This document shows positions 1-64,000 of a stretch of DNA of 64,000 bases, piece after piece. Source of the stretch: Capsulimonas corticalis (GTDB lineage: Bacteria; Armatimonadota; Armatimonadia; Armatimonadales; Capsulimonadaceae); the NCBI RefSeq assembly GCF_003574315.2, contig NZ_AP025739.1, positions 7,502,001 to 7,566,000 on the forward strand, written 5' to 3'. The notes beneath the pieces are model-generated. The model worked only from the letters and a program-made list of their open reading frames with translations. It made no database searches and had not been told where the DNA came from. The position numbers were made by a program, and so were the translations under genes. Numbering within the stretch: the stretch's first letter is position 1; each line of letters opens with the position of its first letter.

Positions 1-46
1 TTCCGGCCGCCTCCTTCCGCGCCGCGTGACCGGGCAGGGCGTTTTT

Positions 47-75
47 TTGGATTAGGGGCGCTCTTCAGGTATACT
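47..75 (+). promoter_or_regulatory. sigma-70-type promoter of aspS
   Basis: TTGGAT at 47-52 and TATACT at 70-75 are separated by exactly 17 bases. Transcription would begin near base 82, leaving a leader of about 38 bases with a GGAGGAGG ribosome binding site before the GTG at 120. Confidence 0.7.
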
Positions 76-119
76 AGAGCGATATTTGCACGACCAATGG
101 CGGGCGGAGGAGGATCGGA

Positions 120-1922
120 GTGGCGTTTTCAAAACGGACAGTGTCATGCGGGGAAGTGTCGGAAGAACAGGTGGGCCAAGTCGTCACCGTGAACGGCTGG
201 GTGAACCGCAATCGTGATCAGGGCGGGATCGCGTTCCTGGACGTTCGTGACCGGACGGGGATCGTACAGGTGACCGTGGACGGCAGCCAGGCGGCCGACG
301 CGCTGGCCGTGGCGGAGAAGCTGCGGTCGGAGTTCTGCGTCAGCATCACCGGCCCGGTGCGCCGCCGTCCCGAAGGTACGGAGAACGCGAACCTGAAGAC
401 CGGAACGGTGGAAGTCGTCGCGCAAACGATCGAGCTCCTGAACCCGGCGAAGACGCCGCCGTTCCCGATCTCCGAGGACAAAGAAGGCAAGGAAGTCGAC
501 GAGATGGTGCGCCTGAAGTACCGTTATCTCGACCTGCGCCGGCCGAAGATGTACGAGAAGATGCGTCTGCGGCACGACGTCATCCGGACGATCCGCGAGT
601 TTATGTACGGCCGCGACTTCATCGAAGTCGAGACGCCGATCATGACCAAGTCGTCGCCGGAAGGCGCGCGCGACTACCTGGTCCCCTATCGCCTGGAGCC
701 GGGCCTATTCTACGCCCTTCCCCAGGCGCCGCAGCAGTTCAAGCAGCTGCTGATGGTGGCCGGGTTCGAGCGTTACTTCCAGATCGCCAAGTGCTTCCGA
801 GACGAAGCCCAGCGCGCGGACCGGCAGCCGGAGTTCACGCAGCTCGACCTGGAGATGTCCTATGTGACCCAAGATGATATCTTGGAGCTGATCGAGTCGC
901 TGATGATCCATGTCGTCGAGACCAATTCGACCAAGACGATCACCAAACCATTCGTACGCCTGACGTACGATGAGGCAATCGCACGCTATGGCTCGGACAA
1001 GCCCGACCTGCGCTACGGCTTGGAGCTGCAAGACTGCGCCGAAGTCTTGAAAGACACCGAGTTCGTCGTCTTCCGCGGCGCTCTGGACAGCGGCGGTCAG
1101 GTCAAACTGATCCGTTACCCTGGAGGCGCGTCGCTTTCGCGCAAAGAGATCGACGATCTTACCCAGATTGCCAAGGACTTCGGCGCCAAGGGCCTCGCGT
1201 ATCTTCTGGTGACGGAAGAAGGCGTGAAGTCGCCCATCGCGAAGTTCCTGAAGCCCGAGGAAATCGACGGACTGCTCAAGCTCGCCGAAGCGGAGCCGGG
1301 CGACATGGTCGCCTTCTCCGCCGACAAGCCCGCCGTCGTCGCGAAGGTGCTGGACCGCCTGCGCCGCGAGATCGCCGCGCGCAAGGGCCTCGCGGACAAG
1401 AACACGCTCGCCTTCGGCTGGGTCACGGACTTCCCGGTCTTTGAATGGGACGAGGACGACAAGAAGTGGACCTTCGCACACAACCCGTTCGCGATGCCGC
1501 ACGAAGAGCATCTGGACCTGCTGGAGAGCGACCCGGCCATCTGCCGCGCCTACTGCTACGATCTGGTCTGCAACGGCCAGGAATCGGCCTCCGGTTCGAT
1601 CCGTATCCACAAGCGCGACATCCAGGAGCGCATCTTCAAGATGCTGGGCAACACCGACGAGCAGATCACCGCGAAGTTCGGACACATGCTGGACGCCTTC
1701 GACTTTGGCGCCCCGCCCCACGGCGGCATCGCGCCGGGCCTTGACCGCCTGATCACGCTCTTAACGGACGACGACAGCATCCGCGAAGTCATCGCCTTCC
1801 CGAAAGCCGGCGGCGGCTACGACCCGATGATGGACGCTCCGTCCGAAGTCGAGGAAAAAGCGCTGCGTGAGCTGGGACTGACGATCAAGCGGCCGCCGAA
1901 GAAGGACGATAAGGCGGAGTAG
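120..1922 (+). CDS. aspS: Aspartyl-tRNA synthetase, bacterial type
   Basis: Charges tRNA-Asp with aspartate in the cytoplasm. At 600 aa it has the full bacterial-type layout: an N-terminal OB-fold anticodon-binding domain (about 1-105), then the class II catalytic core with GRDFIEVETPIM near residues 163-175, the motif 2 loop FRDEAQRADRQPEFTQ near 226-241, and motif 3 GLDRL near 540. A GAD-type insertion between motifs 2 and 3 (about 290-420) marks the bacterial rather than archaeal/eukaryotic form. The start is GTG, chosen because GGAGGAGG lies just upstream and the OB-fold begins within a few residues. It is monocistronic: repeat elements follow the stop. Whether it also charges tRNA-Asn cannot be read from sequence alone. 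Confidence 0.97.
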   Translation: MAFSKRTVSCGEVSEEQVGQVVTVNGWVNRNRDQGGIAFLDVRDRTGIVQVTVDGSQAADALAVAEKLRSEFCVSITGPVRRRPEGTENANLKTGTVEVVAQTIELLNPAKTPPFPISEDKEGKEVDEMVRLKYRYLDLRRPKMYEKMRLRHDVIRTIREFMYGRDFIEVETPIMTKSSPEGARDYLVPYRLEPGLFYALPQAPQQFKQLLMVAGFERYFQIAKCFRDEAQRADRQPEFTQLDLEMSYVTQDDILELIESLMIHVVETNSTKTITKPFVRLTYDEAIARYGSDKPDLRYGLELQDCAEVLKDTEFVVFRGALDSGGQVKLIRYPGGASLSRKEIDDLTQIAKDFGAKGLAYLLVTEEGVKSPIAKFLKPEEIDGLLKLAEAEPGDMVAFSADKPAVVAKVLDRLRREIAARKGLADKNTLAFGWVTDFPVFEWDEDDKKWTFAHNPFAMPHEEHLDLLESDPAICRAYCYDLVCNGQESASGSIRIHKRDIQERIFKMLGNTDEQITAKFGHMLDAFDFGAPPHGGIAPGLDRLITLLTDDDSIREVIAFPKAGGGYDPMMDAPSEVEEKALRELGLTIKRPPKKDDKAE

Positions 1923-1977
1923 AGACTTCGCGAAGTCTTTGTATCAACCTGTTTGAAGTCTTTGTATCAACCTGTTT
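1923..1977. repeat. Palindrome and 23-bp direct duplication after aspS
   Basis: A perfect 16-bp palindrome (AGACTTCGCGAAGTCT, 1923-1938) directly follows the aspS stop and is followed by TT only, so it is at best a weak terminator. A 23-bp unit starting GAAGTCTTTGTATC occurs twice head to tail (1932-1954 and 1955-1977) with no mismatch, a recent slippage-type duplication. Confidence 0.75.
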
Positions 1978-1994
1978 ATTGACCAACGCTCAAA

Positions 1995-2168
1995 GGCCGG
2001 CGGTTGAAACCGCGCCTGCAAGAGCGCAAAAACCCACCTGCGTGGGTTACATTATCGGAGACGTGAGCGTCTGATGTGAGATCACATGAGAGACGCCCCC
2101 GTTTCGGATTATGTAGTCCCCGAAGGGGGACTTCTGCGCTATTGCAGGCGCGGTTTTAACCGCCGGTC
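1995..2168. repeat. MITE/REP-like element with 33-bp inverted arms
   Basis: The left arm (about 1995-2028) and right arm (about 2135-2167) are inverted copies differing at only three or four positions (core GCAGGCGCGGTTT). Between them lie smaller hairpins: AACCCAC/GTGGGTT at 2031-2048, ATGTGA/TCACAT near 2074-2087, and AGTCCCC/GGGGACT at 2115-2132. The whole unit can fold as a cloverleaf. This resembles REP/BIME-type elements mobilised by REP-associated tyrosine transposases; no transposase is present in the window, so that link is inference. Confidence 0.75.
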
Positions 2169-2231
2169 GTTTTGGCTTTCGCCACGACAACCGTATCCGG
2201 CAATGCTGGATCAATCCTATTGGAATTTAAA

Positions 2232-5200
2232 ATGGCAATCGAATGGCTCCCCGCACAATTGACACCCGCCACGCAGTCCCAGACGAAATCCTCCGAAATT
2301 CTCAACCTCGAAAGCCTCAGCCCAGGCCGCCTCGCCGGATCGCCCGACCCCGAGTCCTACCGAAAAGGCATTGCTTACTACAATAACGGTCAGGTCCAGC
2401 TCTCGCATCTCGACAGCAACGAGGCGGTTCTATACGTCGATGGCTCGCTGCCGGAGCCGTATGAAGTGTGCGTTTGGGTGGACGGCGGCAAGACCTATTT
2501 CGACTGCGAATGCCCGGTGGCGCGCGATTTCACCAAGACGATCTGCAAGCACAAAGTCGCGGCGGCGCTTTTTCTCGCCCAGCACTTTGAGACGGAGAAG
2601 GCCGGCAAGTGGGAGATGGCGCTTTCCGATGTCCTGACGCCCAAGCAGACTAAGAAGACGCGCACGACGCAGTCGCTGCTGTTCTTTAGCCTCCAATCAC
2701 GGCGCATGGAGTGGTCGATCGCGGCGTACAGCATCCCCGCCAGCAACTTCACCAGTATCAATATCCACGATCACGCCGCCGTCGCGGCGCAGGTGAAGAC
2801 GCTGGGGCTTTCCAAGAAGGCGACGGCGATCAAGAATATCAGCGCGACGGCGAAGTATCTGAATGCGACCTCCTCCAGTATTCTCGTCGCGCAGCTGCTC
2901 GGCATGAACGAGCAGTATACGTACTACTATTACTACAACGCAAAGCCCCTCGCCCTGGACAAGATCTTCCCGCTGCTTGCCGACTGCATCGTCTTTCGCG
3001 GGACCGAGCAGGATCCGCTGCAAAAGCCTCTCAAAATCCTGACCGAGCCGGCGGCGGCGGAACTGGAGCTGCACGCGGCCGCCGAAGGGATGGAGATTCA
3101 GCCGGTCATCACGCGCAACGATCGCCCGGAAGCCTTCAATCTCAAAAAGCATGTCATCGTCCATCAGGAGCCGATGTGGCTCCTGGAGGGCGACGCCCTT
3201 TATCCCGTGACCGGAACGAGCGATGCGCTGGTCGGCCTGATGAGCGCCACGCGCGAAAAGCCGATCTTTATTCCCAACGCCGAAAAAGACCGTTTCTTCG
3301 ACGCCTACCTGCCCCAATTGACCGAGCAGGTCCAGGTGCGGGGAGAAATGGTCTCGTGGGAGACACACGATTCGCCGCCGGCGCCGCGCATCTATCTCAA
3401 TGAAGAAGATCAGCAGATGCGCGCGCAGCTGCGCTTTGGCTACGGCGAGCACGAGATCACGGCGGGCGAGCCGGGCGCGATCGTCACCCGGCGCAAGCCC
3501 GGCGAGGCGGCGATGGTCCGCATTCACCGTCATCCGGAGCTGGAAGAAGCCCACTGGCAGCAGATGTCCAAGCATGGCCTTAAGCGCGGTCCCAGCACGG
3601 ACATCTTCCTGCTGCGCGCCAAAACCGAACCGGTGGACTTCCTGCTGCACCATGTCCCCAAGCTCGCCGAGGCCGGGTTCGATGTCTATGGCGAGGAGCA
3701 TCTGACCTCCGCGCGCATCAACCGCAACCGCCCGACCATGAACTTCTCGGTGTCGTCGGGGATCGACTGGTTCGATGTCAAGGCTGTCGCGCAGTTTGGC
3801 GATCAGGAGGTCCCGCTGTCAGTCATTCGGCAGGCGATGAAGCGGCGCGAGAAGTATATCAAGCTCGCCGACGGCTCCATCGGCGCAATCCCCGAGGACT
3901 GGCTGGAGCGATACAAGCACCTCTTCGCCTTCGCCGAAACCACCGAGGACGGCCTGCGGATCGGCAACGATCATATCGCCCTGATCGATCAGCTCCTCGA
4001 AGAAGACGAAGCGGCGGTACAGATAGACGTCGAGTTCAACGCGCGCCGCGACCGCCTGCGCGCCTTCTCGGAGATCAAGCCGCACGCGTTGCCCAAAGGC
4101 TTTGAAGGCGAGCTGCGGCCATACCAGAAACACGGCTACGACTGGCTGCACTTCCTGCACGACTACGAGCTGGGCGGCTGCCTCGCCGACGACATGGGCA
4201 TCGGCAAGACCGTCCAGGCGCTGACCTTTTTGCAGTCGCTGGGCGAAAGCGGCCACGCCGAGGCCGCGAGCCTGATCGTGCTGCCTCGTTCGCTCCTGTT
4301 CAACTGGGAGCGTGAGGCCGCCAAGTTCACGCCCGGCCTGCGCGTGCTAATGCACAGCGAGAACAGCCGGACCAAGAACACGCACGACTTCGATGAATAC
4401 GACATCATTCTGACGACCTACGGCGTGATGATGCGCGACATCGAATTTCTACGCAAGTACAAATTCCACTATGTCGTTCTCGATGAAGCTCAGGCGATCA
4501 AGAACCCGGCGTCGCAGACCGCCAAGTCCGCGCGCCTTCTCAAAGCCGATCACAAACTGACGCTTACGGGAACGCCGGTCGAAAACTCCACCGTTGAGCT
4601 CTGGTCTCAGTTCGCCTTTTTGAATCCGGGCCTCCTGGGAAGCTTCGAGTATTTCCGGGATCAGTTCGCGAACGCCATCGAGCGCAAACAGGACGAACGC
4701 AGCGCGGATCTTTTACGCAAAATGGTCTTCCCGTTTATCCTGCGCCGCACCAAGGATCAAGTGGCGACCGAGCTGCCGCCGCGCACAGAGCGGATCCTGA
4801 CCGCCGAGATGGAGCCCGCCCAGCGCAAGCTTTACAACGAAACGCGCGATAAGTTCCGCGACGAGCTGCTCCAGTTGATCGATACCGGCGGCATGAACAG
4901 CGCCCGCATGCGCGTGCTGGAGGCCCTGCTGCGCCTGCGCCAGATCGCCAACCACCCACGCCTGATCGAAGGCGATTCGCCCATCGATTCCGCCAAGTTC
5001 GAACTTCTGATCGAGACCCTGGAGACCCTGCGCTCCGAAGGCCACAAGGCCCTGATCTTCTCACAGTTCGTCAAGATGCTCACCCTGGTCCGCGAAGCGC
5101 TCGAAGAACGCGACATCCCGTACATGTACCTCGACGGCAAGACCAAGGACCGCCAATCCCGCGTCGACACCTTCCAGGCCGACGACCAGATTCCGTTCTT

Positions 5201-5495
5201 CCTGATCAGCCTTAAAGCCGGCGGCACCGGCCTCAACCTCACCGCCGCCGACTACGTCATCCACATCGACCCCTGGTGGAACCCCGCCGTCGAACGCCAG
5301 GCCACCGACCGCACTCACCGAATCGGCCAGACCAAGCCTGTCTTCGTCTATAAGCTCATCACCCGCGACACCGTGGAAGAGAAGATTCTCGAACTTCAGG
5401 ACAGAAAGCGCGCCCTCGCCGAACAGCTCATCGCCACCGAAGGTGGGTTCTTCAAGTCACTGACGAAGGAAGATGTGGGATCGCTGCTCGGATGA
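2232..5495 (+). CDS. SWIM zinc-finger SNF2-family helicase
   Basis: A large Swi2/Snf2-type DNA translocase of about 1087 aa. Near residues 80-115 it has a SWIM zinc finger (CECP followed by CKH, a CxC...CxH pattern), probably for DNA or protein binding. The ATPase core occupies the last third: Walker A DDMGIGKT near 650, the DEAQ box near 750, LTGTPVENS near 780, and C-terminal helicase motifs including GGTGLNL and the THRIGQ arginine-finger motif near 1028. Such proteins act on chromosomal DNA or stalled RNA polymerase (RapA/HepA relatives); the exact role is unknown. An in-frame TTG at 2172 would add 20 residues, but it abuts the repeat element and lacks a ribosome binding site, so the ATG at 2232 is preferred. 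The middle (about 150-560) has no motif I recognise. No neighbour suggests an operon. Confidence 0.9.
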   Translation: MAIEWLPAQLTPATQSQTKSSEILNLESLSPGRLAGSPDPESYRKGIAYYNNGQVQLSHLDSNEAVLYVDGSLPEPYEVCVWVDGGKTYFDCECPVARDFTKTICKHKVAAALFLAQHFETEKAGKWEMALSDVLTPKQTKKTRTTQSLLFFSLQSRRMEWSIAAYSIPASNFTSINIHDHAAVAAQVKTLGLSKKATAIKNISATAKYLNATSSSILVAQLLGMNEQYTYYYYYNAKPLALDKIFPLLADCIVFRGTEQDPLQKPLKILTEPAAAELELHAAAEGMEIQPVITRNDRPEAFNLKKHVIVHQEPMWLLEGDALYPVTGTSDALVGLMSATREKPIFIPNAEKDRFFDAYLPQLTEQVQVRGEMVSWETHDSPPAPRIYLNEEDQQMRAQLRFGYGEHEITAGEPGAIVTRRKPGEAAMVRIHRHPELEEAHWQQMSKHGLKRGPSTDIFLLRAKTEPVDFLLHHVPKLAEAGFDVYGEEHLTSARINRNRPTMNFSVSSGIDWFDVKAVAQFGDQEVPLSVIRQAMKRREKYIKLADGSIGAIPEDWLERYKHLFAFAETTEDGLRIGNDHIALIDQLLEEDEAAVQIDVEFNARRDRLRAFSEIKPHALPKGFEGELRPYQKHGYDWLHFLHDYELGGCLADDMGIGKTVQALTFLQSLGESGHAEAASLIVLPRSLLFNWEREAAKFTPGLRVLMHSENSRTKNTHDFDEYDIILTTYGVMMRDIEFLRKYKFHYVVLDEAQAIKNPASQTAKSARLLKADHKLTLTGTPVENSTVELWSQFAFLNPGLLGSFEYFRDQFANAIERKQDERSADLLRKMVFPFILRRTKDQVATELPPRTERILTAEMEPAQRKLYNETRDKFRDELLQLIDTGGMNSARMRVLEALLRLRQIANHPRLIEGDSPIDSAKFELLIETLETLRSEGHKALIFSQFVKMLTLVREALEERDIPYMYLDGKTKDRQSRVDTFQADDQIPFFLISLKAGGTGLNLTAADYVIHIDPWWNPAVERQATDRTHRIGQTKPVFVYKLITRDTVEEKILELQDRKRALAEQLIATEGGFFKSLTKEDVGSLLG

Positions 5496-5628
5496 CGTCG
5501 GATAGAGACAAACCCTCTCCGGGGTGGGTTTGCCTGGGAGCGGCCACACGAACGCCAAGGCAGGCAGAACAACGGAATCTCGAAAATCCCTTTTCCGGAT
5601 CCTTTGCCGCCGGGAGAGTTCCATTGTC

Positions 5629-6612
5629 ATGAAGTCCAAACTCACCAAGCACCGTCAACGCATTGGCCTCGCCATCCTCGCCTTCGTCATTCTCATTCTC
5701 GCCGACATCTTCCTCTACCCCATGCTCGCGCAGCCGCCCGGCCCCATGCCGACCGCCACGGAGAATGGTCTGTGGCTGCGCTATACGTGGTACTTCGGCG
5801 GCGCGCGCGACTACGATGGGCTTGCCCAGCGTCTCCAAGAAGAGAAGATCCGGGACGCGTATTTTCATGTGCGCGGGATCGACGCCGATGGACATCTGCA
5901 TTTTCGGTATCCCGATCGCGCGCGGCGTCTTACTTCGGAGGTTCACAAACGCTCGCCGGGCGTTCGGGCGATTGCATGGATTTACGCCGGCAATTCGCAT
6001 GGCGAGGGAAAGGTCGATCTGTCGCGGCCCGAGGTGCGCGCGGCGATGGCTCAGGAGGCGCGGTGGCTGGCAGAGGATTGCGGGTTCGATGGCGTGCAGT
6101 GGGATTATGAGATCTGCGCGAACGGCGATCCGCATCTGCTGGAGCTATTGGAAGAAACACGGGCGGCAATGCCGGCGGGGAAGCTGCTTTCCGTGGCGAC
6201 GCCGCTTTGGTCGCCCATCGCCTCCGAACGCCTGGGGTGGGACGACGCTTATTTCCAGAAAGTCGCGGCGCGGTGCGATCAAATGACCGTAATGGCGTAT
6301 GACTCCGGACTCTATTCACCCCGCATCTACGTCTGGCTTGTGGCGCAGCAAGTGACGCATGTCACACAGGACGCGGCGGCGGCGAACCCAAGCTGCCGGG
6401 TCCTGATCGGCGTTCCCACCTACGCCAAGGGCGGCCTGTCGCACGATCCGCATACCGAGAATATGCGCATGGGGCTGATCGGCGTCCGCACCGGACTCGC
6501 CGATCCTCAGACAAAGCAAAGCGCCTTCGCCGGCGTCGCGCCGTTCGCGGACTATACAACGCAGGCGGACGAGTGGCGAACGTACGACGAAATCTGGCGC
6601 CGGCGCGATTAG
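5629..6612 (+). CDS. Membrane-anchored GH18-like TIM-barrel protein
   Basis: A 327-aa protein with one N-terminal transmembrane segment (about 11-30, rich in I/L/A/F) and the rest probably outside the membrane. The motif GFDGVQWDYE near residues 151-160 resembles the DGxDxDxE catalytic strand of glycoside hydrolase family 18, and the later MTVMAYD matches the barrel strand that follows in that family. The second aspartate of the consensus is replaced (V-Q-W-D-Y-E), so chitinase activity is not assured; it may be a divergent hydrolase or a carbohydrate-binding relative. The ATG at 5629 follows GGGAGAG at about 12 bases and starts right at the basic residues before the helix. A GTG at 5524 would add 35 unlikely residues. 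Confidence 0.7.
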   Translation: MKSKLTKHRQRIGLAILAFVILILADIFLYPMLAQPPGPMPTATENGLWLRYTWYFGGARDYDGLAQRLQEEKIRDAYFHVRGIDADGHLHFRYPDRARRLTSEVHKRSPGVRAIAWIYAGNSHGEGKVDLSRPEVRAAMAQEARWLAEDCGFDGVQWDYEICANGDPHLLELLEETRAAMPAGKLLSVATPLWSPIASERLGWDDAYFQKVAARCDQMTVMAYDSGLYSPRIYVWLVAQQVTHVTQDAAAANPSCRVLIGVPTYAKGGLSHDPHTENMRMGLIGVRTGLADPQTKQSAFAGVAPFADYTTQADEWRTYDEIWRRRD

Positions 6613-6652
6613 GCGCTCCAGCAAACGACTTCTCCCTGCACCGAAACCCGAG

Positions 6653-6658
6653 TATAAT
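6653..6658 (+). promoter_or_regulatory. -10 element upstream of zinc-ribbon pseudopilin
   Basis: A perfect TATAAT lies 42 bases before the ATG at 6701, which has GGAG at 6688-6691. No convincing -35 box is visible at 16-18 bases. Confidence 0.5.
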
Positions 6659-6700
6659 GCCTGGGTCATTCTCGCTTCTCTAATCACGGAGATCAACACC

Positions 6701-7294
6701 ATGCCGCCCGCCACCTTCAACTGCACCCGCTGTCAAGCGCCGCTGACGCCGGGCTCCACCCAATGTACGAATTGCGGCCTGACATTCGACACGCCCGTCC
6801 CGTACGCCGCGGCGCCTGGTTACGCGGCGCCGCCCGCAAAGAAAACCTCGCCCATCGCGATCATTGCGATTATCGGCGCGGTTGGCTGTCTTCCCATGAT
6901 CGCCATCATGGCCGCCATTCTCTTCCCGGTCTTCGCCAGAGCGCGCGAAAAGGCGCGTGAGGATGTCTCGATGAATAACCTGAGGAGCCTCGGTCTGGCG
7001 TCGCTGCAATTCACGCAAGATCATGACGAGAAGCTCCCGCCGCTGGACACCATGGAGCATTTCAAAGCGGCGGTATCGCAGTATATTCCCGCACAAAACG
7101 GCCAAGATCTCTACACGGAGCCGGGCGCTAACGTTCCCTACGCGCTAAACGCCAAGATCTCGAAGAAATCGCTGGAGACGTTTTCGGATCCCACCAAGGT
7201 CGTGCTGATTCGGGAGGCCGTTCCCCATTCCGACGGAAAGATCGCGACGGTTTATGTGGACGGACATGTGACGCTGGAAACGCCGGGGCCGTAA
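6701..7294 (+). CDS. Zinc-ribbon/pseudopilin hybrid protein
   Basis: A 197-aa protein of composite build. Residues 8-27 form a four-cysteine ribbon (CTRC then CTNC, double CxxC). A proline/alanine linker follows, then one hydrophobic helix (about 49-75), then LFPVFARAREKAR. That segment is the same one that follows the pilin signal in the gene at 7360-8148 ([13 protein letters not shown]). The C-terminal half (NLRSLGLASLQFTQDHDEKLP and a final YVDGHV) matches the DUF1559/pseudopilin fold. So the type IV pilin leader has been replaced by a zinc ribbon while helix and head remain. It would be anchored in the inner membrane but not processed by prepilin peptidase. The two genes converge and are probably paralogous; function unknown. 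Confidence 0.75.
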   Translation: MPPATFNCTRCQAPLTPGSTQCTNCGLTFDTPVPYAAAPGYAAPPAKKTSPIAIIAIIGAVGCLPMIAIMAAILFPVFARAREKAREDVSMNNLRSLGLASLQFTQDHDEKLPPLDTMEHFKAAVSQYIPAQNGQDLYTEPGANVPYALNAKISKKSLETFSDPTKVVLIREAVPHSDGKIATVYVDGHVTLETPGP

Positions 7295-7337
7295 AAAAAT
7301 CGCTCTTCATGACTGCGCGGCGTCCATGAAGAGCGAT
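7292..7337 (-). terminator. Intrinsic terminator of the pseudopilin gene at 7360-8148
   Basis: Read on the minus strand, a perfect 13-bp stem (CATGAAGAGCGAT at 7325-7337 with its complement at 7299-7311, 13-base loop) is followed by seven T residues (7292-7298). It sits 23 bases past the minus-strand stop. For the convergent plus-strand gene it lacks a T run. Confidence 0.85.
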
Positions 7338-7359
7338 GATCGAAGGCGCTGCGGAGGGA

Positions 7360-8148
7360 TTACAGGCCGAACGTCATTGCAAACCCGGTCATCTTGTTCG
7401 TGCCCGCCGCCGTGGGGTTCGTGGGATCCGGGGGCGTGTCCGGTCCGTCGCTAAATCCGGATGAAACCTGCGATGGGCGCAGGTACTTCACATGGCCGTC
7501 GGCGGCCAGGAAGTTGGAGCCGTCCGTGTGACGCGGCGCGGAGGTGTAGTTCACATCCTTGATCCCCGGCATCACGCCGGTCGCGAACTTCTCCGTGGTC
7601 AGGGTGGATTTACATCCTGGCGTATCGAAGACCGGGCTGCCGTTGAGCGGATAGCCGTTGCCGGCGGCGGAGAACTGGCCGGCGGCGTTCCCGAGCTCGT
7701 AGACGTTCTGGAAATCCGAGGAGATCCCTGTCACCTCAAACAGCATCACCGTGCTCGCGGGCGCATTCTGCGCGGTCAGATTGCTGCTGGAGACGACGAT
7801 GTTCGCGAGATTGAAGTTGTACGCATACGAGATGGCCTGCCCCGCCGTGGGATCGTCCGGGCACTTGCCCATCCCAACGCTCTTGACGTACGGATAAAGC
7901 TGCCCCGCCCACCCAATGTAGCAGTCGTACTGCCGGCCATTCGGAAGCTTCTCGTCATTGTCTTGCGAATATTGCATAAAGGCCAGTCCCCATTGCTTTT
8001 CGTTCGACGCGCAGGAGATTTGACGGGCCTTCTCACGCGCCTTGGCAAACACGGGAAACAAGATCGCCGCAAGAATTGCGATTATAGCGATAACTACGAG
8101 CAATTCAATCAATGTAAAACCGTGATTTCGATTGCCGCCGATAGACAT
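7360..8148 (-). CDS. Type IV pilin-like (DUF1559-type) pseudopilin
   Basis: A 262-aa protein with a classic type III/IV prepilin leader: short charged start, then G10 followed by FTLIELLVV, with the conserved Glu at +5 after the predicted cleavage. A hydrophobic helix leads into [13 protein letters not shown], then a head domain ending in [17 protein letters not shown], the H-x-DG signature of DUF1559-like proteins, common in multiple copies in Planctomycetota and Armatimonadota. It should be cleaved by a prepilin peptidase and assembled or anchored in the envelope. The ATG at 8148 is chosen over an upstream in-frame start because AGGAGG lies 7 bases upstream and the leader then has normal length. 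It has its own strong promoter and terminator. The PilB-like ATPase at 36 kb could be a partner. Confidence 0.92.
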
Positions 8149-8179
8149 AAAAATTCCTCCTGGTTTGTGACCTGAGCAG

Positions 8180-8208
8180 ATTATAGTATAACTTTCTTCG
8201 CGAGTCAA
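8180..8208 (-). promoter_or_regulatory. Strong sigma-70-type promoter of the pseudopilin gene
   Basis: On the minus strand TTGACT (8203-8208) and TATAAT (8180-8185) are 17 bases apart, one of the best consensus matches in the window. The leader is short and leads into AGGAGG before the ATG at 8148. Confidence 0.85.
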
Positions 8209-8302
8209 GCAAATTAGGAAAATAAGTTTCTAAATCGATAAAAACGAGCGCCAGATCAATGCTTCTCTGCATCGGTAAGAGAAGCAACAGGAAATCCGCA
8301 TC

Positions 8303-8350
8303 AAAAGACGATCCCTTTCGTATTGGTATAACCGATGCGAAGGGGATCGT
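8303..8350 (-). terminator. Terminator of the quinone oxidoreductase gene
   Basis: About 20 pairs of stem (8307-8326 with 8331-8350, with a few G-T pairs) close a 4-base loop. Read on the minus strand it is followed by TTTTGA. It lies 34 bases beyond the minus-strand stop at 8384. Confidence 0.65.
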
Positions 8351-8383
8351 TCTGGAGTGCTGAGCTCGTCGCCAATGGCGCCG

Positions 8384-9307
8384 CTATTCCGTGGCGATGA
8401 GGACGATTTTGCCTTTGATCGACTGCGTCTTGCTGTCGCGCCACGCGTCGGCCGCCTGGCTAAGCGGGTAGGTTTTCCCGACTCGGACTTTGAGCTTGCC
8501 GGAGTCCAGCAATTCGGCCAGCTTCGCCAGGATCTCCTGGGATGGCTTGGTGTCGATCATCACGGCATTCACATTGTGCTTCGCCGCTTCTTCCTGAGAT
8601 GGGAACTGGTTGAGCGCCACGATCACCCCGCCGGGCTTCAGGACGCCGAAGGAGCGCTGCTGGGTGTTGCCGCCCACGGTGTCGAGCACTGCGTCGGCGT
8701 CTTTGACGACCGTCTCAAACGGCGTCGTTTTGTAGTCGATGACTTCGTCCGCTCCCAGCCCGCGCACATATTCGGTATCCGGCCCGGACGCGGTTGCGAT
8801 CACGTACGCCCCCAGACGATGCGCGAGCTGCACGGCGGCGCTCCCGACCGCGCCGCCGGCGCCATGGATCAAGATGCGCTGTCCCGACACGATCCCCGCC
8901 GCGTCCAGCGCCTGCCATGCGGTTTGGGTCACGACGCCCGCGGCCGCCGCTTCCGCATGACTGAGGCTCGCCGGCTTGATCGCGACGGCGCCCGCGTCCA
9001 CGTTCGCCAGCTCCGCATACGTGCTGTCGGGCGGATCGCCGTAGACGGCGTCGCCGACGCTCAGGCCGGTCACGCCCTCGCCTACCTTCTCAATCACACC
9101 GGAGATATCAGAGCCCGGGATCCAGGGAAATGTCAGCGCGAACTCGCTGCGAGCCACGCCGGACGCCCGCAGCGGATCGATCGGATTCAGCGTCGTCGCA
9201 TGGACGCGGATCTGCACCTGTCCGGCGCCGGGATCGGCCACCGGAACATCCTCTTCCTGAAGCGCTTCCGGTCCGCCATAGTTGTGAATACGTATTGCTT
9301 TCGACAT
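8384..9307 (-). CDS. NADP-dependent quinone oxidoreductase-like MDR protein
   Basis: A 307-aa medium-chain dehydrogenase/reductase of the zinc-free quinone oxidoreductase branch. It has an N-terminal GroES-like domain (about 1-120: GPEALQEEDVPVPD-type opening, PGSDISGVIEKVG), then a Rossmann domain with the nucleotide motif HGAGGAVGSAAVQLA near 147-161. It lacks the zinc-binding cysteines of alcohol dehydrogenases. It would reduce quinones or enone-type electrophiles with NADPH in the cytoplasm. GAGGAGAT precedes the ATG. It is divergently transcribed from an HxlR regulator, the common arrangement for redox-stress oxidoreductases, so HxlR control is likely. Confidence 0.9.
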   Translation of the reverse strand: MSKAIRIHNYGGPEALQEEDVPVADPGAGQVQIRVHATTLNPIDPLRASGVARSEFALTFPWIPGSDISGVIEKVGEGVTGLSVGDAVYGDPPDSTYAELANVDAGAVAIKPASLSHAEAAAAGVVTQTAWQALDAAGIVSGQRILIHGAGGAVGSAAVQLAHRLGAYVIATASGPDTEYVRGLGADEVIDYKTTPFETVVKDADAVLDTVGGNTQQRSFGVLKPGGVIVALNQFPSQEEAAKHNVNAVMIDTKPSQEILAKLAELLDSGKLKVRVGKTYPLSQAADAWRDSKTQSIKGKIVLIATE

Positions 9308-9359
9308 GAAGATCTCCTCAAAGGTAGTCGTTTGGAAAAGTTTTCAGTTCCTTTTCGTA

Positions 9360-9383
9360 ACTGAGTTCAGTATGTGCTAAAAT
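9360..9383. promoter_or_regulatory. Candidate HxlR operator and overlapping -10 element
   Basis: ACTGA and TCAGT (9360-9364 and 9367-9371) form a dyad in the divergent 117-base gap. TAAAAT at 9378-9383 is a plausible -10 for the hxlR-type gene starting at 9425. The dyad would sit inside that promoter, compatible with autoregulation. Confidence 0.4.
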
Positions 9384-9424
9384 GAAAAAAGATACAAGAA
9401 GGCATTTTTTGGAGCGTCAGGCAC

Positions 9425-9832
9425 ATGCAAGTAACCAACAATCTCCAGGCGATGGGCGACGACGATGTCTGTCCGATTCGGGAGATCCTCGATCGTATCG
9501 GCGATAAGTGGTCGGTCCTGGTGATTTCCAACCTCGCGGACGAAACCCTGCGGTTCAATGCGCTGAAGCAGCGGATCACGGGCATCAGCCAGCGGATGCT
9601 GACGGAAACCGTGCGCAAGCTGGAGCGCAACGGCATCCTGACGCGGACTGTCTATCCGACCATTCCCCCACGCGTCGAATACTCCCTCACACCGCTCGGA
9701 CAAACAGTCGTCGGCCCCATCCAAACACTCATCCAATGGGCGGACGGGCACAGCCGCGAGATCCTCGCCGCCCGCGCCGCCTACGACATCGAACAGGAAC
9801 AGCCCGTCCGCCCCATCCCCACGCCGTACTAA
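9425..9832 (+). CDS. HxlR/MarR-like winged-helix regulator
   Basis: A 135-aa DNA-binding protein of the HxlR family. After Cys16 (VCPIREILDRIGDKWS) comes the typical winged helix-turn-helix with FNALKQRITGISQRMLTETVRKLERNGI and a basic wing ending TPLGQ. The conserved N-terminal cysteine is the redox or electrophile sensor in studied members such as YodB and HypR. It most likely controls the divergent quinone oxidoreductase and itself. GGAG is 10 bases before the ATG. The C-terminal tail after residue 115 is variable. It converges with the VanW gene with only 17 bases between stops. Confidence 0.92.
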   Translation: MQVTNNLQAMGDDDVCPIREILDRIGDKWSVLVISNLADETLRFNALKQRITGISQRMLTETVRKLERNGILTRTVYPTIPPRVEYSLTPLGQTVVGPIQTLIQWADGHSREILAARAAYDIEQEQPVRPIPTPY

Positions 9833-9849
9833 CAGCCCCACCGCCGGCG

Positions 9850-10800
9850 CTACTGCTTCTCCCATCGCACGCGAGAAATCGGGAGATAACTATCCTGCGA
9901 GACCAGTTCGCGTCCGGCGACCTCGCCATTCTCGAACCAGGTGCGGTAAACCGCCACCGTCAGGCCGTCCCGCCCGCGCAGACGCCAGCGTGAGCGGCGG
10001 CCGCCCGATCCCGGCTCGACCGTCGCCGTGGACGGCGGCTGCCGGCTGACGACCTGTGACGTCAGCACCGCACGAAGCTTCACCGCGATGGGCGTCTCCA
10101 GCCGGCAGACGATCCGATCGGCCGACGCCGCGCAGTGAATCGTGATCGGACTTCGATACGGATTGCGGAAGCGCAGATCGGCCGTCGTGTACGCGACGGC
10201 GGCGTCGCGCCCCGGCGGCGCGTAGCTGGGCGAGAACGTATGCGCGTGACGCTCCAGAATGGGGCATCCCGCGAGCAGCGCCGCATTGTAAAGCGTAGTG
10301 CTCGTTTCGCAGACGCCGCCGCCGTAATCATCGATCAGCGTCCCGTTGTAGCTCACCGGCGCGCGCAGGAACCCCCGATCCGCGCTCCATCCCCGCACCA
10401 CAGCGTTGAACGAAAAGATCGATCCCGGCGCAATCGTCGCGCCGTCGATCGCCGCCGCCGCCCGCCGCGCGTTGAACGCCTGATGCGGCGTGCGCTGGGA
10501 GAGATCCGTCGTATAGGCCGCGAGAACGCCCGCCCGAACGGGCGCGGGCGCGCGGCCGATGAGGAGCCAGAGAATGGCGGCGGCGATGAGAATCAGGGCG
10601 AGGGCGGTGAGGTCTGGGGAGAGCCCCTTGGTAGTCGCGAGATGGTGGAGAGAGGCCCTCACCCGGCGCTCCGCGCCACCCTCTCCCAATTCTGGGAGAG
10701 GGTTAAGATTTTGGATCAAAGATCCAAATAAAAAACTCCCTCTGACTCCCCCTCTCCCAAAATTGGGAGAGGGGGCCGGGGGGTGAGGGCCTCTCTTCAT
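9850..10800 (-). CDS. VanW-like protein with repeat-derived N-terminus
   Basis: A VanW-family protein of 316 aa. The conserved domain (about residues 105-240) holds FSFNAVV and YGGGVCETSTTLYNAAL followed by ERHAHTFSPSYAPPGRDA, close to the family signature. A membrane helix precedes it (about 65-82). VanW proteins are envelope proteins of unknown biochemical role found beside vancomycin-resistance genes and L,D-transpeptidase-like domains. The ATG at 10800 overlaps the stop of the alpha-2-macroglobulin gene as ATGA, suggesting coupled translation. Residues 3-50 are translated from an inverted-repeat element; removing 144 bp would leave M-K-L-H-H-L in frame, so the element seems to have landed in frame just after the start. 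A GTG at 10662, inside the element and preceded by GGAG, is an alternative start. Confidence 0.8.
   Translation of the reverse strand: MKRGPHPPAPSPNFGRGGVRGSFLFGSLIQNLNPLPELGEGGAERRVRASLHHLATTKGLSPDLTALALILIAAAILWLLIGRAPAPVRAGVLAAYTTDLSQRTPHQAFNARRAAAAIDGATIAPGSIFSFNAVVRGWSADRGFLRAPVSYNGTLIDDYGGGVCETSTTLYNAALLAGCPILERHAHTFSPSYAPPGRDAAVAYTTADLRFRNPYRSPITIHCAASADRIVCRLETPIAVKLRAVLTSQVVSRQPPSTATVEPGSGGRRSRWRLRGRDGLTVAVYRTWFENGEVAGRELVSQDSYLPISRVRWEKQ
10649..10796. repeat. Inverted-repeat element with 16-bp perfect termini
   Basis: The ends AGAGAGGCCCTCACCC (10649-10664) and its exact complement (10781-10796) flank a 148-bp unit containing two copies of a CCCTCTCCCAA-TTGGGAGAGGG hairpin (near 10679-10702 and 10750-10773). 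A half copy of the same hairpin plus GGGGTGAGGGC occurs at 58802-58841. It looks like a small non-autonomous mobile element or REP-type palindrome and supplies coding sequence to the VanW gene. Confidence 0.75.
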
Positions 10801-13800
10801 TCCCCCACCTCAATCCGGCTCGAATTCCCCAGCGCGCGCAGCGTCGGGTCGAACGTTCCCGTCAAAAGCGTCGGCATCACGTCGTATCGGCCCGGCGCGG
10901 CGGCGCGCAGGTGGTAGTCGATCTCGTGGCGGCCGCGCGTGAGGCTGCCGATGAAGAAGACGATGCGGTTGTCGCGCACGTCGGTGTAGTCCCACCAGTT
11001 ATCCCAGGACTCGTTCTGGTCGCCGGAGACTTCCGAAATCGTGCAGCCGGCGGGGATCGGCTCCTCGATGGTCAAGTGCGAGCCGGCGCGCGTGCTGTCG
11101 ATGATCAGACGCACGAGCAGGGTATCGTCGCGGCGGTAATTGACGTCGGGCGTCGGGACGGTGTCTTCCCAGAGGAAGTTACGGCGCGAGGTCGTCCGCA
11201 GAAGCACGCGCTTGACGCGAAATCCGGATGGCGACGGCTGCTGGAGCGCCTTTTCCGGACGGAGCACGCGGTCGCAGACGCGCCGCCAGAAGCCGGGCGC
11301 GGGCTGCGGATTGGGCTGCGCGATTTGCTGGCGCAGCTCCAGCGAGTAATAAAGCCGCCCGGTCCCCTCTTTGATCAGGGCGACCTTGTTATCTCCCGGC
11401 TGCATCTGAGCGCCGGAAAGTTCGATGATTTGATCGGGCTGATCCACCGAGGGCGGCGTGAAGCGCAGCTGCCGCAGGGGTTTCCCGTTGAGCTGCAGCG
11501 TGGCGGTGAAGTCGGGCTGCATCTCGTGGGATTGGGCCAAATAAGCGGTCAACGCGCCGATGGTTTCGGCGGTGGTCTTGGGACACTCCCAGTGATCGCC
11601 AGTGCGGTTCGCCATCAGCCAGCGCGCGACGGCGTCGAGCCGCGTGTCGGACGGCGTGATTTCCTGCGCGGCCAGCATTGCCCAGACGGTTGTCACTGCG
11701 TCCGGCGGGTTTTGAGCGGAGCCGGCGGAGCTTGGGTGCGGCTGATAAGTCCAGGCGGTGAGCGCGCCGAGACGCGTTCTTCCGGCCCAGAGCTCATTCA
11801 TCAATTTCGCCGCCTCGGTCTTGTTTCCCAGACGATTGAGGGCCAGAGCGGCGACGGCCAGATCCGGATAAGTCCGGGTTTCGGGACGCTGCGTCCAGCG
11901 TTTTTGCAGCAGAGCGAGATCGGCGTCGGCCTCCGTGACGCTTCCCGCGCGCGCCAGCGTCAGAGCCGCGAACGCGACGCCGCTGGGCGACTGGAGGAAC
12001 GCCAAGTCGGTGGGCTCCGCGCGGAAGTCCCGCCCGAGGCTGGCGGTCGCCTTGACCGCGGCGTCCAGCGCGCTCGCTTTGACCTCGACCCCGGCGTCCT
12101 GCGCCAGCTGCATCGACCAGAGCGCGTATGACGTCGTGTTGAGATCGGTCTTCGATGTTTCCCACCAGCCCCACGCGCCCTCATCCTTTTGGAACCGATA
12201 AAGACGCAGCAGAGCGCGGCGCGCGCCTTCCGTCAGAGCCGCCCGGCGCTCGGCGGACAGGGGCAGCGCGGGCGCCGCTCCCTGCGACGCCTTGAGCAAA
12301 ACGGCGTCTCCGACTAAAATACTGGACGTGTCTTCCGCGCTGCCGTAAGGGTAGGCGTCCAGATAATCGGACGCCGGCAGGAGCGAGCCGCTCACCGTCG
12401 GCGAGAGATGAATGCGCAGCGTCGTATCCTCGGGAAGCGCCTTCGGATCGAGCGTCACCGTCTTTTCGACCTGGCGCAGGAGGCTGCCGGCCTGCCATGT
12501 CGATTGCTGCGCGGCGTGCGGCTGTACGTCCAGCGTCTGCTGCACGCCATCGCTGAGATTGCCGCTCACGGCGGCCGCCTTGAGGGTAATCGTCTGTACG
12601 GCGGGAGATGTCACCGGCCATTCGGCGCGCGCGGCGCCGTGCGCGGGCACGGTGATCGTCTGCCGCGACGGCGCGCCGAGCTGCAAGCCAGAGGCGCTGA
12701 TCATCACTTGCGTCACGGCGGGCGACGCCGTGTTGTTGTTGACGACCGCCAGCAGCGTCGAGCGGTCGCCGGCAATCAGAAACGCCGGGGCTTCCAGACG
12801 CACCAGCAGATCTTTGCTCACGACCAGCTCGCAGGTCCCCTCCCCGACCGCCGTTTCGGCGGTATGACCGATACACGTCACGCGCCATGTGGTCAAATTG
12901 TCGGGAAACGTGAAGTGGACGGTCGCCGTTCCGGAGGCGTCCGTGCGCACGTCCGGCTCCCAGAACGCGGTGTCCGGGAACTTGCTGCGCAGCTTGACGT
13001 TCTGCATTGCGCCCTTGTCCACGTCGCCCAGATAAAGCGGCGCGCAGGAGTAGTCCGTGCTGACGGAATTCCCCTGTTCCGGCTGAAGGGCGCTCAGAAT
13101 GGTCTCGTCCGAACCTTCGGTGAGCGCGTAGATGCTGCTGTCCACGACCCCGACGGAGACTTCGCCCGGCTGCGACCGCCCCGCATCGTCGGTCGTGTGG
13201 ACGGTGAGCGTCGCGGCATCGCCCGGATGATAGAGCGCCCGGTCCCCGGTGACCTGCACGCGCAGCGCGCGCCGTGGATCTTCGATCGTCAGCTGCGCCG
13301 ACCCGGAGCGGAGCTCTTTGTCCTGAAGACAGCAGACGGAAACGGTGACGCCCGGCGCGTACAGGGCGCTGACGGGAATATCCAGCGCGGTCGAGCGGCG
13401 CCGCAGCGGCACGGTCCAGGATTCATAGAGCGTGGCGCCCTCCACCGTCACCAGCGCCGTCGGCCCCGGATCCTGGGTGTTGATCAGCACGTGCGCCGTA
13501 TCGCCCACCTTGTACTTCGCACGGTCCAGGACCACGCCCATTTCTGGATATTGCACGGAAACGTCGTCGTTTTCGCCCGCCACCCAGACGCTCGTTTCGG
13601 CGGTGATGGCGTTGCCGCGCTTGTCCCGGGTCTCCACATGCGTCACGAGCAGCCCCGATTGATCGGCGGATAAGGGCAAAGTCGCATCGCCCTGCGCGTC
13701 GGTCGTCAGCTGCGACGCGCGTTCGTCCTTCGTGCGCCGCTTGCCGGAAACCCAGCTTTCGTAATAGGTCTTCACGGCGAGCGGCTGGCCGGCGACGGGA

Positions 13801-15818
13801 GCGGCCGATGGGCCGCGCGCGGAGAGGATGACCGTGACGGGCGTGCGCGGCGCGCAGGCGTACAGCGACGGCGCCAGGGTCAGCGAAAACTCTCCCTGGC
13901 CAACGGTAATGGACTCTTCGGCGGTGACGGTCCGTTCGGATTCGTCCGTCACGATGGCGTTGATGTTATAGTTCTGATCGCCCTCGTCCACATCGCCCGT
14001 TTGCGTCGGCACGCGGATATGCGCCTGCCCGCGATCGTCGAGCCGGATCTTTCCGTTGATCGTTGGTTCGCCGGACTGGCTTGAGGAATCGTCGCCTTCC
14101 GGCAGGCGATACGCCTGCAATCCCCTGGACGCCGCCGGCTCCGCCGCCTTGTAGACGTAGTACTGCACCGTGGCGGATGTGACGGGCGCGCCATGGTAAT
14201 ACGCCGCCGTGACGGTGGCGTCGATCGTATCGCCCCGCACGTAGCGCGGCTTGCTGAAGGTGATCTTGACGCGATATTCGGGCTTGCGGTAGGCGGCGAC
14301 CACGAAGGTCGTTTCCGTGGTCTGGCCGCCGATCTCCACATGCAGAGAGTATTCGCCGGTCAGCGCCTCCGCGCCGATCTCAACCTTGCCGTTCCACGAG
14401 CCCAGTTCGTTCGTCGAAAGCTCCTGGTGACTGATCAGCGTGTCCTGAGCGTCGTGAATATCCACGCGCACCGTCTGATTTTGCGGAATATGGAAATCGG
14501 CGTCCGGCGTCACAGAAGCGTCTTTCGCGCCGGCGGCGCCGCCGAACCAGCGGACGATCCCTTTGAAGTAGACCGTCTGCCCCGGACGGTAGATCGGGCG
14601 CTCTGTGTAGACGAACGAGCGCATGGCGCCCGCCGAGTAAGCCGCGCCGCCGGAGTCGCCCTCCGGCTGCTCGCCCGACTCCCCGGGACTGTTCAGCTCC
14701 ATCGAGACCGGCGCCACGGAGTCGCCGTCGCGCGCCACCAGGATCCCTCGGCTTTCGGCGGTCGCTCCCGCGCCGCTCAGATGGCAGAGGCCGTTCGCAT
14801 CCGTCGCCGCCCGATCGCGCGTGACGGGCGCTTCGAGCCCGTTATCTTCGTAGAGCGTGACGGCTGTTCCCGCGACCGGCAGGCCGCTGGTGATATCGGA
14901 CACATAAGCCAGCGCCTTGCCGTGATAGGATTTCCGGATCAAGGCGACATGCGTGCTGACGATCCAGTTCACGCCCTGCGTCTCCGAGTTCGCCACGGTC
15001 AGTCGATACATTCCGGCGGGAAGCACGCCCAGGCGCAGCTGTTCGTAGAAGTAGCCGCGCTTGCGCGCCGCCACCTCCTGACTCCACTGGCGCACGCGCG
15101 TGAACTCGCCTGGCCACGTGTTCTTGGCCTCGACGTCCGCGCCCTGTGGGCCGATCAGCATGCGCGGGCGGCGCGCAAGCACGCCGGACAGATCGACGCG
15201 ATCCAGAGTCATCGTGACATTGTGGTCGCGGATCTGGCCGCGCAGCCCCAGCGCGATGTCTTCGGCGTTCGTCCAGGTGGAGATCGTGCTGGAAAAGCTG
15301 AGTTCGGGCGTGGCGTGTGGCAGATCGACCGAAACGCGCGTCACATCTTCATCGGCGACCGTCACGGGCGTTTCCGCGTCCTCGGAGCCGTCACTCGATG
15401 CGTGAACTTTATACTCTCCGGCGGGGACATGCGCCAGCGTGAAGCCGCCATTACCGTCCGAGTGCGTCGAAAGATCCGAACTGCCGGAGGCGTCGCCGGC
15501 GTCGCCATCCGCGGCGGCGCCCTGACTCCAGCCGTAGGGCGCCTCCCGACGTCCCAGCGCCCCGACAATCACCTCGCCTCTGGTGTCCGAGTCGTCCGAG
15601 TCGCTGCTGTTCGCGCTGTCGACTTTTTCGAGCCAGACGCGCGCCTTCGGGATAAGTGCGCCCGATTCTTTCTCCCGGCACGTTCCGGTGACGGTTCCCG
15701 TGTGAGGACCGGCGCTGAGCATGGCGGCGAACAACCCGCCCGCCGCCAGCAGCGCGGCGGCCGCGCCGACCCGCGTCCCGGAGGAGGCCCAACGATTGCG
15801 CGAAAATACGATCGCCAT
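10797..15818 (-). CDS. Bacterial alpha-2-macroglobulin, thioester-deficient
   Basis: A 1673-aa envelope protein. It begins with an export/anchor helix (about 16-35), followed by carboxypeptidase-regulatory-like repeats (about 40-170) and the MG domain series; TERPIYRPGQTVYFKG near residue 402 is the MG2 signature. FWEPDVRTDASG near 952 opens the A2M domain. The thioester position reads AYPYGSAEDTSS near 1155 instead of YPYGCxEQ: both the cysteine and the glutamine needed for the thioester are gone, as in the YfaS branch. An alpha-6/6 helical thioester-domain fold follows, with a receptor-like C-terminus. Members trap attacking proteases in the periplasm; without a thioester this one cannot link covalently. 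GGAGGGATAACC precedes the ATG. It lies 5 bases after the upstream membrane gene and overlaps VanW by ATGA, forming a three-gene operon. Confidence 0.92.
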   Translation of the reverse strand: MAIVFSRNRWASSGTRVGAAAALLAAGGLFAAMLSAGPHTGTVTGTCREKESGALIPKARVWLEKVDSANSSDSDDSDTRGEVIVGALGRREAPYGWSQGAAADGDAGDASGSSDLSTHSDGNGGFTLAHVPAGEYKVHASSDGSEDAETPVTVADEDVTRVSVDLPHATPELSFSSTISTWTNAEDIALGLRGQIRDHNVTMTLDRVDLSGVLARRPRMLIGPQGADVEAKNTWPGEFTRVRQWSQEVAARKRGYFYEQLRLGVLPAGMYRLTVANSETQGVNWIVSTHVALIRKSYHGKALAYVSDITSGLPVAGTAVTLYEDNGLEAPVTRDRAATDANGLCHLSGAGATAESRGILVARDGDSVAPVSMELNSPGESGEQPEGDSGGAAYSAGAMRSFVYTERPIYRPGQTVYFKGIVRWFGGAAGAKDASVTPDADFHIPQNQTVRVDIHDAQDTLISHQELSTNELGSWNGKVEIGAEALTGEYSLHVEIGGQTTETTFVVAAYRKPEYRVKITFSKPRYVRGDTIDATVTAAYYHGAPVTSATVQYYVYKAAEPAASRGLQAYRLPEGDDSSSQSGEPTINGKIRLDDRGQAHIRVPTQTGDVDEGDQNYNINAIVTDESERTVTAEESITVGQGEFSLTLAPSLYACAPRTPVTVILSARGPSAAPVAGQPLAVKTYYESWVSGKRRTKDERASQLTTDAQGDATLPLSADQSGLLVTHVETRDKRGNAITAETSVWVAGENDDVSVQYPEMGVVLDRAKYKVGDTAHVLINTQDPGPTALVTVEGATLYESWTVPLRRRSTALDIPVSALYAPGVTVSVCCLQDKELRSGSAQLTIEDPRRALRVQVTGDRALYHPGDAATLTVHTTDDAGRSQPGEVSVGVVDSSIYALTEGSDETILSALQPEQGNSVSTDYSCAPLYLGDVDKGAMQNVKLRSKFPDTAFWEPDVRTDASGTATVHFTFPDNLTTWRVTCIGHTAETAVGEGTCELVVSKDLLVRLEAPAFLIAGDRSTLLAVVNNNTASPAVTQVMISASGLQLGAPSRQTITVPAHGAARAEWPVTSPAVQTITLKAAAVSGNLSDGVQQTLDVQPHAAQQSTWQAGSLLRQVEKTVTLDPKALPEDTTLRIHLSPTVSGSLLPASDYLDAYPYGSAEDTSSILVGDAVLLKASQGAAPALPLSAERRAALTEGARRALLRLYRFQKDEGAWGWWETSKTDLNTTSYALWSMQLAQDAGVEVKASALDAAVKATASLGRDFRAEPTDLAFLQSPSGVAFAALTLARAGSVTEADADLALLQKRWTQRPETRTYPDLAVAALALNRLGNKTEAAKLMNELWAGRTRLGALTAWTYQPHPSSAGSAQNPPDAVTTVWAMLAAQEITPSDTRLDAVARWLMANRTGDHWECPKTTAETIGALTAYLAQSHEMQPDFTATLQLNGKPLRQLRFTPPSVDQPDQIIELSGAQMQPGDNKVALIKEGTGRLYYSLELRQQIAQPNPQPAPGFWRRVCDRVLRPEKALQQPSPSGFRVKRVLLRTTSRRNFLWEDTVPTPDVNYRRDDTLLVRLIIDSTRAGSHLTIEEPIPAGCTISEVSGDQNESWDNWWDYTDVRDNRIVFFIGSLTRGRHEIDYHLRAAAPGRYDVMPTLLTGTFDPTLRALGNSSRIEVGE

Positions 15819-15823
15819 GGCGG

Positions 15824-17377
15824 TTATCCCTCCACGACGGGCCGGGCGTCCCGCCGGGCCGGCAATAGCTGCAAGATCGCCAGCAGCACGACGGCGCCGA
15901 TGACGATCAGTGTCCGCACGCGCCGGGTCGGCTCATCCCAATGGGCGGCGATCGGCGTCATGATCAGTGTCAGCGCCCCCACGGTCAGGCTCCCCACCAG
16001 CACTCGTCCCCGCGCCGGACTTGCCGCGAAGCCCGAAAAGAGCGCCGCGAGCGCCGCTCCGAGCAGCAGACCGCCGCCGGCCCGCGCCGCCAGCACGTAA
16101 TCCGCCACGACAATCGGGATCGCCAGCGCCAGCAGCCAGAAGACGCCGCGCAAATACCCGGGGATACGCCCCCGCGCTGCGCCGGCCTCGGCGGCGGCAA
16201 ACGGAAGGATCGCCCCCAGACTCAGCGCGAAGAAATCCCAGGCGTCGGTTACGGCGTTCACATCCAGGGCGTCCGAGTTTTGCAGCAGCAGCAATCGATG
16301 CAGCGACGCGATGGCGCCGAAGACAAACGCCGGCAGCAGCGAGCCGACGCCGGCGATGCGCGCGCCCGCCAGATCCGTGATCCGCCAGGGCGCGCTCGCC
16401 GCCACGGCCCAGCCCGCCAGCAGCATCAGGACGACGCCGTAGCCCGCCCAGTAAGCATAGCTCACGGTCACCGCCATCACCAGCAGCGCCAGCGACGGCA
16501 GCAGCGTACGGACCGCCGGCGCCGCGCCGGTCTCCAATGGGGCAGTCTCCGTCTCATCAATCGGCGGCGCGGACGCCCTGTCTCCCGCCGTTCGCGTTTG
16601 ACGCGCGATGGCGTACAAGAGCGCGAAGGTCAGCGCTCCCACGCCCAGCAGCTTCAGCGGCGTGCGCTCATGGGCAAGCGTCTGGCCCACCGCGACTGTC
16701 GCCAGCAGATACGGCGCGCCGATCCAGACCGCCCGCAGCCGCGCTCTGGGGATCAGTACGGCGATGATCAGCCCCAGGCACAGCGCGGCGCCGAGCAGCA
16801 GCGGCACATCCGGCCAAAACATCTGCTCGATCAACTTCGCCCGCGTGAATCCCAGCTGCACCGCCGCCGACAGCGTCGCCAGAAACGCCAGCCCCGCGCC
16901 GGCGAGCACGCCCGCGCCTTCGTCCCCTTCGTCGTCAAACAGCCAGGTTCCCAGGACCACCAGCGGAACCACCACTCCCAGGATCAGTCCCGTCAGTCCC
17001 GAAAGCTCCCCATGCGTCAGCCACAGGCGCGCCCCCGCCATCACGGCCACGCCCCATCCCACGACCAGCGCCGCCGGCGCCGCTTCATTCGTCCCGCGCA
17101 AAACTCGCCTCACGCTCCCGACCAGCAGCAGCCCGCTCAGTGATCCCAGCAGCACGCCGCGCGCCGCGATAAAGTCCACACTGGCCGCCGCGCCAATGCG
17201 CAGGCTCAGCCACGTCGCAAGCGCCGTCGCCCCCGCCCAAACGATCAGCGCGGAAATGCTCGGCCGTAAGCCGCCGGGCGGCGCGGAGGCCCGAAACGAC
17301 CGCAGGCTCGCGACGAAAAACGACGCGAGCCCGAAAAAAAGAGCAAGCCACGGAAAGATCCAGAAGTGCGCCGCCAT
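15824..17377 (-). CDS. Polytopic membrane protein of unknown function
   Basis: I do not recognise a family. The 517-aa protein is almost entirely hydrophobic helices, about 13-14 predicted segments, separated by short loops; one longer charged loop (about 265-290, RASAPPIDETETAP) lies mid-protein and the C-terminus is basic. No catalytic motif, binding motif or repeat is evident. It is the first gene of an operon with the alpha-2-macroglobulin (5-base gap) and VanW genes, so a role in envelope integrity or anchoring is a reasonable guess only. AGGGGG stands 5 bases before the ATG at 17377. Confidence 0.75.
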   Translation of the reverse strand: MAAHFWIFPWLALFFGLASFFVASLRSFRASAPPGGLRPSISALIVWAGATALATWLSLRIGAAASVDFIAARGVLLGSLSGLLLVGSVRRVLRGTNEAAPAALVVGWGVAVMAGARLWLTHGELSGLTGLILGVVVPLVVLGTWLFDDEGDEGAGVLAGAGLAFLATLSAAVQLGFTRAKLIEQMFWPDVPLLLGAALCLGLIIAVLIPRARLRAVWIGAPYLLATVAVGQTLAHERTPLKLLGVGALTFALLYAIARQTRTAGDRASAPPIDETETAPLETGAAPAVRTLLPSLALLVMAVTVSYAYWAGYGVVLMLLAGWAVAASAPWRITDLAGARIAGVGSLLPAFVFGAIASLHRLLLLQNSDALDVNAVTDAWDFFALSLGAILPFAAAEAGAARGRIPGYLRGVFWLLALAIPIVVADYVLAARAGGGLLLGAALAALFSGFAASPARGRVLVGSLTVGALTLIMTPIAAHWDEPTRRVRTLIVIGAVVLLAILQLLPARRDARPVVEG

Positions 17378-17404
17378 GGGACCCCCTGAAACGGAGAAAG
17401 GGAC

Positions 17405-17421
17405 TTGCAGTCAATCTGCAA
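17405..17421. promoter_or_regulatory. Small dyad upstream of the membrane/A2M/VanW operon
   Basis: TTGCAG and CTGCAA, 6-bp perfect arms with a 5-base spacer, lie 28 bases before the operon start. It could be an operator; nothing else supports this. Confidence 0.25.
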
Positions 17422-17512
17422 TTGTGAGGGTTGTTCGTGGGAGAGTGTGAGAAATCCTGCGCGGACAGGGCCTGCTTTGGAATAGGGCCGACTCGGGAAT
17501 AGACCTCGCCCA

Positions 17513-19237
17513 TTAATGCGCCGCCCCGGCCCCCGCGCCGCCGCCCTTTTTCGGGCGGCGGAGCAGCAGGACGGCGGGGGTTGCGATCAGGAACGAAAGG
17601 CCGAGCAGGATGAAGGCGTTGTTGTACGCCATCGTCATGGCTTGCGCCTGGACCGTGTGGCTGACAATTCCCAGGGCGGCGGCATGCGCGGCGTCGTGGC
17701 TGTATCCTTTGCTCAGCAGGCCGCCGGCGATCCCGTTGATCCGCTGATCGAGCGTGACGTTGCCCTGGTAGAGACTGCTGACGAGATTGTAACGGTGGAA
17801 CTGAGTCATGTTCGTCACATATGTCGTCAGAATGGCGATTCCGAATGAGCCGCCGAGCTGGCGCATCAGGTTATACAGCGCGGCGCCCTGCGCGATCTGC
17901 GCGCCTTTGAGACTGGCGAACGCTGTCGTGCTGATCGGGATGAACACGAGACCGAGCCCCAGACCTCGGACGAGAAGGCCCAGCTGCGTGTCGGACTGGC
18001 CGCTCTGCGGGGTCAGGTGTCCGAGCATCCACATCGCCGCGATATAGATGATCATCCCGACGATGATCAAAATGCGCGGGTCGAAGCCTCGGGAAAGCAG
18101 GCGGCCGCAGAAGATGACGCCGACGGCGGTGGCGATGCCGCCAGGAAGCAGGGCCAGACCGGTGGCGGTGGGCGTAAACCCAAGAATCGTCTGCACGAAC
18201 AAAGGGTAGATGAAGACGCCGCCATAGAGACCAAAGCCCAGCACGAGACCGAGCACGACCGCCGCCGAAAGGCCGCGATCCTTCAGAACGCGCAGATCCA
18301 GGATCGGCGCTTTATTGCGCGGCGACAGCTCCCAGTAGATAAATCCGGAAAGGGCGACGACGGCGACAACGGTCAGGCGCGCGATCCAGGCGTCGTCGAA
18401 CCACATATAGCGCTCGCCCTCTTCCAGAACATACTGAAGCGAGCCCATCCCCGCCGCAAGCATCAAGATGCCCGGCACATCGACCGTGTTGACTCGTTTT
18501 TGGTGGATGGAGTCCTGAAGGAACAGCCCGACCATCGTCAGGCTGGCGATCGCCAGCGGGACGTGGATGAAGAACACCGTTCTCCACGAATAGTTGTCGG
18601 TGATATAGCCGCCGAGCAGCGGTCCAAGCGTCGGCGTCACGATCAGTCCCAGGCCAAAAAGGGACTGCACCATCGCGGTTTGATTTCTCGGGAAGATCTC
18701 GACGATCGTCGACTGCGCCGTGGAGATCAGCGCCGCGCCGCCCGCGCCCTGAATCAGCCGCCAGAAGACGATCTCGCCCAGGCTGCCCGAAAGGCCGCAC
18801 ATAAAACGCGCGATGTTGAAGATGATGATCGACACCATCAAATACCGCTTGCGCCCGAAGCGCCCGGACAGCCATGCGGTCATCGGCAGCACAATGACAT
18901 TGGAGAGAATATATCCCGTGCTCACCCAGGCGATCTCGTCCGTCGAGGCGCCCAGGTTCCCCGCCATCTGCGGCAGGGAAACGTTGACGACCGTGGTGTC
19001 CAGAATCTCCAGCGCCGCCGCCATGATCAGGCCGATCAGGATCCACCACCGATGCGCGTTGACTTCCGGCGCCACATCGGGCGCCGCATTCGGCTTCGCG
19101 GGGATCGGCGCCGCGCTTCCGCCGCTCCGGGCTCCCGATCCGCCGCCATCACTGGATCGCGGCGGCAAGGGAGCCGGCCTTGTCTGATTTCGTGGGATTG
19201 ATATCGCCATAACGCCCGTCCGTTCAACTTCCCGCAT
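17513..19237 (-). CDS. DHA2-type (EmrB/QacA) MFS drug efflux protein
   Basis: A 574-aa, 14-helix major facilitator of the DHA2 branch. After a disordered proline/glycine-rich N-terminus (about 1-60) come helix 1 with LDTTVVNVSLPQMAG (motif D1 of DHA2 pumps), the loop 2-3 motif SGRFGRKRYLM (motif A) and GPLLGGYITDNYSWR (motif C). It should export cationic or lipophilic drugs by proton antiport at the inner membrane. The ATG at 19237 lies 14 bases after the TetR stop; a second ATG at 19210 would give a protein 9 residues shorter. It is probably co-transcribed with, and repressed by, the TetR gene. No HlyD/EmrA adaptor is present. Confidence 0.93.
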   Translation of the reverse strand: MREVERTGVMAISIPRNQTRPAPLPPRSSDGGGSGARSGGSAAPIPAKPNAAPDVAPEVNAHRWWILIGLIMAAALEILDTTVVNVSLPQMAGNLGASTDEIAWVSTGYILSNVIVLPMTAWLSGRFGRKRYLMVSIIIFNIARFMCGLSGSLGEIVFWRLIQGAGGAALISTAQSTIVEIFPRNQTAMVQSLFGLGLIVTPTLGPLLGGYITDNYSWRTVFFIHVPLAIASLTMVGLFLQDSIHQKRVNTVDVPGILMLAAGMGSLQYVLEEGERYMWFDDAWIARLTVVAVVALSGFIYWELSPRNKAPILDLRVLKDRGLSAAVVLGLVLGFGLYGGVFIYPLFVQTILGFTPTATGLALLPGGIATAVGVIFCGRLLSRGFDPRILIIVGMIIYIAAMWMLGHLTPQSGQSDTQLGLLVRGLGLGLVFIPISTTAFASLKGAQIAQGAALYNLMRQLGGSFGIAILTTYVTNMTQFHRYNLVSSLYQGNVTLDQRINGIAGGLLSKGYSHDAAHAAALGIVSHTVQAQAMTMAYNNAFILLGLSFLIATPAVLLLRRPKKGGGAGAGAAH

Positions 19238-19250
19238 TCACCCAAATGCG

Positions 19251-19934
19251 TCAATCGCTCAATAACTCTCGTTGTTGCCCTGGCGCCGGCGCGCCGTAAG
19301 CGCCCAGAAACAGCTGAACCGCGCCGCGCACCACGGCCACGCGCTTTTCCGGCGCGGGCGCCGGCTCGATCCCGAGCTCCGCCCGGATCACAAAGTCACC
19401 CTGAATCAGCGCGATAAACTCCGTCGCCGCCAGATGCGGATCGCGCAGCACGATCGCTCCCGCCAGCGCCTGAGTTTGCAGGTACTCCCCCAGCAGCTTC
19501 CGGGAGCGCGCCGGGCCAAGGCTCCAGTACTCGCGCGCGATCTCGGGAAAGTGGACGGCCTCGGAGATCATGCGCCGCCGGAACGCCATGGACTCCGGCT
19601 CCAGCACGACCTCCAGAAGCCCCTCGCCGAATGTTTGAAGCGTCGTCTCCAGCCCCTGATCCGTCAGCAGCGTTCGGGTAAAGCGCGGCAGAAGCCGATC
19701 CGCGCGCCAGCGCATCACGCCCGAAAACAGCTCCGTCTTCGTCGCATAGCGCGCGTAGATCGTGTTCTTCGAGACGCCCGCGCGCCGGGCGATCTCGCCC
19801 ATGCTCGATCCCGCGAACCCCAGCTCCATGAAAACCGAAGCCGCCGTCGTCATCAAACGCTCCTGCCGCTCCGCGATCTCATCCATCGAAGGTCGTCCCG
19901 GCGCATATCGCGTCTGTTCCTGCGTCTCAACCAT
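19251..19934 (-). CDS. TetR/AcrR-family repressor of the MFS pump
   Basis: A 227-aa TetR regulator. The N-terminal helix-turn-helix is complete (about 30-75: MGEIARRAGVSKNTIYARYATKTELF), and the C-terminal half is a helical ligand/dimer domain of the TetR_C type. It is the first gene of a two-gene operon with the DHA2 pump, the standard drug-inducible arrangement: ligand binding would release the repressor from the dyad just upstream. The ATG at 19934 has no strong ribosome binding site; GGGGCGAC precedes it. Confidence 0.93.
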   Translation of the reverse strand: MVETQEQTRYAPGRPSMDEIAERQERLMTTAASVFMELGFAGSSMGEIARRAGVSKNTIYARYATKTELFSGVMRWRADRLLPRFTRTLLTDQGLETTLQTFGEGLLEVVLEPESMAFRRRMISEAVHFPEIAREYWSLGPARSRKLLGEYLQTQALAGAIVLRDPHLAATEFIALIQGDFVIRAELGIEPAPAPEKRVAVVRGAVQLFLGAYGAPAPGQQRELLSD

Positions 19935-19981
19935 GTGTCGCCCCTGCTTCTGGCGCTCCGCGCCGTTTTATCGATGGTTTT

Positions 19982-20024
19982 ATTGTACCTTATTAATAAT
20001 ACGGAACGGTATCGTATTATTAAT
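19982..20024 (-). promoter_or_regulatory. TetR operator and -10 region
   Basis: ATTAATAATACG (19992-20003) and its exact complement (20013-20024) form 12-bp arms around a 9-base spacer, and a smaller dyad ATAC...GTAT lies inside. On the minus strand TACAAT at 19982-19987 is a good -10, so the operator covers the promoter of the TetR-MFS operon. Confidence 0.8.
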
Positions 20025-20051
20025 AGTTCCCGCCTGCACTCGGATCAAAAC

Positions 20052-20080
20052 AAAAAAATCCCCGCTCATTCGAGCGGGGA
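20052..20080 (-). terminator. Terminator of the four-permease operon
   Basis: CCCCGCTC/GAGCGGGG, an 8-bp perfect stem with a 4-base loop (20060-20079), is followed on the minus strand by seven T residues (20052-20058). It is 31 bases past the last permease stop. Confidence 0.88.
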
Positions 20081-20110
20081 ATATGTCACGAGAGATTGCG
20101 GCGCGAGAAA

Positions 20111-22192
20111 CTACGCGACCTGAGCGATCGCCTCCGGCGCTTCGAAGATCTCGGTTCCATCGCGTGTCGGCGGAGGGAACGCGGCGCCACAGTGTTCGCA
20201 GTGCTCGTGCGTCACGACGCGGCGTTTACCGCACGCGGGGCAGATCACGCGCGCCGGCCACGCTTTGAACGCGACCAGCGTCATCAGCGCCGGCAGTCCA
20301 AAAACCAGGCAAAGGACGGACCAAACAGCACGGACACGCGCGGTCTCGGCGCGCCGTATTCCCGTAAGCCAGGCAAGAACGGCGGCGATCACCGCCGCGG
20401 CGACCGAGATGGCGATCCGGGGGCCGGCCGGAGTGTCGCCGCTGCTTGTCAGGTGGGCGGCCGCCGCCGCCAGGAATGGCGGCAGGGCGGCGCCGAACCA
20501 GGGGGTATCCGCCGCCGGGCTGGCCGACGCTTTGCGCGTGATCTGCGCCTGCTGAAGCACTTTCCCTTCGCCCGAGACTTCCACCACATCCATGACCGTC
20601 GGCCGGGCAACCGTGCGGTAAGGACGAAGCCAGAAGAAGTAATGATCGGGGTTAGGCTTCCCCCTATCGATTTGCGACGCAATGTCCACATCGACGAGGG
20701 TGTTTTCGGCGCTTTGGCCCGGTTTCCACGGCAGTGAATAGATCAACGAACCGTCGCCCCCAAGCAGCTCGATCCCACGGTTCGTCATGACGATATACGC
20801 CAGGCTCGCGTTCCCGTCAATCTGGCTCATCTGCGCCGCGTAAACGATCTTTGCGCCGGGCGGCTCTTGATGGAGCAGAGAAAACGTTCTCTCACGGATC
20901 GGCAGGAAGCGCCCCATCGCATCAAACGAAATGAGACGGTAAATACGGCTTCGAAACACATAAAGATCGGCCCACACACGGTTGTGATCCATGGGCAGCA
21001 TGACCGGGACATCGTCAAACGGCGCGGGTCGCCCTTGATCCGCCGGCAAATAACCGTTCAAGCCGATCCGGCCGAGCAGGCGGCGGCTATCCAGCGCATA
21101 GATCTCGATCAAGCGTGAGGAATGAACGTAATACCAACAGACGAACGGCGGCGCCAGTTCTCGGTAACTATTCAGCGGCGTCACATGCTGGACCGTCTCG
21201 CCGGCCCACGGCAGCGCGTCCATGGTCTCCAATGTCGTGGGCCAGGAGAGAGGTTTTCCATTCACGCGCATATGGGAATCGAAGCGATATTCGTGTCCAT
21301 CCAGACCGCGCGCGCCGACGAGATCGTAACTCGTGCGCGAACCGGCGATCGGCGCATACTCACAGCGGACCAGATGATTTGGCAGGATGACCGCGTATTG
21401 CTCGTAACTCTGCGCCGCTTGGGCGTGAAGCGATCGGTAGACGGAATCGGTGGCGGAAATCCCTGCGGCGGATAACCCAAGAAACGCGCTATAAAGCACA
21501 AGACTGAGCGCGATTCCCCCAAGGGCCGGCCTGGGCGCATCGCCGCCGCTGGAAACGAAGGCGCCCCAGGCGGCGACCGCAAGCAAAATCCCTGGAATGG
21601 CGAAAAGGAGCGGCGAGACGTCCCGCGCGACGAACGCAAAAAACACGGCGAGCGCCAGCGGAAGGATTCGGGAGCCATACCAGCGCGCCGGGCGCAATGC
21701 GGTGAGCAGCGCGCCGAAGTAGACCAGCACGCCTCCCAGGATCGAGCGCGCGCCCGGCGCCAGCAGATGGATGTCGAACGGAGCCGGCAGATGCCCGGGC
21801 GTCGCCGCCCACAGCGCGACGGCGAGGAGCGCGCCGCCGGTCGCGGCGAAATACAGCCCCAGTCCCGCCGCCGCCTTGCCCCAAAAGAGCGCGGTCGGCG
21901 ACGCGGGCCGATGGATCAGGAACGCCCACTGGTCGCGCCGCTTTTCCGAAAAGATCTGGACAAAGGCGATGCCGGCGGCCACAAACATCGGCGTCACCGC
22001 CATCGCGGTTTCGACGCCCGTCCAAACTCCCAGGAAGTCCTTGAGCGTGTAAAACACGCCCCCACGGCTCTCCAGCGCCTCATGCGCGATTCCCGCCAGC
22101 AGCGCCGCCGCCGCCAGAAGCGCCCACCGGGCGTTTTCCCGCAGCTCTTTCCATAGCGTCGCGCGGACGCCGCTTCCTCTTGATCTGCTCAT
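20111..22192 (-). CDS. ABC-2-type permease with ribbon tail, fourth paralogue
   Basis: The last and one of four paralogues in tandem (693 aa). Residues 1-260 form an ABC-2-like membrane domain: ATLWKELRENARWALL at the start, EKRRDQWAFLIHRPASP near 83, LFWGKAAAGL near 103, then about five helices. Residues about 270-560 are a soluble beta-rich region with recurring IYRLISFDAMGRFLPI-like strands, placed between membrane segments. Two to three helices follow (about 565-640). The tail (646-680) is CPACGKR...CEHCG, then RDGTEIFE. The four cysteines suggest a cytosolic zinc ribbon. Its ATG overlaps the previous stop by 4 bases. It presumably pairs with the ATPase at 28-29 kb. Substrate unknown. Confidence 0.8.
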   Translation of the reverse strand: MSRSRGSGVRATLWKELRENARWALLAAAALLAGIAHEALESRGGVFYTLKDFLGVWTGVETAMAVTPMFVAAGIAFVQIFSEKRRDQWAFLIHRPASPTALFWGKAAAGLGLYFAATGGALLAVALWAATPGHLPAPFDIHLLAPGARSILGGVLVYFGALLTALRPARWYGSRILPLALAVFFAFVARDVSPLLFAIPGILLAVAAWGAFVSSGGDAPRPALGGIALSLVLYSAFLGLSAAGISATDSVYRSLHAQAAQSYEQYAVILPNHLVRCEYAPIAGSRTSYDLVGARGLDGHEYRFDSHMRVNGKPLSWPTTLETMDALPWAGETVQHVTPLNSYRELAPPFVCWYYVHSSRLIEIYALDSRRLLGRIGLNGYLPADQGRPAPFDDVPVMLPMDHNRVWADLYVFRSRIYRLISFDAMGRFLPIRERTFSLLHQEPPGAKIVYAAQMSQIDGNASLAYIVMTNRGIELLGGDGSLIYSLPWKPGQSAENTLVDVDIASQIDRGKPNPDHYFFWLRPYRTVARPTVMDVVEVSGEGKVLQQAQITRKASASPAADTPWFGAALPPFLAAAAAHLTSSGDTPAGPRIAISVAAAVIAAVLAWLTGIRRAETARVRAVWSVLCLVFGLPALMTLVAFKAWPARVICPACGKRRVVTHEHCEHCGAAFPPPTRDGTEIFEAPEAIAQVA

Positions 22193-24093
22193 CTCGCCTC
22201 CACATACTCCGCGAACCCGCGCCGAGCGAAAACCTCAGTCCCATCCCGCGGCGCGCTCGGGAACGCCGCCCCGCAATGCGCGCACAGATCTTCCGTAACG
22301 ATGCGGCCTTTCCGGCACTTCGGACACGACACCCGCGCCGGGCTCCCCGCCACCGCCGCGATGGCGAGCAGAACGCTCAGGGCGACGATCACGCAAGGCC
22401 CAGCCGCGCGCCAGGGAGCGCCGACGGGAGCGGCGGCCCACGAATACCGCGTGCGCCGCAGCAGCGCGCCCGACGACGAGAACTCCAGCATGGCGCGCGT
22501 CCTTATTCCCGCATCTCCGCTCTGCGACGGCCACGCGCAGAGGATGTAGCGGTCGGAATCCCCTCCGCGCTCAGCAGCGCCCCGAGCGCCGGGGACCACG
22601 GTCGCCTCCACGGCCTCCCCACGTTCCGTAGGCTGTGAAACCAGCATGTCTCCCGCTTCGCTCACCACCTGGACCGAGGATGCAAAGGCCACGAAATAGA
22701 CGCCGCGATGGAGCCCCGGCCCAAGGCTGCGGCTCGAAGCCGCCGAAACGATGTCTTCGTCCAAAGGACGGCGCAGCAAGGGCGTCACCCGCCAGGATCG
22801 CGAGAGCACCGCGCCGCCCGCCGGCGGCGCCGAGAGTCGGTAGATCTGACGGGAGAACACCAGCAGCATTTCGCCGTTCAAGCCGCCGGTCACCCCCACG
22901 AGGCGTCCGGGAAACGGTCCCGTCGCGCATGAGCCGCCGGGGCGCGCATCCCCCACGTCGATCTGCGCCGTCACCCGGCGCGTCGCCGCCGAGTACACCT
23001 CGATGCGGCGGCGCAGCGCCGCATAGAAAACGCAAGATCGCGTCGAATCGGCAAACGGGTCGATCGCAATCGGCTGGACGTAGCGCTGCGGCGACGTAAA
23101 GCGGTCGTTTCGGGCTGACTGCCAATCGCCGGTCAGCGTGATTTGCGGAAATCTTGGCGCGCCCGCCGCTTTTGCCGTTGCCGCGCCGAGATCGTCTTTC
23201 AGATCGGGGACCGCGCTCACGACCGACGCATCGACGCGCTGCTCGGACGGCGCGTAAGTCGCTCTCACGATGCGCCCTGACGCCGGCAAGACGCCCGGAT
23301 CTTCTTCGCGGCGCGAGAGCTCTCCCCTCCACCCCATCGCCGCACAGCCGATAGCGCCAAGCGCGGCGCAGCCAAGAATGCATGTCAGCGCCAGCGCCGG
23401 ACGCGCGGACATCGGTTTGGGAGACTCGCCGCTGAGAAAGCAGGAGCATGCGGCCGCCGCCAGCAGCGCGGACGCCAGCGTTGACGCGGCGAGGCTCTGC
23501 CAGAACTCAGGGATCGCGGAGTAATTCAGATACGCGGCCGCCGCGCCCGCGCACAGCGGCAGGACGCGGACGCCGGCCCAGCGCCCGGCGCACAGGGCGC
23601 TGGTCAGGGCGGCAAAATAAACGCCGGCGCCGCAGGCGATCGCCGCGCATCCCGCCAGCATCAAGCGCGGGTCAAACGGAGCCGCCATCCCTCCGGGCGC
23701 GGCCGCCCAGGCGGAAACGGCGAGGAGCGGAAATGCGCAGGCGGCAAGATAAAGCGTCAGCCCGGCGCACGCCTTTCCCCAGAACAGCACCGCCGGCGCC
23801 ACGGGGCGATGCCGCAGGAACTCCCACTGGTCCCGGCGCTGTTCCGGCAGGATTTGCAGGAATCCCAGGAGCAGTGCGGTCAGCATGGAGCCGAACAGGA
23901 TCGCGTGATCCGCCGACGTCCAGAAATCGGCGAATGACTTTGGCGCGATGAACGGAAAGCCGCTGCTGGGCTGGGTTGTGACCACAGCCATGGCGACCGT
24001 CAATGCCACGGACGCCAGCAGCGCCCATTTTGCATTTTCGCGGCATTCCTTCCAGAACATCGCCCGCAGCGCGCTCCACGCCAAACCGTTCAT
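22189..24093 (-). CDS. ABC-2-type permease with ribbon tail, third paralogue
   Basis: The shortest paralogue (634 aa) and the most divergent. It keeps MFWKECRENAKWALLA at the start, EQRRDQWEFLRHRPVAPAVL near 80-100, LFWGKACAGLTLYLAA, a central soluble part shortened relative to its neighbours, and the C-terminal ribbon (about 588-612) CPKCRKGR...CAHCG followed by RDGTEVFA. All four ribbon cysteines persist though the surrounding residues differ (RKGRIVTED instead of GKRRVVTHE). It overlaps both neighbours by ATGA. It is very alanine-rich, consistent with drift or a changed partner. Confidence 0.78.
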   Translation of the reverse strand: MNGLAWSALRAMFWKECRENAKWALLASVALTVAMAVVTTQPSSGFPFIAPKSFADFWTSADHAILFGSMLTALLLGFLQILPEQRRDQWEFLRHRPVAPAVLFWGKACAGLTLYLAACAFPLLAVSAWAAAPGGMAAPFDPRLMLAGCAAIACGAGVYFAALTSALCAGRWAGVRVLPLCAGAAAAYLNYSAIPEFWQSLAASTLASALLAAAACSCFLSGESPKPMSARPALALTCILGCAALGAIGCAAMGWRGELSRREEDPGVLPASGRIVRATYAPSEQRVDASVVSAVPDLKDDLGAATAKAAGAPRFPQITLTGDWQSARNDRFTSPQRYVQPIAIDPFADSTRSCVFYAALRRRIEVYSAATRRVTAQIDVGDARPGGSCATGPFPGRLVGVTGGLNGEMLLVFSRQIYRLSAPPAGGAVLSRSWRVTPLLRRPLDEDIVSAASSRSLGPGLHRGVYFVAFASSVQVVSEAGDMLVSQPTERGEAVEATVVPGARGAAERGGDSDRYILCAWPSQSGDAGIRTRAMLEFSSSGALLRRTRYSWAAAPVGAPWRAAGPCVIVALSVLLAIAAVAGSPARVSCPKCRKGRIVTEDLCAHCGAAFPSAPRDGTEVFARRGFAEYVEAR

Positions 24094-26237
24094 GCCGCCT
24101 CCGTATGCAAGGACCGCATCGCCGGCTCAAAGATCTCCGTCCCATCGCGCGGCGGGGCTGGAAAGGCGACGCCGCAGTGTTCGCATTCTTCCTGAGTGAC
24201 CACGCGGCGTTTGCCGCACACAGAGCAGATCACACGCGCCGGCCACGGGGCCAGTGAGAGCAGGGTGAGCAGCCCCGGCAGGCCAAAGCAGAAGCAGAGC
24301 GCGGCCCAGCCCAGTCGAACGCGCGGCGCGGCGGAGCAGCGAACGCCCACTCGCCAGGCGAGCGCCGCCCACGCAAGGCTCACGGCGAGAGATAGGGCGA
24401 TAAATGTCATGCGCCCCGCCATGGCGAGCCCGATACTGCGGACGGCGAGCGGGAGGGAGAAGACCGGAGCGAGAAGGCCGAAGGCCGGCGGCGGCGGAGC
24501 GGCGAGGAACAAATCGCCTTCGATCACCATCGCCTGCTGAAGCACTTTGCCCCCAGCTTCGATCACAAGAGCCCGGATCGGCCGCTTCATGCCTCCCAGG
24601 CGTGACGAGAACAGGAAGAGAAGTTTGGCGGGGCCATGCTTTCCGCCGACCACAATGGCCAGATCGACCTGCGTGTCGCGGCTATTCTCGCCCCTGGCCC
24701 AGGGAACGGAGAGCTGGGATGTCCCGCGCCAATCGATGACCTGAATCCCCAGCGACGTGATGATGACGAAGGAGTTGTAATTCTCCTCGCCGGTCAGGCG
24801 CGCGGGAATCACGGACGCGATCGGATTATTCGGAGCCGTCTGAAAGATCGGCGTCATCGTTCGATGGCTGATGGGAAGAAGGCGCCCGCGATCGTCAAAT
24901 GCATCCAGCCGGTACAGTGTGTGATCGAAGGCGTAAACCAGAGGCGGCGCCGCCTGGGTATCAAAGGAATTCCCGGCCCGATTGCTTGCGTAGGGCGTCG
25001 GCCGCCCGATCAGGTCTCCCGCGAGCGGCGAGGGTTTTGAGGCGCCCGGCGCACGGAAGCCGTTCGCGCCGATCAGACCGGCAAATCGTCGGCTCCGGTT
25101 TTCGTAAACCGCGATCCGATGTTCCGCCGGGACATAGTACCAGGCGAACGTCGGGACATTGATCTCAGAATAAGCGTTCACGGACCGAGCGTATCGCTCC
25201 GGATTTGTGTAGCCGAACCACTCCTGGTTCATCATCATCGTTGTCGGCCATTCGTAGAGATCGCCCGGATTGGGTCCGTCGCCTAGTGGCAGCGTTTTTC
25301 CCGACAGATCCCGAACCGCAGACAAATCGGCGGTGTATCCGCCTTCAGGATTACGATGACGCAGATACTGAGCGCGGACGATTTGGCCCGAGTGGGACAG
25401 CCCATACTGTTCATAGGACGAATGGTCGTATTGAAAATCGCCGCCGCGCCGCGTCATTTCGCTGTATACATTCCCGGTGAGTCCAAAAACGGCCCCGTAG
25501 AGGGCGGAAAACGCCGCATAAAGGACCATGACAACACAGATTTTCCCGATGACGGCGCCGCGCGTCCGGCTGCCTCCGGCTTCAAAAACACTCCACGCGG
25601 CGCATCCGATCACAAGCAAAATCGGCGCAATCGCGCTCAGCCCTGTGACAAACTCACTGGCGGCAAGCGCCACAAACGCCGCCAGAATGAGTGCGATCAG
25701 GGCCGGGAGCGCGCGGGCGCCGTACCAGCGGGCCGGCCGCAGCGCCGTCACCATCGCGCCGAAGTAGGCGATGGCGCCGGCGACGATCGTCGCGATCCCC
25801 GGCAGCATGAGACGCCCATCGAAGGGCGCCGCCATATTACCGGGAACGGCGGCCCACACGCCGGCGATGGCGAACGGAACCAGAACCGCGAACAGATACA
25901 ACGTGAGACCGGCGATTGTCTTGCCCCAGAACAAAACGCCGGCCGTGGCGGGGCGATGCACGAGAAACGCCCACTGGTCACGGCGCTGCTCCGGCAGGAG
26001 CTGCAGCAGCCCCATGGCCGCCGCGATCAGGCCGCAGCTCACCGTCATCGCCCCATTCAGCCCTGTCCAATAGTTCACAAAGCCCTGGGCGTGGTAGTAG
26101 AAAGTTCCCGCCTTCACGGTCACGTTATAGAGAATGCCGAGGCTCAGCCCGATCATCCCGAGCAGCGCCCAGGGAGCATTCTCGCGCCATTCTTTCCAGA
26201 CCATCGCCCGAATGGCGTTCATTGTCAATTTGTTCAT
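24090..26237 (-). CDS. ABC-2-type permease with ribbon tail, second paralogue
   Basis: A 715-aa paralogue, the longest. The N-terminal membrane domain begins MVWKEWRENAPWALLG, with EQRRDQWAFLVHRPATAGVL near 85 and LFWGKTIAGLTLYL after it. The central region (about 270-590) contains tyrosine-rich and asparagine-rich stretches and the recurring LYRLDAFDDRGRLLPI strand, which suggests a repeated beta structure outside or beside the membrane. The tail (about 670-705) is CSVCGKR...CEHCG then RDGTEIFE. ATGA overlaps on both sides imply translational coupling, so the four permeases should be made in fixed proportion. Confidence 0.8.
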   Translation of the reverse strand: MNKLTMNAIRAMVWKEWRENAPWALLGMIGLSLGILYNVTVKAGTFYYHAQGFVNYWTGLNGAMTVSCGLIAAAMGLLQLLPEQRRDQWAFLVHRPATAGVLFWGKTIAGLTLYLFAVLVPFAIAGVWAAVPGNMAAPFDGRLMLPGIATIVAGAIAYFGAMVTALRPARWYGARALPALIALILAAFVALAASEFVTGLSAIAPILLVIGCAAWSVFEAGGSRTRGAVIGKICVVMVLYAAFSALYGAVFGLTGNVYSEMTRRGGDFQYDHSSYEQYGLSHSGQIVRAQYLRHRNPEGGYTADLSAVRDLSGKTLPLGDGPNPGDLYEWPTTMMMNQEWFGYTNPERYARSVNAYSEINVPTFAWYYVPAEHRIAVYENRSRRFAGLIGANGFRAPGASKPSPLAGDLIGRPTPYASNRAGNSFDTQAAPPLVYAFDHTLYRLDAFDDRGRLLPISHRTMTPIFQTAPNNPIASVIPARLTGEENYNSFVIITSLGIQVIDWRGTSQLSVPWARGENSRDTQVDLAIVVGGKHGPAKLLFLFSSRLGGMKRPIRALVIEAGGKVLQQAMVIEGDLFLAAPPPPAFGLLAPVFSLPLAVRSIGLAMAGRMTFIALSLAVSLAWAALAWRVGVRCSAAPRVRLGWAALCFCFGLPGLLTLLSLAPWPARVICSVCGKRRVVTQEECEHCGVAFPAPPRDGTEIFEPAMRSLHTEAA

Positions 26238-28357
26238 GCCGCCTCCGTATGCAGGACCAGCCGGACTGGCTCCGAAATCTCCGTGCCGTCGCGCGCCGGC
26301 CCGGGGAACGCCGCGCCGCAGTGTTCGCAGAGTTCATGGGTGATGAAGCGCCTGCGCCCACAGGCCGGACAAGCGATCCGCGCCGGCCACCGGTAAAGCG
26401 ACAGCATGGTGAGCAGCGCCAGCAGCCCGAAGACGAGGCCGACAACGACGCCGATGGCGGATTGCTTCTTACTCAAGCCCGCGCGGCGCAGCGTAAGCCA
26501 GGACAGCACTCCCCAAAGCATTCCAAAGCCGAGGCTGACTGCCGCCGTCAGAGGCAAACTGAGACCGGCTTGCATGATCCCCATCGCGATCGCTCCGATG
26601 ATGGGAACGATCCCTGCATACGCAATCAAGGAATTGGGACCGGGATTGATCGAGACCGCGAGCGATGGCAGCGACGTTCGATGCAGCAGGCGGCCGGATT
26701 CGGAATACTCCCTCACTTCTCCCGGCTGTCCCCCAAGCTGGTTGGCGTCCGTGGGCCAAATCCAGAAGAAATAGCGGTATCCCCGCTGCCCCCGCAGCGT
26801 GTCCTGATAGGTTTCGGGCAGCCGAACGGCTTCCAAGGACGACCCAATAGGCGTCGGAACGTCAAAGAGCGTCTTGCCCGCGTAGTTCGCCACGCGCACG
26901 CTGTGCTTCATGGTGATAAAATACGCGGTGTTGTATGAATCGCCAAGCTGCTGGCTGGTGTTCACCGACAAAATATCCTCATTCGTCGGTTTGTCCAGAA
27001 ACGTCCGGACGGCCTGCCGATCGGAGGACGTCGTCTCTGCGTCTATTTCCTCGGCGTCCATTTCATAGATCTGCCGGCTGAAAACGTAGAGATTGCGGTC
27101 GTATAGCCCGGGGTAGCTCACGTTGAACGTCGTCAGCATCGCCGGATGGTCGGGAAAAGGCGCGGGGCGGCCGCGCCCCGCGGACACATAGCCGTTTGCT
27201 CCCACTTCACGAACAAGACGGCGCGCATCCTGGGAATACACTTCGATCCTGCGGCTGGCGGGAATGTAAAACCACAAGTTGGGCGCCGGAGTTTGGCGCG
27301 GCGCGGTCACGATCGGATACGCATAGCGTTCCGGACGCAAAAACGACATTTCCGTGGGAGAATTGACATATTGCCCCGGGAAGATCGTGAGCGGATAAGG
27401 CGTCCGCAAATCGGAGGCGTCGGCGTGGATCGGACGCTCGTCGAGATCGTAGATTCCCGAAACGACCACTTCATTGGCGGCGGCCCCCGATTTTGGCGAG
27501 TACGCCGCACGCACGATACGTCCGGATGTGAGAACGCCGTACTGGTCGACGGGGGAGATCAAACGATGCGTATGCGCGTCATTCCACGCTCCATATCCAC
27601 CGAGGAACAGTGAGCCGCAGATCACTCCCCACCCTGCCAGCAGCGCGTAGGCCAGACCAATCCGCCCGGATCGCGGGCGGCGCGTCTCGTCGTCATGAGC
27701 GACAAAGCTGCCCCAGGCGGCAAGGAGCATCGGCGCCGTCAGGAGAAGCAGGAGCGCGGACGTTCGCCAAAACTCCGACGCCTCGCCTAAGAGCATCCCA
27801 TACACGACGATGGCGCCAAAGAGGGGCATGGAGCGGCTGCCGAACCACCGAACGCTGCGCAGCGCGAAGATCAATGCGCCGAAGTAGACGTTCACGCCGC
27901 ACAAGATCACCGCTGCGCCGCCGAGCATCAGGCGCGGATCGAAGGGAGCGGCCAGATGTCCGGGGATCGCGGCCCAGATCGAAACGCCCAGCAGCGGCGC
28001 GACGACGGCGAAGAGATAGAGCGTCAGCCCCGCGCAGACCTTTCCACAAAATAACAGTGTGGGCGACGCCGGCCGGTGAACCAAAAACGCCCATTGATCC
28101 CGCCGCTTCTCGGGCATGATTTGCACGAGTCCGAGCAGCAGCGCGGTCAGTGCGGAGCCGAAGAGGACCGAGCTGTACACCCCGGTCCAAAATACATCGT
28201 AAGGCTTTGCGGTATAGCGATATCCGGGAGTCGACTGTGTCACATTGAACGCAATCCCAAGCGTGAGCGCAGCCGCCGCCAGAAGCGCCCACTTTCCATG
28301 CTCGCGCCATTCCTTCCAGACGATTGCGCGCAGTATACGCCAAGAACTTCCGTTCAT
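26234..28357 (-). CDS. ABC-2-type permease with ribbon tail, first paralogue
   Basis: The first of the four permeases after the ATPase (707 aa). It starts MNGSSWRILRAIVWKEWREH, with EKRRDQWAFLVHRPASPTLL near 85 and FCGKVCAGLTLYLFA following. The soluble middle part has the QIYEMDAEE and YDRNLYVFSRQIY strands that match IYRLISF in the last paralogue. The final 45 residues hold CPACGRR...CEHCG and RDGTEISE (about 661-690). The ATG at 28357 is chosen because it makes an ATGA overlap with the ATPase stop and aligns with the starts of the other three; the reading frame stays open 95 codons further upstream only as a shadow of the ATPase gene. Confidence 0.8.
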   Translation of the reverse strand: MNGSSWRILRAIVWKEWREHGKWALLAAAALTLGIAFNVTQSTPGYRYTAKPYDVFWTGVYSSVLFGSALTALLLGLVQIMPEKRRDQWAFLVHRPASPTLLFCGKVCAGLTLYLFAVVAPLLGVSIWAAIPGHLAAPFDPRLMLGGAAVILCGVNVYFGALIFALRSVRWFGSRSMPLFGAIVVYGMLLGEASEFWRTSALLLLLTAPMLLAAWGSFVAHDDETRRPRSGRIGLAYALLAGWGVICGSLFLGGYGAWNDAHTHRLISPVDQYGVLTSGRIVRAAYSPKSGAAANEVVVSGIYDLDERPIHADASDLRTPYPLTIFPGQYVNSPTEMSFLRPERYAYPIVTAPRQTPAPNLWFYIPASRRIEVYSQDARRLVREVGANGYVSAGRGRPAPFPDHPAMLTTFNVSYPGLYDRNLYVFSRQIYEMDAEEIDAETTSSDRQAVRTFLDKPTNEDILSVNTSQQLGDSYNTAYFITMKHSVRVANYAGKTLFDVPTPIGSSLEAVRLPETYQDTLRGQRGYRYFFWIWPTDANQLGGQPGEVREYSESGRLLHRTSLPSLAVSINPGPNSLIAYAGIVPIIGAIAMGIMQAGLSLPLTAAVSLGFGMLWGVLSWLTLRRAGLSKKQSAIGVVVGLVFGLLALLTMLSLYRWPARIACPACGRRRFITHELCEHCGAAFPGPARDGTEISEPVRLVLHTEAA

Positions 28358-29280
28358 GCGGCCTCCTCGCCGTCCCCGATGAAGAACGACTGCTCGCCGC
28401 GATCGCCCAGGTAGCTGATAAAGGCGTCTTCCAGCCCCAGCGGCATCGGATCGATGCTTCGGGGGTGGAGCGACTGCAAAATCCGATCTGTTTCGGGCGA
28501 CATATTCGCGATCGTCAGCACCATCTCGTTCTCGGCGCGAAACGAGTGTAAAAGACCGGGAATCGCGGGGGTCGGCGGCGGCGCCCCGGCGAATTTGAGC
28601 GAGACCTGGCGGACACGCTCTCGGAACGTATCCAGGCTGCAATTGGCGCGCAGAACACTTCGGTCGAGAATTGCGATATGGTCGGCGACACGCTCGACAT
28701 CGGACAGCAGGTGCGAGGAAAAGAGGATCGTCCGGTCGGCGCGGCGCGTGACGTACAGCATTGATTGCAGCAGGCTCCGGCGCGCGACGGGGTCGAGGCC
28801 GAGCGCGGGATCGTCCAGGATCAACAGTTCAGGCTCGGGCGCCAGGGTCAGGGCGAGGCAAAGGCCGGCGCGCTCGCCGCGTGACAATCCCTTGGCTTTG
28901 GTCTTGGGCTTGAGGCCGAAGTGATCGACCACGCCCTGATATACCTTCCAGTTCCAGCGCTCATAAAAGCACGACTGCCACTCGCCGCACTCCTGGACCG
29001 TCATCCAGCCGTACACATGATGGCCCTCGGCGAGATAGCCGATCCGGGCGCGCAGCTCGGGCGTCAAGCTGCGGCTGTCATGCCCCAAAACCGTCGCCGA
29101 GCCGCGTGTCGGCTCGACCAGCCCCAGCAGCATCCGGATCGTCGTGCTCTTGCCGGCCCCATTGCGGCCGAGAAACCCAAAGATGGCGCCGCGCGGCACG
29201 GCGATATCCAGCGGCGACACCACTTCGCGCGTCCCGTAGTACTTGGTGAGCCCATGCGTTTCGATCACAAAGTCACTCAT
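28354..29280 (-). CDS. ABC transporter ATPase of the four-permease operon
   Basis: A 308-aa ABC ATPase. Walker A is GRNGAGKST (about 36-44), the signature is LSRGERAG (about 131), and the H-loop SSHLLSD lies near 188. Walker B reads LLILDDPALGLDP (about 151-163): the usual catalytic Glu after the Asp is an Asp, so hydrolysis may be slower. A C-terminal 90-residue extension (about 210-308) is typical of ABC-2 exporter ATPases such as YtrB/EcsA. The ATG at 29280 overlaps the GntR stop by 8 bases. It is the only ATPase in the operon, so it must serve four permeases or combinations of them. Confidence 0.92.
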   Translation of the reverse strand: MSDFVIETHGLTKYYGTREVVSPLDIAVPRGAIFGFLGRNGAGKSTTIRMLLGLVEPTRGSATVLGHDSRSLTPELRARIGYLAEGHHVYGWMTVQECGEWQSCFYERWNWKVYQGVVDHFGLKPKTKAKGLSRGERAGLCLALTLAPEPELLILDDPALGLDPVARRSLLQSMLYVTRRADRTILFSSHLLSDVERVADHIAILDRSVLRANCSLDTFRERVRQVSLKFAGAPPPTPAIPGLLHSFRAENEMVLTIANMSPETDRILQSLHPRSIDPMPLGLEDAFISYLGDRGEQSFFIGDGEEAA

Positions 29281-29689
29281 GCGTATCCTCCTGCTGCTCC
29301 GATTCCGGCACGGCTTCGCTGAGCCGCCGCTCCAAATATTCGACAATTTCCGGCGCCGTAAAGCCCAGCATGCGAATGTCGTGCAGAAACACGTCGCTCG
29401 CCTGCTCCAGACGCCGCCGCCGCTCCGCGTCGGAAAACACCTGACGGCGCTCCGCCACAAAAACCCCGCGCCCGCGCTGCGCCTCCAGCACCCCGTCGCG
29501 CACCAGATCGTTGTAAGCCCGCGCCACCGTGTTGGGGTTGACGATCAGACGATCCGCCAGCGCGCGCACGCTCGGCAATTGATCGCCCGACTGCACCGCG
29601 CCCGACTCCACCGCCTTGCCGATCTGGTCGATGATCTGCCAGTAAATCGGCGTGCTGCTTCCGGTCGCAATTTGTATTTCTAGGGCCAA
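29273..29689 (-). CDS. GntR/YtrA-family repressor of the ABC operon
   Basis: A 138-aa short GntR regulator of the YtrA subfamily: a winged helix (about 12-78: TPIYWQIIDQIGKAVESGAV, then LPSVRALADRLIVNPNTVARAY) followed only by a short helical dimerisation tail instead of a large ligand domain. YtrA regulators sit at the head of ABC operons and respond to cell-wall-active compounds in Bacillus. The start is TTG (29687-29689) with AAAGGAA upstream. It lies directly behind a palindromic operator overlapping its own promoter, so autoregulation of the whole six-gene operon is likely. Confidence 0.92.
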   Translation of the reverse strand: MALEIQIATGSSTPIYWQIIDQIGKAVESGAVQSGDQLPSVRALADRLIVNPNTVARAYNDLVRDGVLEAQRGRGVFVAERRQVFSDAERRRRLEQASDVFLHDIRMLGFTAPEIVEYLERRLSEAVPESEQQEDTHE

Positions 29690-29701
29690 CGGCGTTCCTT
29701 T

Positions 29702-29754
29702 AAACTGTATTAGTTCAGTTAGTACAGTTTACGCGAGGATCGATGATCTGTCAA
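29702..29754 (-). promoter_or_regulatory. Promoter and YtrA-type operator of the ABC operon
   Basis: On the minus strand TTGACA (29749-29754) and TAAACT (29726-29731) are 17 bases apart. AAACTGTA (29702-29709) and TACAGTTT (29723-29730) form an 8-bp perfect dyad with a 13-base spacer that covers the -10 box and the start site. A bound repressor would block transcription initiation. Confidence 0.85.
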
Positions 29755-29866
29755 GGAGTAATTTTTGGAAAGGAACAATCCCGGCGTCACGAGTGTTGAT
29801 TAATACACATCGTTCCTGGGATTCGGCGCGGGCCGGACCCTCTTCTTCCCATTGGAGGAGACACAA

Positions 29867-30910
29867 ATGCAATCGACAATTTACGCCCGTCCGGAGCAGG
29901 AGGAGATCCTGAACGACGAGGCGATTCATCATCAGATCGGCGAGGAGCGGACGAGCGTTTCGAAGGACACGCCCGTTTCGGATTCGGAGCTTTTCGACGC
30001 GTATTCGCAGGCGGTCATGCACGCCGTGGAGACGGTGACTCCCAGTGTCGTCTTCATCAAGGCCACGTTCGCGCGCGGGCAGCAGGAAGCGCACGGCAGC
30101 GGCTCGGGATTTATCTTTACGCCGGACGGATACTTGCTGACCAACAGCCATGTCGTCCATGGGGCCACGCACTTAGAGGCCACCCTCTCCGATGGCCGCA
30201 CGTACGGAGCCGAACTCGTAGGCGACGATCCCGAGACGGATCTGGCCGTCCTGCGAATCGACGCGCCCAACCTCGTCGTGGCGCGCCTGGGAGATTCGCA
30301 GCAGGTGCGGGCAGGACAGCTCGTCATCGCCATCGGCAATCCCTATGGGTTCCAATGCTCGGTGACGGCGGGCGTCGTCAGCGCCCTCGGCCGCTCCCTG
30401 CGCGCCAGCTCCGGCCGGCTGATCGATAACGTCATCCAAACGGACGCCGCACTCAACCCGGGCAACTCGGGCGGCCCGCTGGTCACCTCGCGCGGCGAAG
30501 TCGTAGGCGTGAACACCGCGATCATCGCGTCGGCGCAGGGCATCTGCTTCAGCACCGCGATCAACACGGCGATCTACGTCGCGAGCCAGCTAATCCAGCA
30601 CGGCAAAGTCCAGCGCAGCCGCATCGGCGTCTCCGGCCAGGATACGCCCCTGCCCCGCCGCCTGGTCCGCTACCATGCCCTGACCGAAGACAGCGGCGTT
30701 CTGGTTCTGGATGTCCAGAACGGCGGCGCGGCCGCCCAAGCCGGCCTGCGCGCCGGCGACGTCATCGTCGCCTTCGGCGAAAACAACGTCACGGGCCTCG
30801 ACGACCTGCATCGGCGTCTGACCGATAAACAAGCCGGCGTCCCCATCGGCGTGACCGTACTGCGCGGAAACGCGAAACGGGTGCTGACGGTGATTCCGGT
30901 GGAGGCGTAA
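29867..30910 (+). CDS. HtrA/DegP-like trypsin-family protease without visible signal peptide
   Basis: A 347-aa S1C serine protease. The catalytic triad is complete: His in TNSHVVHG near 95, Asp in ETDLAVLR near 125, and Ser in GNSGGPL near 204. A C-terminal PDZ domain (about 250-345; GVLVLDVQNGGAAAQAGLRAGD) regulates or presents substrates. Most HtrA proteins are exported or anchored, but the first 60 residues here are acidic and hydrophilic with no membrane helix or Sec signal, so it may act in the cytoplasm. The ATG at 29867 with GGAGGAG 7 bases upstream is preferred to an upstream TTG that overlaps that site. It diverges from the GntR-ABC operon. Confidence 0.92.
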   Translation: MQSTIYARPEQEEILNDEAIHHQIGEERTSVSKDTPVSDSELFDAYSQAVMHAVETVTPSVVFIKATFARGQQEAHGSGSGFIFTPDGYLLTNSHVVHGATHLEATLSDGRTYGAELVGDDPETDLAVLRIDAPNLVVARLGDSQQVRAGQLVIAIGNPYGFQCSVTAGVVSALGRSLRASSGRLIDNVIQTDAALNPGNSGGPLVTSRGEVVGVNTAIIASAQGICFSTAINTAIYVASQLIQHGKVQRSRIGVSGQDTPLPRRLVRYHALTEDSGVLVLDVQNGGAAAQAGLRAGDVIVAFGENNVTGLDDLHRRLTDKQAGVPIGVTVLRGNAKRVLTVIPVEA

Positions 30911-30921
30911 ATAGCAGCAGC

Positions 30922-30940
30922 CTATGGGATTTTCCCATAG
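30922..30940. terminator. Short hairpin after the protease gene
   Basis: CTATGGGA and TCCCATAG pair perfectly around a TTT loop, 12 bases past the stop. No T run follows, so termination would be weak or factor-dependent. Confidence 0.4.
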
Positions 30941-31016
30941 ACTGCGAATATTGCTCCTCACGCAAAAACACGGTTCTCAGAGTTCTTCTGAATGGCGCCC
31001 GAAAGCGAGGACACGC

Positions 31017-31022
31017 TATAAT
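31017..31022 (+). promoter_or_regulatory. -10 element of the TPR gene
   Basis: TATAAT lies 7 bases before an in-frame GTG at 31030 and 71 bases before the ATG at 31093. No -35 box is recognisable. The spacing suits a leaderless transcript starting at the GTG. Confidence 0.5.
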
Positions 31023-31092
31023 ACAGTGTGTGCACATCGCAATCACCGCAGATAAGAGTGCTTCATATCTGCGGGTTATTTGGAGCCGAATC

Positions 31093-32763
31093 ATGAGAAG
31101 AAATCCAGCCGAGCAAGCCGCGCACGACGCTCTCACTCACTACAGCGGCGTCATCACAGAGCGTATGGCGACCCATTTGCCCGAGGAGCCTCTCCCCTCT
31201 GTCTTTCTTGCCGAGATTATGCCCAACTCCGAAGACCTTTTACAGAGCATCGGCAACAACCATATCCCCTTCACTGACGACGCACAGCGCAAAATGGCGA
31301 TGGAGCTCTTGCTGCGCGGCGAGCTCGACCGGCCAAAGCCAATTTCCCCACTTCCCAAGTTCGACATCGTCGTGATGGTGGTTGAACGCACCAATGCTCC
31401 GCCCGAAATATTCGATCTGATCTGGCTGACATTCGCGATCACCAATACATTTCCCTGGGAGCCGGCGAACAAAATCGAAGTGACGCTACGGGAGATGCTC
31501 ATTCCGCACGCCGCGCAGATTCTCAGACATATCGAGGCCCTCACAAATCTTTCCCCCAAGGAATTTCCCCTCGAACGCGCTCTCCGACTTGCCCGATTTA
31601 CGGCGAAAGACCTGCGCGACGCAAAAAATTATCGCGCCTCTCTTGCCTGCTACCAACAGGCCGTTCGGATTCACGCGGCCATGCCGCGTCCGAACACCAA
31701 TCAGATGTCTCTCGATTACGCTCTCATCAGCATATTGCGCGCGGCTCTCGACGAATACGAAGCCGCCCTGGAGCCGGCGGAAGTTTCCGTGCGCCTCCGC
31801 ATATCTTCTGATGCGGGGCACGCCAATCATCTGAAGCAACTCGCGAAAGTCCAGCATAAACTTGGTCGACTGGCCGAAGCGCGCGTTACCTATAAGCAAG
31901 CAATCGAGCTCTATCGCACACAGGAAAACGCCGCCTTCGCTGAGACGGCTCCTCTGCTGGGCCTGATGAAAGTCGTTATCGCCCTCGGGGATTGGGAGTC
32001 GGTGGATGGCACTCTGGCCCGAATATTGGAACTCTGCGCCGGTGATTTACAGCCGGCTGACGCGGATAAGATTCTCACGAATCTCATTGGCCTCATCACG
32101 CCGAATTATCCGCAGACACCGAAAAGTCCGGCAGATGAAGAGAAGGTGCGAATATTGACGCCGCACGCCATCACGACGCTGGATATGCTCGGCAGTCGTA
32201 CGGACATCAACCCCGCGCAAGCCACCGTGCTGGCGTTCAGCCTCGCCAAGCGCCTCGCGCACGTCAACAGGGGGCAGGAAGCAATTCGGTTTTATCGGCA
32301 GTCCATCGCCATTCGCGAAGCCGTTCAGGGGCCGAGCACTGTGGACGGAGCAACAATTTATAACTTGCTTGCAATATTGCTGCTCCAATTGAAAGATCGT
32401 CCCGCAGCCCAAGCCGCCGCCGAACGCGCCGTCGAAATTGACAGAAGCCGTCAAGAGGAAAAACCGGAGCGATTGGCGCGCCTCGGCTCTATTTATCGAT
32501 CGCTAGGCCGACTAGAAGAAGCGCGCGCCTCTGTCGAACACGCACTAGAACTCGCCGGCCCAACACCTGCCGACCCGACTCAAGCAGCTCTGCATCTTTG
32601 CCTGCTATCAGAGATACAGATCCGGCTTGAGGATCGAGAACAGGCTGATCTGACACTCACCCGCGCGATCGACTTCTACGAAAGTGCAAATCAGCCGGAT
32701 CACCCCCAGTCGCAAGCCGTGGCAAGAGACATTGCGACACTGAAAGCGAATCTCCGCGCATAA
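31093..32763 (+). CDS. Tetratricopeptide-repeat protein
   Basis: A 556-aa soluble protein of stacked helices. TPR units are recognisable at about 180-215 (AKDLRDAKNYRASLACYQQA), 245-280 (LAKVQHKLGRLAEARVTYKQAIELY), 390-425 (GQEAIRFYRQSIAIR) and 445-510 (LGSIYRSLGRLEEARASVEHALEL); the first 170 residues are less regular. No enzyme domain is attached. TPR proteins mediate protein contacts; partner unknown. The ATG at 31093 with GGAG 7 bases upstream is used; a GTG at 31030 placed 7 bases after TATAAT would add 21 residues. Codon use is somewhat less GC-biased than its neighbours, which may hint at a different history. Confidence 0.85.
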   Translation: MRRNPAEQAAHDALTHYSGVITERMATHLPEEPLPSVFLAEIMPNSEDLLQSIGNNHIPFTDDAQRKMAMELLLRGELDRPKPISPLPKFDIVVMVVERTNAPPEIFDLIWLTFAITNTFPWEPANKIEVTLREMLIPHAAQILRHIEALTNLSPKEFPLERALRLARFTAKDLRDAKNYRASLACYQQAVRIHAAMPRPNTNQMSLDYALISILRAALDEYEAALEPAEVSVRLRISSDAGHANHLKQLAKVQHKLGRLAEARVTYKQAIELYRTQENAAFAETAPLLGLMKVVIALGDWESVDGTLARILELCAGDLQPADADKILTNLIGLITPNYPQTPKSPADEEKVRILTPHAITTLDMLGSRTDINPAQATVLAFSLAKRLAHVNRGQEAIRFYRQSIAIREAVQGPSTVDGATIYNLLAILLLQLKDRPAAQAAAERAVEIDRSRQEEKPERLARLGSIYRSLGRLEEARASVEHALELAGPTPADPTQAALHLCLLSEIQIRLEDREQADLTLTRAIDFYESANQPDHPQSQAVARDIATLKANLRA

Positions 32764-32789
32764 GAGCGCCAAGCCAATTCTCGACTGCT

Positions 32790-32829
32790 CCCCATCCCCC
32801 GCTGAAACTTGCTTCGGCGGGGGATGGGG
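32790..32829. terminator. Bidirectional hairpin between TPR and GH4 genes
   Basis: A perfect 13-bp stem (CCCCATCCCCCGC, 32790-32802, with 32817-32829) closes a 14-base loop between two convergent stops. It is very GC-rich but has no T run on either strand. Confidence 0.55.
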
Positions 32830-32833
32830 CTTC

Positions 32834-34390
32834 CTACGCCGTCACCTTCGTCATCTTTCCCTTGTCCGCGGCGGACGCGTTGGCGCGGGATTCTTCGGCG
32901 TCGCGGGACATTTCGTCCACGGTCTTGGTGTGCAGGCGCGCGGCGCCCTGGGTTTCACGCAGGCGGACGCGGGTTCCGTTGGCTTCGGCGTCCGCGAGGC
33001 GGCGGCGGGCGGCGGGGATGGCGGCGGCGTATTGGGGGAGCCACTGGGCCTGGGCGACAAGCATTTCGTCCACCATCTGCCAGATTTCCTCGGGGTTGCA
33101 GACAGCGCCGACCAACGGGTCGTGCAGCACGGCTTGCTTCAGCAGCGTGACGTCGCCGCGCACGGCGGCTTCGACGGACATCTCCTGGACGCGAACACTG
33201 GCGGAGCAGGTCGCGGCGCAAGCGAGCGGCAAGTCGCCGACAACGGGGATGTTCATGCCGTTGCGATCGACATAGCCGGGAACTTCGATCACGCAGCCGT
33301 CCGGCAGATTCGTGATGTGCCCCTGATTGATGACGTTGAAGTGCCCCCGGTAGATCCGCCCCGTCTCCAGCGACTCAATGATGTAGGAGCCGTGCTCTTC
33401 GCTCCGGCTTTCGGCCGTGAACTTGGGCGCTTCCTCGGCCAGCCAGTTCGGGAAATCGGTCTCAAACCAGTTGCGGCCCTCGGTGCAGACGCGCAGGTAA
33501 CCGCCGGTCTCGCCGTTGATCCAGTTGGAGAGATCGATCCAGTCGTTGATCTCCTCGACGCGCTTGCGGTACCAGGGCAGATACTCGCTGAGATGGCCGT
33601 TGGATTCCGTACTGTAATAGCCAAATCGCTTCAAGACATCGATCCGCACTTTTTCCGTGGTGGGAAACTCGGGATGCGCCTGGAACAGCTCCAGAAGCTT
33701 CGGGATAAAGTCGATCCCGCGCCACTGCGCTTTGACGCACCAGGTCTGATGGTTGATGCCGGCAAAGACGACATCGACATCCGTCCGAGCAAGTTTCTCG
33801 TCCTCCCCCAACAGTCCCTCACGCTTCGCCCAGAGCTCGATGCACTGCGCGATCTGCCAGTGCGCGCCCTGCACGCCATGGCAGAGGCCGACCGTCTTCA
33901 CGCCGCCGTACTTGTTGCACGCCCAGGTGTTCATCGCCATCGGGTTGGAGTAGTTGAGGAACAGCACGTCGGGCTTCGCCATCTCTCGGATATCTTTGCA
34001 GATATCCAGCATGGCCGCCATCGTGCGCTGGCCGTACATGATTCCGCCAATGCAAAGCGTGTCGCCGACGCACTGATCGACGCCGTACTTGAGCGGAATA
34101 TCGATATCCGTCTGAAACGCCTCCAGGCCGCCTTCGCGGATCGTGCAGATGACGTAATCGGCGTCCCGCAGCGCTTCGCGGCGGTCAGTGGTCGCCGTGA
34201 CCGTCGCCGGCAAGCCGTTGCCTTCGATATCGCGCTTGCAGAGCTGGGCCACCATGTCCAGATTGAGCGGCGAAATATCCATCAGATTGAATTGCGTGTC
34301 TCGCAATTCGGGCACGGAAAGGACGTCACGCATCAGGCGGCGCGTAAAACCGATCGAACCGGCGCCGATCATTGCAATTTTCAGGGGCAT
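32834..34390 (-). CDS. Glycoside hydrolase family 4 (alpha-galactosidase-like)
   Basis: A 518-aa GH4 enzyme, which cleaves glycosidic bonds by an NAD+- and divalent-metal-dependent redox mechanism in the cytoplasm. The Rossmann start is IGAGSIGFTRRLMRDVL (8-24). NPMAMNTWA near 147 and LCHGVQG near 168-174 (metal-binding Cys) are present, and AGINHQTW near 208 supplies the metal-binding His. The later SNGHLSEYLPWYRK is the MelA-type strand. Sequence style fits alpha-galactosidase or the related alpha-glucuronidase group; substrate is uncertain. The start at 34390 is confirmed by the Rossmann fold beginning at residue 4. A strong promoter precedes it, and an AraC regulator is divergent, presumably its sugar-responsive activator. 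Confidence 0.92.
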   Translation of the reverse strand: MPLKIAMIGAGSIGFTRRLMRDVLSVPELRDTQFNLMDISPLNLDMVAQLCKRDIEGNGLPATVTATTDRREALRDADYVICTIREGGLEAFQTDIDIPLKYGVDQCVGDTLCIGGIMYGQRTMAAMLDICKDIREMAKPDVLFLNYSNPMAMNTWACNKYGGVKTVGLCHGVQGAHWQIAQCIELWAKREGLLGEDEKLARTDVDVVFAGINHQTWCVKAQWRGIDFIPKLLELFQAHPEFPTTEKVRIDVLKRFGYYSTESNGHLSEYLPWYRKRVEEINDWIDLSNWINGETGGYLRVCTEGRNWFETDFPNWLAEEAPKFTAESRSEEHGSYIIESLETGRIYRGHFNVINQGHITNLPDGCVIEVPGYVDRNGMNIPVVGDLPLACAATCSASVRVQEMSVEAAVRGDVTLLKQAVLHDPLVGAVCNPEEIWQMVDEMLVAQAQWLPQYAAAIPAARRRLADAEANGTRVRLRETQGAARLHTKTVDEMSRDAEESRANASAADKGKMTKVTA

Positions 34391-34450
34391 AAAATTCCAG
34401 CCTTTCCGTCGATATCCAAGATGTGAAGGATAATCGCGTTCTCTGCGAGT

Positions 34451-34479
34451 ATTATACAAGAGAGATTTCACGGCGGCAA
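34451..34479 (-). promoter_or_regulatory. Promoter of the GH4 gene
   Basis: On the minus strand TTGCCG (34474-34479) and TATAAT (34451-34456) are separated by 17 bases, 61 bases before the ATG at 34390. It lies in the divergent gap where the AraC protein is expected to bind. Confidence 0.75.
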
Positions 34480-34529
34480 TCGTCTATTCCGACTTTCTAT
34501 GGTCGATTTGTGCGCCTTAGAGCAAGCTT

Positions 34530-35420
34530 ATGAAACTGATGGATCTAACAGAGCGAGAAGTATGGGCCAGCGGCGTCTTTGAGTCGCGCGACCGGCGGCG
34601 GACACACGGTCCGGAGACGATGATCGCGGGGGGCTTTGAGCGACGCGTGTCCGGCGATTCCTATTACTGGGACGGCCTGCGGCGCGGCGGCGATCCCTCG
34701 CATCCGTTCCTGGTGCTCCAGTACACCGTGTCCGGATGGGGGATCTACCAAGAGGGCGGGGTCACGCATCGGGTCGAGCCCGGTATGGCGTTCCTCGCCA
34801 CAATCCCCTCGCCCCACGTGTATCAGCATCCCAGCGACTCCCAAAACTGGTCGTTTCTTTATTTGATCCTGCTGCATCCCTATGTCGCGCAGCGCCTTAT
34901 CGAGCGCAAAAAAACATCCGGCCCAGTCTTCACGATGCCTGACGACGGCGCGCTGCTCACCCGGTTTCTGACGGCGTTCGAAACGGTCCACACCAGCGGC
35001 TACCGGGACCGTTTCGCCGAGGAACAAGCCGCGTTCGAGCTGCTCGTGGAGTACGAACGCGCGGCGCACCACGCCGCCTACCCACGCGCTCCGCGCGAAA
35101 AGCTGCTCGACGAAGCCCGCGCGTTCGCCATGGCGCGCCTGCCACACCCCGCTGATGTCGCCGAGCTCTCCGAAACGTTCGGCATGAGCCGCAGCCGCTT
35201 CAGCCACTATTTCCGCGACGTCACCGGCCTGGCCCCCGCCGGATTCCTGCGCCAAGTCCGGCTGGAAGAAGTGACGCGCCTGCTGGTCCAATCCGATCTC
35301 AAATTGGAAGCCATCGCCGTGACCACGGGCTTCGCCAACGCGAACGACCTTTGCAAAGTCTTCCGACGATATTTTCACCTCAGCCCCGGCGAATTTCGAC
35401 GGCAGATGCGAGGCGGGTGA
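34530..35420 (+). CDS. AraC/XylS-family regulator
   Basis: A 296-aa transcription regulator. Residues 1-180 form a cupin-type effector domain (PFLVLQYTVSGWG, then PGMAFLATIPSPHVYQHP). The C-terminal 100 residues contain the two helix-turn-helix units: ADVAELSETFGMSRSRFSHYFRDVTG, followed by LEAIAVTTGFANANDLCKVFRRYF. It ends GEFRRQMRGG. The cupin half suggests sugar sensing, consistent with the divergent GH4 glycosidase as target. The ATG is preceded only by a weak AGAGC. Its stop is 29 bases from the convergent gene at 35450. Confidence 0.92.
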   Translation: MKLMDLTEREVWASGVFESRDRRRTHGPETMIAGGFERRVSGDSYYWDGLRRGGDPSHPFLVLQYTVSGWGIYQEGGVTHRVEPGMAFLATIPSPHVYQHPSDSQNWSFLYLILLHPYVAQRLIERKKTSGPVFTMPDDGALLTRFLTAFETVHTSGYRDRFAEEQAAFELLVEYERAAHHAAYPRAPREKLLDEARAFAMARLPHPADVAELSETFGMSRSRFSHYFRDVTGLAPAGFLRQVRLEEVTRLLVQSDLKLEAIAVTTGFANANDLCKVFRRYFHLSPGEFRRQMRGG

Positions 35421-35449
35421 AGGCGGTGACGGTCTCGGCGTTAGTCCCT

Positions 35450-35929
35450 CTACCCTACGACTTTCCGATAAGTTTCCAGCCGCTCCAAAATCCTCGGTGT
35501 GACGCCGTTCGCGCCCAGTTTCTCTAAAATCGTATCCACGCGGGCGCGGTACTCGGGGGTTCGGAAGCCTTCTTCGGCGATCAGGGCTTCCATTAGCAGG
35601 AGCAGCGCCTTCGGCCAGGCGGCGACGGCGCTCGCCATTAGGTTTTGTAGTTCGAATAGCTGGGCGCGTTCATCGAGCAGGACGCCAGCGGCGAGGGAGC
35701 GGCCGCCGTCGTAGCCGAGGGCGCCTTCGAAAAGGGTCGGGAGGCGGTCGGCGGGGAGAGCGAGCAACAGGCTGATATCGATGCCGGTAAGCTCTTTGCA
35801 GGACTTCTTTATCTCTTCAACGCCGCCCTTCTGCGGGTCGGCGTTACGGCCGGTGAGAATCAGGGTCAGGATCAGGCCGATCTTCTCGATCTGCTCCTCG
35901 ATATATCCCTTGCGTGACTGACGATACAT
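35450..35929 (-). CDS. Small uncharacterised protein, DUF6483-like
   Basis: A 159-aa soluble, mostly helical protein. The opening MYRQSRKGYIEEQIEKIGLILTLI resembles the short Firmicutes family I know as DUF6483 (openings such as DYIMRQIEQIGRFLAK); this is recollection, not a search. No catalytic motif is visible; the C-terminal half (about 75-159) resembles a helical repeat. AAAGGAG is 8 bases before the ATG at 35929; the longer open frame upstream overlaps the neighbouring promoter and terminator and is not credible. It has its own promoter at 35995-36023. Confidence 0.6.
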   Translation of the reverse strand: MYRQSRKGYIEEQIEKIGLILTLILTGRNADPQKGGVEEIKKSCKELTGIDISLLLALPADRLPTLFEGALGYDGGRSLAAGVLLDERAQLFELQNLMASAVAAWPKALLLLMEALIAEEGFRTPEYRARVDTILEKLGANGVTPRILERLETYRKVVG

Positions 35930-35994
35930 AGCGGCGGCTCCTTTCGTTCGCGGCGCCGGAGGGGGCGCGCGGCGGGGACGAATACGATACCGAT

Positions 35995-36023
35995 AGTATA
36001 GCCGAAAAGCAAGAAACAGACAA
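35995..36023 (-). promoter_or_regulatory. Promoter of the DUF6483-like gene, nested in the pilB terminator
   Basis: On the minus strand TTGTCT (36018-36023) and TATACT (35995-36000) are 17 bases apart. The -35 box overlaps the T run of the terminator of the upstream gene. Confidence 0.7.
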
Positions 36024-36058
36024 AAAAGCGCCGGACGGGAGATCCCATCCGGCGCTTT
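36022..36058 (-). terminator. Terminator of the pilB-like gene
   Basis: AAAGCGCCGGA(T/C)GGG-type arms of about 14 pairs with a 4-base loop (36025-36058) are followed on the minus strand by six T residues, 21 bases past the stop at 36079. Confidence 0.85.
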
Positions 36059-36078
36059 GGCGATTGAGGCTCGGAGAT

Positions 36079-37827
36079 TTACGCGGCGCGTTCGATCTGA
36101 ACGACGGGCGCGGCCGGAGCGGCCTGTGACAGCGTGTCGAAGAAGACCAGGCGGCGGGCTTCGTTGAACGAGGTCTCGCCTTTGATGACGCGGCGGCAGG
36201 CGTCCTGCTGCATCGTCTCGTAGCCGTAGGTGGCGCCGACCGTCTTCAATTCGTCCATGGAAGCGCGGTTGGCGATCAGGCTCTGCATCTGCGAACCGAT
36301 CGGCAGGATCTCGTGGACGCCGTTTCGGCCCTTGTATCCGGCGCCGTTGCAGCGCACGCAGCCTTTGGGGCGCCACAGCAGCGGAAGATCGCCGGAATAT
36401 TGGTGTCCCAGCACATCGCGCTCCTCGGCGGACGGCGAATACTGTTCGCGGCAGTCCGGGCAGAGCTGGCGGACGAGGCGCTGGCCGGTGACGCCGATCA
36501 GTGCGGTGCTCAGCATGAACGGTTCGATGCCCATATCCGCCAATCGCGGGATGGCGCTGGGGGCGTCATTGCAGTGCAGCGTGCTCAAAACCAGGTGGCC
36601 GGTCAGGGAGGCGCGCAGCGCCGTCTCCGCCGTCTCCTTGTCGCGGATCTCGCCGACAAGCACGATGTCCGGGTCCTGACGCAGGATGGCGCGCAGCTGC
36701 GCGGCGAACGTCAGGCCGACCTTCTCGTTGACGTGCGACTGGTTGATTCCGTCAATGGCGTACTCGACCGGATCCTCGCAGGTCATGATATTGTTGGTCT
36801 CGTTCTTGAGCTTGTTGAGCGCGGCGTACAGCGTCGTCGTCTTGCCGGAGCCGGTCGGCCCCGTGACCAGCACCAGGCCGTACGGCTTCTGGATCATATC
36901 GCCGAACAGTTTGAAGTTGTGGTCGGAGAAGCCGAGCTCGGGAAGCTGGCGCAGGGTCTGGCCCTTGTCCAGAACGCGCAGAACGACGCGCTGGCCGTGG
37001 TAGTTGGGCAGGATCGAGACGCGCAGGTCGATCGTGCGGCCTTCGACCGTCACTTCGATGCGTCCGTCCTGCGGGATGCGATACTCGACGATATCGATCT
37101 GCGCCATGATCTTCAGACGCGCGATCAGCGCGGCCTGAAGCTTGTTCGGAATCTCGTGCATTTTCTGGAGCTGGCCGTCGATCCGGTACCGGAATTCGAC
37201 GCGGTCTTTGCGCGGCTCCAGGTGGATATCGCTGGCGCGCATCTTGATCGCTTCCGCGAGGATCTGATTGATCAGACCGACGACCGGGCGCATCTCGGCT
37301 TCCGAAACGGCGCCATCGTTGGCGTTCTGATCGACCGTGAATTCATCGAGCGCCTGGGTCACCAGCTTGCTCATGGCGTCGTTGACGACAATCGTCTGGC
37401 CGTGGATCTCTTCGATCAGCGTCGCCAGGCGGTCTTCGTTCGCCAGCACCGGCTCGATGCGCAGTTTGGAGAGATCGCGGACCATATCGAGCGCATCCAC
37501 GTCGCTCGGGTCACGCATCGCCAGGAACAGCCGTCCGGACTTGATCTGTACGGGAAGGATTTGGTAGCTGCGGCAAAGGTTGCCGGGAACCAGCTCCAGC
37601 GCCTCTTTGGTCGGCGGGTCGTGCTGAAGATGCCACGCCGCGAATCCCTTTTGCAGCGCGCATGCTTGCAGCAGACGCTCTTCCGTGATCAGATTTTGCT
37701 GGATCAGAATTTGGCCAAGCGGCTGGAACCGCTCGCGCTGGATGGAAAGCGCTTTATCCAGTTGCTCTTGTGTGATAAGCCGATGGGAGACGAGCAGTTC
37801 ACCCAGCCTTTGACGCGAAGAAAGCAT
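36079..37827 (-). CDS. pilB: Type IV pilus / type II secretion assembly ATPase (PilB/GspE)
   Basis: A 582-aa secretion-superfamily ATPase that would power pilin assembly at the inner membrane. It has an N-terminal GspE/PilB domain (about 5-150, LGELLVSHRLITQEQL), the ATPase with Walker A GPTGSGKTTT near 321-330, the Asp box ASDIHLEP near 199, Walker B VLVGEIRD near 387-394, and the His box GHLVLSTLH. A four-cysteine zinc site (CPDC near 455, CVRCNG near 488) marks PilB/GspE rather than PilT. No pilC, pilT, pilM or secretin neighbour is present, so it is a lone gene; the pseudopilins at 6.7-8.1 kb may be substrates. It lies 77 bases after the DUF1802 gene, possibly co-transcribed. Confidence 0.93.
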   Translation of the reverse strand: MLSSRQRLGELLVSHRLITQEQLDKALSIQRERFQPLGQILIQQNLITEERLLQACALQKGFAAWHLQHDPPTKEALELVPGNLCRSYQILPVQIKSGRLFLAMRDPSDVDALDMVRDLSKLRIEPVLANEDRLATLIEEIHGQTIVVNDAMSKLVTQALDEFTVDQNANDGAVSEAEMRPVVGLINQILAEAIKMRASDIHLEPRKDRVEFRYRIDGQLQKMHEIPNKLQAALIARLKIMAQIDIVEYRIPQDGRIEVTVEGRTIDLRVSILPNYHGQRVVLRVLDKGQTLRQLPELGFSDHNFKLFGDMIQKPYGLVLVTGPTGSGKTTTLYAALNKLKNETNNIMTCEDPVEYAIDGINQSHVNEKVGLTFAAQLRAILRQDPDIVLVGEIRDKETAETALRASLTGHLVLSTLHCNDAPSAIPRLADMGIEPFMLSTALIGVTGQRLVRQLCPDCREQYSPSAEERDVLGHQYSGDLPLLWRPKGCVRCNGAGYKGRNGVHEILPIGSQMQSLIANRASMDELKTVGATYGYETMQQDACRRVIKGETSFNEARRLVFFDTLSQAAPAAPVVQIERAA

Positions 37828-37904
37828 GGTTACCCCTACATTTACCGAGGAATCTACGGTTTATTATCGGCAGGGGCAGGCGATGTTCTCAGGGCGCCGC
37901 AAGG

Positions 37905-38486
37905 TCAATCTTCCAGCAGCTTGCGCGTCAGCGTCCGGCGGCGCTCGAAACGCTCGTCCGAAACCGCCGGCGCGGCGCCCACGGTGGAGATCGGCTCGAC
38001 GATTTCGATCCAGGACCGGCAGCCGCCGTAGTCCGGCAGGATCGGCAGGACGTGCGCCTTCGGCAGGGCGTAGGCGCGGAGCAGCAGGAGAAAAATGGGC
38101 TTGTACGGCTCCCAGTCATAGCGGCCGTCGATGAACTGGCGGCTCCAGATATGCTGGGGCGCGAGCTTGATCATCTTCTCGCGGTCATCCACACGGATGA
38201 CATCCGTCACTTCGGCGGCGGCTTCGATCCGGACAAATCCCGTCGACGGCCGCCGCTCTTCTTCCTCGCGCAGCCACTCTCCAAAGCAGGGCTGCAAATC
38301 TCCAAGGCGCTCGGTCTCATGCGCGTAGTTGGGATAGATCAAAAAATGGTTCGCCTTGAGATCGAAATCCCCGGTTTCCTCAATGATTCCGCCCTTGCGC
38401 AGCAGCATCAATTGGTGCCCTTCGAGCAGCGATCGCTGGACCACGGCCCATTCCTTCAGCGCGGTGGTCAGTGTTTCCGGCAGCAT
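37905..38486 (-). CDS. DUF1802-family protein
   Basis: A 193-aa soluble protein. The pattern ALKEWAVVQRSLLEGHQLMLLRKGGIIEE, then HFLIYPNYAHE, and later KPIFLLLLRAYALP, is the one I know from DUF1802, an uncharacterised family in cyanobacteria and other bacteria sometimes compared with nuclease folds. The KxGG and PNYxHE residues are the strongest conserved points. GGAAGG precedes the ATG at 38486; a GTG 9 bases earlier is also in frame. It is divergent from the aldo/keto reductase and upstream of pilB on the same strand. Function unknown. Confidence 0.75.
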   Translation of the reverse strand: MLPETLTTALKEWAVVQRSLLEGHQLMLLRKGGIIEETGDFDLKANHFLIYPNYAHETERLGDLQPCFGEWLREEEERRPSTGFVRIEAAAEVTDVIRVDDREKMIKLAPQHIWSRQFIDGRYDWEPYKPIFLLLLRAYALPKAHVLPILPDYGGCRSWIEIVEPISTVGAAPAVSDERFERRRTLTRKLLED

Positions 38487-38575
38487 AGACGTCACCTTCC
38501 TTCCCTTCCGTTATACCCGACACCCGGCGCCGCGGGGTACAATACTGGCATAGCGTCAATAGGAGACGAACAGCC

Positions 38576-39583
38576 ATGCAGTATCGCAATTTTGGAAAAA
38601 CGGACCTCAAGGCGTCCGTGGTCGGCTTCGGAGTCTGGACCGTCAGCACGGGGATGTGGGGCGTCACCGACGAAGCGCTGCGCCTGCGCCTTCTGCGCCG
38701 CGCCTTCGAGCTGGGCGTCACATTCTACGACACCGCCGATGTTTACGGCGACGGCCTCGGCGAGACCATTCTCAAGCAAGCCCTCGGCGAACACCGCGAC
38801 CAGATGGTGATCGCAACCAAGTTCGGCTACGATTTCTACACCTCGCCCGGCGTCCAGCCCGGCCAGCGCGAACGTCCCCACGACTGGTCGCCCGCCTACG
38901 TCAAGCGCGCCTGCGAGGAGAGCCTGAAGCGTCTCGGAACCGACTACATCGACCTCTATCAGCTGCACAACTCGCGCGTCGACGCCATCGATAACGACGA
39001 TCTCTTCGCCGCCCTGGAAGAACTCAAATCCGAGGGGAAAATCCGCAACATCGGCACAGCGCTTGGGCCGGCAATCGACATCCGCCAGAGTGAGGAAGGC
39101 GAGCACTCCTTCCAGAAGCGGCATGTCGCGAGTGTCCAGATCATTTACAACCTGCTCGAACAGCAGCTCGGCGAGCGCGTCTTCGCGGCCGCCCGCGAAA
39201 CCGGCGGCGGCGTCATGGTCCGCGTTCCCCACGCCTCCGGCCTGCTCGAAGGCAACTACACCACCGAAACCGAATTCGCCCCCGGCGACCACCGTAACTG
39301 GCGCATCACCAGCACCGACAAGCGCAAAGCCTGGCTCGAAGACGGCCTCAAAAAGATCGCCCAGCTCGAATTCCTCACCGACGGCACAGGCCGCACGCTC
39401 GGCCAGGCCGCCCTGCAATTCCTCTGGAGCGAACCCACCCTCGCCTCCGCGCTGCCCAACATCTACGACGAGCAGCAATTGGAGGAGTTCTGCGCCGCGC
39501 CGGATCAGACGCCGCTGACGGATGAAGAGATCGCGAGGATCAAGGGGCTGTACGCGGAGAACTTTGGACTGGTGGCGGCGTAG
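38576..39583 (+). CDS. Aldo/keto reductase
   Basis: A 335-aa NADPH-dependent AKR of TIM-barrel fold. The catalytic tetrad is visible: Asp and Tyr in [10 protein letters not shown] near 48-57, Lys in [11 protein letters not shown] near 82, and His in DLYQLHN near 127-132. It is full length and reduces an unidentified aldehyde or ketone in the cytoplasm. AGGAG lies 10 bases before the ATG, and TACAAT at 38538-38543 is a likely -10 box. A 25-bp perfect hairpin follows its stop. Confidence 0.93.
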
Positions 39584-39585
39584 GG

Positions 39586-39639
39586 GTTAGTCCCTATTCC
39601 CCCAACGAGCCAAAGCTCGTTGGGGGAATAGGGACTAAC
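39586..39639. repeat. 25-bp perfect inverted repeat between convergent genes
   Basis: Arms 39586-39610 and 39615-39639 are exactly complementary around a CAAA loop, starting GTTAGTCCCTATTCCC. Lying between convergent stops (39583 and 39655), it can terminate both ways, but no T run follows. A fragment GTTAGTCCCTCTACCCTA near 35439-35456, also between convergent genes, matches one arm, suggesting a repeat family. Confidence 0.8.
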
Positions 39640-39654
39640 GAGAACAGGAAGCCC

Positions 39655-40968
39655 TCACAAAACAATCCGGAAAATCGCCTCGGCGAGTCTCGCCGAATCG
39701 TGCCGTACGACGTCCGCTTGGGAGATGAAGTTTCCCGGCACCGGCGTATACCCGAGCGCTCGGATCGCGTCTAAATCCGGCTCCACGAACTTCTGGCCGT
39801 GCTTCTCGTACTTCTCCAACAGCTCCGGCGCGGGGCGCTCTTTATTGACCAGCACATGCGTCACGATCTTTTTGCCCGGCGCATGCTCGGCGATGGCCTT
39901 GATATGATCCGAGGCGCTGAAGCCCTGGGTTTCGCCCGGCTGAGTCATGACGTTGCAGACGTAGACCTTGACGGCTTTGCTGCGTGAAATGGCGTCGGCG
40001 ATGCCTTCCACCAGGAGATTGGGAACGACGCTGGTGTAGACGCTGCCGGGACCGAGGATAATCGCGTCGGCTTCCTTGATCGCGCGCAGCACTTCGGGGA
40101 GCGGCTGGGCGCTTTCGGGACGGATGTACATGCGCTTGATCGGCAGCGGCTGGTGAACGATCTCGGTTTCGCCCTCGACGATCGCGCCATCCTCCAGTTC
40201 CCCCAGAAGAGTGACATTCTGGATGGTCGAAGGATAGACCTTGCCGCGAATGGCGAGAACTTTGGACGTCGCGACGATGGCGTCCTCGTAATTGCCTTTG
40301 GTGATCGCCGTCATCGCCGCGATAAACAGATTCCCGAAGCTGTGACCGGCAAGGCCCTCATGATTGTCTTCAAACCGATATTGAAACAAACGTGACAGCG
40401 TCGGCTCAGCGTCGGCGAGCGCGACGAGGCAGTTGCGCAGGTCGCCCGGCGGCAGGATGCCCATCTGCTGGGTGAGACGGCCTGACGAGCCGCCGTTGTC
40501 GGTCACGGTGACCACGGCGACGATATTGCTTGTATACTCTTTCAAACCGCGCAGCATCGTGGACAGTCCCGTACCGCCGCCGAGGACGACGATGCGCTGG
40601 CCCTGCGCCAGAGAGCGCTGCACGAAGATACGGTCGGCGAGGTTTTCCCGGGCGTCCGGCGCCACGACCGCAAGCACCGAGCGGTTGAACTGCACGATGG
40701 AGATCAGCACGAACGTGAATCCGATCGCGCCAATGAGCAGTCCCAGCACGACAAATTGAATCGCGTTCGGGGGCGGCAGACGTGTCTTAGTCAGAATCAA
40801 GTACGACAGATCATCCAGGTTCTGGATGTAGGTCAGCCCCTTCAGATTGGTGGCGAGTGCGGCGCCGACGATCACCAGCATGACGCCGATAAACGTGAGC
40901 AGCATCCAGCGCTTCACCCGCATGCCCGGGTAAAGCCACTTCAGCGACGAACGCAGTTGCTTGATCAT
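39655..40968 (-). CDS. yvcK: YvcK-family protein (gluconeogenesis factor) with membrane anchor
   Basis: A 437-aa YvcK/CofD-like protein. The conserved domain starts near residue 124 with VVLGGGTGLSTMLRGLKEY and continues with TVTDNGGSSGRL and PPGDLRNCLVALAD, then HSFGNLFIAAMT. In Bacillus and mycobacteria YvcK proteins bind UDP-sugars and link carbon metabolism with cell-wall synthesis. Two extra transmembrane helices (about 20-40 and 70-95) tether it to the inner membrane, absent from the short Bacillus protein. It is the last gene of holin - rapZ - yvcK and its ATG overlaps the rapZ stop (TAATG). No whiA is beside it. Confidence 0.92.
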   Translation of the reverse strand: MIKQLRSSLKWLYPGMRVKRWMLLTFIGVMLVIVGAALATNLKGLTYIQNLDDLSYLILTKTRLPPPNAIQFVVLGLLIGAIGFTFVLISIVQFNRSVLAVVAPDARENLADRIFVQRSLAQGQRIVVLGGGTGLSTMLRGLKEYTSNIVAVVTVTDNGGSSGRLTQQMGILPPGDLRNCLVALADAEPTLSRLFQYRFEDNHEGLAGHSFGNLFIAAMTAITKGNYEDAIVATSKVLAIRGKVYPSTIQNVTLLGELEDGAIVEGETEIVHQPLPIKRMYIRPESAQPLPEVLRAIKEADAIILGPGSVYTSVVPNLLVEGIADAISRSKAVKVYVCNVMTQPGETQGFSASDHIKAIAEHAPGKKIVTHVLVNKERPAPELLEKYEKHGQKFVEPDLDAIRALGYTPVPGNFISQADVVRHDSARLAEAIFRIVL

Positions 40969-41834
40969 TACTTATCCACGTCGCGATGCTGGGTCAGAAC
41001 GCGATAGTCCTTATCGCGCAGGTGCGCGGCGATCTTCTCCGCGACGACGACGGAGCGATGCCGGCCGCCCGTGCACCCAATCGAAACGGTCAGGTACGCC
41101 TTGCCCTCTTCGATATACTGAGGCACGCAGAAATCCAGCAGGTCATAGATCTTCGTGAGGAACGGCTCGCAGTCGGGGTCCGCCATCACGAACTCCTCCA
41201 CTTTGGGATCGCGGCCGTCGCAGGGCCGCAGTTCGTCCACATAGTGCGGGTTCACCAGAAACCGCACGTCAAAGACCAGATCGGCGTCGAGCGGCAGCCC
41301 GTACTTGAAGCCGAACGACGAGATCGTAACCGTCAGCCCTTTATTCTTGTCATCCTGCGGCGAGAAGCCCGCCAGCAGCAGATTGCGGAAATAATGCGTG
41401 TCCAGGTCCGACGTATCGATGACCTTGTTCGCGGTTTCCTTCATCGGCTCCAGCATCGTGCGCTCCAGCCGGATGCTGCCTAAAATGCCGCCCTGATCGT
41501 CGAAGATCGGGTGCTTGCGCCGTGTCTCCTTGAACCGCTGCACCAGCACCGTATCAATGGCGTCCAGAAACAGCACCTTCGGCTCGACGCCCATGCGCCG
41601 GATCAGCTTCAGCGCCGGCTCCCATCCCATAAAGAACGATCCCGCGCGCGCATCGATCACCACGGCGAGCAGGCCGCCCATCGCCTCGTCATGCACGGCC
41701 AGACACTTCTCCACCAGCTCGGGCAGCAGCACCGGCGGCAGGTTATCGACCACATTGTAGGACATGTCCTCAAACACGCGCGCGGCGACTGTCTTGCCCG
41801 CGCCGGACATGCCCGTAATCACCACAAGTTCCAT
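40968..41834 (-). CDS. rapZ: RNase adapter / nucleotide-binding protein RapZ (YvcJ)
   Basis: A 288-aa RapZ/YvcJ protein. Walker A is GMSGAGKT at 8-15, VDNLPPVLLPEL at about 32-43, LFLDA near 93 (Walker B), and the C-terminal domain contains FGFKYGLP and SIGCTGGRHRSVVVAE. RapZ binds nucleotides and small RNAs controlling glucosamine-6-phosphate synthesis in E. coli; in Gram-positives YvcJ is paired with YvcK, as here. Its start overlaps the holin-like stop by TAATG, and its stop the yvcK start. Confidence 0.95.
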   Translation of the reverse strand: MELVVITGMSGAGKTVAARVFEDMSYNVVDNLPPVLLPELVEKCLAVHDEAMGGLLAVVIDARAGSFFMGWEPALKLIRRMGVEPKVLFLDAIDTVLVQRFKETRRKHPIFDDQGGILGSIRLERTMLEPMKETANKVIDTSDLDTHYFRNLLLAGFSPQDDKNKGLTVTISSFGFKYGLPLDADLVFDVRFLVNPHYVDELRPCDGRDPKVEEFVMADPDCEPFLTKIYDLLDFCVPQYIEEGKAYLTVSIGCTGGRHRSVVVAEKIAAHLRDKDYRVLTQHRDVDK

Positions 41835-42217
41835 TAAGCCCTCTGCTTTTCACGGTCGGAAATCAACAGATGATTGAGAATGCCGGAGATCAATCCCATC
41901 ACGATCGAGCCAAAGAGCGGCGCGACAAACCCCTTCACGTGAAACCCCGGCACGAGGATGCCGACCAGCCAGAACATCAGGGCGTTGATGACAAAGGAGA
42001 AGAGGCCGAACGTAATACACGTCAGCGGCATCGCCAGCAGCTGCACGATCGGCCGGATCACAGCGTTCACGATTCCCAGCGCGGCGACGGCGATCACGGA
42101 CGCCACCACCCCGGCCACTCCCGGCGCCAGCCACATGCCCAAACGGAAATGCTGCGCCAGCAGCACCGTGAGATAAAGCGCGATGGCGCTGACCGCCCAG
42201 CGTAACAAAAGCTGCAT
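41834..42217 (-). CDS. Phage-holin-family (superfamily IV) four-TM protein
   Basis: A 127-aa protein with four close-spaced helices and a GIVNAVIRPIVQLLAMPLTCITFGLF-like core, whose NAVIRP and LP(L)T residues mark the PF04020 holin-superfamily-IV group. These occur chromosomally in many bacteria and are not phage remnants. It precedes rapZ and yvcK on one transcript, so a membrane role in wall or osmotic homeostasis is possible. GAGGG precedes the ATG at 42217. A large palindromic repeat lies upstream. Confidence 0.85.
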   Translation of the reverse strand: MQLLLRWAVSAIALYLTVLLAQHFRLGMWLAPGVAGVVASVIAVAALGIVNAVIRPIVQLLAMPLTCITFGLFSFVINALMFWLVGILVPGFHVKGFVAPLFGSIVMGLISGILNHLLISDREKQRA

Positions 42218-42289
42218 ACGAAACCCTCTTGAGGAAAATAAAATGTGCGGGCGTTTGGGGTTATTGTACCTGAGGAGCGGCTCTGGGCA

Positions 42290-42563
42290 GCCTACCCCCG
42301 CGCTTCGGTCACCCCTTGCAAACCCACGCCGGCGCTTGGCGTCCTCCCTTGCAAACCCACCCCCGCGCTTCGCGCGACCCCTCCCGCCGACGGGAAGGGT
42401 TTGTAAGATTGCCTCTTACGGAAGGCGCCTGCGATAACACGCTCTGAAATAACCCTTCCCGTCGGCGGGAGGGGTCGGCCGAAGGCCGGGGGTGGGTTTG
42501 CATGGGAGGACGCCAAGCGCCGGCGTGGGTTTGCAAGGGAGGGGCGGCCGAAAGCGAGGATAG
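42290..42563. repeat. Large nested palindromic repeat, copy 1
   Basis: Fills most of the 368-base gap between uvrC and the holin-like gene. Arms of about 110 bp (42292-42400 and 42451-42563) pair imperfectly. Each contains CCCCTCCCGCCGACGGGAAGGG (or its complement) flanked by GCAAACCCAC units, themselves duplicated. The central 50 bases (TTTGTAAGATTGCCTCTTAC) recur in copy 2 and, inverted, in copy 3 at 54.3 and 55.4 kb. Confidence 0.8.
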
Positions 42564-42585
42564 GTAGAAACAGGGAGGGCCAGCC

Positions 42586-44439
42586 CTACGCCGCGTTCCC
42601 ATGCAGCATTTTGTGGATCGTCGCCGCCAGCCGTTTGTTCATGGCCGGGGCGGCGGCGAGCTGATCCACGGAGGCGTTCTTCATGCGCTCGACGCTGCCG
42701 AAGAATTTGAGCAGTTCGCGGCGGCGCGTCAGGCCGATACCGGGGATGGTGTCCAGCACGGAGAGCGTGGCGTTCTTGCCGCGCAGGGTGCGGTGGTAGG
42801 TGACGCTGTAGCGGTGGACTTCGTCGCGGATGCGCTGCAATAAGAAGAGCGCCTGGGAGTTCTTGGGGAGGGCGAGCGGCTGCGCCTGGCCGGGCTGGTA
42901 AACCAGCTCGAACTGCTTTGCCAGGCCGATCATGTTCAGCTCCACATCCAATTCCTTGGCGACCGAGACGGCGACGCCGAGCTGGCCCTTGCCGCCGTCG
43001 ATCAGCATCAGATCAGGAAGGGTGCTGAACTTGGGATTGCCCGATTTCGCTTCCTTGAGACGCCGGGTGAGGACTTCTCGCATCATGGCGAAGTCGTTCG
43101 GTTCGCCGGTATTGGTCGGTTTCTGGATCTTGAAGCGCCGATATTCGGACTTCGCCGGCTTGCCCTCTTTGAAGACGACCATGCCGCCGACCGAAAAGCT
43201 GCCCTGAATCGTCGAGATATCATAGGCTTCGATGCGCTCGAGCGGCGTGTCGATGCCCAAGGCGTCCTGAAGCTCCATCAGCGCGCCCATCGTGCGGTCG
43301 TACTCGGTGAGCGTGTTCGTGCGCATCTGTTCGAGAGCGAGCTTCGCGTTGCCGATCGCCATGTCCAGCAGCTGCTTTTTGCCGCCGCGCTCGGGAACTG
43401 TCAGCGTCACCTTCGTGCCCTTTTTCTGACGCAGCCACTGCTCGATGATCACCGTTTCTTCGACATGGGTCGGGAGAATGATCTCCGTCGGCACATACGC
43501 GGCGTCCTGATAGTACTGCTTGAGGAACTCGCCGGTGGCGTTCTCCACCCCTTCTTCGTCCTCCAGGCCTTCGAGCATGAAGTGCTCCTGCCCGATCAGC
43601 TTGCCGTTGCGGATGAAGAACATCTGGACGGCCGATTCGCCGTGGTCGTTGACGATCGCGACGACATCCTGATCGGCGGCGTTGGTCGACACGACCTTCT
43701 GGCGCTCGATCAGCGTCTCGACGGCGGCGATCTGGTCGCGCAGACGCGCGGCGCGCTCGAACTGAAGATCCTCGGACGCTTCCTCCATCTCGGCGCGAAG
43801 CTGCTGCACCAGCTTCTCTTGCTTGCCGTCGAGGAACATCGCCACGTCGTCCACCATCTTCCGGTACTCCTCGGAGTTGGCGAGACCCGCGCAGGGCGCG
43901 TGCGGGCAGCGGCCCATGTGATGGTAGAGGCACGGACGCTGCACGGGGGAGTTATCCCAGCGCTTGCGGCAGGTGACGAGCGGGAAGAGACGATAGATCA
44001 GACGGAGGCTGTCCCAAACGGCGCGCGAATTGGTGAACGGCCCGAAGTACTTCGCCCCATCCTTCTTGACGCGGCGAGTGACGAGCAGCCGTGGGTACGG
44101 CTCGTTCATCGTGAGGACGAGATAAGGGTACTGCTTGTCGTCGCGCAGGCGGATGTTGTAATGCGGCCGGTGCTCCTTGATAAGATTGCATTCAAGGATC
44201 AGCGCTTCCAGCTCACTGTCCACGACGATATAGTCGAGGTCCACCGTGCGGGAGATCAGCTTGCGGGTTTTTGGGGAGTGCTTGGCGCTCTTTTGGAAGT
44301 ATGAGCGGACGCGATTTCGAAGGTTGATCGCTTTTCCGACGTAGATGATCTCGCCGGCCGCGTCTTTATAGAGATAACATCCTGGCTGAGTCGGAAGGCC
44401 TTTGAGCTTTTCTTCCAAACTCGGAATTCTTGCAACCAT
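42586..44439 (-). CDS. uvrC: UvrABC excinuclease subunit C
   Basis: A 617-aa nucleotide-excision-repair endonuclease that makes both cuts with UvrB on DNA. Domains in order: GIY-YIG nuclease (about 14-95, GCYLYKDAAGEIIYVGKA), a cysteine cluster near 150-182 (CRKRW, CLYH, CPHAPCAG), the UVR helix pair that binds UvrB near 205-240, the RNase-H-like second nuclease (AYDISTIQGSFSVGGMVVF near 395), and tandem helix-hairpin-helix at the end (IPGIGLTRRRELL). The ATG at 44439 has no ribosome binding site; TATAAT lies 9 bases upstream, so the mRNA may be leaderless. It is monocistronic. Confidence 0.97.
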   Translation of the reverse strand: MVARIPSLEEKLKGLPTQPGCYLYKDAAGEIIYVGKAINLRNRVRSYFQKSAKHSPKTRKLISRTVDLDYIVVDSELEALILECNLIKEHRPHYNIRLRDDKQYPYLVLTMNEPYPRLLVTRRVKKDGAKYFGPFTNSRAVWDSLRLIYRLFPLVTCRKRWDNSPVQRPCLYHHMGRCPHAPCAGLANSEEYRKMVDDVAMFLDGKQEKLVQQLRAEMEEASEDLQFERAARLRDQIAAVETLIERQKVVSTNAADQDVVAIVNDHGESAVQMFFIRNGKLIGQEHFMLEGLEDEEGVENATGEFLKQYYQDAAYVPTEIILPTHVEETVIIEQWLRQKKGTKVTLTVPERGGKKQLLDMAIGNAKLALEQMRTNTLTEYDRTMGALMELQDALGIDTPLERIEAYDISTIQGSFSVGGMVVFKEGKPAKSEYRRFKIQKPTNTGEPNDFAMMREVLTRRLKEAKSGNPKFSTLPDLMLIDGGKGQLGVAVSVAKELDVELNMIGLAKQFELVYQPGQAQPLALPKNSQALFLLQRIRDEVHRYSVTYHRTLRGKNATLSVLDTIPGIGLTRRRELLKFFGSVERMKNASVDQLAAAPAMNKRLAATIHKMLHGNAA

Positions 44440-44448
44440 GATGGACTC

Positions 44449-44454
44449 ATTATA
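44449..44454 (-). promoter_or_regulatory. -10 element of uvrC
   Basis: A perfect TATAAT on the minus strand ends 9 bases before the uvrC ATG. No -35 box is visible. Confidence 0.5.
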
Positions 44455-44475
44455 GCACAACCGAACAAAGGTTTG

Positions 44476-44910
44476 CTACTGTTGCGAATCCGCCGGAAGA
44501 AAAGTCTTAATCATCCGGACCGTCAGACCGTCTCGGGAGGTCTCCAGCGCGACGTTATCCATGATGGACCGAATGAGAAAGAGACCGCGTCCGCCCTCGG
44601 CGGTGAGGTCGGGCATACGTTCCGGGGTGTTTTCTTTCAGGGAAAACTCCGTGCCCTGATCCTGCACTTCAAAAATTAGCTGATGGCTCGTGACGGTCAC
44701 CAGGCAGCGCAAAACGAAGAAATTTCCTTCTCCTTGCGGAGATCCGTGTTCGACGGCGTTTGCGCATGCTTCTCCGATGGCGAGCTCAATGAGGTCTGTG
44801 AGATCGGCGGCGTAGCTGTCCACGAAGGCCCGGGTCGCGGCGCGTGCTTCATGGACGTTGCAGGGATGACTCTGCCACCGGCGCTCAACGATTACTTGTA
44901 GGTCGTGCAT
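44476..44910 (-). CDS. HATPase_c_2 serine-kinase / anti-sigma regulator (RsbW/SpoIIAB type)
   Basis: A 144-aa GHKL ATPase-fold protein. The N box is ELAIGEACANAVEHG near 63-77, G1 is DQGTEF near 101, and G2 is GGRGLFLIRSIMDNV near 118-132. This short single-domain form matches RsbW/SpoIIAB-like anti-sigma kinases that bind a sigma factor or phosphorylate an antagonist. No partner STAS antagonist or sigma gene is adjacent; it follows fhaA, so it may lie in the wall-growth cluster. The ATG at 44910 gives the right N-terminal strand (MHDLQVIVERRW); the longer frame upstream overlaps the FhaA region and is not needed. Confidence 0.85.
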   Translation of the reverse strand: MHDLQVIVERRWQSHPCNVHEARAATRAFVDSYAADLTDLIELAIGEACANAVEHGSPQGEGNFFVLRCLVTVTSHQLIFEVQDQGTEFSLKENTPERMPDLTAEGGRGLFLIRSIMDNVALETSRDGLTVRMIKTFLPADSQQ

Positions 44911-44992
44911 ATCATTTCCAAAATGAGCCCTTGTCCCTCGACTGTACCCAGTTCGTTTTATATTAAAACACGCGTCTTTGCCTGACGGAACG

Positions 44993-45091
44993 TCAGTCCA
45001 TGTACTTGCGCGCGAGATTGAGCGTGTAGAGCACGACGCCAAGCAGGAGGGCTAAAAACAGATAGCGCAGCAGCCCCAGAAGTACGATCAC
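44993..45091 (-). CDS. 32-residue single-helix membrane peptide overlapping fhaA
   Basis: A small frame that begins with GTG sharing bases with the fhaA stop (GTGA overlap). It encodes one hydrophobic helix (VIVLLGLLRYLFLALLLGVV), then a short basic end LNLARKYMD. This resembles the lone N-terminal helix of the second FHA gene (fhaB) in actinobacterial clusters, though no FHA domain follows. The overlap suggests translational coupling. Support is composition and position only; it might be a fragment of fhaB. Confidence 0.45.
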   Translation of the reverse strand: MIVLLGLLRYLFLALLLGVVLYTLNLARKYMD

Positions 45092-46287
45092 TGAGCGCCT
45101 CCAGAGAAGCGCAGCTCGCGCGTGCCAATCGTGACGATGTCGCCGTTCGCCAAGATCGCGCGCTGTCCGGGCGGAACGCGTCGGCCGTTAAGGCGCGTCC
45201 CATGCGCGCTTTCCAGATCCTCCAGGTAATACGTGCTTGGATCCGGAGACACGATGCGCGCGTGCCGCGTTGCGATGGATGGGTCGTCAATAACAAGATC
45301 GGCAGTTACGGCCCGCCCGATTAGGGTCTCCGACGCCAAAAGATGCTCGCCGCCGTTCGCGGCGACCAATTTGGCGCGGCGCGGACCGTCGGAAGCCTTC
45401 GGCGCGGGGGAAGCGGTTTCATACGCCGGCGCGACAGGGGCGGCGGCAACGGGGCGCGTGATCGGCGGGGCGGACTGCGCCGCCGACGCCTGCTGGAAAA
45501 CCAGATGCGTCGTTCCGATCACGATGTCGTCGCCGGAGGCGAGCGCGCGGTTATCGGCGATCTTCGCGCCGTTCACCGACACGCCGTTCGTGCTGCCAAG
45601 ATCGTAGAGCGTGAAATGGCCGTCCCGCTCCCGCTCAATGCGCGCATGCGCCTTGGAAACCAGGCCGTCGTCGCTCAGCACAAGATCGTTTCCCGCGTTG
45701 CGCGAACGGCCGATCGTCGTGATGGGTTTGGTGAGGCTGAAGAGGTGCTTGCGTCCGCCGGGATCGGTGACGGCGAGGGACGCCCACGCGACGGCGGGAA
45801 CGGTGCCTTCTTCGTCATCGTCATCATAGACGGCGGCGACGGTCGGCAGGTCCTGATCCGAATCGCGCGTGATGGGAGCCGGCGCGGAGGACGGCGCTCC
45901 TTCCCCCTTCTCAAAGCGCACCTTCACCCGGACTTTCTCGCGGCGCGGCTCACGCTCGGCCTCGGGGATCTCGCGGATGGTGAAGTCCAGCGGGCCGCGC
46001 GCATGGTAGCTGTTCTGCGCCATGAAACGCTGGAGCACGCTGACCAGTTCTTCTTCGTCCAGGAACGAAAGCAGATAATCGCGCTCTTCCGGATCGTCGA
46101 CGGCAAGCTCCAGAATGAACTTGTTGGGGACATAGACCTTGCTGTCCAGCCCTTCCTTACGGTTCTCCTCCATGGCCGCGATGATCTTGCGCAGAACATC
46201 CTTGGGACGCAAACCGCCGGCGTCCCCGCCGAAAAGGTTCTCGTACCACGCGCCGAATTTGCTGTTAAAACGCTCGAAAAGGTCCAT
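45088..46287 (-). CDS. fhaA: FhaA-like protein: DUF3662 plus two FHA domains
   Basis: A 399-aa phosphothreonine-binding protein. DUF3662 (about 1-115, LFERFNSKFGAWYENLFGG) matches actinobacterial FhaA. An acidic linker follows (about 135-165). FHA 1 (about 185-255) has GRSRNAGNDLVLSDDGLVSKAHA and STNGVSVNG; FHA 2 (about 320-395) has GRAVTADLVIDDPSIATRHARI and SAHGTRLNG. In mycobacteria FhaA has one FHA domain and binds phosphorylated MurJ/MviN to restrain peptidoglycan synthesis. Here it is 9 bases downstream of murJ on the same transcript, which supports a conserved link. No Ser/Thr kinase gene is in the window. The second FHA resembles FhaB, so this could be an FhaA-FhaB merger. Confidence 0.9.
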   Translation of the reverse strand: MDLFERFNSKFGAWYENLFGGDAGGLRPKDVLRKIIAAMEENRKEGLDSKVYVPNKFILELAVDDPEERDYLLSFLDEEELVSVLQRFMAQNSYHARGPLDFTIREIPEAEREPRREKVRVKVRFEKGEGAPSSAPAPITRDSDQDLPTVAAVYDDDDEEGTVPAVAWASLAVTDPGGRKHLFSLTKPITTIGRSRNAGNDLVLSDDGLVSKAHARIERERDGHFTLYDLGSTNGVSVNGAKIADNRALASGDDIVIGTTHLVFQQASAAQSAPPITRPVAAAPVAPAYETASPAPKASDGPRRAKLVAANGGEHLLASETLIGRAVTADLVIDDPSIATRHARIVSPDPSTYYLEDLESAHGTRLNGRRVPPGQRAILANGDIVTIGTRELRFSGGAQ

Positions 46288-46296
46288 AAGTATGTT

Positions 46297-47934
46297 TTAC
46301 CCTCGTTTGCGACGTTTTACCATATCAATGCCCGCTTGCAGTTCAGGCATTTTTAGTAATCGGGCAATGAAATAGAAGGCCGCGAGCCCTACACCGCCGG
46401 GAAGGACCAGCGCGACCGCCGCGTGCAGCGACGCCGGGACGCGAACGACCATGAACAAGGCGTCCACGCCCAGCCGCAGCGCCCACGCCGTGACGGCCAG
46501 CGCCGCCGTCGCCGTGAGCGTCCGCGCAACGCTGATAATCAGCTCGCGCCGTCCCAAGCCGCGCAGACGCTTCGAGAGGACGATCAGCAGGACGATCATG
46601 TGGATCGTCGCCACAATGCTCGTCGCGAGCGCCAGCCCGGCCACGCCGCCGTTCATCTGGATCACCAGCCAGTTCAGAAAGATGAACACGCCGGTGTTGA
46701 TCGTGCCCGAGATCACGGGCGTGCGCGAATCCTGAATGGAGTAAAACGCACGCGTGAGCACCGCCTGGGCGGACCAGGCGAAGATGCCGATCGAGTAGAA
46801 GCGCAGCGGCTCGGCCGTGAGCGTCGTCGCCTCCGCCGTAAACTGTCCATGCTGGAACAGAAGCGTGATGATGGGCGCGGCGAGCACGAAGAACAGCGCG
46901 GAGGCCGGAAGCGTCAGGAATAAGATCGTGCGCAGGCCGTTATTGATCGTCGCCCGCAGCGCCTTGCGGTTCTTGGCCGCCGCCTGCGCCGCCATCGTCG
47001 GCAGGATCGCGATTCCCATCGCCTGCGCGAAGATTCCGATGGGGATGAGCATCAGCCGGTTGGCGTATTGCATCGCCGTCTGCGCGCCGTAGGAGAGCTC
47101 CGAAGCGAAGTAGCTGTTGATGATCTGATCGACATTGGGCAGGGAAACGCCCAGCAGGATCGGCAGCATCATCTTCCAGACCTTGACGGCGCCGGGGTAC
47201 AGCACCGCAAGACTGGGCTTGTAGCGGGCGCCCACGCGCCGCACGGAGATCGCCTGGAGCACGAAGTTCCCGATGAACGCGCCTGCCAGCGCTCCCCACA
47301 TCAGCCCCGAAATCCCAAGGCCCAGGGACGGCGCGACGATCGCGCCGGCAATGATCCCCAGGTTGTAGATGCTGGGGCCGAGCGCGGGGATCAAAAACTG
47401 CTTGCGCGCGTTCAGAGTCCCCATCATCAGACCGCCGAGCATGAAGAAGATCTGGGCGGGGACGACGATCCGGGTCAAGTGCGCCGTGATCGCGATCTGG
47501 TCGGGATGGCCCCGGTACCCGGGGTTCATTAGAAGCACCAGCTGCGGCGCGAAGATCTCGGCAACGACGACAAAGAGCGCCGCGACGATAAACGTGACCG
47601 TGGCGACCACGGAAAACGTCTTCCAGGCGCCGCGTTCGTTTTTGTTGGCGATGTACTCGCTGAAAACAGGAATAAAGGTCGAGGAAAGCGCGCCGCCGGC
47701 GATCAGATAGGTCATCAGATCGGGGATTTTAAAGGCCGCCACATAAGCGTCCGTGTGCGCGCCGACCGGAAATTGATACGCGATCACCATATCGCGGACC
47801 ATGCCGATGATCCGCGAAAGAAGCGTAAACGCCACCACCGTCATCGCCGCGCGCTGCACGCCGCCGGATCCAGTATCGCCGCTGGACTTTGTCACGGCCG
47901 GCGGATCTTTCGGCGGAGCCGTGGTTGCTGACAT
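46297..47934 (-). CDS. murJ: Lipid II flippase MurJ (MviN)
   Basis: A 545-aa, 14-helix MOP-superfamily flippase that moves lipid II across the inner membrane for peptidoglycan synthesis. Conserved features include the entry AMTVVAFTLLSRIIGMVRD with the essential Arg on helix 1, PDLMTYLIAGGALSSTFIPVF, and PNVDQIINSYFAS in the central region. It lacks the C-terminal pseudokinase of the mycobacterial protein. A strong promoter lies upstream, AGGAAATA precedes the ATG, and fhaA follows by 9 bases. Confidence 0.96.
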   Translation of the reverse strand: MSATTAPPKDPPAVTKSSGDTGSGGVQRAAMTVVAFTLLSRIIGMVRDMVIAYQFPVGAHTDAYVAAFKIPDLMTYLIAGGALSSTFIPVFSEYIANKNERGAWKTFSVVATVTFIVAALFVVVAEIFAPQLVLLMNPGYRGHPDQIAITAHLTRIVVPAQIFFMLGGLMMGTLNARKQFLIPALGPSIYNLGIIAGAIVAPSLGLGISGLMWGALAGAFIGNFVLQAISVRRVGARYKPSLAVLYPGAVKVWKMMLPILLGVSLPNVDQIINSYFASELSYGAQTAMQYANRLMLIPIGIFAQAMGIAILPTMAAQAAAKNRKALRATINNGLRTILFLTLPASALFFVLAAPIITLLFQHGQFTAEATTLTAEPLRFYSIGIFAWSAQAVLTRAFYSIQDSRTPVISGTINTGVFIFLNWLVIQMNGGVAGLALATSIVATIHMIVLLIVLSKRLRGLGRRELIISVARTLTATAALAVTAWALRLGVDALFMVVRVPASLHAAVALVLPGGVGLAAFYFIARLLKMPELQAGIDMVKRRKRG

Positions 47935-47954
47935 AGATATTTCCTCACAGGGTG

Positions 47955-47983
47955 AGTATACGGATGGAGGGCGGGCATGTCAA
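47955..47983 (-). promoter_or_regulatory. Promoter of murJ-fhaA
   Basis: On the minus strand TTGACA (47978-47983) and TATACT (47955-47960) are 17 bases apart, near-perfect consensus. The leader is about 15 bases with AGGAAA. Confidence 0.85.
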
Positions 47984-48007
47984 TACGAACACACGCGGCA
48001 AGCGGGG

Positions 48008-48013
48008 TATACT
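48008..48013 (+). promoter_or_regulatory. -10 element of the phosphoesterase gene (leaderless)
   Basis: GGGGTATACT places the -10 box exactly 7 bases before the ATG at 48021 with no ribosome binding site between them, so the first transcribed base should be the A of ATG. No -35 is evident. Confidence 0.6.
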
Positions 48014-48020
48014 GTTGTTT

Positions 48021-48695
48021 ATGCGACGAATTTGGGGGCTGGCGGACACTCACTTGTCGTTCGCGCAGCCCAAGCCGATGGATATCTTTGGGGACCACTG
48101 GCGCGACCACCCGGCTCGGATCGAGAAGAATTGCCGCGCTGTTGTCGAGGAGAACGACCTGCTGCTGATGCCGGGCGATCTGTCCTGGGCGATGCGCCGT
48201 CCGCAGGCGGAGATGGATCTGGCGTGGCTGAGCGCCCTGCCGGGCATCAAAGTCCTCTGCAAAGGGAACCACGATTACTGGTGGGATTCGGACCGGCCGC
48301 TCAACTATCCCGGCCTGCACGACACGCCGTTTATTTCCGAGGACGGAAAGATCGGCGTGGCCGGAACGCGGGGCTGGGCGCTGCCGAACGGTCTTATCAC
48401 GCCGGAAGAGCAGGCGCAGAGCGATAAGATCGTCGCGCGGGAGATCCATCGCCTCCGCAAACGCCTCGACGCGATCAAAGACTGCGAGCTCAAGATCGCG
48501 CTGATCCACTACCCGCCGATCCCGCCCTTCGCCGAGGTGCTCGCGGAGCACGGCGTCGCCACCATTCTCTACGGACACCTGCATCTGGGCGGCAACGAAT
48601 CGACGCCCCCGGAAGAGTGGCGCGGCATGCGCGCCCTTTGCGTCGCCTGCGATCGGCTGAACTTCATGCCGCGTCTGATCGCAACGATCAAATAA
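48021..48695 (+). CDS. Calcineurin-like metallophosphoesterase
   Basis: A 224-aa phosphoesterase with the dinuclear metal motifs in order: GLADTH at 6-11, PGDLSWAM near 52-59, GNHDYWW near 79-85, and GHLHLGG near 185-191. It would hydrolyse a phosphomono- or diester in the cytoplasm. The ATG at 48021 is chosen because MRRIWGLADTH begins the first strand; the frame is open further upstream but lacks a credible start. The last codons (ACG ATC AAA TAA) are the first unit of a 21-bp tandem repeat. It is divergent from murJ. Confidence 0.92.
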   Translation: MRRIWGLADTHLSFAQPKPMDIFGDHWRDHPARIEKNCRAVVEENDLLLMPGDLSWAMRRPQAEMDLAWLSALPGIKVLCKGNHDYWWDSDRPLNYPGLHDTPFISEDGKIGVAGTRGWALPNGLITPEEQAQSDKIVAREIHRLRKRLDAIKDCELKIALIHYPPIPPFAEVLAEHGVATILYGHLHLGGNESTPPEEWRGMRALCVACDRLNFMPRLIATIK

Positions 48696-48850
48696 GCGTC
48701 GCGAACGATCAAATAAGCGTCGCGAACGATCAAATAAGCGTCGCGAACGATCAAATAAGCGCCGCGAACGATCAAATAAGCGCCGCGAACGATCAAATAA
48801 GCGCCGCGAACGATCAAATAAGCGCCGCGAACGATCAAATAAGCGCCGCG
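48683..48850. repeat. Eight tandem copies of a 21-bp unit containing the phosphoesterase stop
   Basis: The unit AACGATCAAATAAGCGYCGCG repeats exactly eight times (8 x 21 = 168 bp) with no spacers. Copies 1-3 have T and copies 4-8 have C at the variable site, so the array grew in at least two steps. The first copy encodes the protein end and its TAA; every copy contains TAA in that frame. Confidence 0.95.
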
Positions 48851-48904
48851 ACGATATCCGCGCCTGCAAGATCATCAACGAAGTTTCTGTCGGGAGGATT
48901 GCGG

Positions 48905-49333
48905 ATGTATATCTACCTGCCCCATCTTGTACTGCTTCTCATCGTTCCCATTCTTCTGATCCTCGTCCTGCGATTCCTCTCCATCGGGAGCTGGATCAAC
49001 GCGAAGGCCGCCGGGATCCAAGGCGTCAGCCTCGCGGCTCTGATCGGGATGCGTCTGCGGAAAGTCCCGCCCACCCGCGTGGTGAACCCGCTGATCGCGG
49101 CGGTCAAAGCGGGCGTTCCGGTAAACGTCATCCAATTGGAAACCCATTACCTGGCCGGCGGTAATGTCGACCGGATCGTCAGCGCCCTGATCAGCGCGCA
49201 CCGGGCCGGGATTCCCCTCTCAGTGGAGAGGGCCGCCATGCTTGACCTTCAGCGTGTGAACGTTCTTGAGGTCGTGCAGGCTTCCGTGGCGGCCCAGCAA
49301 GTCGATCCACGCTTGACCGCCACAGCCGAATAG
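48905..49333 (+). CDS. Truncated FloA-like protein (flotillin N-terminal domain)
   Basis: A 142-aa protein matching only the first third of the FloA encoded next door. It has one membrane helix (about 4-25), then [24 protein letters not shown] and [15 protein letters not shown], and stops where the SPFH core and coiled coil should begin. GGAGG precedes the ATG. It is either a partial duplicate kept as a membrane protein or a decaying copy. A 130-bp stretch is nearly identical to floA (4 mismatches). Confidence 0.8.
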
Positions 49334-49391
49334 CAATCAAAACTGGTACACTCACTGTAACAATTCGAACACGCGCATGGAGGCGTTCCAT

Positions 49392-50405
49392 ATGGAAATG
49401 TTGGTGCCGGTCGTTCTGCTGCTCATCGTAGCCCTCGTTCTCTTATCGCTCTTTCTCAAATTCGTTCCGGTGCCGCTCTGGATCAACGCCCGCGCGGCGG
49501 GCGTCGAAGGCGTCAACCCCGGCAGCCTGATCGGCATGCGTCTGCGCAAAGTGCCCCAGGACCGCGTGGTGAACCCGCTGATCGCGGCGGTCAAGGCGGG
49601 CGTCCCGGTAAATGTCAACCAATTGGAAACCCATTACCTGGCCGGCGGTAATGTCGACCGGATCGTCAGCGCCCTGATCAGCGCGCACCGGGCGCAGATC
49701 CCCCTGTCGTTTGAAAAGGCGGCCGCGATCGATCTGGCGGGACGCAACGTGCTGGAAGCGGTCCAGATGTCGGTCAACCCGAAGGTCATCGAAACGCCGG
49801 TCGTGGCGGGCGTCGCCAAAAACGGCGTCGAGATGAAGGCGTTCGCCCGGGTTACGGTGCGCGCGAACATCGACCAGTTTGTCGGCGGCGCGGGGGAGCA
49901 GACGGTCCTGGCGCGCGTCGGCGAAGGCATCGTCACCACCATCGGCTCGGCGGACACGCACAAGGACGTCATGGAGCGGCCGGACAGCATCTCCAAGACC
50001 GTTCTGGCGAAGGGCCTGGACGCCGGCACGGCGTTTGAGATCCTTTCGATCGACATCGCCGACGTAATCGTCGGACAGAACATCGGCGCGCGCCTTCAAA
50101 CCGACCAGGCCGAGGCGGACAAGAAGATCGCGCAGGCGAAGGCCGAGGAACGGCGCTCGATGGCTGTGGCGCGCGAGCAGGAAATGAAGGCGTATACGCA
50201 GGAGATGCAGGCGAAGGTCGTGGAGTCGCAAGCGCAGATCCCGATTGCCATCGCCGAGGCCCTCGCCGCCGGACGCATGGGCGTGATGGACTATTACAAC
50301 ATGCGCAATATCCAGGCGGACACCGATATGCGCAGCGGCATCAGCAAGCTGTCGGGGGGAGACGCCGACAGCGGACAGTCCAACACGACGGGAGCGCAGT
50401 CGTAA
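49392..50405 (+). CDS. floA: Flotillin-like protein FloA
   Basis: A 337-aa FloA (YqfA) protein: membrane hairpin/helix (about 3-25), [24 protein letters not shown], the SPFH-like core (about 60-210; [24 protein letters not shown]), a coiled-coil Ala/Glu region (about 230-300; [21 protein letters not shown]) and a polar tail. In Bacillus FloA organises membrane microdomains and affects wall synthesis and membrane fluidity. GGAGG 8 bases before the ATG at 49392 decides it over an ATG at 49377. The next gene encodes a membrane protein with glutamine-rich repeats, possibly a partner; no NfeD-like gene (the usual companion) is present. Confidence 0.95.
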
Positions 50406-50441
50406 CGCGAAACGAAGCCGTGAGAAACGGGGGGGCTTGCC

Positions 50442-51275
50442 GTGCATGAGATAGTCTTCGTGATCCTCGCGATCATCATTTGGATCGCCAAAGGCGTGAT
50501 CGGCATCTTTCGCGCCGCCGTCAAGGAACAGGCGAAGCTGAAGGCGCAAGGCCCCGGCGCGTCCCAATATGGACAGCCCCGCGCCGTCCCGCCCGCGCCC
50601 AATTACCCGCCGCCCGCCGGCGCGCCGCCGTTCGGGCAGTCTCCGTACCAGGGCGCCCCCGCCTACGGCCAGCAGCAGCAGTCCGCCGCGCCGGCCCAAT
50701 TCGGTCAGCCGCCCGTCGCCCCTCAGTACGGGCAGCCGCCCCTCACGCCGCAGCAATACGGCCAGGCTCCAGGCGCGCCGCAGCAGTACGGACAGGCTCC
50801 CGCCATGCCACAGCAGTATGGGCAAGCGCCCGCCATGCCGCAGCAATACGGGCAAGCGCCGATGGCTCCCCAGCAGTACGGGCAGGTTCCGGCGGCGCCC
50901 CAGCAGTATGGTCAGCCGGCCGCCGCCGCGCCGCAGTTTGGCGCTCCAGCCGGCCCGTCGTATCCCACGCCTTATGGACGCCCGCAAGCCGCCTATGGCG
51001 TTCCGCCGCCTTCGCAGAACCCATACGGCGCCGGGCCGCCCCCGGTCGCCGCGGCGCTGCGCTCCGCGCCGCCAGTCTCCTACCCCTCTCCCCAGCCGGC
51101 GCAGGCCCTGCCTTCGCGCCCTTCGGCGCCAATCTTCACACCCAGGGCGGCAAACGCCAAACCCAAGATTTCGCTCCCGCTCGGAGACCCGAACAGCCTG
51201 CTCTCCGCCATTGTCATGCAGGAGATTTTTGGGCCGCCGGTCAGCAAACGGCAGGCGCGGCGCCATCCGGAATAA
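50442..51275 (+). CDS. Membrane-anchored PQQYGQ-repeat protein
   Basis: A 277-aa protein of low complexity. One N-terminal helix (about 4-24) is followed by a Pro/Gln/Tyr/Gly/Ala-rich region (about 35-235). Six PQQYGQ repeats with 8-9-residue period lie near 102-155, encoded by similar DNA units around 50745-50920. A conserved-looking tail (about 240-277) ends LGDPNSLLSAIVMQEIFGPPVSKRQARR. The central part should be disordered and prone to phase separation or adhesion. It starts at GTG with GGGGGG upstream, 36 bases after floA, so it is probably co-transcribed and may act with the FloA microdomain. No family recognised. Confidence 0.72.
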   Translation: MHEIVFVILAIIIWIAKGVIGIFRAAVKEQAKLKAQGPGASQYGQPRAVPPAPNYPPPAGAPPFGQSPYQGAPAYGQQQQSAAPAQFGQPPVAPQYGQPPLTPQQYGQAPGAPQQYGQAPAMPQQYGQAPAMPQQYGQAPMAPQQYGQVPAAPQQYGQPAAAAPQFGAPAGPSYPTPYGRPQAAYGVPPPSQNPYGAGPPPVAAALRSAPPVSYPSPQPAQALPSRPSAPIFTPRAANAKPKISLPLGDPNSLLSAIVMQEIFGPPVSKRQARRHPE

Positions 51276-51436
51276 TTACAGTTTCCACGTCCGCCCAATA
51301 AAGCGTTTTTTGTGATAAACGCAACCTAATTTATACATGAAAACGCCGTCATTCCGACAATTCGGCTCCAATTAGCACATTTTAACCGAATATATACCAG
51401 TTTTCCCCCATTCACCCGGTTTTATGTGAGGAATCT

Positions 51437-51465
51437 TTGACCAATATGCGTAACTATGGTATACT
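51437..51465 (+). promoter_or_regulatory. Promoter of the Crp/Fnr gene
   Basis: TTGACC (51437-51442) and TATACT (51460-51465) are 17 bases apart, giving a leader of about 70 bases. The preceding 160 bases (51276-51436) hold only a small hairpin (GCGTTT/AAACGC, 51303-51322) and A/T-rich sequence. Confidence 0.8.
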
Positions 51466-51542
51466 TCGGTCTGTAAGCGAGCAGTCTCTGTGTTGTTTAC
51501 TTCGTAGTTCTAACCCTGAAAGCAGTCTAGAAGGAAAGAATA

Positions 51543-52247
51543 TTGAGCCCATTAATACCATATTTCATGCAAGTGCCGGTCCTGGCGGCCTTGCCGGAGG
51601 AGACGCAAAAACGCCTGGAGCGCATCGCTGAGCAGCGCCAATATCGACGACGGCAAGTCATTCATTTCGCGGATCAGGCTGGAGACTTTCTTTTTCTTCT
51701 TTGCTCCGGCCGAGTCAAGGTCTCGCGTGTCTCTGAACAGGGACGTGAAGTTACTCTGGGATTGATTGAAGGCAGCCAGCTCTTTGGTGAAACGGGTTTA
51801 CTCGCCGAAAACCAGCCGTACGAACTGATGGCGGAAACGCTGGAAGATTCGATGGTGTGTGTATTTCGTCGCAATGATATTATCGCAGCATTGAACGAAA
51901 CCCCCGCCGCCGCCATGGAGATGATGAAGCTGATCGCCGAACGCCGCTCCCAAGCGGAAACGACGGTCGCCGATCTGGTTTTCCTGGAGGTCCCCAAGCG
52001 TCTTTCGAAGCTTCTGCTTCGACTGAACGAGGAATACGGCAGCAAGACGAGCCGAGGCGGAACGCTGATCAAAGCCAAGTTCACCCATCAGGAACTGGCG
52101 AATATGATCGGAAGCACCCGCGAAACCACGACGCTGATCCTGAACGACTTTAAGCGTCAAGGGTACATCGATTTCTCCGGCCGCAAAATCGTGGTGCGAA
52201 ACACCGCGGAGCTGGAATCGATCATGCGCGGAACAGCTACCAAGTAA
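51543..52247 (+). CDS. Crp/Fnr-family regulator
   Basis: A 234-aa Crp/Fnr protein: cyclic-nucleotide-binding-like domain (about 10-120; GLIEGSQLFGETGLLAENQPYE), dimer helix, then winged HTH with FTHQELANMIGSTRETTTLIL near 172-192, which contains the E-x-x-(T/S)-R recognition feature. It lacks the FNR cysteine cluster, so an iron-sulfur sensor is unlikely. The start is TTG with AAGGAAAG before it; an ATG 24 bases later would lose part of the first strand. A perfect terminator follows. Regulated genes are unknown. Confidence 0.93.
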   Translation: MSPLIPYFMQVPVLAALPEETQKRLERIAEQRQYRRRQVIHFADQAGDFLFLLCSGRVKVSRVSEQGREVTLGLIEGSQLFGETGLLAENQPYELMAETLEDSMVCVFRRNDIIAALNETPAAAMEMMKLIAERRSQAETTVADLVFLEVPKRLSKLLLRLNEEYGSKTSRGGTLIKAKFTHQELANMIGSTRETTTLILNDFKRQGYIDFSGRKIVVRNTAELESIMRGTATK

Positions 52248-52261
52248 GCTTATTCTTGGGA

Positions 52262-52288
52262 GGCGCCCCAACCGGGGCGCCTTTTTTT
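52262..52288 (+). terminator. Intrinsic terminator of the Crp/Fnr gene
   Basis: GGCGCCCC/GGGGCGCC, 8 perfect pairs and an AACC loop, then seven T residues. Confidence 0.93.
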
Positions 52289-52298
52289 ATGCGCCGGG

Positions 52299-52304
52299 TA
52301 TACT
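52299..52304 (+). promoter_or_regulatory. -10 element of the phosphatase-tlyA operon (leaderless)
   Basis: TATACT ends exactly 7 bases before the ATG at 52312; TGGTTCC between them is not a ribosome binding site. The arrangement mirrors the phosphoesterase at 48021. Confidence 0.6.
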
Positions 52305-52311
52305 TGGTTCC

Positions 52312-52962
52312 ATGAAGCTTTTTCTCCTCAGGCACGGGCAGTCGCAAAATAACGCCGGATTGACCGACCATCTCGACAGCGATCTCACTCCTCTCGGCGA
52401 GGCGCAGGCGGAGCGGACCGGCGAGCATTTGGCGACGCTCGGCGTCGATCGCATCTACGTTTCGCCGCTGCGGCGGACTTTGCAGACGATCGCTCCGTAC
52501 TGCCGCATCGCCCATGCCCGAGCCCATCTTTACCCGCAGGTCTGCGAATACTTCTCTCCCAACTATCCGGCATTCAAGACGTTTCCCGGCCTGTCTCCGA
52601 CGGACCTCCGAAAGCAGTTTCCCTTTGTGGACATCGATCCGGCCAGCGGCTGCGACGATGTCTGGTGGCCACAGCAGCTGGAGAACGACGACATCATTTA
52701 CGCCCGCGCCGTCAAGGTCCGCGAGAGCCTCAAGGCGCAGTTCGGCGATACCGACGCGCACCTATTGATCGTGTCCCATTCGGATGTCGTCGGCCGTCTG
52801 ATCGAAGCGTTCCTGCGCGTTCCGCCCGTGCCGGACGATCCGCCGTGGGCCGACAACTGCTCGCTCGGGCTGCTGGAATGCGATGCGTCCGACGCCCCGG
52901 CGCGTCTCATCTATCAGAACAATACGGAGCACTTGAAGGGCGTCACAGCCAATGCGTCTTGA
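52312..52962 (+). CDS. Histidine phosphatase (phosphoglycerate-mutase-like)
   Basis: A 216-aa histidine phosphatase. The catalytic RHGQS (7-11) holds the phosphorylated His, and the second His is in LLIVSHSDVVG near 150. The rest (SPLRRTLQTI, YFSPNYPAFKTF) fits the co-factor-independent small branch. Its mRNA is probably leaderless. It overlaps the tlyA start by 11 bases, so both are likely on one transcript. Substrate unknown. Confidence 0.92.
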   Translation: MKLFLLRHGQSQNNAGLTDHLDSDLTPLGEAQAERTGEHLATLGVDRIYVSPLRRTLQTIAPYCRIAHARAHLYPQVCEYFSPNYPAFKTFPGLSPTDLRKQFPFVDIDPASGCDDVWWPQQLENDDIIYARAVKVRESLKAQFGDTDAHLLIVSHSDVVGRLIEAFLRVPPVPDDPPWADNCSLGLLECDASDAPARLIYQNNTEHLKGVTANAS

Positions 52963-53692
52963 CAAACTGCTCGTCGAGCGCGGCCACGCGCGCAGCCGCT
53001 CCGAGGCCGAGGCGCTGATCGATCAGCAGATGGTGTGCGTCAAAGGCAAGTTCGGCTTAAAAGCGAGCGCTCCGGTGGATGAAACGGCCGAGATCGAGAT
53101 CACCGGCGAAGTATTGCCGTTCGTCTCGCGCGGCGGCCAGAAGCTGGCGGCGGCGCTGGAGAAGTTCGGGATCGATCCGGCGGGCAAGCAGTGCCTGGAC
53201 GCCGGCGCGTCCACGGGCGGCTTCACGGACTGCCTGCTGCAAAACGGCGCGGCGCATGTCTTCGCCATCGATGTCGGCCGCGACCAGATGGTCCCACAAT
53301 TGCGCGAGGATGCCCGTGTGACGCTCCGAGAGCGCGTCAACGTGCGTGACCTCACGCCCGACATGTTCCCCGGCCCATTCGCGCTGATCGTCGCCGATCT
53401 CTCGTTTATCTCGCTCACGATCGCGTTCCCCGCGCTGGCGCCGTTATTGACGCCCGACGGCGATATCGTCTGCCTGGTCAAGCCGCAGTTCGAGGTCGGC
53501 GCGGAGCGTGTCGGCAAGGGCGGTATCGTCCGCAGCCCGCAGCTGCGCACCCAGGCGCTCGCGCGGGTGGTCGCCGCCGCTTACGGCGTGGGCCTGGCGG
53601 AGTTCGGACGCATGCCCAGCCCGATCCGGGGCGGCGACGGAAACGAGGAGTTTCTTCTGCATCTGCGCCCGGTTGCGCACGTTCCCCGGTAA
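52952..53692 (+). CDS. tlyA: TlyA-family rRNA 2'-O-methyltransferase
   Basis: A 246-aa TlyA protein: S4 RNA-binding domain (about 1-60; MRLDKLLVERGHARSRSEA), then an FtsJ-like methyltransferase with VSRGGQKLAAALE, SAM-binding DAGASTGGFTDCLLQ near 88-102, IVADLSFISL near 148, and the K-D-K-E residues completed by VKPQFEVG. Mycobacterial TlyA methylates 16S and 23S rRNA and its loss gives capreomycin resistance; the family is also annotated as hemolysin A. Spacing with the phosphatase suggests an operon. Confidence 0.94.
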   Translation: MRLDKLLVERGHARSRSEAEALIDQQMVCVKGKFGLKASAPVDETAEIEITGEVLPFVSRGGQKLAAALEKFGIDPAGKQCLDAGASTGGFTDCLLQNGAAHVFAIDVGRDQMVPQLREDARVTLRERVNVRDLTPDMFPGPFALIVADLSFISLTIAFPALAPLLTPDGDIVCLVKPQFEVGAERVGKGGIVRSPQLRTQALARVVAAAYGVGLAEFGRMPSPIRGGDGNEEFLLHLRPVAHVPR

Positions 53693-53743
53693 TTTTGCCG
53701 GGAAATGTGGTAGAAGGTAACAGATTGAGAAAAGGGGAAACCG

Positions 53744-54205
53744 ATGCGCGAACAATCCACGATGGTGACGGACTTGCTGCAAACGGATATCGACCACGCC
53801 GCGCTGGTGCACGATCTGAAAGGCGAGATCGTCGCGGCCGCGCGTGAGGCGCAGGCGGCCGCCTACGCCCCCTACTCCAACTTCCCGGTCGGCGCGGCGG
53901 TGCTGCTGAGCGATGGGACGATCTACCGTGGCTGCAATATCGAGAACGCCTCGTTCGGCCTGACCGTCTGCGCCGAGCGCGTCGCGATCTTCAACGCCAT
54001 CGCCGACGGCCGCATGGACATCGTCGCCATCGCCCTGGTGACCACCGCCACCCGCCTCGCCAAACCCTGCGGCGCCTGCCGCCAGGTCATCGCCGAATTC
54101 TCCCAGGCCGACAACCCTATCATGATCGTCTCCACCTGCGCCGGCGACGAGATCTGCGTCGAACCGATCTCCGCCCTGCTGCCGGATAACTTTACGCTGT
54201 TGTGA
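53744..54205 (+). CDS. cdd: Cytidine deaminase
   Basis: A 153-aa zinc enzyme deaminating cytidine and deoxycytidine for pyrimidine salvage. Zinc-site motifs CAERVA near 79 and PCGACRQV near 106-113 are intact, with the proton-shuttle Glu in CAE; NFPVGAAVL starts the substrate strand. It is of the small homotetrameric type with about 20 extra N-terminal residues. AGGGGAAACC stands before the ATG. A large repeat element follows its stop. Confidence 0.95.
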   Translation: MREQSTMVTDLLQTDIDHAALVHDLKGEIVAAAREAQAAAYAPYSNFPVGAAVLLSDGTIYRGCNIENASFGLTVCAERVAIFNAIADGRMDIVAIALVTTATRLAKPCGACRQVIAEFSQADNPIMIVSTCAGDEICVEPISALLPDNFTLL

Positions 54206-54213
54206 CGGTGCGC

Positions 54214-54418
54214 GCAAACCCACCCCGGCGCTTCGCGCCACCCCTCCCGCCGACGGGAAGGGTTTGTAAGATTGCCTCTTACGAAAGCGCTTGCGATAAC
54301 ACGCTCTTTAATTACCCTTCCCGTCGGCGGGAGGGGTGGCCCGAAGGGCCGGGGTGGGTATGCCCAGGGAGGGGTCGGCCGAAGGCCAGGGTGGGTTTGC
54401 CACAGAGGGGTGGCGCGG
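54214..54418. repeat. Large nested palindromic repeat, copy 2
   Basis: Lies between convergent cdd and tonB. Its core (54236-54362) matches copy 1 almost base for base, including CCCCTCCCGCCGACGGGAAG, TTTGTAAGATTGCCTCTTAC, GCGATAACACGCTCT and the returning complement. The outer parts carry GCAAACCCACC units. Confidence 0.85.
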
Positions 54419-54433
54419 CCCCGTCTCACCCCA

Positions 54434-55216
54434 TCAACTCACCTGAAACTCCACCGTCAGCCGTAAGTAACTTTCCGTGGGCGTCCCATCCTTCCGCGCC
54501 GGCTGGAATTTCCAGCGCCGCGCGGCTTCGAGCGCCAGCGCGTCCAGGCGATCGTTCCCTGTCGATTCCAGCGTTTTGACAGTCGCCGAGCCGTCCGCGT
54601 GGATCGTAAAGATCGCGCGGAACTGGGTATTGATGTCGGTATCGAGCAGGTCGTCCGGAATCGTCGGCTCCGTTTTGGACACGACGGTCGCCGGCTCGAT
54701 CTTTGGCGCGGGCGGCGGCGCGGGTGCCGGAGGCGGCGTGGGCGCGGGAGCTGGCGCGGGCGGCGGCGTGGGAGCAGGCGTGGGCTCGACCGGCGGCGCG
54801 GGGGCGGGCGTTACGGGCGCCGCAGGCGCCGCGGTCGGCTGCGGGACCTGTCCAACCTGCCCGGTCCCATCGTTGGTGACGCCGCTGTCGCCGCCGGTTC
54901 CGGCCGGCGCCGCAGAGGCGACGACCTTAGGGAGATTGCGCGTATCGCGCGCCACATGGCTGGGCGCGGCGTGCGACGCCGTATGCCCCGCCGGATGCGG
55001 CTTCGCGGCTACCTTCTTCTTCGGCGGCGCTTTCTTCGGCTCCGGTTTCTTGGGGACCGGCGGCAGCTTCACCAGCGTCACATTGTCGTATCGATGACCG
55101 TGATTGGGCTTAAACGCGCCCAGCTTCGCCAGCAGCGGCAGCAGCGCCGCGACGATCACGACGGCCACGCCGATCATCTTCGGCAGCAGCGGCTTTTCCT
55201 TTTTTCGGCGACGCAT
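54434..55216 (-). CDS. tonB: TonB energy-transducer protein
   Basis: A 260-aa TonB: a membrane helix (about 12-31), a long Pro/Ala/Lys periplasm-spanning stretch (about 50-175, PVPKKPEPKKAPPKKK then PAPTPPPAP repeats), and a C-terminal domain (about 185-260) with FTIHADGSATVKTLESTG and AARRWKFQPARKDG. It passes proton-motive energy from ExbB-ExbD to the outer-membrane receptor. It is last in receptor - exbB - exbD - [repeat] - tonB. GGAGCC precedes the ATG. Confidence 0.93.
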   Translation of the reverse strand: MRRRKKEKPLLPKMIGVAVVIVAALLPLLAKLGAFKPNHGHRYDNVTLVKLPPVPKKPEPKKAPPKKKVAAKPHPAGHTASHAAPSHVARDTRNLPKVVASAAPAGTGGDSGVTNDGTGQVGQVPQPTAAPAAPVTPAPAPPVEPTPAPTPPPAPAPAPTPPPAPAPPPAPKIEPATVVSKTEPTIPDDLLDTDINTQFRAIFTIHADGSATVKTLESTGNDRLDALALEAARRWKFQPARKDGTPTESYLRLTVEFQVS

Positions 55217-55272
55217 TTTGCGTGGCTCCTTGTTCTATTTCACAGCGTATGGCACAGCGGCCTTCGCCCTCT

Positions 55273-55529
55273 CTCAAACCCACCCCGGCTCTTCGCGCCA
55301 CCCCTGGCAAACCCACCCCAGGCCTTCGGCCGACCCCTCCCAGGTCCTACCTACCCCCGCGCTTCGCGCGACCCCTCCCGAGACGGGAAGGGTGCTTCGG
55401 ATCGATGTCGCAGGCGGCTCTCGTAAGAGTCAATCTTACAAACCCTTCCCGTCGCGGGAGGGGTCGGCCGAAGGCCGGGGGTAGGTCACCCGGGAGGGGT
55501 AGCGCGAAGGCGCGGGGTAGGTCACACGA
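55273..55529. repeat. Large nested palindromic repeat, copy 3 (centre inverted)
   Basis: Occupies most of the 345-base gap between exbD and tonB. It shares the outer CCCCTCCCG...CGGGAGGGG arms and GCAAACCCACC units with copies 1 and 2. Its central 45 bases (TGTCGCAGGCGGCTCTCGTA and following) are the reverse complement of the centre of the other two, so the centre has flipped between the arms. Confidence 0.85.
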
Positions 55530-55561
55530 TGGGACCGGCCAAAGCTCCAGGCTAAGTTGAC

Positions 55562-55960
55562 CTACTGCGTCGCGATCGCAAACCGCTCGACTCCTGCTTT
55601 GCGGGCGTTGTCCATGACAGTCGTCACCAGGCCGTGCGTCACGCGGCCGTCGGCGTTGATGATGACGAGCGTGCTGTCGGTCACGCCCAGGGTCTTCAGC
55701 TCCGAGGTCTCGTCGGCGACGTTGATCGCTTTGGTGTTCAGATGCAGATTGCCGGCGGAATCGAGCGTCAAGGTCACATTTTGCGCGGAGTGCTGGACGC
55801 CGGTGCTGGCCTTGGGCAAGTTGACGGGCAGGCCGTTCTGCACCGCAAGCGCGAGGCTGGCGACGATGAAGAACATAAGCAGGAACATCATCGTGTCGAT
55901 CATCGGGATGATGATGATTTCGGCTTCTTCGGGCTGGCGGCGGGCGCGGATCTTCATCAT
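55562..55960 (-). CDS. exbD: ExbD/TolR-family proton-channel subunit
   Basis: A 132-aa ExbD. One transmembrane helix carries the essential proton-binding Asp22 (PMIDTMMFLLMFF), followed by the periplasmic domain (about 45-132). It forms the motor with ExbB. The 4-base overlap with exbB shows coupled translation. Confidence 0.95.
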   Translation of the reverse strand: MMKIRARRQPEEAEIIIIPMIDTMMFLLMFFIVASLALAVQNGLPVNLPKASTGVQHSAQNVTLTLDSAGNLHLNTKAINVADETSELKTLGVTDSTLVIINADGRVTHGLVTTVMDNARKAGVERFAIATQ

Positions 55961-56583
55961 GAGTGCACCACCCGTCCGGTCACGAGGTTGGTCAGCTCGT
56001 CGCCGTAGTATTCCAAATCTTCGACGAAGCGCTTGATCAAGTTGCTGAAGTAGTTGTAGAAGATGACGGCCGCCGTCGCGACGACGATGCCCGTCGCGGT
56101 AGAGATCAGGGATTCCGAGACGCCGGACATAACGGCGGTCGGCGACGAGAGGCCGCCGGCGGCGACTTGCTTGAACGAGGAGATCATGCCGGCGATGGTG
56201 CCGAGCAGGCCGAGCAGCGGCGCGATCGTGATGATCGTTTTGAGGCCGAGCAGATAGTTTTCCAGGGCGGGCAGTTCGTTGGCGGCTTCGTGGGCCATGG
56301 CGATCTCCATCGCTTCGGCGCTGCGGTCGGCGTTGCGCAGGCCGCTCGCCATGATGCGGGCGAGCGGAGTCTTGAAGGTTTCCATATGGCGGATGGCGGC
56401 GGCGTAGTCGCCGGACTGGGTCGCTTCGCGCACGTCGTCGAGCAGCACTTCCGGATCGACGGACGAGGCTTTGCGGAAGGTGATCATCCGCTCCAGGATG
56501 ATCCCGATCGCGACGATGGCGCAGAGGATGAGCGGGTACATCATCACGCCGCCCTGGTGCATGTATGTCATGAAGCTATTCAT
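55957..56583 (-). CDS. exbB: ExbB/TolQ/MotA-family proton-channel subunit
   Basis: A 208-aa ExbB with helices at about 14-32, 118-140 and 155-178 and the conserved LLGTIAGMISSFKQVA, plus SLISTATGIVVA. The ATG at 56583 is 15 bases after the receptor stop. Acts with ExbD to drive TonB. Confidence 0.95.
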   Translation of the reverse strand: MNSFMTYMHQGGVMMYPLILCAIVAIGIILERMITFRKASSVDPEVLLDDVREATQSGDYAAAIRHMETFKTPLARIMASGLRNADRSAEAMEIAMAHEAANELPALENYLLGLKTIITIAPLLGLLGTIAGMISSFKQVAAGGLSSPTAVMSGVSESLISTATGIVVATAAVIFYNYFSNLIKRFVEDLEYYGDELTNLVTGRVVHS

Positions 56584-56598
56584 GGTCGGTAAAATCTC

Positions 56599-58644
56599 CT
56601 AAAAGGTCTGCGTGAACTTCACGCCGAAAGTGCGTCCCTGGCCCCATTCCCGTCCCGAGAACGCGCTGGCCTGTTTGATAACGTAAGGCTGATTGAGCAG
56701 ATTGATCACGGTCGCCTCGATCTCGCTGTGTCCGGATTTGACACTGAGGCCGCCGTTGAAGATGAAGTGCGACGGAACGCGCAGGAAGTTGACATTCCCT
56801 GCGTCGTCCTGGCCGTACGGAAGGCCGGAGCCGTACTCGCCGTCGAGGTTGACGCCGATGCTTCCATGGGAGTACGAGAGTCCCACGGCGGCGGTGTCGG
56901 TCTGGTCGTGGTCGGCGTAGAAGTAGCCGGGAGAGATATCGCTGGAAAAGATGCCGCCGGTGATGGCGCCGGCGTTCTTGGCCCACGACCGGGCGTAGTT
57001 GGCGTAGCCGGAGAGATCATGCGTGATCGGGCCGTCGACCGCCGCTTCCAGGCCGCGGACATATCCCTTTTCGACGTTGAACGGCACCGTAATCTGCGTG
57101 CTGCCGAGCGCGGTGTCGTCCACGACATCCTTCGCCGTCTTGTAATAGGCGCTGAGGGTCGTCGTGACGCCCGAGTGGTCGTGCTGGTACCCGACTTCGT
57201 AGAAGTCGTCCCGCTCCGGCTTGATCGACGTCACCACGGTGTTCCCAATCGCCGTCGAGCCGCTGAGCTGCCGGACATCCTCAAACGCCGTCGGCTGGAA
57301 GAGACGGTCGTAGTAAGCGTGGAAATGGTCGTGCGGTCCGGCGGCGTAGGTCATATTCAGGCGCGGCGAGAGCTGGGAGCTTTCGATCACGGCCTTATGC
57401 ACATCGTAGCGCGCGCCGAAGTTGATCTGCCAGCGGCCCGGCGTCCAGTCGTCCTGAAGGTACGCCGACTGGTCGTTGCCGCCGATATTGTGATTGTCCG
57501 TGACCGGCGCATCGCCGTTCCCCGACAGGATTTTGAACTGCTCCGATCCGGTCACCGTCTGCCCGTCGAACCCGACGCCGAGGGTATGCCGCCGCGCGAC
57601 GCGGACACTATAGTCGGTGCGCACGCCGGCGTAATTCGCCTTCTGGTTCTCGAATGTGGAGACGAGACCCGACGTATCGGGATTGTCCGCCGACGCCATC
57701 AGGTCATGCACGGGATCGCCATTGTAACGCAGCTGCGAGGTGTGGCTGTAGAACGCGGCGAGCAGGCTCTGCCGGGCGTCGTCATGCTTCCAGATCACAT
57801 TGGCGAAGGTCCCGTTTTCGACTTGACGATCGTCCTGCCCGATCGCTTGCCGGTCCGGCTCATTGGGGATCTGAAGCTCGGAATCCGTGTGCGCGGTGTC
57901 GATCGTCAACTTGTCGTTGCGTCCGGCCTGATAATCGAACTTGCCGAACACGACCGAATCGGACCCCGAATCGTGCAGCGGCGTCTGCGAGACGGGATCG
58001 AGCCGCCGATCGGTCGAGCCGCGAATTCCCGACAGGAAGTACGAAACGCGCCCCACTCCGCCGCTCGTCTGCCCAATCGTCTCGTAGGTCTCATATCCCT
58101 GAACGATCTGCTGAAACAATCCCGTCGGATGTCCCGGCCGGCCGGCCTTTGCGTTCACGGCGAACACCGCCGCGAGGTTGCCGCCATAGTAACTCGGGAA
58201 GCCGCCCGTATAGACTTTCAGCGTCTCGATGTTCTTCGGATCGATCAGATCGGTAAAGGATCCGGAAACCGACGACGGCAGCGGCGCGCCGTCCAGATAA
58301 TACGTGTACTGCCCGTGCGACCCTCGGATATGCAGGTCGCCGCTGGAGGACTGGACCGCGCCGGCGACGCTGCTGGCGATGATGCTGCTGAAGCTGCTGG
58401 AGTTCGCTTTATTTTCAATGGACTGCGCCGTAATCGTCGTCGTGCTGCCCGATTGCTTGGGCACGGCGGCGTGCTTCTTCGCGGTCACCTTGACGACGAT
58501 AACGGGCGCGCGCTTCGGATCAAAAATCTCATCGCCCGGACTGGCCGCGTCGGCGCCGGCCGGCGTGGCGCAGGGAGCAGGGCAAGGCAGGGCGGCCAAA
58601 AGCGTGGCCGCCACCGCCCACCGGCGTGCATGGATGCGTCGCAT
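56599..58644 (-). CDS. TonB-dependent outer-membrane receptor
   Basis: A 681-aa receptor: signal peptide (about 1-25, LLAALPCPAPCA), plug domain (about 60-190; VIVVKVTAKK resembles the TonB-box region, then LHIRGSHGQYTYYLDGAPLP), and a 22-strand barrel ending in the aromatic VKFTQTF with terminal Phe. The ligand is uncertain: it lacks an N-terminal carboxypeptidase-regulatory fold and no siderophore genes are near. A short Cys/His-rich secreted protein is encoded just upstream, so a metal-related ligand is possible. First complete gene of the TonB operon. Confidence 0.93.
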   Translation of the reverse strand: MRRIHARRWAVAATLLAALPCPAPCATPAGADAASPGDEIFDPKRAPVIVVKVTAKKHAAVPKQSGSTTTITAQSIENKANSSSFSSIIASSVAGAVQSSSGDLHIRGSHGQYTYYLDGAPLPSSVSGSFTDLIDPKNIETLKVYTGGFPSYYGGNLAAVFAVNAKAGRPGHPTGLFQQIVQGYETYETIGQTSGGVGRVSYFLSGIRGSTDRRLDPVSQTPLHDSGSDSVVFGKFDYQAGRNDKLTIDTAHTDSELQIPNEPDRQAIGQDDRQVENGTFANVIWKHDDARQSLLAAFYSHTSQLRYNGDPVHDLMASADNPDTSGLVSTFENQKANYAGVRTDYSVRVARRHTLGVGFDGQTVTGSEQFKILSGNGDAPVTDNHNIGGNDQSAYLQDDWTPGRWQINFGARYDVHKAVIESSQLSPRLNMTYAAGPHDHFHAYYDRLFQPTAFEDVRQLSGSTAIGNTVVTSIKPERDDFYEVGYQHDHSGVTTTLSAYYKTAKDVVDDTALGSTQITVPFNVEKGYVRGLEAAVDGPITHDLSGYANYARSWAKNAGAITGGIFSSDISPGYFYADHDQTDTAAVGLSYSHGSIGVNLDGEYGSGLPYGQDDAGNVNFLRVPSHFIFNGGLSVKSGHSEIEATVINLLNQPYVIKQASAFSGREWGQGRTFGVKFTQTF

Positions 58645-58734
58645 ACTGTCTTTCTCTTAGGTCAAAAATGGGTCACGGGTGAACGAAGCGATTGGGTTGG
58701 GACGTGGTGAAGACCGGACTTTGAGCGCGGCGAG

Positions 58735-58895
58735 GATGCCCCTCGGCCCCCACAGGGGGCGCAAACCATATTGTCGAAAACGTGACAAATCCTCTCTTGC
58801 TTCCCTCTCCTAGAATTGGGAGAGGGGCTGGGGGTGAGGGCTTCGGCACGCAGACGCATCTATGGTTTGCTCCCCCTGTGGGGGGCGGGGGCGTC
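58735..58895. repeat. Composite inverted-repeat element upstream of the TonB receptor
   Basis: Left arm 58735-58770 and right arm 58861-58895 are imperfect complements (core CCCCCACAGGGGG and GCAAACCATA). Between them is a CCCTCTCC-GGGAGAGG hairpin and GGGGTGAGGGC, the same motif as in the element at 10649-10796. A half copy of the outer arm recurs at 60509-60540. The 268-base gap holds no other feature I can see. Confidence 0.75.
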
Positions 58896-58912
58896 TTCGA
58901 GACGCCGCGAAA

Positions 58913-59296
58913 TCAAAGTGAACAGTCTACGGAAACGTCCAGTACGGAAGGAGGGCCGCGCAGGAAAACCTGGCGTGGAATGCGAGGGAGGAAAAATCGA
59001 ACGGGCGAAACGGCGAACGCGACGCGCTCGCTTGGGGACAGCGTCACATGAGCGTTCGCCGCAAGACGGGGCATCAGACTGAGCAGCCACTCGCAGGCCG
59101 CGCAGGGCGCGGTCGGGACGGAGGGAGTCGCCGTATGGATTGTGGCCGCGGCGCTGAGCGACGCGCCCCCGATGCGTGTGTCGTCGGTATGATGCGCGAC
59201 GCTGACAGTTCCCATCCAGAGACAGACAAACGCCATCAGCCGCGCGAGTGCGCGTACAAGGGCGGGCGTCCTGCCAGATTGGAAGTGAGTAAACAA
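58913..59296 (-). CDS. Small secreted cysteine/histidine protein before the TonB operon
   Basis: A protein of about 127 aa from a TTG at 59296. That start gives a classic signal peptide: arginines, then LMAFVCLWMGTVSVA and a cut near AHH. The mature part has HHTDDTR, then PCAACEWLLSL (a CxxC beside a Trp) and an Arg-rich end. The CxxC plus His pair suggests metal binding or a disulfide. TACAAT at 59337-59342 is a possible -10. A start at ATG 59236 loses the charged part. It is probably first in the TonB receptor operon. Not recognised; could be a shadow, but the signal peptide argues against that. Confidence 0.5.
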   Translation of the reverse strand: MFTHFQSGRTPALVRALARLMAFVCLWMGTVSVAHHTDDTRIGGASLSAAATIHTATPSVPTAPCAACEWLLSLMPRLAANAHVTLSPSERVAFAVSPVRFFLPRIPRQVFLRGPPSVLDVSVDCSL

Positions 59297-59428
59297 GAAC
59301 TTAAGCGTTGTCCTGCCGCAAAGTCGATACGGCTGTATTGTACACCATCTTGGCGCGTTCTGGGAAGGCAAAAGTTCCCACAGCGTCGAAATACCCGCGT
59401 GTCTACCTGCCTAATCCAGCTTGGATAC

Positions 59429-59457
59429 TGGACAACGATTCGCGCATCTGCTAAAAT
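59429..59457 (+). promoter_or_regulatory. Promoter of the sugar isomerase gene
   Basis: TGGACA (59429-59434) and TAAAAT (59452-59457) are 17 bases apart, 57 bases before the ATG at 59514. Confidence 0.6.
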
Positions 59458-59513
59458 GAGGCCGCGAAAACGTCAAAAACACAGGAATTTTATCCGTAGG
59501 AGTCCCATATCGC

Positions 59514-60500
59514 ATGAAGATTGGAATCTTTACCGCCCTTTTTCATGACCGGCCGATCGAAGAGGCGCTGGACATCATCGCCGCAGCCGGCATCAAAGCG
59601 GTGGAGCTGGGCGCGGGCGCTTATCCAGGCTCGAACCACCTCGACAATATGGGCGGCGTGGAAAAGCTGATTTCGGACAATGGCGCGCGTAAGAAGCTGA
59701 AGAAAGCCATTGAGGATCGCGGCCTGACGCTCGATTCCCTTTCGGTGCACGGCAACGCGCTGCATCCGGACAAAGCGATCGCCGACGATCACCATCAGGC
59801 GTTTGTCAACGCCGTCCTGCTGGCCGAAAAGCTGGAAGTCGGCGTCGTGAACGGCTTCTCGGGCTGCCCCGGCGACAACTCCCGCGCGAAGTATCCGAAC
59901 TGGGTCACCGCCGCCTGGCCGGATGAGTTCCGCGACATTCTGGACTGGCAGTGGAAGAAGAAGGTCATCCCCTATTGGAAGGCGCAGAACCGCTTCCTGA
60001 AGCAGCACAACGTCAAGTTCGCCATTGAAGCGCACCCGGGCTTCGTCGTGTACAACCCCGAAACGATCCTGAAGCTGCGCAACGCGGCCGGCGATCAGAT
60101 CGGCGCGAACTTCGACCCGTCGCACCTCTGGTGGCAGGGCGTCGACCCCATCGCCGCCATCCGCAACCTCGGGCCCGCCGGCGCCATCTTCCACGTTCAC
60201 GCCAAGGATACCCGGATCGATCCGATCAACTCGGGGATCAACGGCAACCTGGACGTCAAGTCCTACGGCGACATCGCCGCCCGCTCCTGGGTCTTCCGCT
60301 CCGTCGGCTACGGCCACGACACCTTCTGGTGGAAAGAGTTCGTCTCCAACCTCCTGATGATCGGCTACGACGGCGTCCTGTCCATCGAGCACGAAGACAG
60401 CATGCTCTCCACAAGTGAAGGCATCAAGAAGGCCGTTGAAACCCTGGAAGCCGCCATCGTGACCGAAAAGCCCGGCGCGATGTTCTGGGCGAAGGATTAA
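59514..60500 (+). CDS. Xylose-isomerase-like sugar phosphate isomerase/epimerase
   Basis: A 328-aa TIM-barrel isomerase/epimerase. The metal ligands are placed as expected: Glu in FAIEAHPG near 173, Asp in NFDPSHLWW near 202, His in FHVHAKD near 228, and Glu in SIEHEDS near 291. It resembles the IolE/IolI-type enzymes that act on inositol or ketose substrates, and proteins annotated near sugar dehydrogenases. GTAGGAG lies 10 bases upstream of the ATG. It is monocistronic with its own promoter and terminator. Exact substrate unknown. Confidence 0.92.
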   Translation: MKIGIFTALFHDRPIEEALDIIAAAGIKAVELGAGAYPGSNHLDNMGGVEKLISDNGARKKLKKAIEDRGLTLDSLSVHGNALHPDKAIADDHHQAFVNAVLLAEKLEVGVVNGFSGCPGDNSRAKYPNWVTAAWPDEFRDILDWQWKKKVIPYWKAQNRFLKQHNVKFAIEAHPGFVVYNPETILKLRNAAGDQIGANFDPSHLWWQGVDPIAAIRNLGPAGAIFHVHAKDTRIDPINSGINGNLDVKSYGDIAARSWVFRSVGYGHDTFWWKEFVSNLLMIGYDGVLSIEHEDSMLSTSEGIKKAVETLEAAIVTEKPGAMFWAKD

Positions 60501-60508
60501 GAAGACCT

Positions 60509-60540
60509 CAGATGCCCCCGGCCCCACAGGGGGGTATCTG
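60509..60540. repeat. Palindromic half-copy of the 58.8-kb repeat arm
   Basis: CAGATGCCCCC (60509-60519) and GGGGGGTATCTG (60529-60540) pair around a short loop; the central GCCCCACAGG matches the arm at 58735-58770. It sits just past the isomerase stop, before the true terminator. Confidence 0.7.
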
Positions 60541-60555
60541 AATTCGATAGCACAC

Positions 60556-60585
60556 AGGCCGGCGGAGCAATCCGCCGGCCTTTTT
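60556..60585 (+). terminator. Intrinsic terminator of the sugar isomerase gene
   Basis: AGGCCGGCGGA/TCCGCCGGCCT (11-bp perfect stem, GCAA loop) followed by a T run. Confidence 0.93.
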
Positions 60586-60667
60586 CTTTGTCTATTTTTC
60601 GCCAAAGCAAAATCTCGGGAATAATCACTTCCATCTTCGCATCTCTTAAGTTGGAAGAGCAAATAAC

Positions 60668-62797
60668 ATGGATGATGCAGCATTGGTGGAGGCCGTTCGC
60701 GCGGGGCGGCAGGTGTTTGGGACGCTGGTGGAGCGCCATCAGCAGGGGATTCTGCGGCTGTGCCGCCGGATCGCCGGCGATCCGACCGATGCGGAGGATC
60801 TGGCGCATGAGGCGTTTATTGAGGCGTATGTGAAGCTGGCGCAGTTGCAGGATCCCGCGAAGTTCGGCGGGTGGCTGCGCGTTCTGGCGCTGAATATCTG
60901 CCGGGCATGGTGGCGCACACGCTATCGGCTGCCGGTAGACGTGCTGGAAGACGATGTGACGGACAGCGCCGCCGCGCCCAATCCGCGCATCGGCCAGCTT
61001 CAGAACGATCTCAATCGCCTGCCGGCGCCGGACCGTTTGGTGCTGGTGCTGCATTACTGGGAAGGGCTCTCCTATTCCGATGTCGCCGCGTTTTTGGATA
61101 TCCCGATCGGGACGGTCATGAGCCGTCTGCACCGGGCGCGCGGACGACTGAAAGGGGTTATGGAGATGGAACAAGAAGAAACGCCCGTGGACATGGAGTT
61201 CCGGCGCGAGGTGGACGCCGAAATTCACGCGCTGATGACGCTGTTCGGCGCCGGCGAGATGGAGCGGCTGAGCGTGCTGCTGGAGCGCTCGCCGGAACGG
61301 TATCTCGACCTCATTCGGGCGTCGCATGAGGACGAAATGCGCGAGGATGTCGCCGTGCTTCTGCGGCGGCTGGGACGCCATGGGATGGAGGCCGCCGTTT
61401 CGGCGTATCTTTCCGACGATCTCCTCCTACGGGAAAACGCTTCGGAGATTCTGCGGCGTTGCTTCGCGCGCCCCAAGACGGAGGCCGAAGTCTCCCCGCC
61501 GGCGACAATGGCATGGCGCGAGGCCTACTGGCTTTCGGACGCCCTGATCCGTTCGTCGCCCGACGCCGCACGCAAGGCACAACTGTTGCTCGACCTTCTG
61601 GAAGCCTGCCCGGACGATCCGACGCAGTTGTTGCTCGCCAATATGCTCACAAGCGATGGCAACGCAGGCTTTAACGTCCTGGTCGCCCGCGTCCTGCAAT
61701 CGACATCCGTCGAGGATCTCTGGCGCAGTCCGCGCGTCCTCCATACGATCTGCCGATTCGGATCCCGCTGGGCCAAGGTGCTGACCGCGATGCTGGATGC
61801 GCCCTATGCCGCGACTGAGACAAATTCCGTCCCAGCGCCGCAAGTCGCCCTCACTGCCGCCGAAGCCCTGGCTCGCGCGCTCCGCTCCGAATGGGTTCCC
61901 GCAGAAGAGCGCTCGCCGGAGCGCTTGGCCCTGCAAACCCGGTTTTCCACGCAGGCGCTGCGCTGGACGCCGCCCGCGCCCGACCTGCGCGATCCCGAAA
62001 CCATCGAAGCGCTCGCCAGCCGCGTCGCCGCGTACGCCGAATCCGCCGACGCCGAGACGCGCAACACCGCGCTCCGAACGCTGGGACTATTCGCGATCCC
62101 GAAACATCGGGACGCCGTGCGTAATGCGACAAGACACGAAGACCTGTCCACGCGCACGGCGGCGCTCCGCGCCCTCGCGGCCATGAACGACGACTCGGCG
62201 CGCCCTTGGATCGCCAAGGCGCTGGCGTCGCCCGACGCGCCCGAGCGCCGCGCCGCCGTGGAGGCGGCGACATCGCTGGCGCTTCGCGATCTCCAGGCGG
62301 AGATCATCCGCGCCCTCGACGATTCGGACAAAGAGGTCGTCCGCGCCGCGATCATCGCCCTGGCCGAGATCGGCGACGAGGCCGCGCAGGTCACCCTGCG
62401 CGGTCTCCTGAAATCGTCCGACCCGGCCACCGTCAAGATCGTCGCGAGCGCGATGTTCGGCGGCAAGCGCGGCCAGAAAAACGTGGTCCACTCCGGACGC
62501 GCTCGAAAAGTCGTCGTCCCGCCCTCCGACCGCCCCGGCATGGCGGATCTTATCCGCGGCGGCGCCAAGCCGCCGTTCTACATGTCGCCCGACGCAGCGA
62601 TCCTGGCGCTTCCCGAGGATCGCCATTACGGAGAGCTGGAGCTGACCAAGTTCATCAGCCAGCTCTGCAGCGACTATTCGGGAACGCGCCGCTGCCTGGT
62701 CTCCGAGCGATTGATGACGCGGCATGCGGGGGTGTACGAGTTTACGGAACGTGGACGGGCGGTGTGGCGGGTGGAGCATTACTTGGCGGAGAGATAG
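60668..62797 (+). CDS. ECF sigma factor fused to HEAT-like repeats and a C-terminal winged-helix-like domain
   Basis: A 709-aa protein; ordinary ECF sigma factors are about 170-200 aa. Region 2 (about 10-80; GDPTDAEDLAHEAFIEAYVKL) and region 4 (about 108-160; LPAPDRLVLVLHYWEGLSYSDVAAFL) are complete. A charged linker leads to about 190-590, helical and Ala/Leu-rich, with repeats such as ETRNTALRTLGLFAI, LSTRTAALRALAAMND and KEVVRAAIIALAEIGDEAA that have HEAT form. The last 100 residues (YGELELTKFISQLCSDYSGTRR and following) resemble DUF2087, a small winged-helix-like family. The extension could bind an effector or act as a built-in anti-sigma. GGAAGAG precedes the ATG. The minus-strand anti-sigma system downstream is separate. 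Confidence 0.88.
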   Translation: MDDAALVEAVRAGRQVFGTLVERHQQGILRLCRRIAGDPTDAEDLAHEAFIEAYVKLAQLQDPAKFGGWLRVLALNICRAWWRTRYRLPVDVLEDDVTDSAAAPNPRIGQLQNDLNRLPAPDRLVLVLHYWEGLSYSDVAAFLDIPIGTVMSRLHRARGRLKGVMEMEQEETPVDMEFRREVDAEIHALMTLFGAGEMERLSVLLERSPERYLDLIRASHEDEMREDVAVLLRRLGRHGMEAAVSAYLSDDLLLRENASEILRRCFARPKTEAEVSPPATMAWREAYWLSDALIRSSPDAARKAQLLLDLLEACPDDPTQLLLANMLTSDGNAGFNVLVARVLQSTSVEDLWRSPRVLHTICRFGSRWAKVLTAMLDAPYAATETNSVPAPQVALTAAEALARALRSEWVPAEERSPERLALQTRFSTQALRWTPPAPDLRDPETIEALASRVAAYAESADAETRNTALRTLGLFAIPKHRDAVRNATRHEDLSTRTAALRALAAMNDDSARPWIAKALASPDAPERRAAVEAATSLALRDLQAEIIRALDDSDKEVVRAAIIALAEIGDEAAQVTLRGLLKSSDPATVKIVASAMFGGKRGQKNVVHSGRARKVVVPPSDRPGMADLIRGGAKPPFYMSPDAAILALPEDRHYGELELTKFISQLCSDYSGTRRCLVSERLMTRHAGVYEFTERGRAVWRVEHYLAER

Positions 62798-62813
62798 GCG
62801 CTCCATCCCCCGT

Positions 62814-63413
62814 TCAATCCCGCCGCGCCATCGTCTCCAGCAGCGCCCCCACCCCCATCGCCGTCGCAATCAGCGCTTGCAGCCAGCCGACAAAAGGGAT
62901 CACCGAGGCGAAGAACAGCAGCGGGAGACCGACTCGGGCGGCGGCGATAGGATCTTCGGCGTCATTGCCCAGCAGCGAGAGGACGCGGCGGCCGAGGGTG
63001 GCGGCCGAGAGGATCGCGCCCCATCCGATCAGCATCGCGCCGGCGGAGAACAGAAAGAGACCGAGCAGGGCCAAAGGTTTGATATTGATGAGGATCGCGG
63101 TGGCGGTCGCGACGAACAGGGCGCAGAGGATCCCCCAGACGAAGTGCAGCGGGCGGCCGTGGCGCGAGTTTTCCAAGGCGCGTTCGCTGATGTCCGCCAG
63201 CAGAGCGCCTCGGCCAAGGGCGATGGCGAAGAGGCAGAGCACGGCGAAGGCGGCGACGGCGAGCAGCAGCACGAACGGGCCGGCGCCGAGCGCCCTGGCG
63301 AGCGCCCAGGGCTGGCCGGCGCCGTTGTCGGCGTGCGCGGCGGACGCCAGGGTCAGTGAGAGAAGCACGGCGGCGGGCAGCGAGCGTGTCGCCGAGGCGG
63401 GGCGAATATTCAA
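62814..63413 (-). CDS. Signal-peptide-bearing four-helix membrane protein beside an anti-sigma factor
   Basis: A 199-aa protein with a signal-like N-terminus (LPAAVLLSLTLASAAHA) and four further helices (about 45-70, 95-115, 118-140, 165-190). TTG at 63413 overlaps the anti-sigma stop (TTGA), with GGAGG 8 bases upstream, which fixes the start; the longer frame is a shadow. It is translated together with the anti-sigma factor and may take part in its sensing or proteolysis. No family recognised. Confidence 0.72.
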   Translation of the reverse strand: MNIRPASATRSLPAAVLLSLTLASAAHADNGAGQPWALARALGAGPFVLLLAVAAFAVLCLFAIALGRGALLADISERALENSRHGRPLHFVWGILCALFVATATAILINIKPLALLGLFLFSAGAMLIGWGAILSAATLGRRVLSLLGNDAEDPIAAARVGLPLLFFASVIPFVGWLQALIATAMGVGALLETMARRD

Positions 63414-63958
63414 GCAGTTCGCCTCCGGGCGTGATGCGCCAAGACGAGGTTCGCGGCCAGAGCAAGAAGGCAGACGGGCAGCACCCAAGCGAACATGGGA
63501 ACGGCGCCCTGGAGGTGCGTGAGCGAACCGGAGAAGCCGCGAGCGCTGTCGAGGAGCCAGCTTGGCGTCGTCTGCAAGACGCGCGGGTCCGGCGCGATAT
63601 CGCCCGTGGTCAGACGGATCCCTTGCAGCGCGGGACGCGCGAACCAAACCACGGCGGCGAGGGAGCCGGCGAATGCCGCTATGGCGGCGGCTTGCAGCCA
63701 CGGCGCGGGGCGTGCGGGGCTGGGCGCGGACGCGCGGGCTTCCACCTGGGCCATAAGCCGCGCGGTGAAGTCGTCGCTGATGGCGGCCGGCTGCTGAACC
63801 CACTGGGTAGCGGCGCGGGAAAGCTGGCGGTATTCGCGCCAGCGGGCGGCGCAGGCGGGGCAGGCGGCGACATGCGCGTCCAGGCTTTCGCGCTCGGCGG
63901 CGGACAGCATCCCGTCCAGCGACTGCTGGATCCAGAGTTCGGCTTGCGTACAGTTCAT
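63410..63958 (-). CDS. Zinc-finger (zf-HC2) transmembrane anti-sigma factor
   Basis: A 182-aa anti-sigma protein. The N-terminal zinc finger is H29-x3-C33-x2-C36 (HVAACPACA), as in ZAS-type anti-sigmas. An Ala/Pro linker leads to a membrane helix (about 87-105) and a periplasmic part, then a second helix near the C-terminus (about 152-172). It should hold an ECF sigma factor at the membrane. The gene starts 42 bases inside the window edge; the cognate sigma is probably upstream on the minus strand, outside this window. Confidence 0.9.
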   Translation of the reverse strand: MNCTQAELWIQQSLDGMLSAAERESLDAHVAACPACAARWREYRQLSRAATQWVQQPAAISDDFTARLMAQVEARASAPSPARPAPWLQAAAIAAFAGSLAAVVWFARPALQGIRLTTGDIAPDPRVLQTTPSWLLDSARGFSGSLTHLQGAVPMFAWVLPVCLLALAANLVLAHHARRRTA

Positions 63959-63974
63959 GATTCTCAGCGATTCC

Positions 63975-64000
63975 TTACGATTCCCAGTACCCGGACAGCG
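63975..64000 (-). other. Possible 3' end of a truncated upstream gene
   Basis: Read on the minus strand, one frame ends LSGYWES then TAA at 63975-63977, 16 bases before the anti-sigma ATG. This is what the end of the cognate sigma gene could look like, but eight codons prove nothing. Confidence 0.2.

Follow-up and report, generated by a model that had tools for sequence, protein, structure and literature searches.

What the widespread ABC systems under YtrA control transport or sense is still a matter of dispute. The locus described here, in which one ABC ATPase gene is followed by four tandem permease genes, raises the question of how a single ATPase would serve so many membrane partners and which part of them would do the recognising. 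It lies within a window of 64,000 nucleotides from the genome of Capsulimonas corticalis, a single contig of 7.65 Mb, and consists of six genes confirmed on the minus strand: a GntR regulator, the ATPase and permeases P1 to P4, the latter being about 30-40% identical pairwise. The reading we favour, with roughly even confidence, is that of a locally auto-repressed YtrA/YtrB-type ABC complex, in which an ATPase dimer would serve pairs of one type A and one type B permease, and in which a predicted beta-propeller would act as the variable recognition head.

The preliminary description had taken the six genes as one unit with ATGA junctions, and this is borne out by coordinates, overlaps, promoter and terminator (Table 1). 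Four-base ATGA overlaps connect the ATPase gene with P1, P1 with P2, P2 with P3 and P3 with P4, and the genes of GntR and the ATPase overlap by eight bases. Given a promoter before the GntR gene and a strong terminator behind P4, the operon GntR-ATPase-P1-P2-P3-P4 would most simply form a single transcript. Judging from the gene order, the overlaps and the four cysteines, which recur in relatives of three phyla, the arrangement is not due to chance. Among the motifs said to be common to the permeases, RRDQWxFL (where x is A or E), CxxC...CxHCG and RDGTE are present in all four; WKExREN is missing in P1, which reads REH. Degenerate pseudogene copies were ruled out by four intact frames with overlapping starts and conserved motifs. 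Comparison of the permeases with those of the relative G001 gave NG86 dN/dS values of 0.29-0.35, with dS near saturation. Directly behind the operon, on the same strand, a TetR regulator and a DHA2-type MFS exporter (identified by eye) occupy window positions 17513-19934; this pair is also retained behind the P4-like gene in G001.

Table 1. Coordinates of the operon features (positions in the window) and of the loci with exchanged propeller segments (positions in the respective loci)
Feature	Position	Strand	Details
YtrA-type GntR repressor	29273..29689	-	138 aa, TTG start; PF00392
ABC ATPase	28354..29280	-	308 aa, with C-terminal extension; PF00005, motif comparison
Permease P1, type A	26234..28357	-	707 aa; sister of P3, support 100/99
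Permease P2, type B	24090..26237	-	715 aa; AlphaFold model pLDDT 76, pTM 0.76
Permease P3, type A	22189..24093	-	634 aa; without the helix preceding the last one
Permease P4, type B	20111..22192	-	693 aa; PF12730 above cut-off; nearest is G001 fragment C175
Sigma-70-like promoter, TTGACA-17-TAAACT	29726..29754	-	precedes GntR; ranks first among 4 promoter-like sites of the region
Operator palindrome, CTGTACTA-ACTGAAC-TAATACAG	29705..29727	-	at and just behind the -10 hexamer
Intrinsic terminator, TCCCCGCTCGAATGAGCGGGGA + T run	20059..20080	-	behind P4; strongest of the region, 9 pairs, 7 GC
P2 six-helix ABC-2 membrane domain, NosY-like	25572..26237	-	residues 1-222; VIA-align
P2 predicted extracytoplasmic beta-propeller	24483..25451	-	residues 263-585; all-beta in the model, top matches are propellers
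P1 ribbon and DGTE motif	26279..26371	-	residues 663-693
P2 ribbon and DGTE motif	24135..24227	-	residues 671-701; its four Cys unchanged across 19 aligned homologues
P3 ribbon and DGTE motif	22234..22326	-	residues 590-620
P4 ribbon and DGTE motif	20150..20242	-	residues 651-681
Propeller exchange, L062	8022-10028		sharp borders at membrane domain and ribbon
Propeller exchange, L132	6706-8706		sharp borders at membrane domain and ribbon
Propeller exchange, L059	8022-10043		sharp borders at membrane domain and ribbon

The regulator scores 59.6 bits with PF00392 (Pfam cut-off 27), and its nearest solved relatives are Lin1836 and Lmo2241, GntR-type regulators of 125-134 aa. Its winged helix with a short C-terminal part, 138 aa in all, places it in the YtrA subfamily, and the promoter carries a perfect palindrome of 25 bp, ACTGTA-N13-TACAGT, in keeping with the long operators of this subfamily, for which 24 bp is typical (PMC6746942). 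YtrA-type control, as proposed earlier, is further supported by the conserved position of the palindrome in relatives. Of the 41 operon promoters examined, which belong to loci of this permease family and to related operons in three phyla, 24 have the form TGTA-N13-TACA at the first gene; the chance expectation is about 0.4% per promoter by our own estimate (eight fixed bases, about 240 positions). Several other operons have the same palindrome with a spacing shorter by one base. In G003 the regulator gene comes last, behind the permease, yet the palindrome remains before the ATPase gene. The full 23-bp form of the operator has one site in the 7.65-Mb genome, even if up to two mismatches are allowed, so that it appears to be a dedicated local switch. 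Conservation of the operator suggests that GntR auto-represses the operon, occupying the palindrome in its own promoter and holding the genes off until a signal comes.

The ATPase, encoded separately as in ABC-2/type V exporters, scores 82.5 bits with PF00005 (cut-off 25) and has intact Walker A (GRNGAGKS), signature (LSRGE), Walker B (LLILDDP) and H-loop (SSH) motifs. Walker B continues as DDP in every ATPase of the family that was read, with Asp at the position of the usual Glu; related ATPases of other operons have either Asp or Glu there. The replacement of the usual catalytic Glu, uniform across the family, could result in slow hydrolysis. The earlier suggestion that one ATPase serves several permeases is supported, and a homodimer of this protein would couple to two permease membrane domains at once. 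That two different permeases can share one ATPase is already known. The closest published precedent for a permease pair is YtrB2CD of B. subtilis, modelled as a homodimer of the ATPase together with two unlike permeases and classed as a type V exporter (PMC11466899).

To see the number of permeases in its context, the family was traced across genomes. A scan of 84,980 species genomes returned 12 loci, distributed among Verrucomicrobiota (including Chthoniobacter flavus), Planctomycetota (Rhodopirellula solitaria), one unclassified bin and one Armatimonadetes MAG. Sampling of whole genomes, in which few candidates per genome were scored and the figures are hence lower bounds, gave at least 12 of 291 genomes in the window's own phylum at E 0.001 (five clear relatives, G000, G001, G003, G006 and G222, the rest weak), at least 2 of 388 in the phylum of Chthoniobacter, at least 12 of 236 in the class of L062 and at least 14 of 392 in the phylum of Rhodopirellula. 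By these sequence searches the permease family is rare and present in Armatimonadota, Verrucomicrobiota and Planctomycetota. The order GntR-ATPase-permease was seen in nearly every relative, the neighbourhoods being read singly. Most loci hold one permease, and four of this family were found only in the window; two or more beside one ATPase, an arrangement that the preliminary description proposed to look for, occur in tandem in L061, L063 and L085 and as two-in-one fusions in L066 (1526-aa ORF) and G003 (1316-aa ORF). The fusion of G003 (L017, 6408-10511) has an NN gap near its frame start and the GntR gene behind it; a short frame just upstream has a ribbon-tail-like end (RSGLEIFDP) and is perhaps the remnant of a third permease.

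In phylogenetic trees P1-P4 and the G001 fragments form one group, from which the single-copy relative G006/L058 had branched off earlier. P1 and P3 form a clade with support of 100/99, and P2 and P4 group with support of 82-93 and 82-91 in three trees, the first tree giving no resolution and the branch not being a starred one. Stepwise duplication of neighbours was rejected (P1+P2 clade, p 0.0007). Taken with the gene order P1-P2-P3-P4, the tree pairs yield A-B-A'-B', the mark of a duplicated two-gene block, and the four permeases of the window thus look like a duplicated pair. In G001 a P3-like permease adjoins the ATPase and a P4-like one comes last. This would be compatible with an operon of two permeases, but the contigs break there and the genome is 69% complete. 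Permeases p1 and p2 of Chthoniobacter are orthologous to those of L063 (support 99-100); the halves of each fusion are long branches, the placement of which is not trusted. Pairs or two-in-one fusions have arisen on several occasions.

Fusions, orthologous pairs and the block duplication together make the permease pair the likely working unit. The natural unit would be an A with a B permease, two such pairs being present in the window by block duplication; paired genes, fusions and block duplication agree with a heteromer of the YtrB2CD type, as far as gene evidence alone goes. Against pairing it counts that most relatives have a single permease, so that hetero-pairs are not required for function. 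It is accordingly possible, although we consider it somewhat unlikely, that each permease homodimerises with the same ATPase to give four specificities under one switch, with no hetero-oligomers. Homodimers must work in the single-permease loci, which are the commonest, and P1-P4 differ most in their propellers; however, the fusions join two different units per chain, the pairs are kept as orthologues, and the A-B-A'-B' duplication indicates the pair as the unit.

The architecture of the permeases was approached through an AlphaFold model of P2 built with 19 homologues, in which seven helices (residues 1-264) are followed by an all-beta region (274-572), a further two helices (606-662) and, last, the ribbon. 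In VIA-align, which re-aligns Foldseek's own list, residues 7-221 matched NosY (7o0z_E) with Z 17.2 and rmsd 3.7 over 209 residues, far above unrelated rows. The six-helix ABC-2 membrane domain is recognised by this match in P2 and by Pfam in P4, the only permease to pass PF12730 ABC2_membrane_4 (30.5 vs 27 bits). Foldseek with the whole P2 chain gave no match at E < 0.001, and sequence search revealed no solved homologue of the whole permease. With residues 224-715 folded alone by AlphaFold (pLDDT 72, pTM 0.58), the beta part matched almost only propellers (Foldseek E 4e-7, Z up to 11.4), the superpositions being partial. What had been noted as a soluble insert is thus predicted to be an outward-facing beta-propeller; the preliminary description had recognised it neither as a propeller nor as the fast-evolving, recombinationally exchanged part. 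Support for the domain borders comes from loci with split permeases (L124, L126, L127, L129 and L056, the latter identical with G222), where a membrane-domain gene of about 230-310 codons adjoins a propeller gene of about 430-540 aa; the ribbon pattern is present in L056, L126, L127 and L129. Each permease is accordingly predicted to comprise a NosY-like six-helix domain, a seventh helix, the outer beta-propeller, two helices (one in P3) and the cysteine ribbon.

The likeness to NosFY of the NosDFY system (PDB 7o0y, 7o0z) concerns the membrane-domain fold and the separate ATPase, a clear sequence relative of that in the window. In contrast, the NosY chain ends with its membrane domain, is 15% identical and functions in the assembly of N2O reductase, and no NosD or nitrous oxide reductase gene is among the six genes of the operon. 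In our preferred reading ATP hydrolysis would either expel a bound molecule or pass on a signal or force. An account by mechanotransmission in place of transport, in which ATP-driven movement of the membrane domain acts on the periplasmic propeller and an envelope partner, as proposed for MacB-type systems and NosDFY, appears rather doubtful to us. NosY as the best match of the membrane domain (Z 17), the large outer domain built into the permease chain and the altered cell wall and competence upon overexpression of the B. subtilis ytr operon (PMC8060467) are consistent with it, but the NosY match is one of fold only, and an unsystematic look at the neighbours of the operons read revealed no nos or wall-hydrolase gene.

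Over 19 aligned rows the loop charges alternate according to the positive-inside rule, loops B, D, F and G being positive and A, C and E not, with 31% Lys+Arg in loop G, which precedes the last helix. This pattern and the nine helices place the propeller outside, and the ribbon as well. The predicted outside position of the ribbon in P1, P2 and P4 is the weakest structural point, because most ribbons of such kind are cytosolic. P3 is without the eighth helix, the one before the last, so that its ribbon would lie on the cytosolic side, opposite to the others. The pattern CxxC-x10-CxHCG (Cys-x10-Cys between the pairs) is present in all four permeases, and its four cysteines are invariant in the 19-row alignment; all Pfam ribbon models stayed below their own cut-offs for P1-P4. 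As the preliminary description had expected, ribbon and insert are kept in orthologues, except for the pair of L085 (5001-10592, G378), both members of which lost the ribbon and kept the propeller and membrane parts. Its further proposal, of ribbon tails that lie in the cytosol and provide a common surface on which the ATPase or the permeases dock, agrees with the ribbon being among the most conserved parts and with the usual cytosolic location of such ribbons. It is nevertheless an unlikely one, as helix count and loop charge predict an outside ribbon for P1, P2 and P4, with that of P3 on the other side, and as both ribbons are missing from the paired permeases of L085.

Sequence comparison shows the propeller to be the changing part, which diverges fastest and is exchanged between close relatives. 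Among P1-P4, identity amounts to 43-52% in the membrane domain, 21-33% in the propeller and 51-77% in the ribbon. Between the window genome and G001, the ATPase is 92% and GntR 86% identical, as against 46-55% for the permease pieces, to the divergence of which hidden paralogy could add; at the DNA level the four flanking genes are 74-87% and the ATPase and GntR genes 84% identical. More telling are L062, L132 and L059, from three close verrucomicrobia and at the same chromosomal place. L062 and L132 agree in about 90-100% of their DNA positions across the flanks, GntR, ATPase and membrane domain. Identity falls to 57-82% roughly where the membrane domain stops, stays in this range up to the last helices, and is back at 95% in the ribbon. 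The corresponding dS values are 0.06 for the ATPase, 0.22 for the membrane domain, 1.37 for the propeller and 0.15 for the ribbon. A raised dS is not what selection on the protein sequence would by itself produce, so the simplest account is exchange with a diverged allele, the propeller segment having been replaced by recombination between close relatives; the case is made by these three strains, all of one family. In L059 the divergence begins at GntR, continues as far as the last helix and stops where it does in the other two, at the ribbon (94% DNA identity, dS 0.19; the flanking aconitase gene has dS 0.17). L060/L064 show a mild propeller excess only. Recombination might use the conserved ends as its arms. 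Positive selection in the propeller was not supported (dN/dS 0.21-0.39, below 1), only exchange and fast change being evident, and a diversity-generating retroelement was rejected, with no marked adenine bias among the propeller substitutions.

That the propeller varies to escape binding by phages or predators, and not through ligand recognition, is quite improbable: exchange of an outer head with constant membrane and ATPase parts fits any exposed target, but in diderm cells the head should be periplasmic and beyond direct phage reach, and the repeated duplications, controlled by a repressor of their own, are more in keeping with recognition. In the favoured complex of ATPase dimer and permease pairs, the propeller would recognise outside molecules, and by analogy with ClnRAB and Ytr the ligands are most likely hostile envelope-active peptides or similar compounds. 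Wall-active agents are suggested as inducers by analogy only.

ClnRAB of Clostridioides difficile resembles the operon as an auto-repressed set of three genes, GntR(YtrA)-ATPase-permease, the transporter of which takes part in peptide (LL-37) sensing and contributes little to resistance (PMC6117091); it differs, as compared by description only, in its one permease, described without propeller or ribbon, and in its Gram-positive host. YtrABCD likewise has a YtrA repressor and one ATPase with different permeases (PMC11466899, PMC12772383); it is unlike the window operon, again by description only, in having two permeases with no propeller or ribbon reported, and YtrEF in the same operon. As to known defence systems, no PADLOC model matched GntR or the permeases, and matches of the ATPase were weak or partial.

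Head swapping between close strains suggests a role in recognition or defence. We speculate, with little confidence as yet, that the locus is a recombining recognition repertoire, in which the ATPase and the constant membrane and ribbon ends would be the chassis, and propeller heads would be swapped between strains and multiplied within the operon, changing hostile molecules being recognised and disarmed. It might be likened to polymorphic toxin/immunity loci that change their variable domains. In any case, sequence alone is enough to single out the likely sensing part, since it is the propeller that varies and is swapped, the remainder being constant. The question of what YtrA-type systems recognise thereby becomes testable by head swapping, and the two-in-one permeases are natural covalent pairs for asking whether one ATPase drives mixed pairs. 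It should be added that the family comes from phyla with little-studied envelope defence.

ABC-2-like exporters with outer domains are already known (PMC11466899). A literature search, with subscription journals mostly outside it, found no account of such a propeller-ribbon permease, nor of one ATPase followed by four copies, nor of outer-head exchange, in agreement with the preliminary description, whose author knew no four-permease system with such a tail. What we regard as new is that recombination has apparently replaced the propeller between close relatives and left the ATPase, the membrane domain and the ribbon almost unchanged.

The window's phylum also has other operons of the same plan (L057, 1258-5222; L051, 1036-3096), the ABC-2 permeases of which are about 660-690 aa long. 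The L051 permease carries PD40 propeller repeats, L057 has two permeases in tandem, and the ribbon pattern was seen in neither. The window's own genome has a second operon with GntR, an ATPase (36% identical), four tandem paralogues and a similar promoter palindrome (L001, C1:6738277-6746531); its permeases differ in being about 560 aa long and 31-47% alike, with no clear similarity to P1-P4, no ribbon and no Pfam match.
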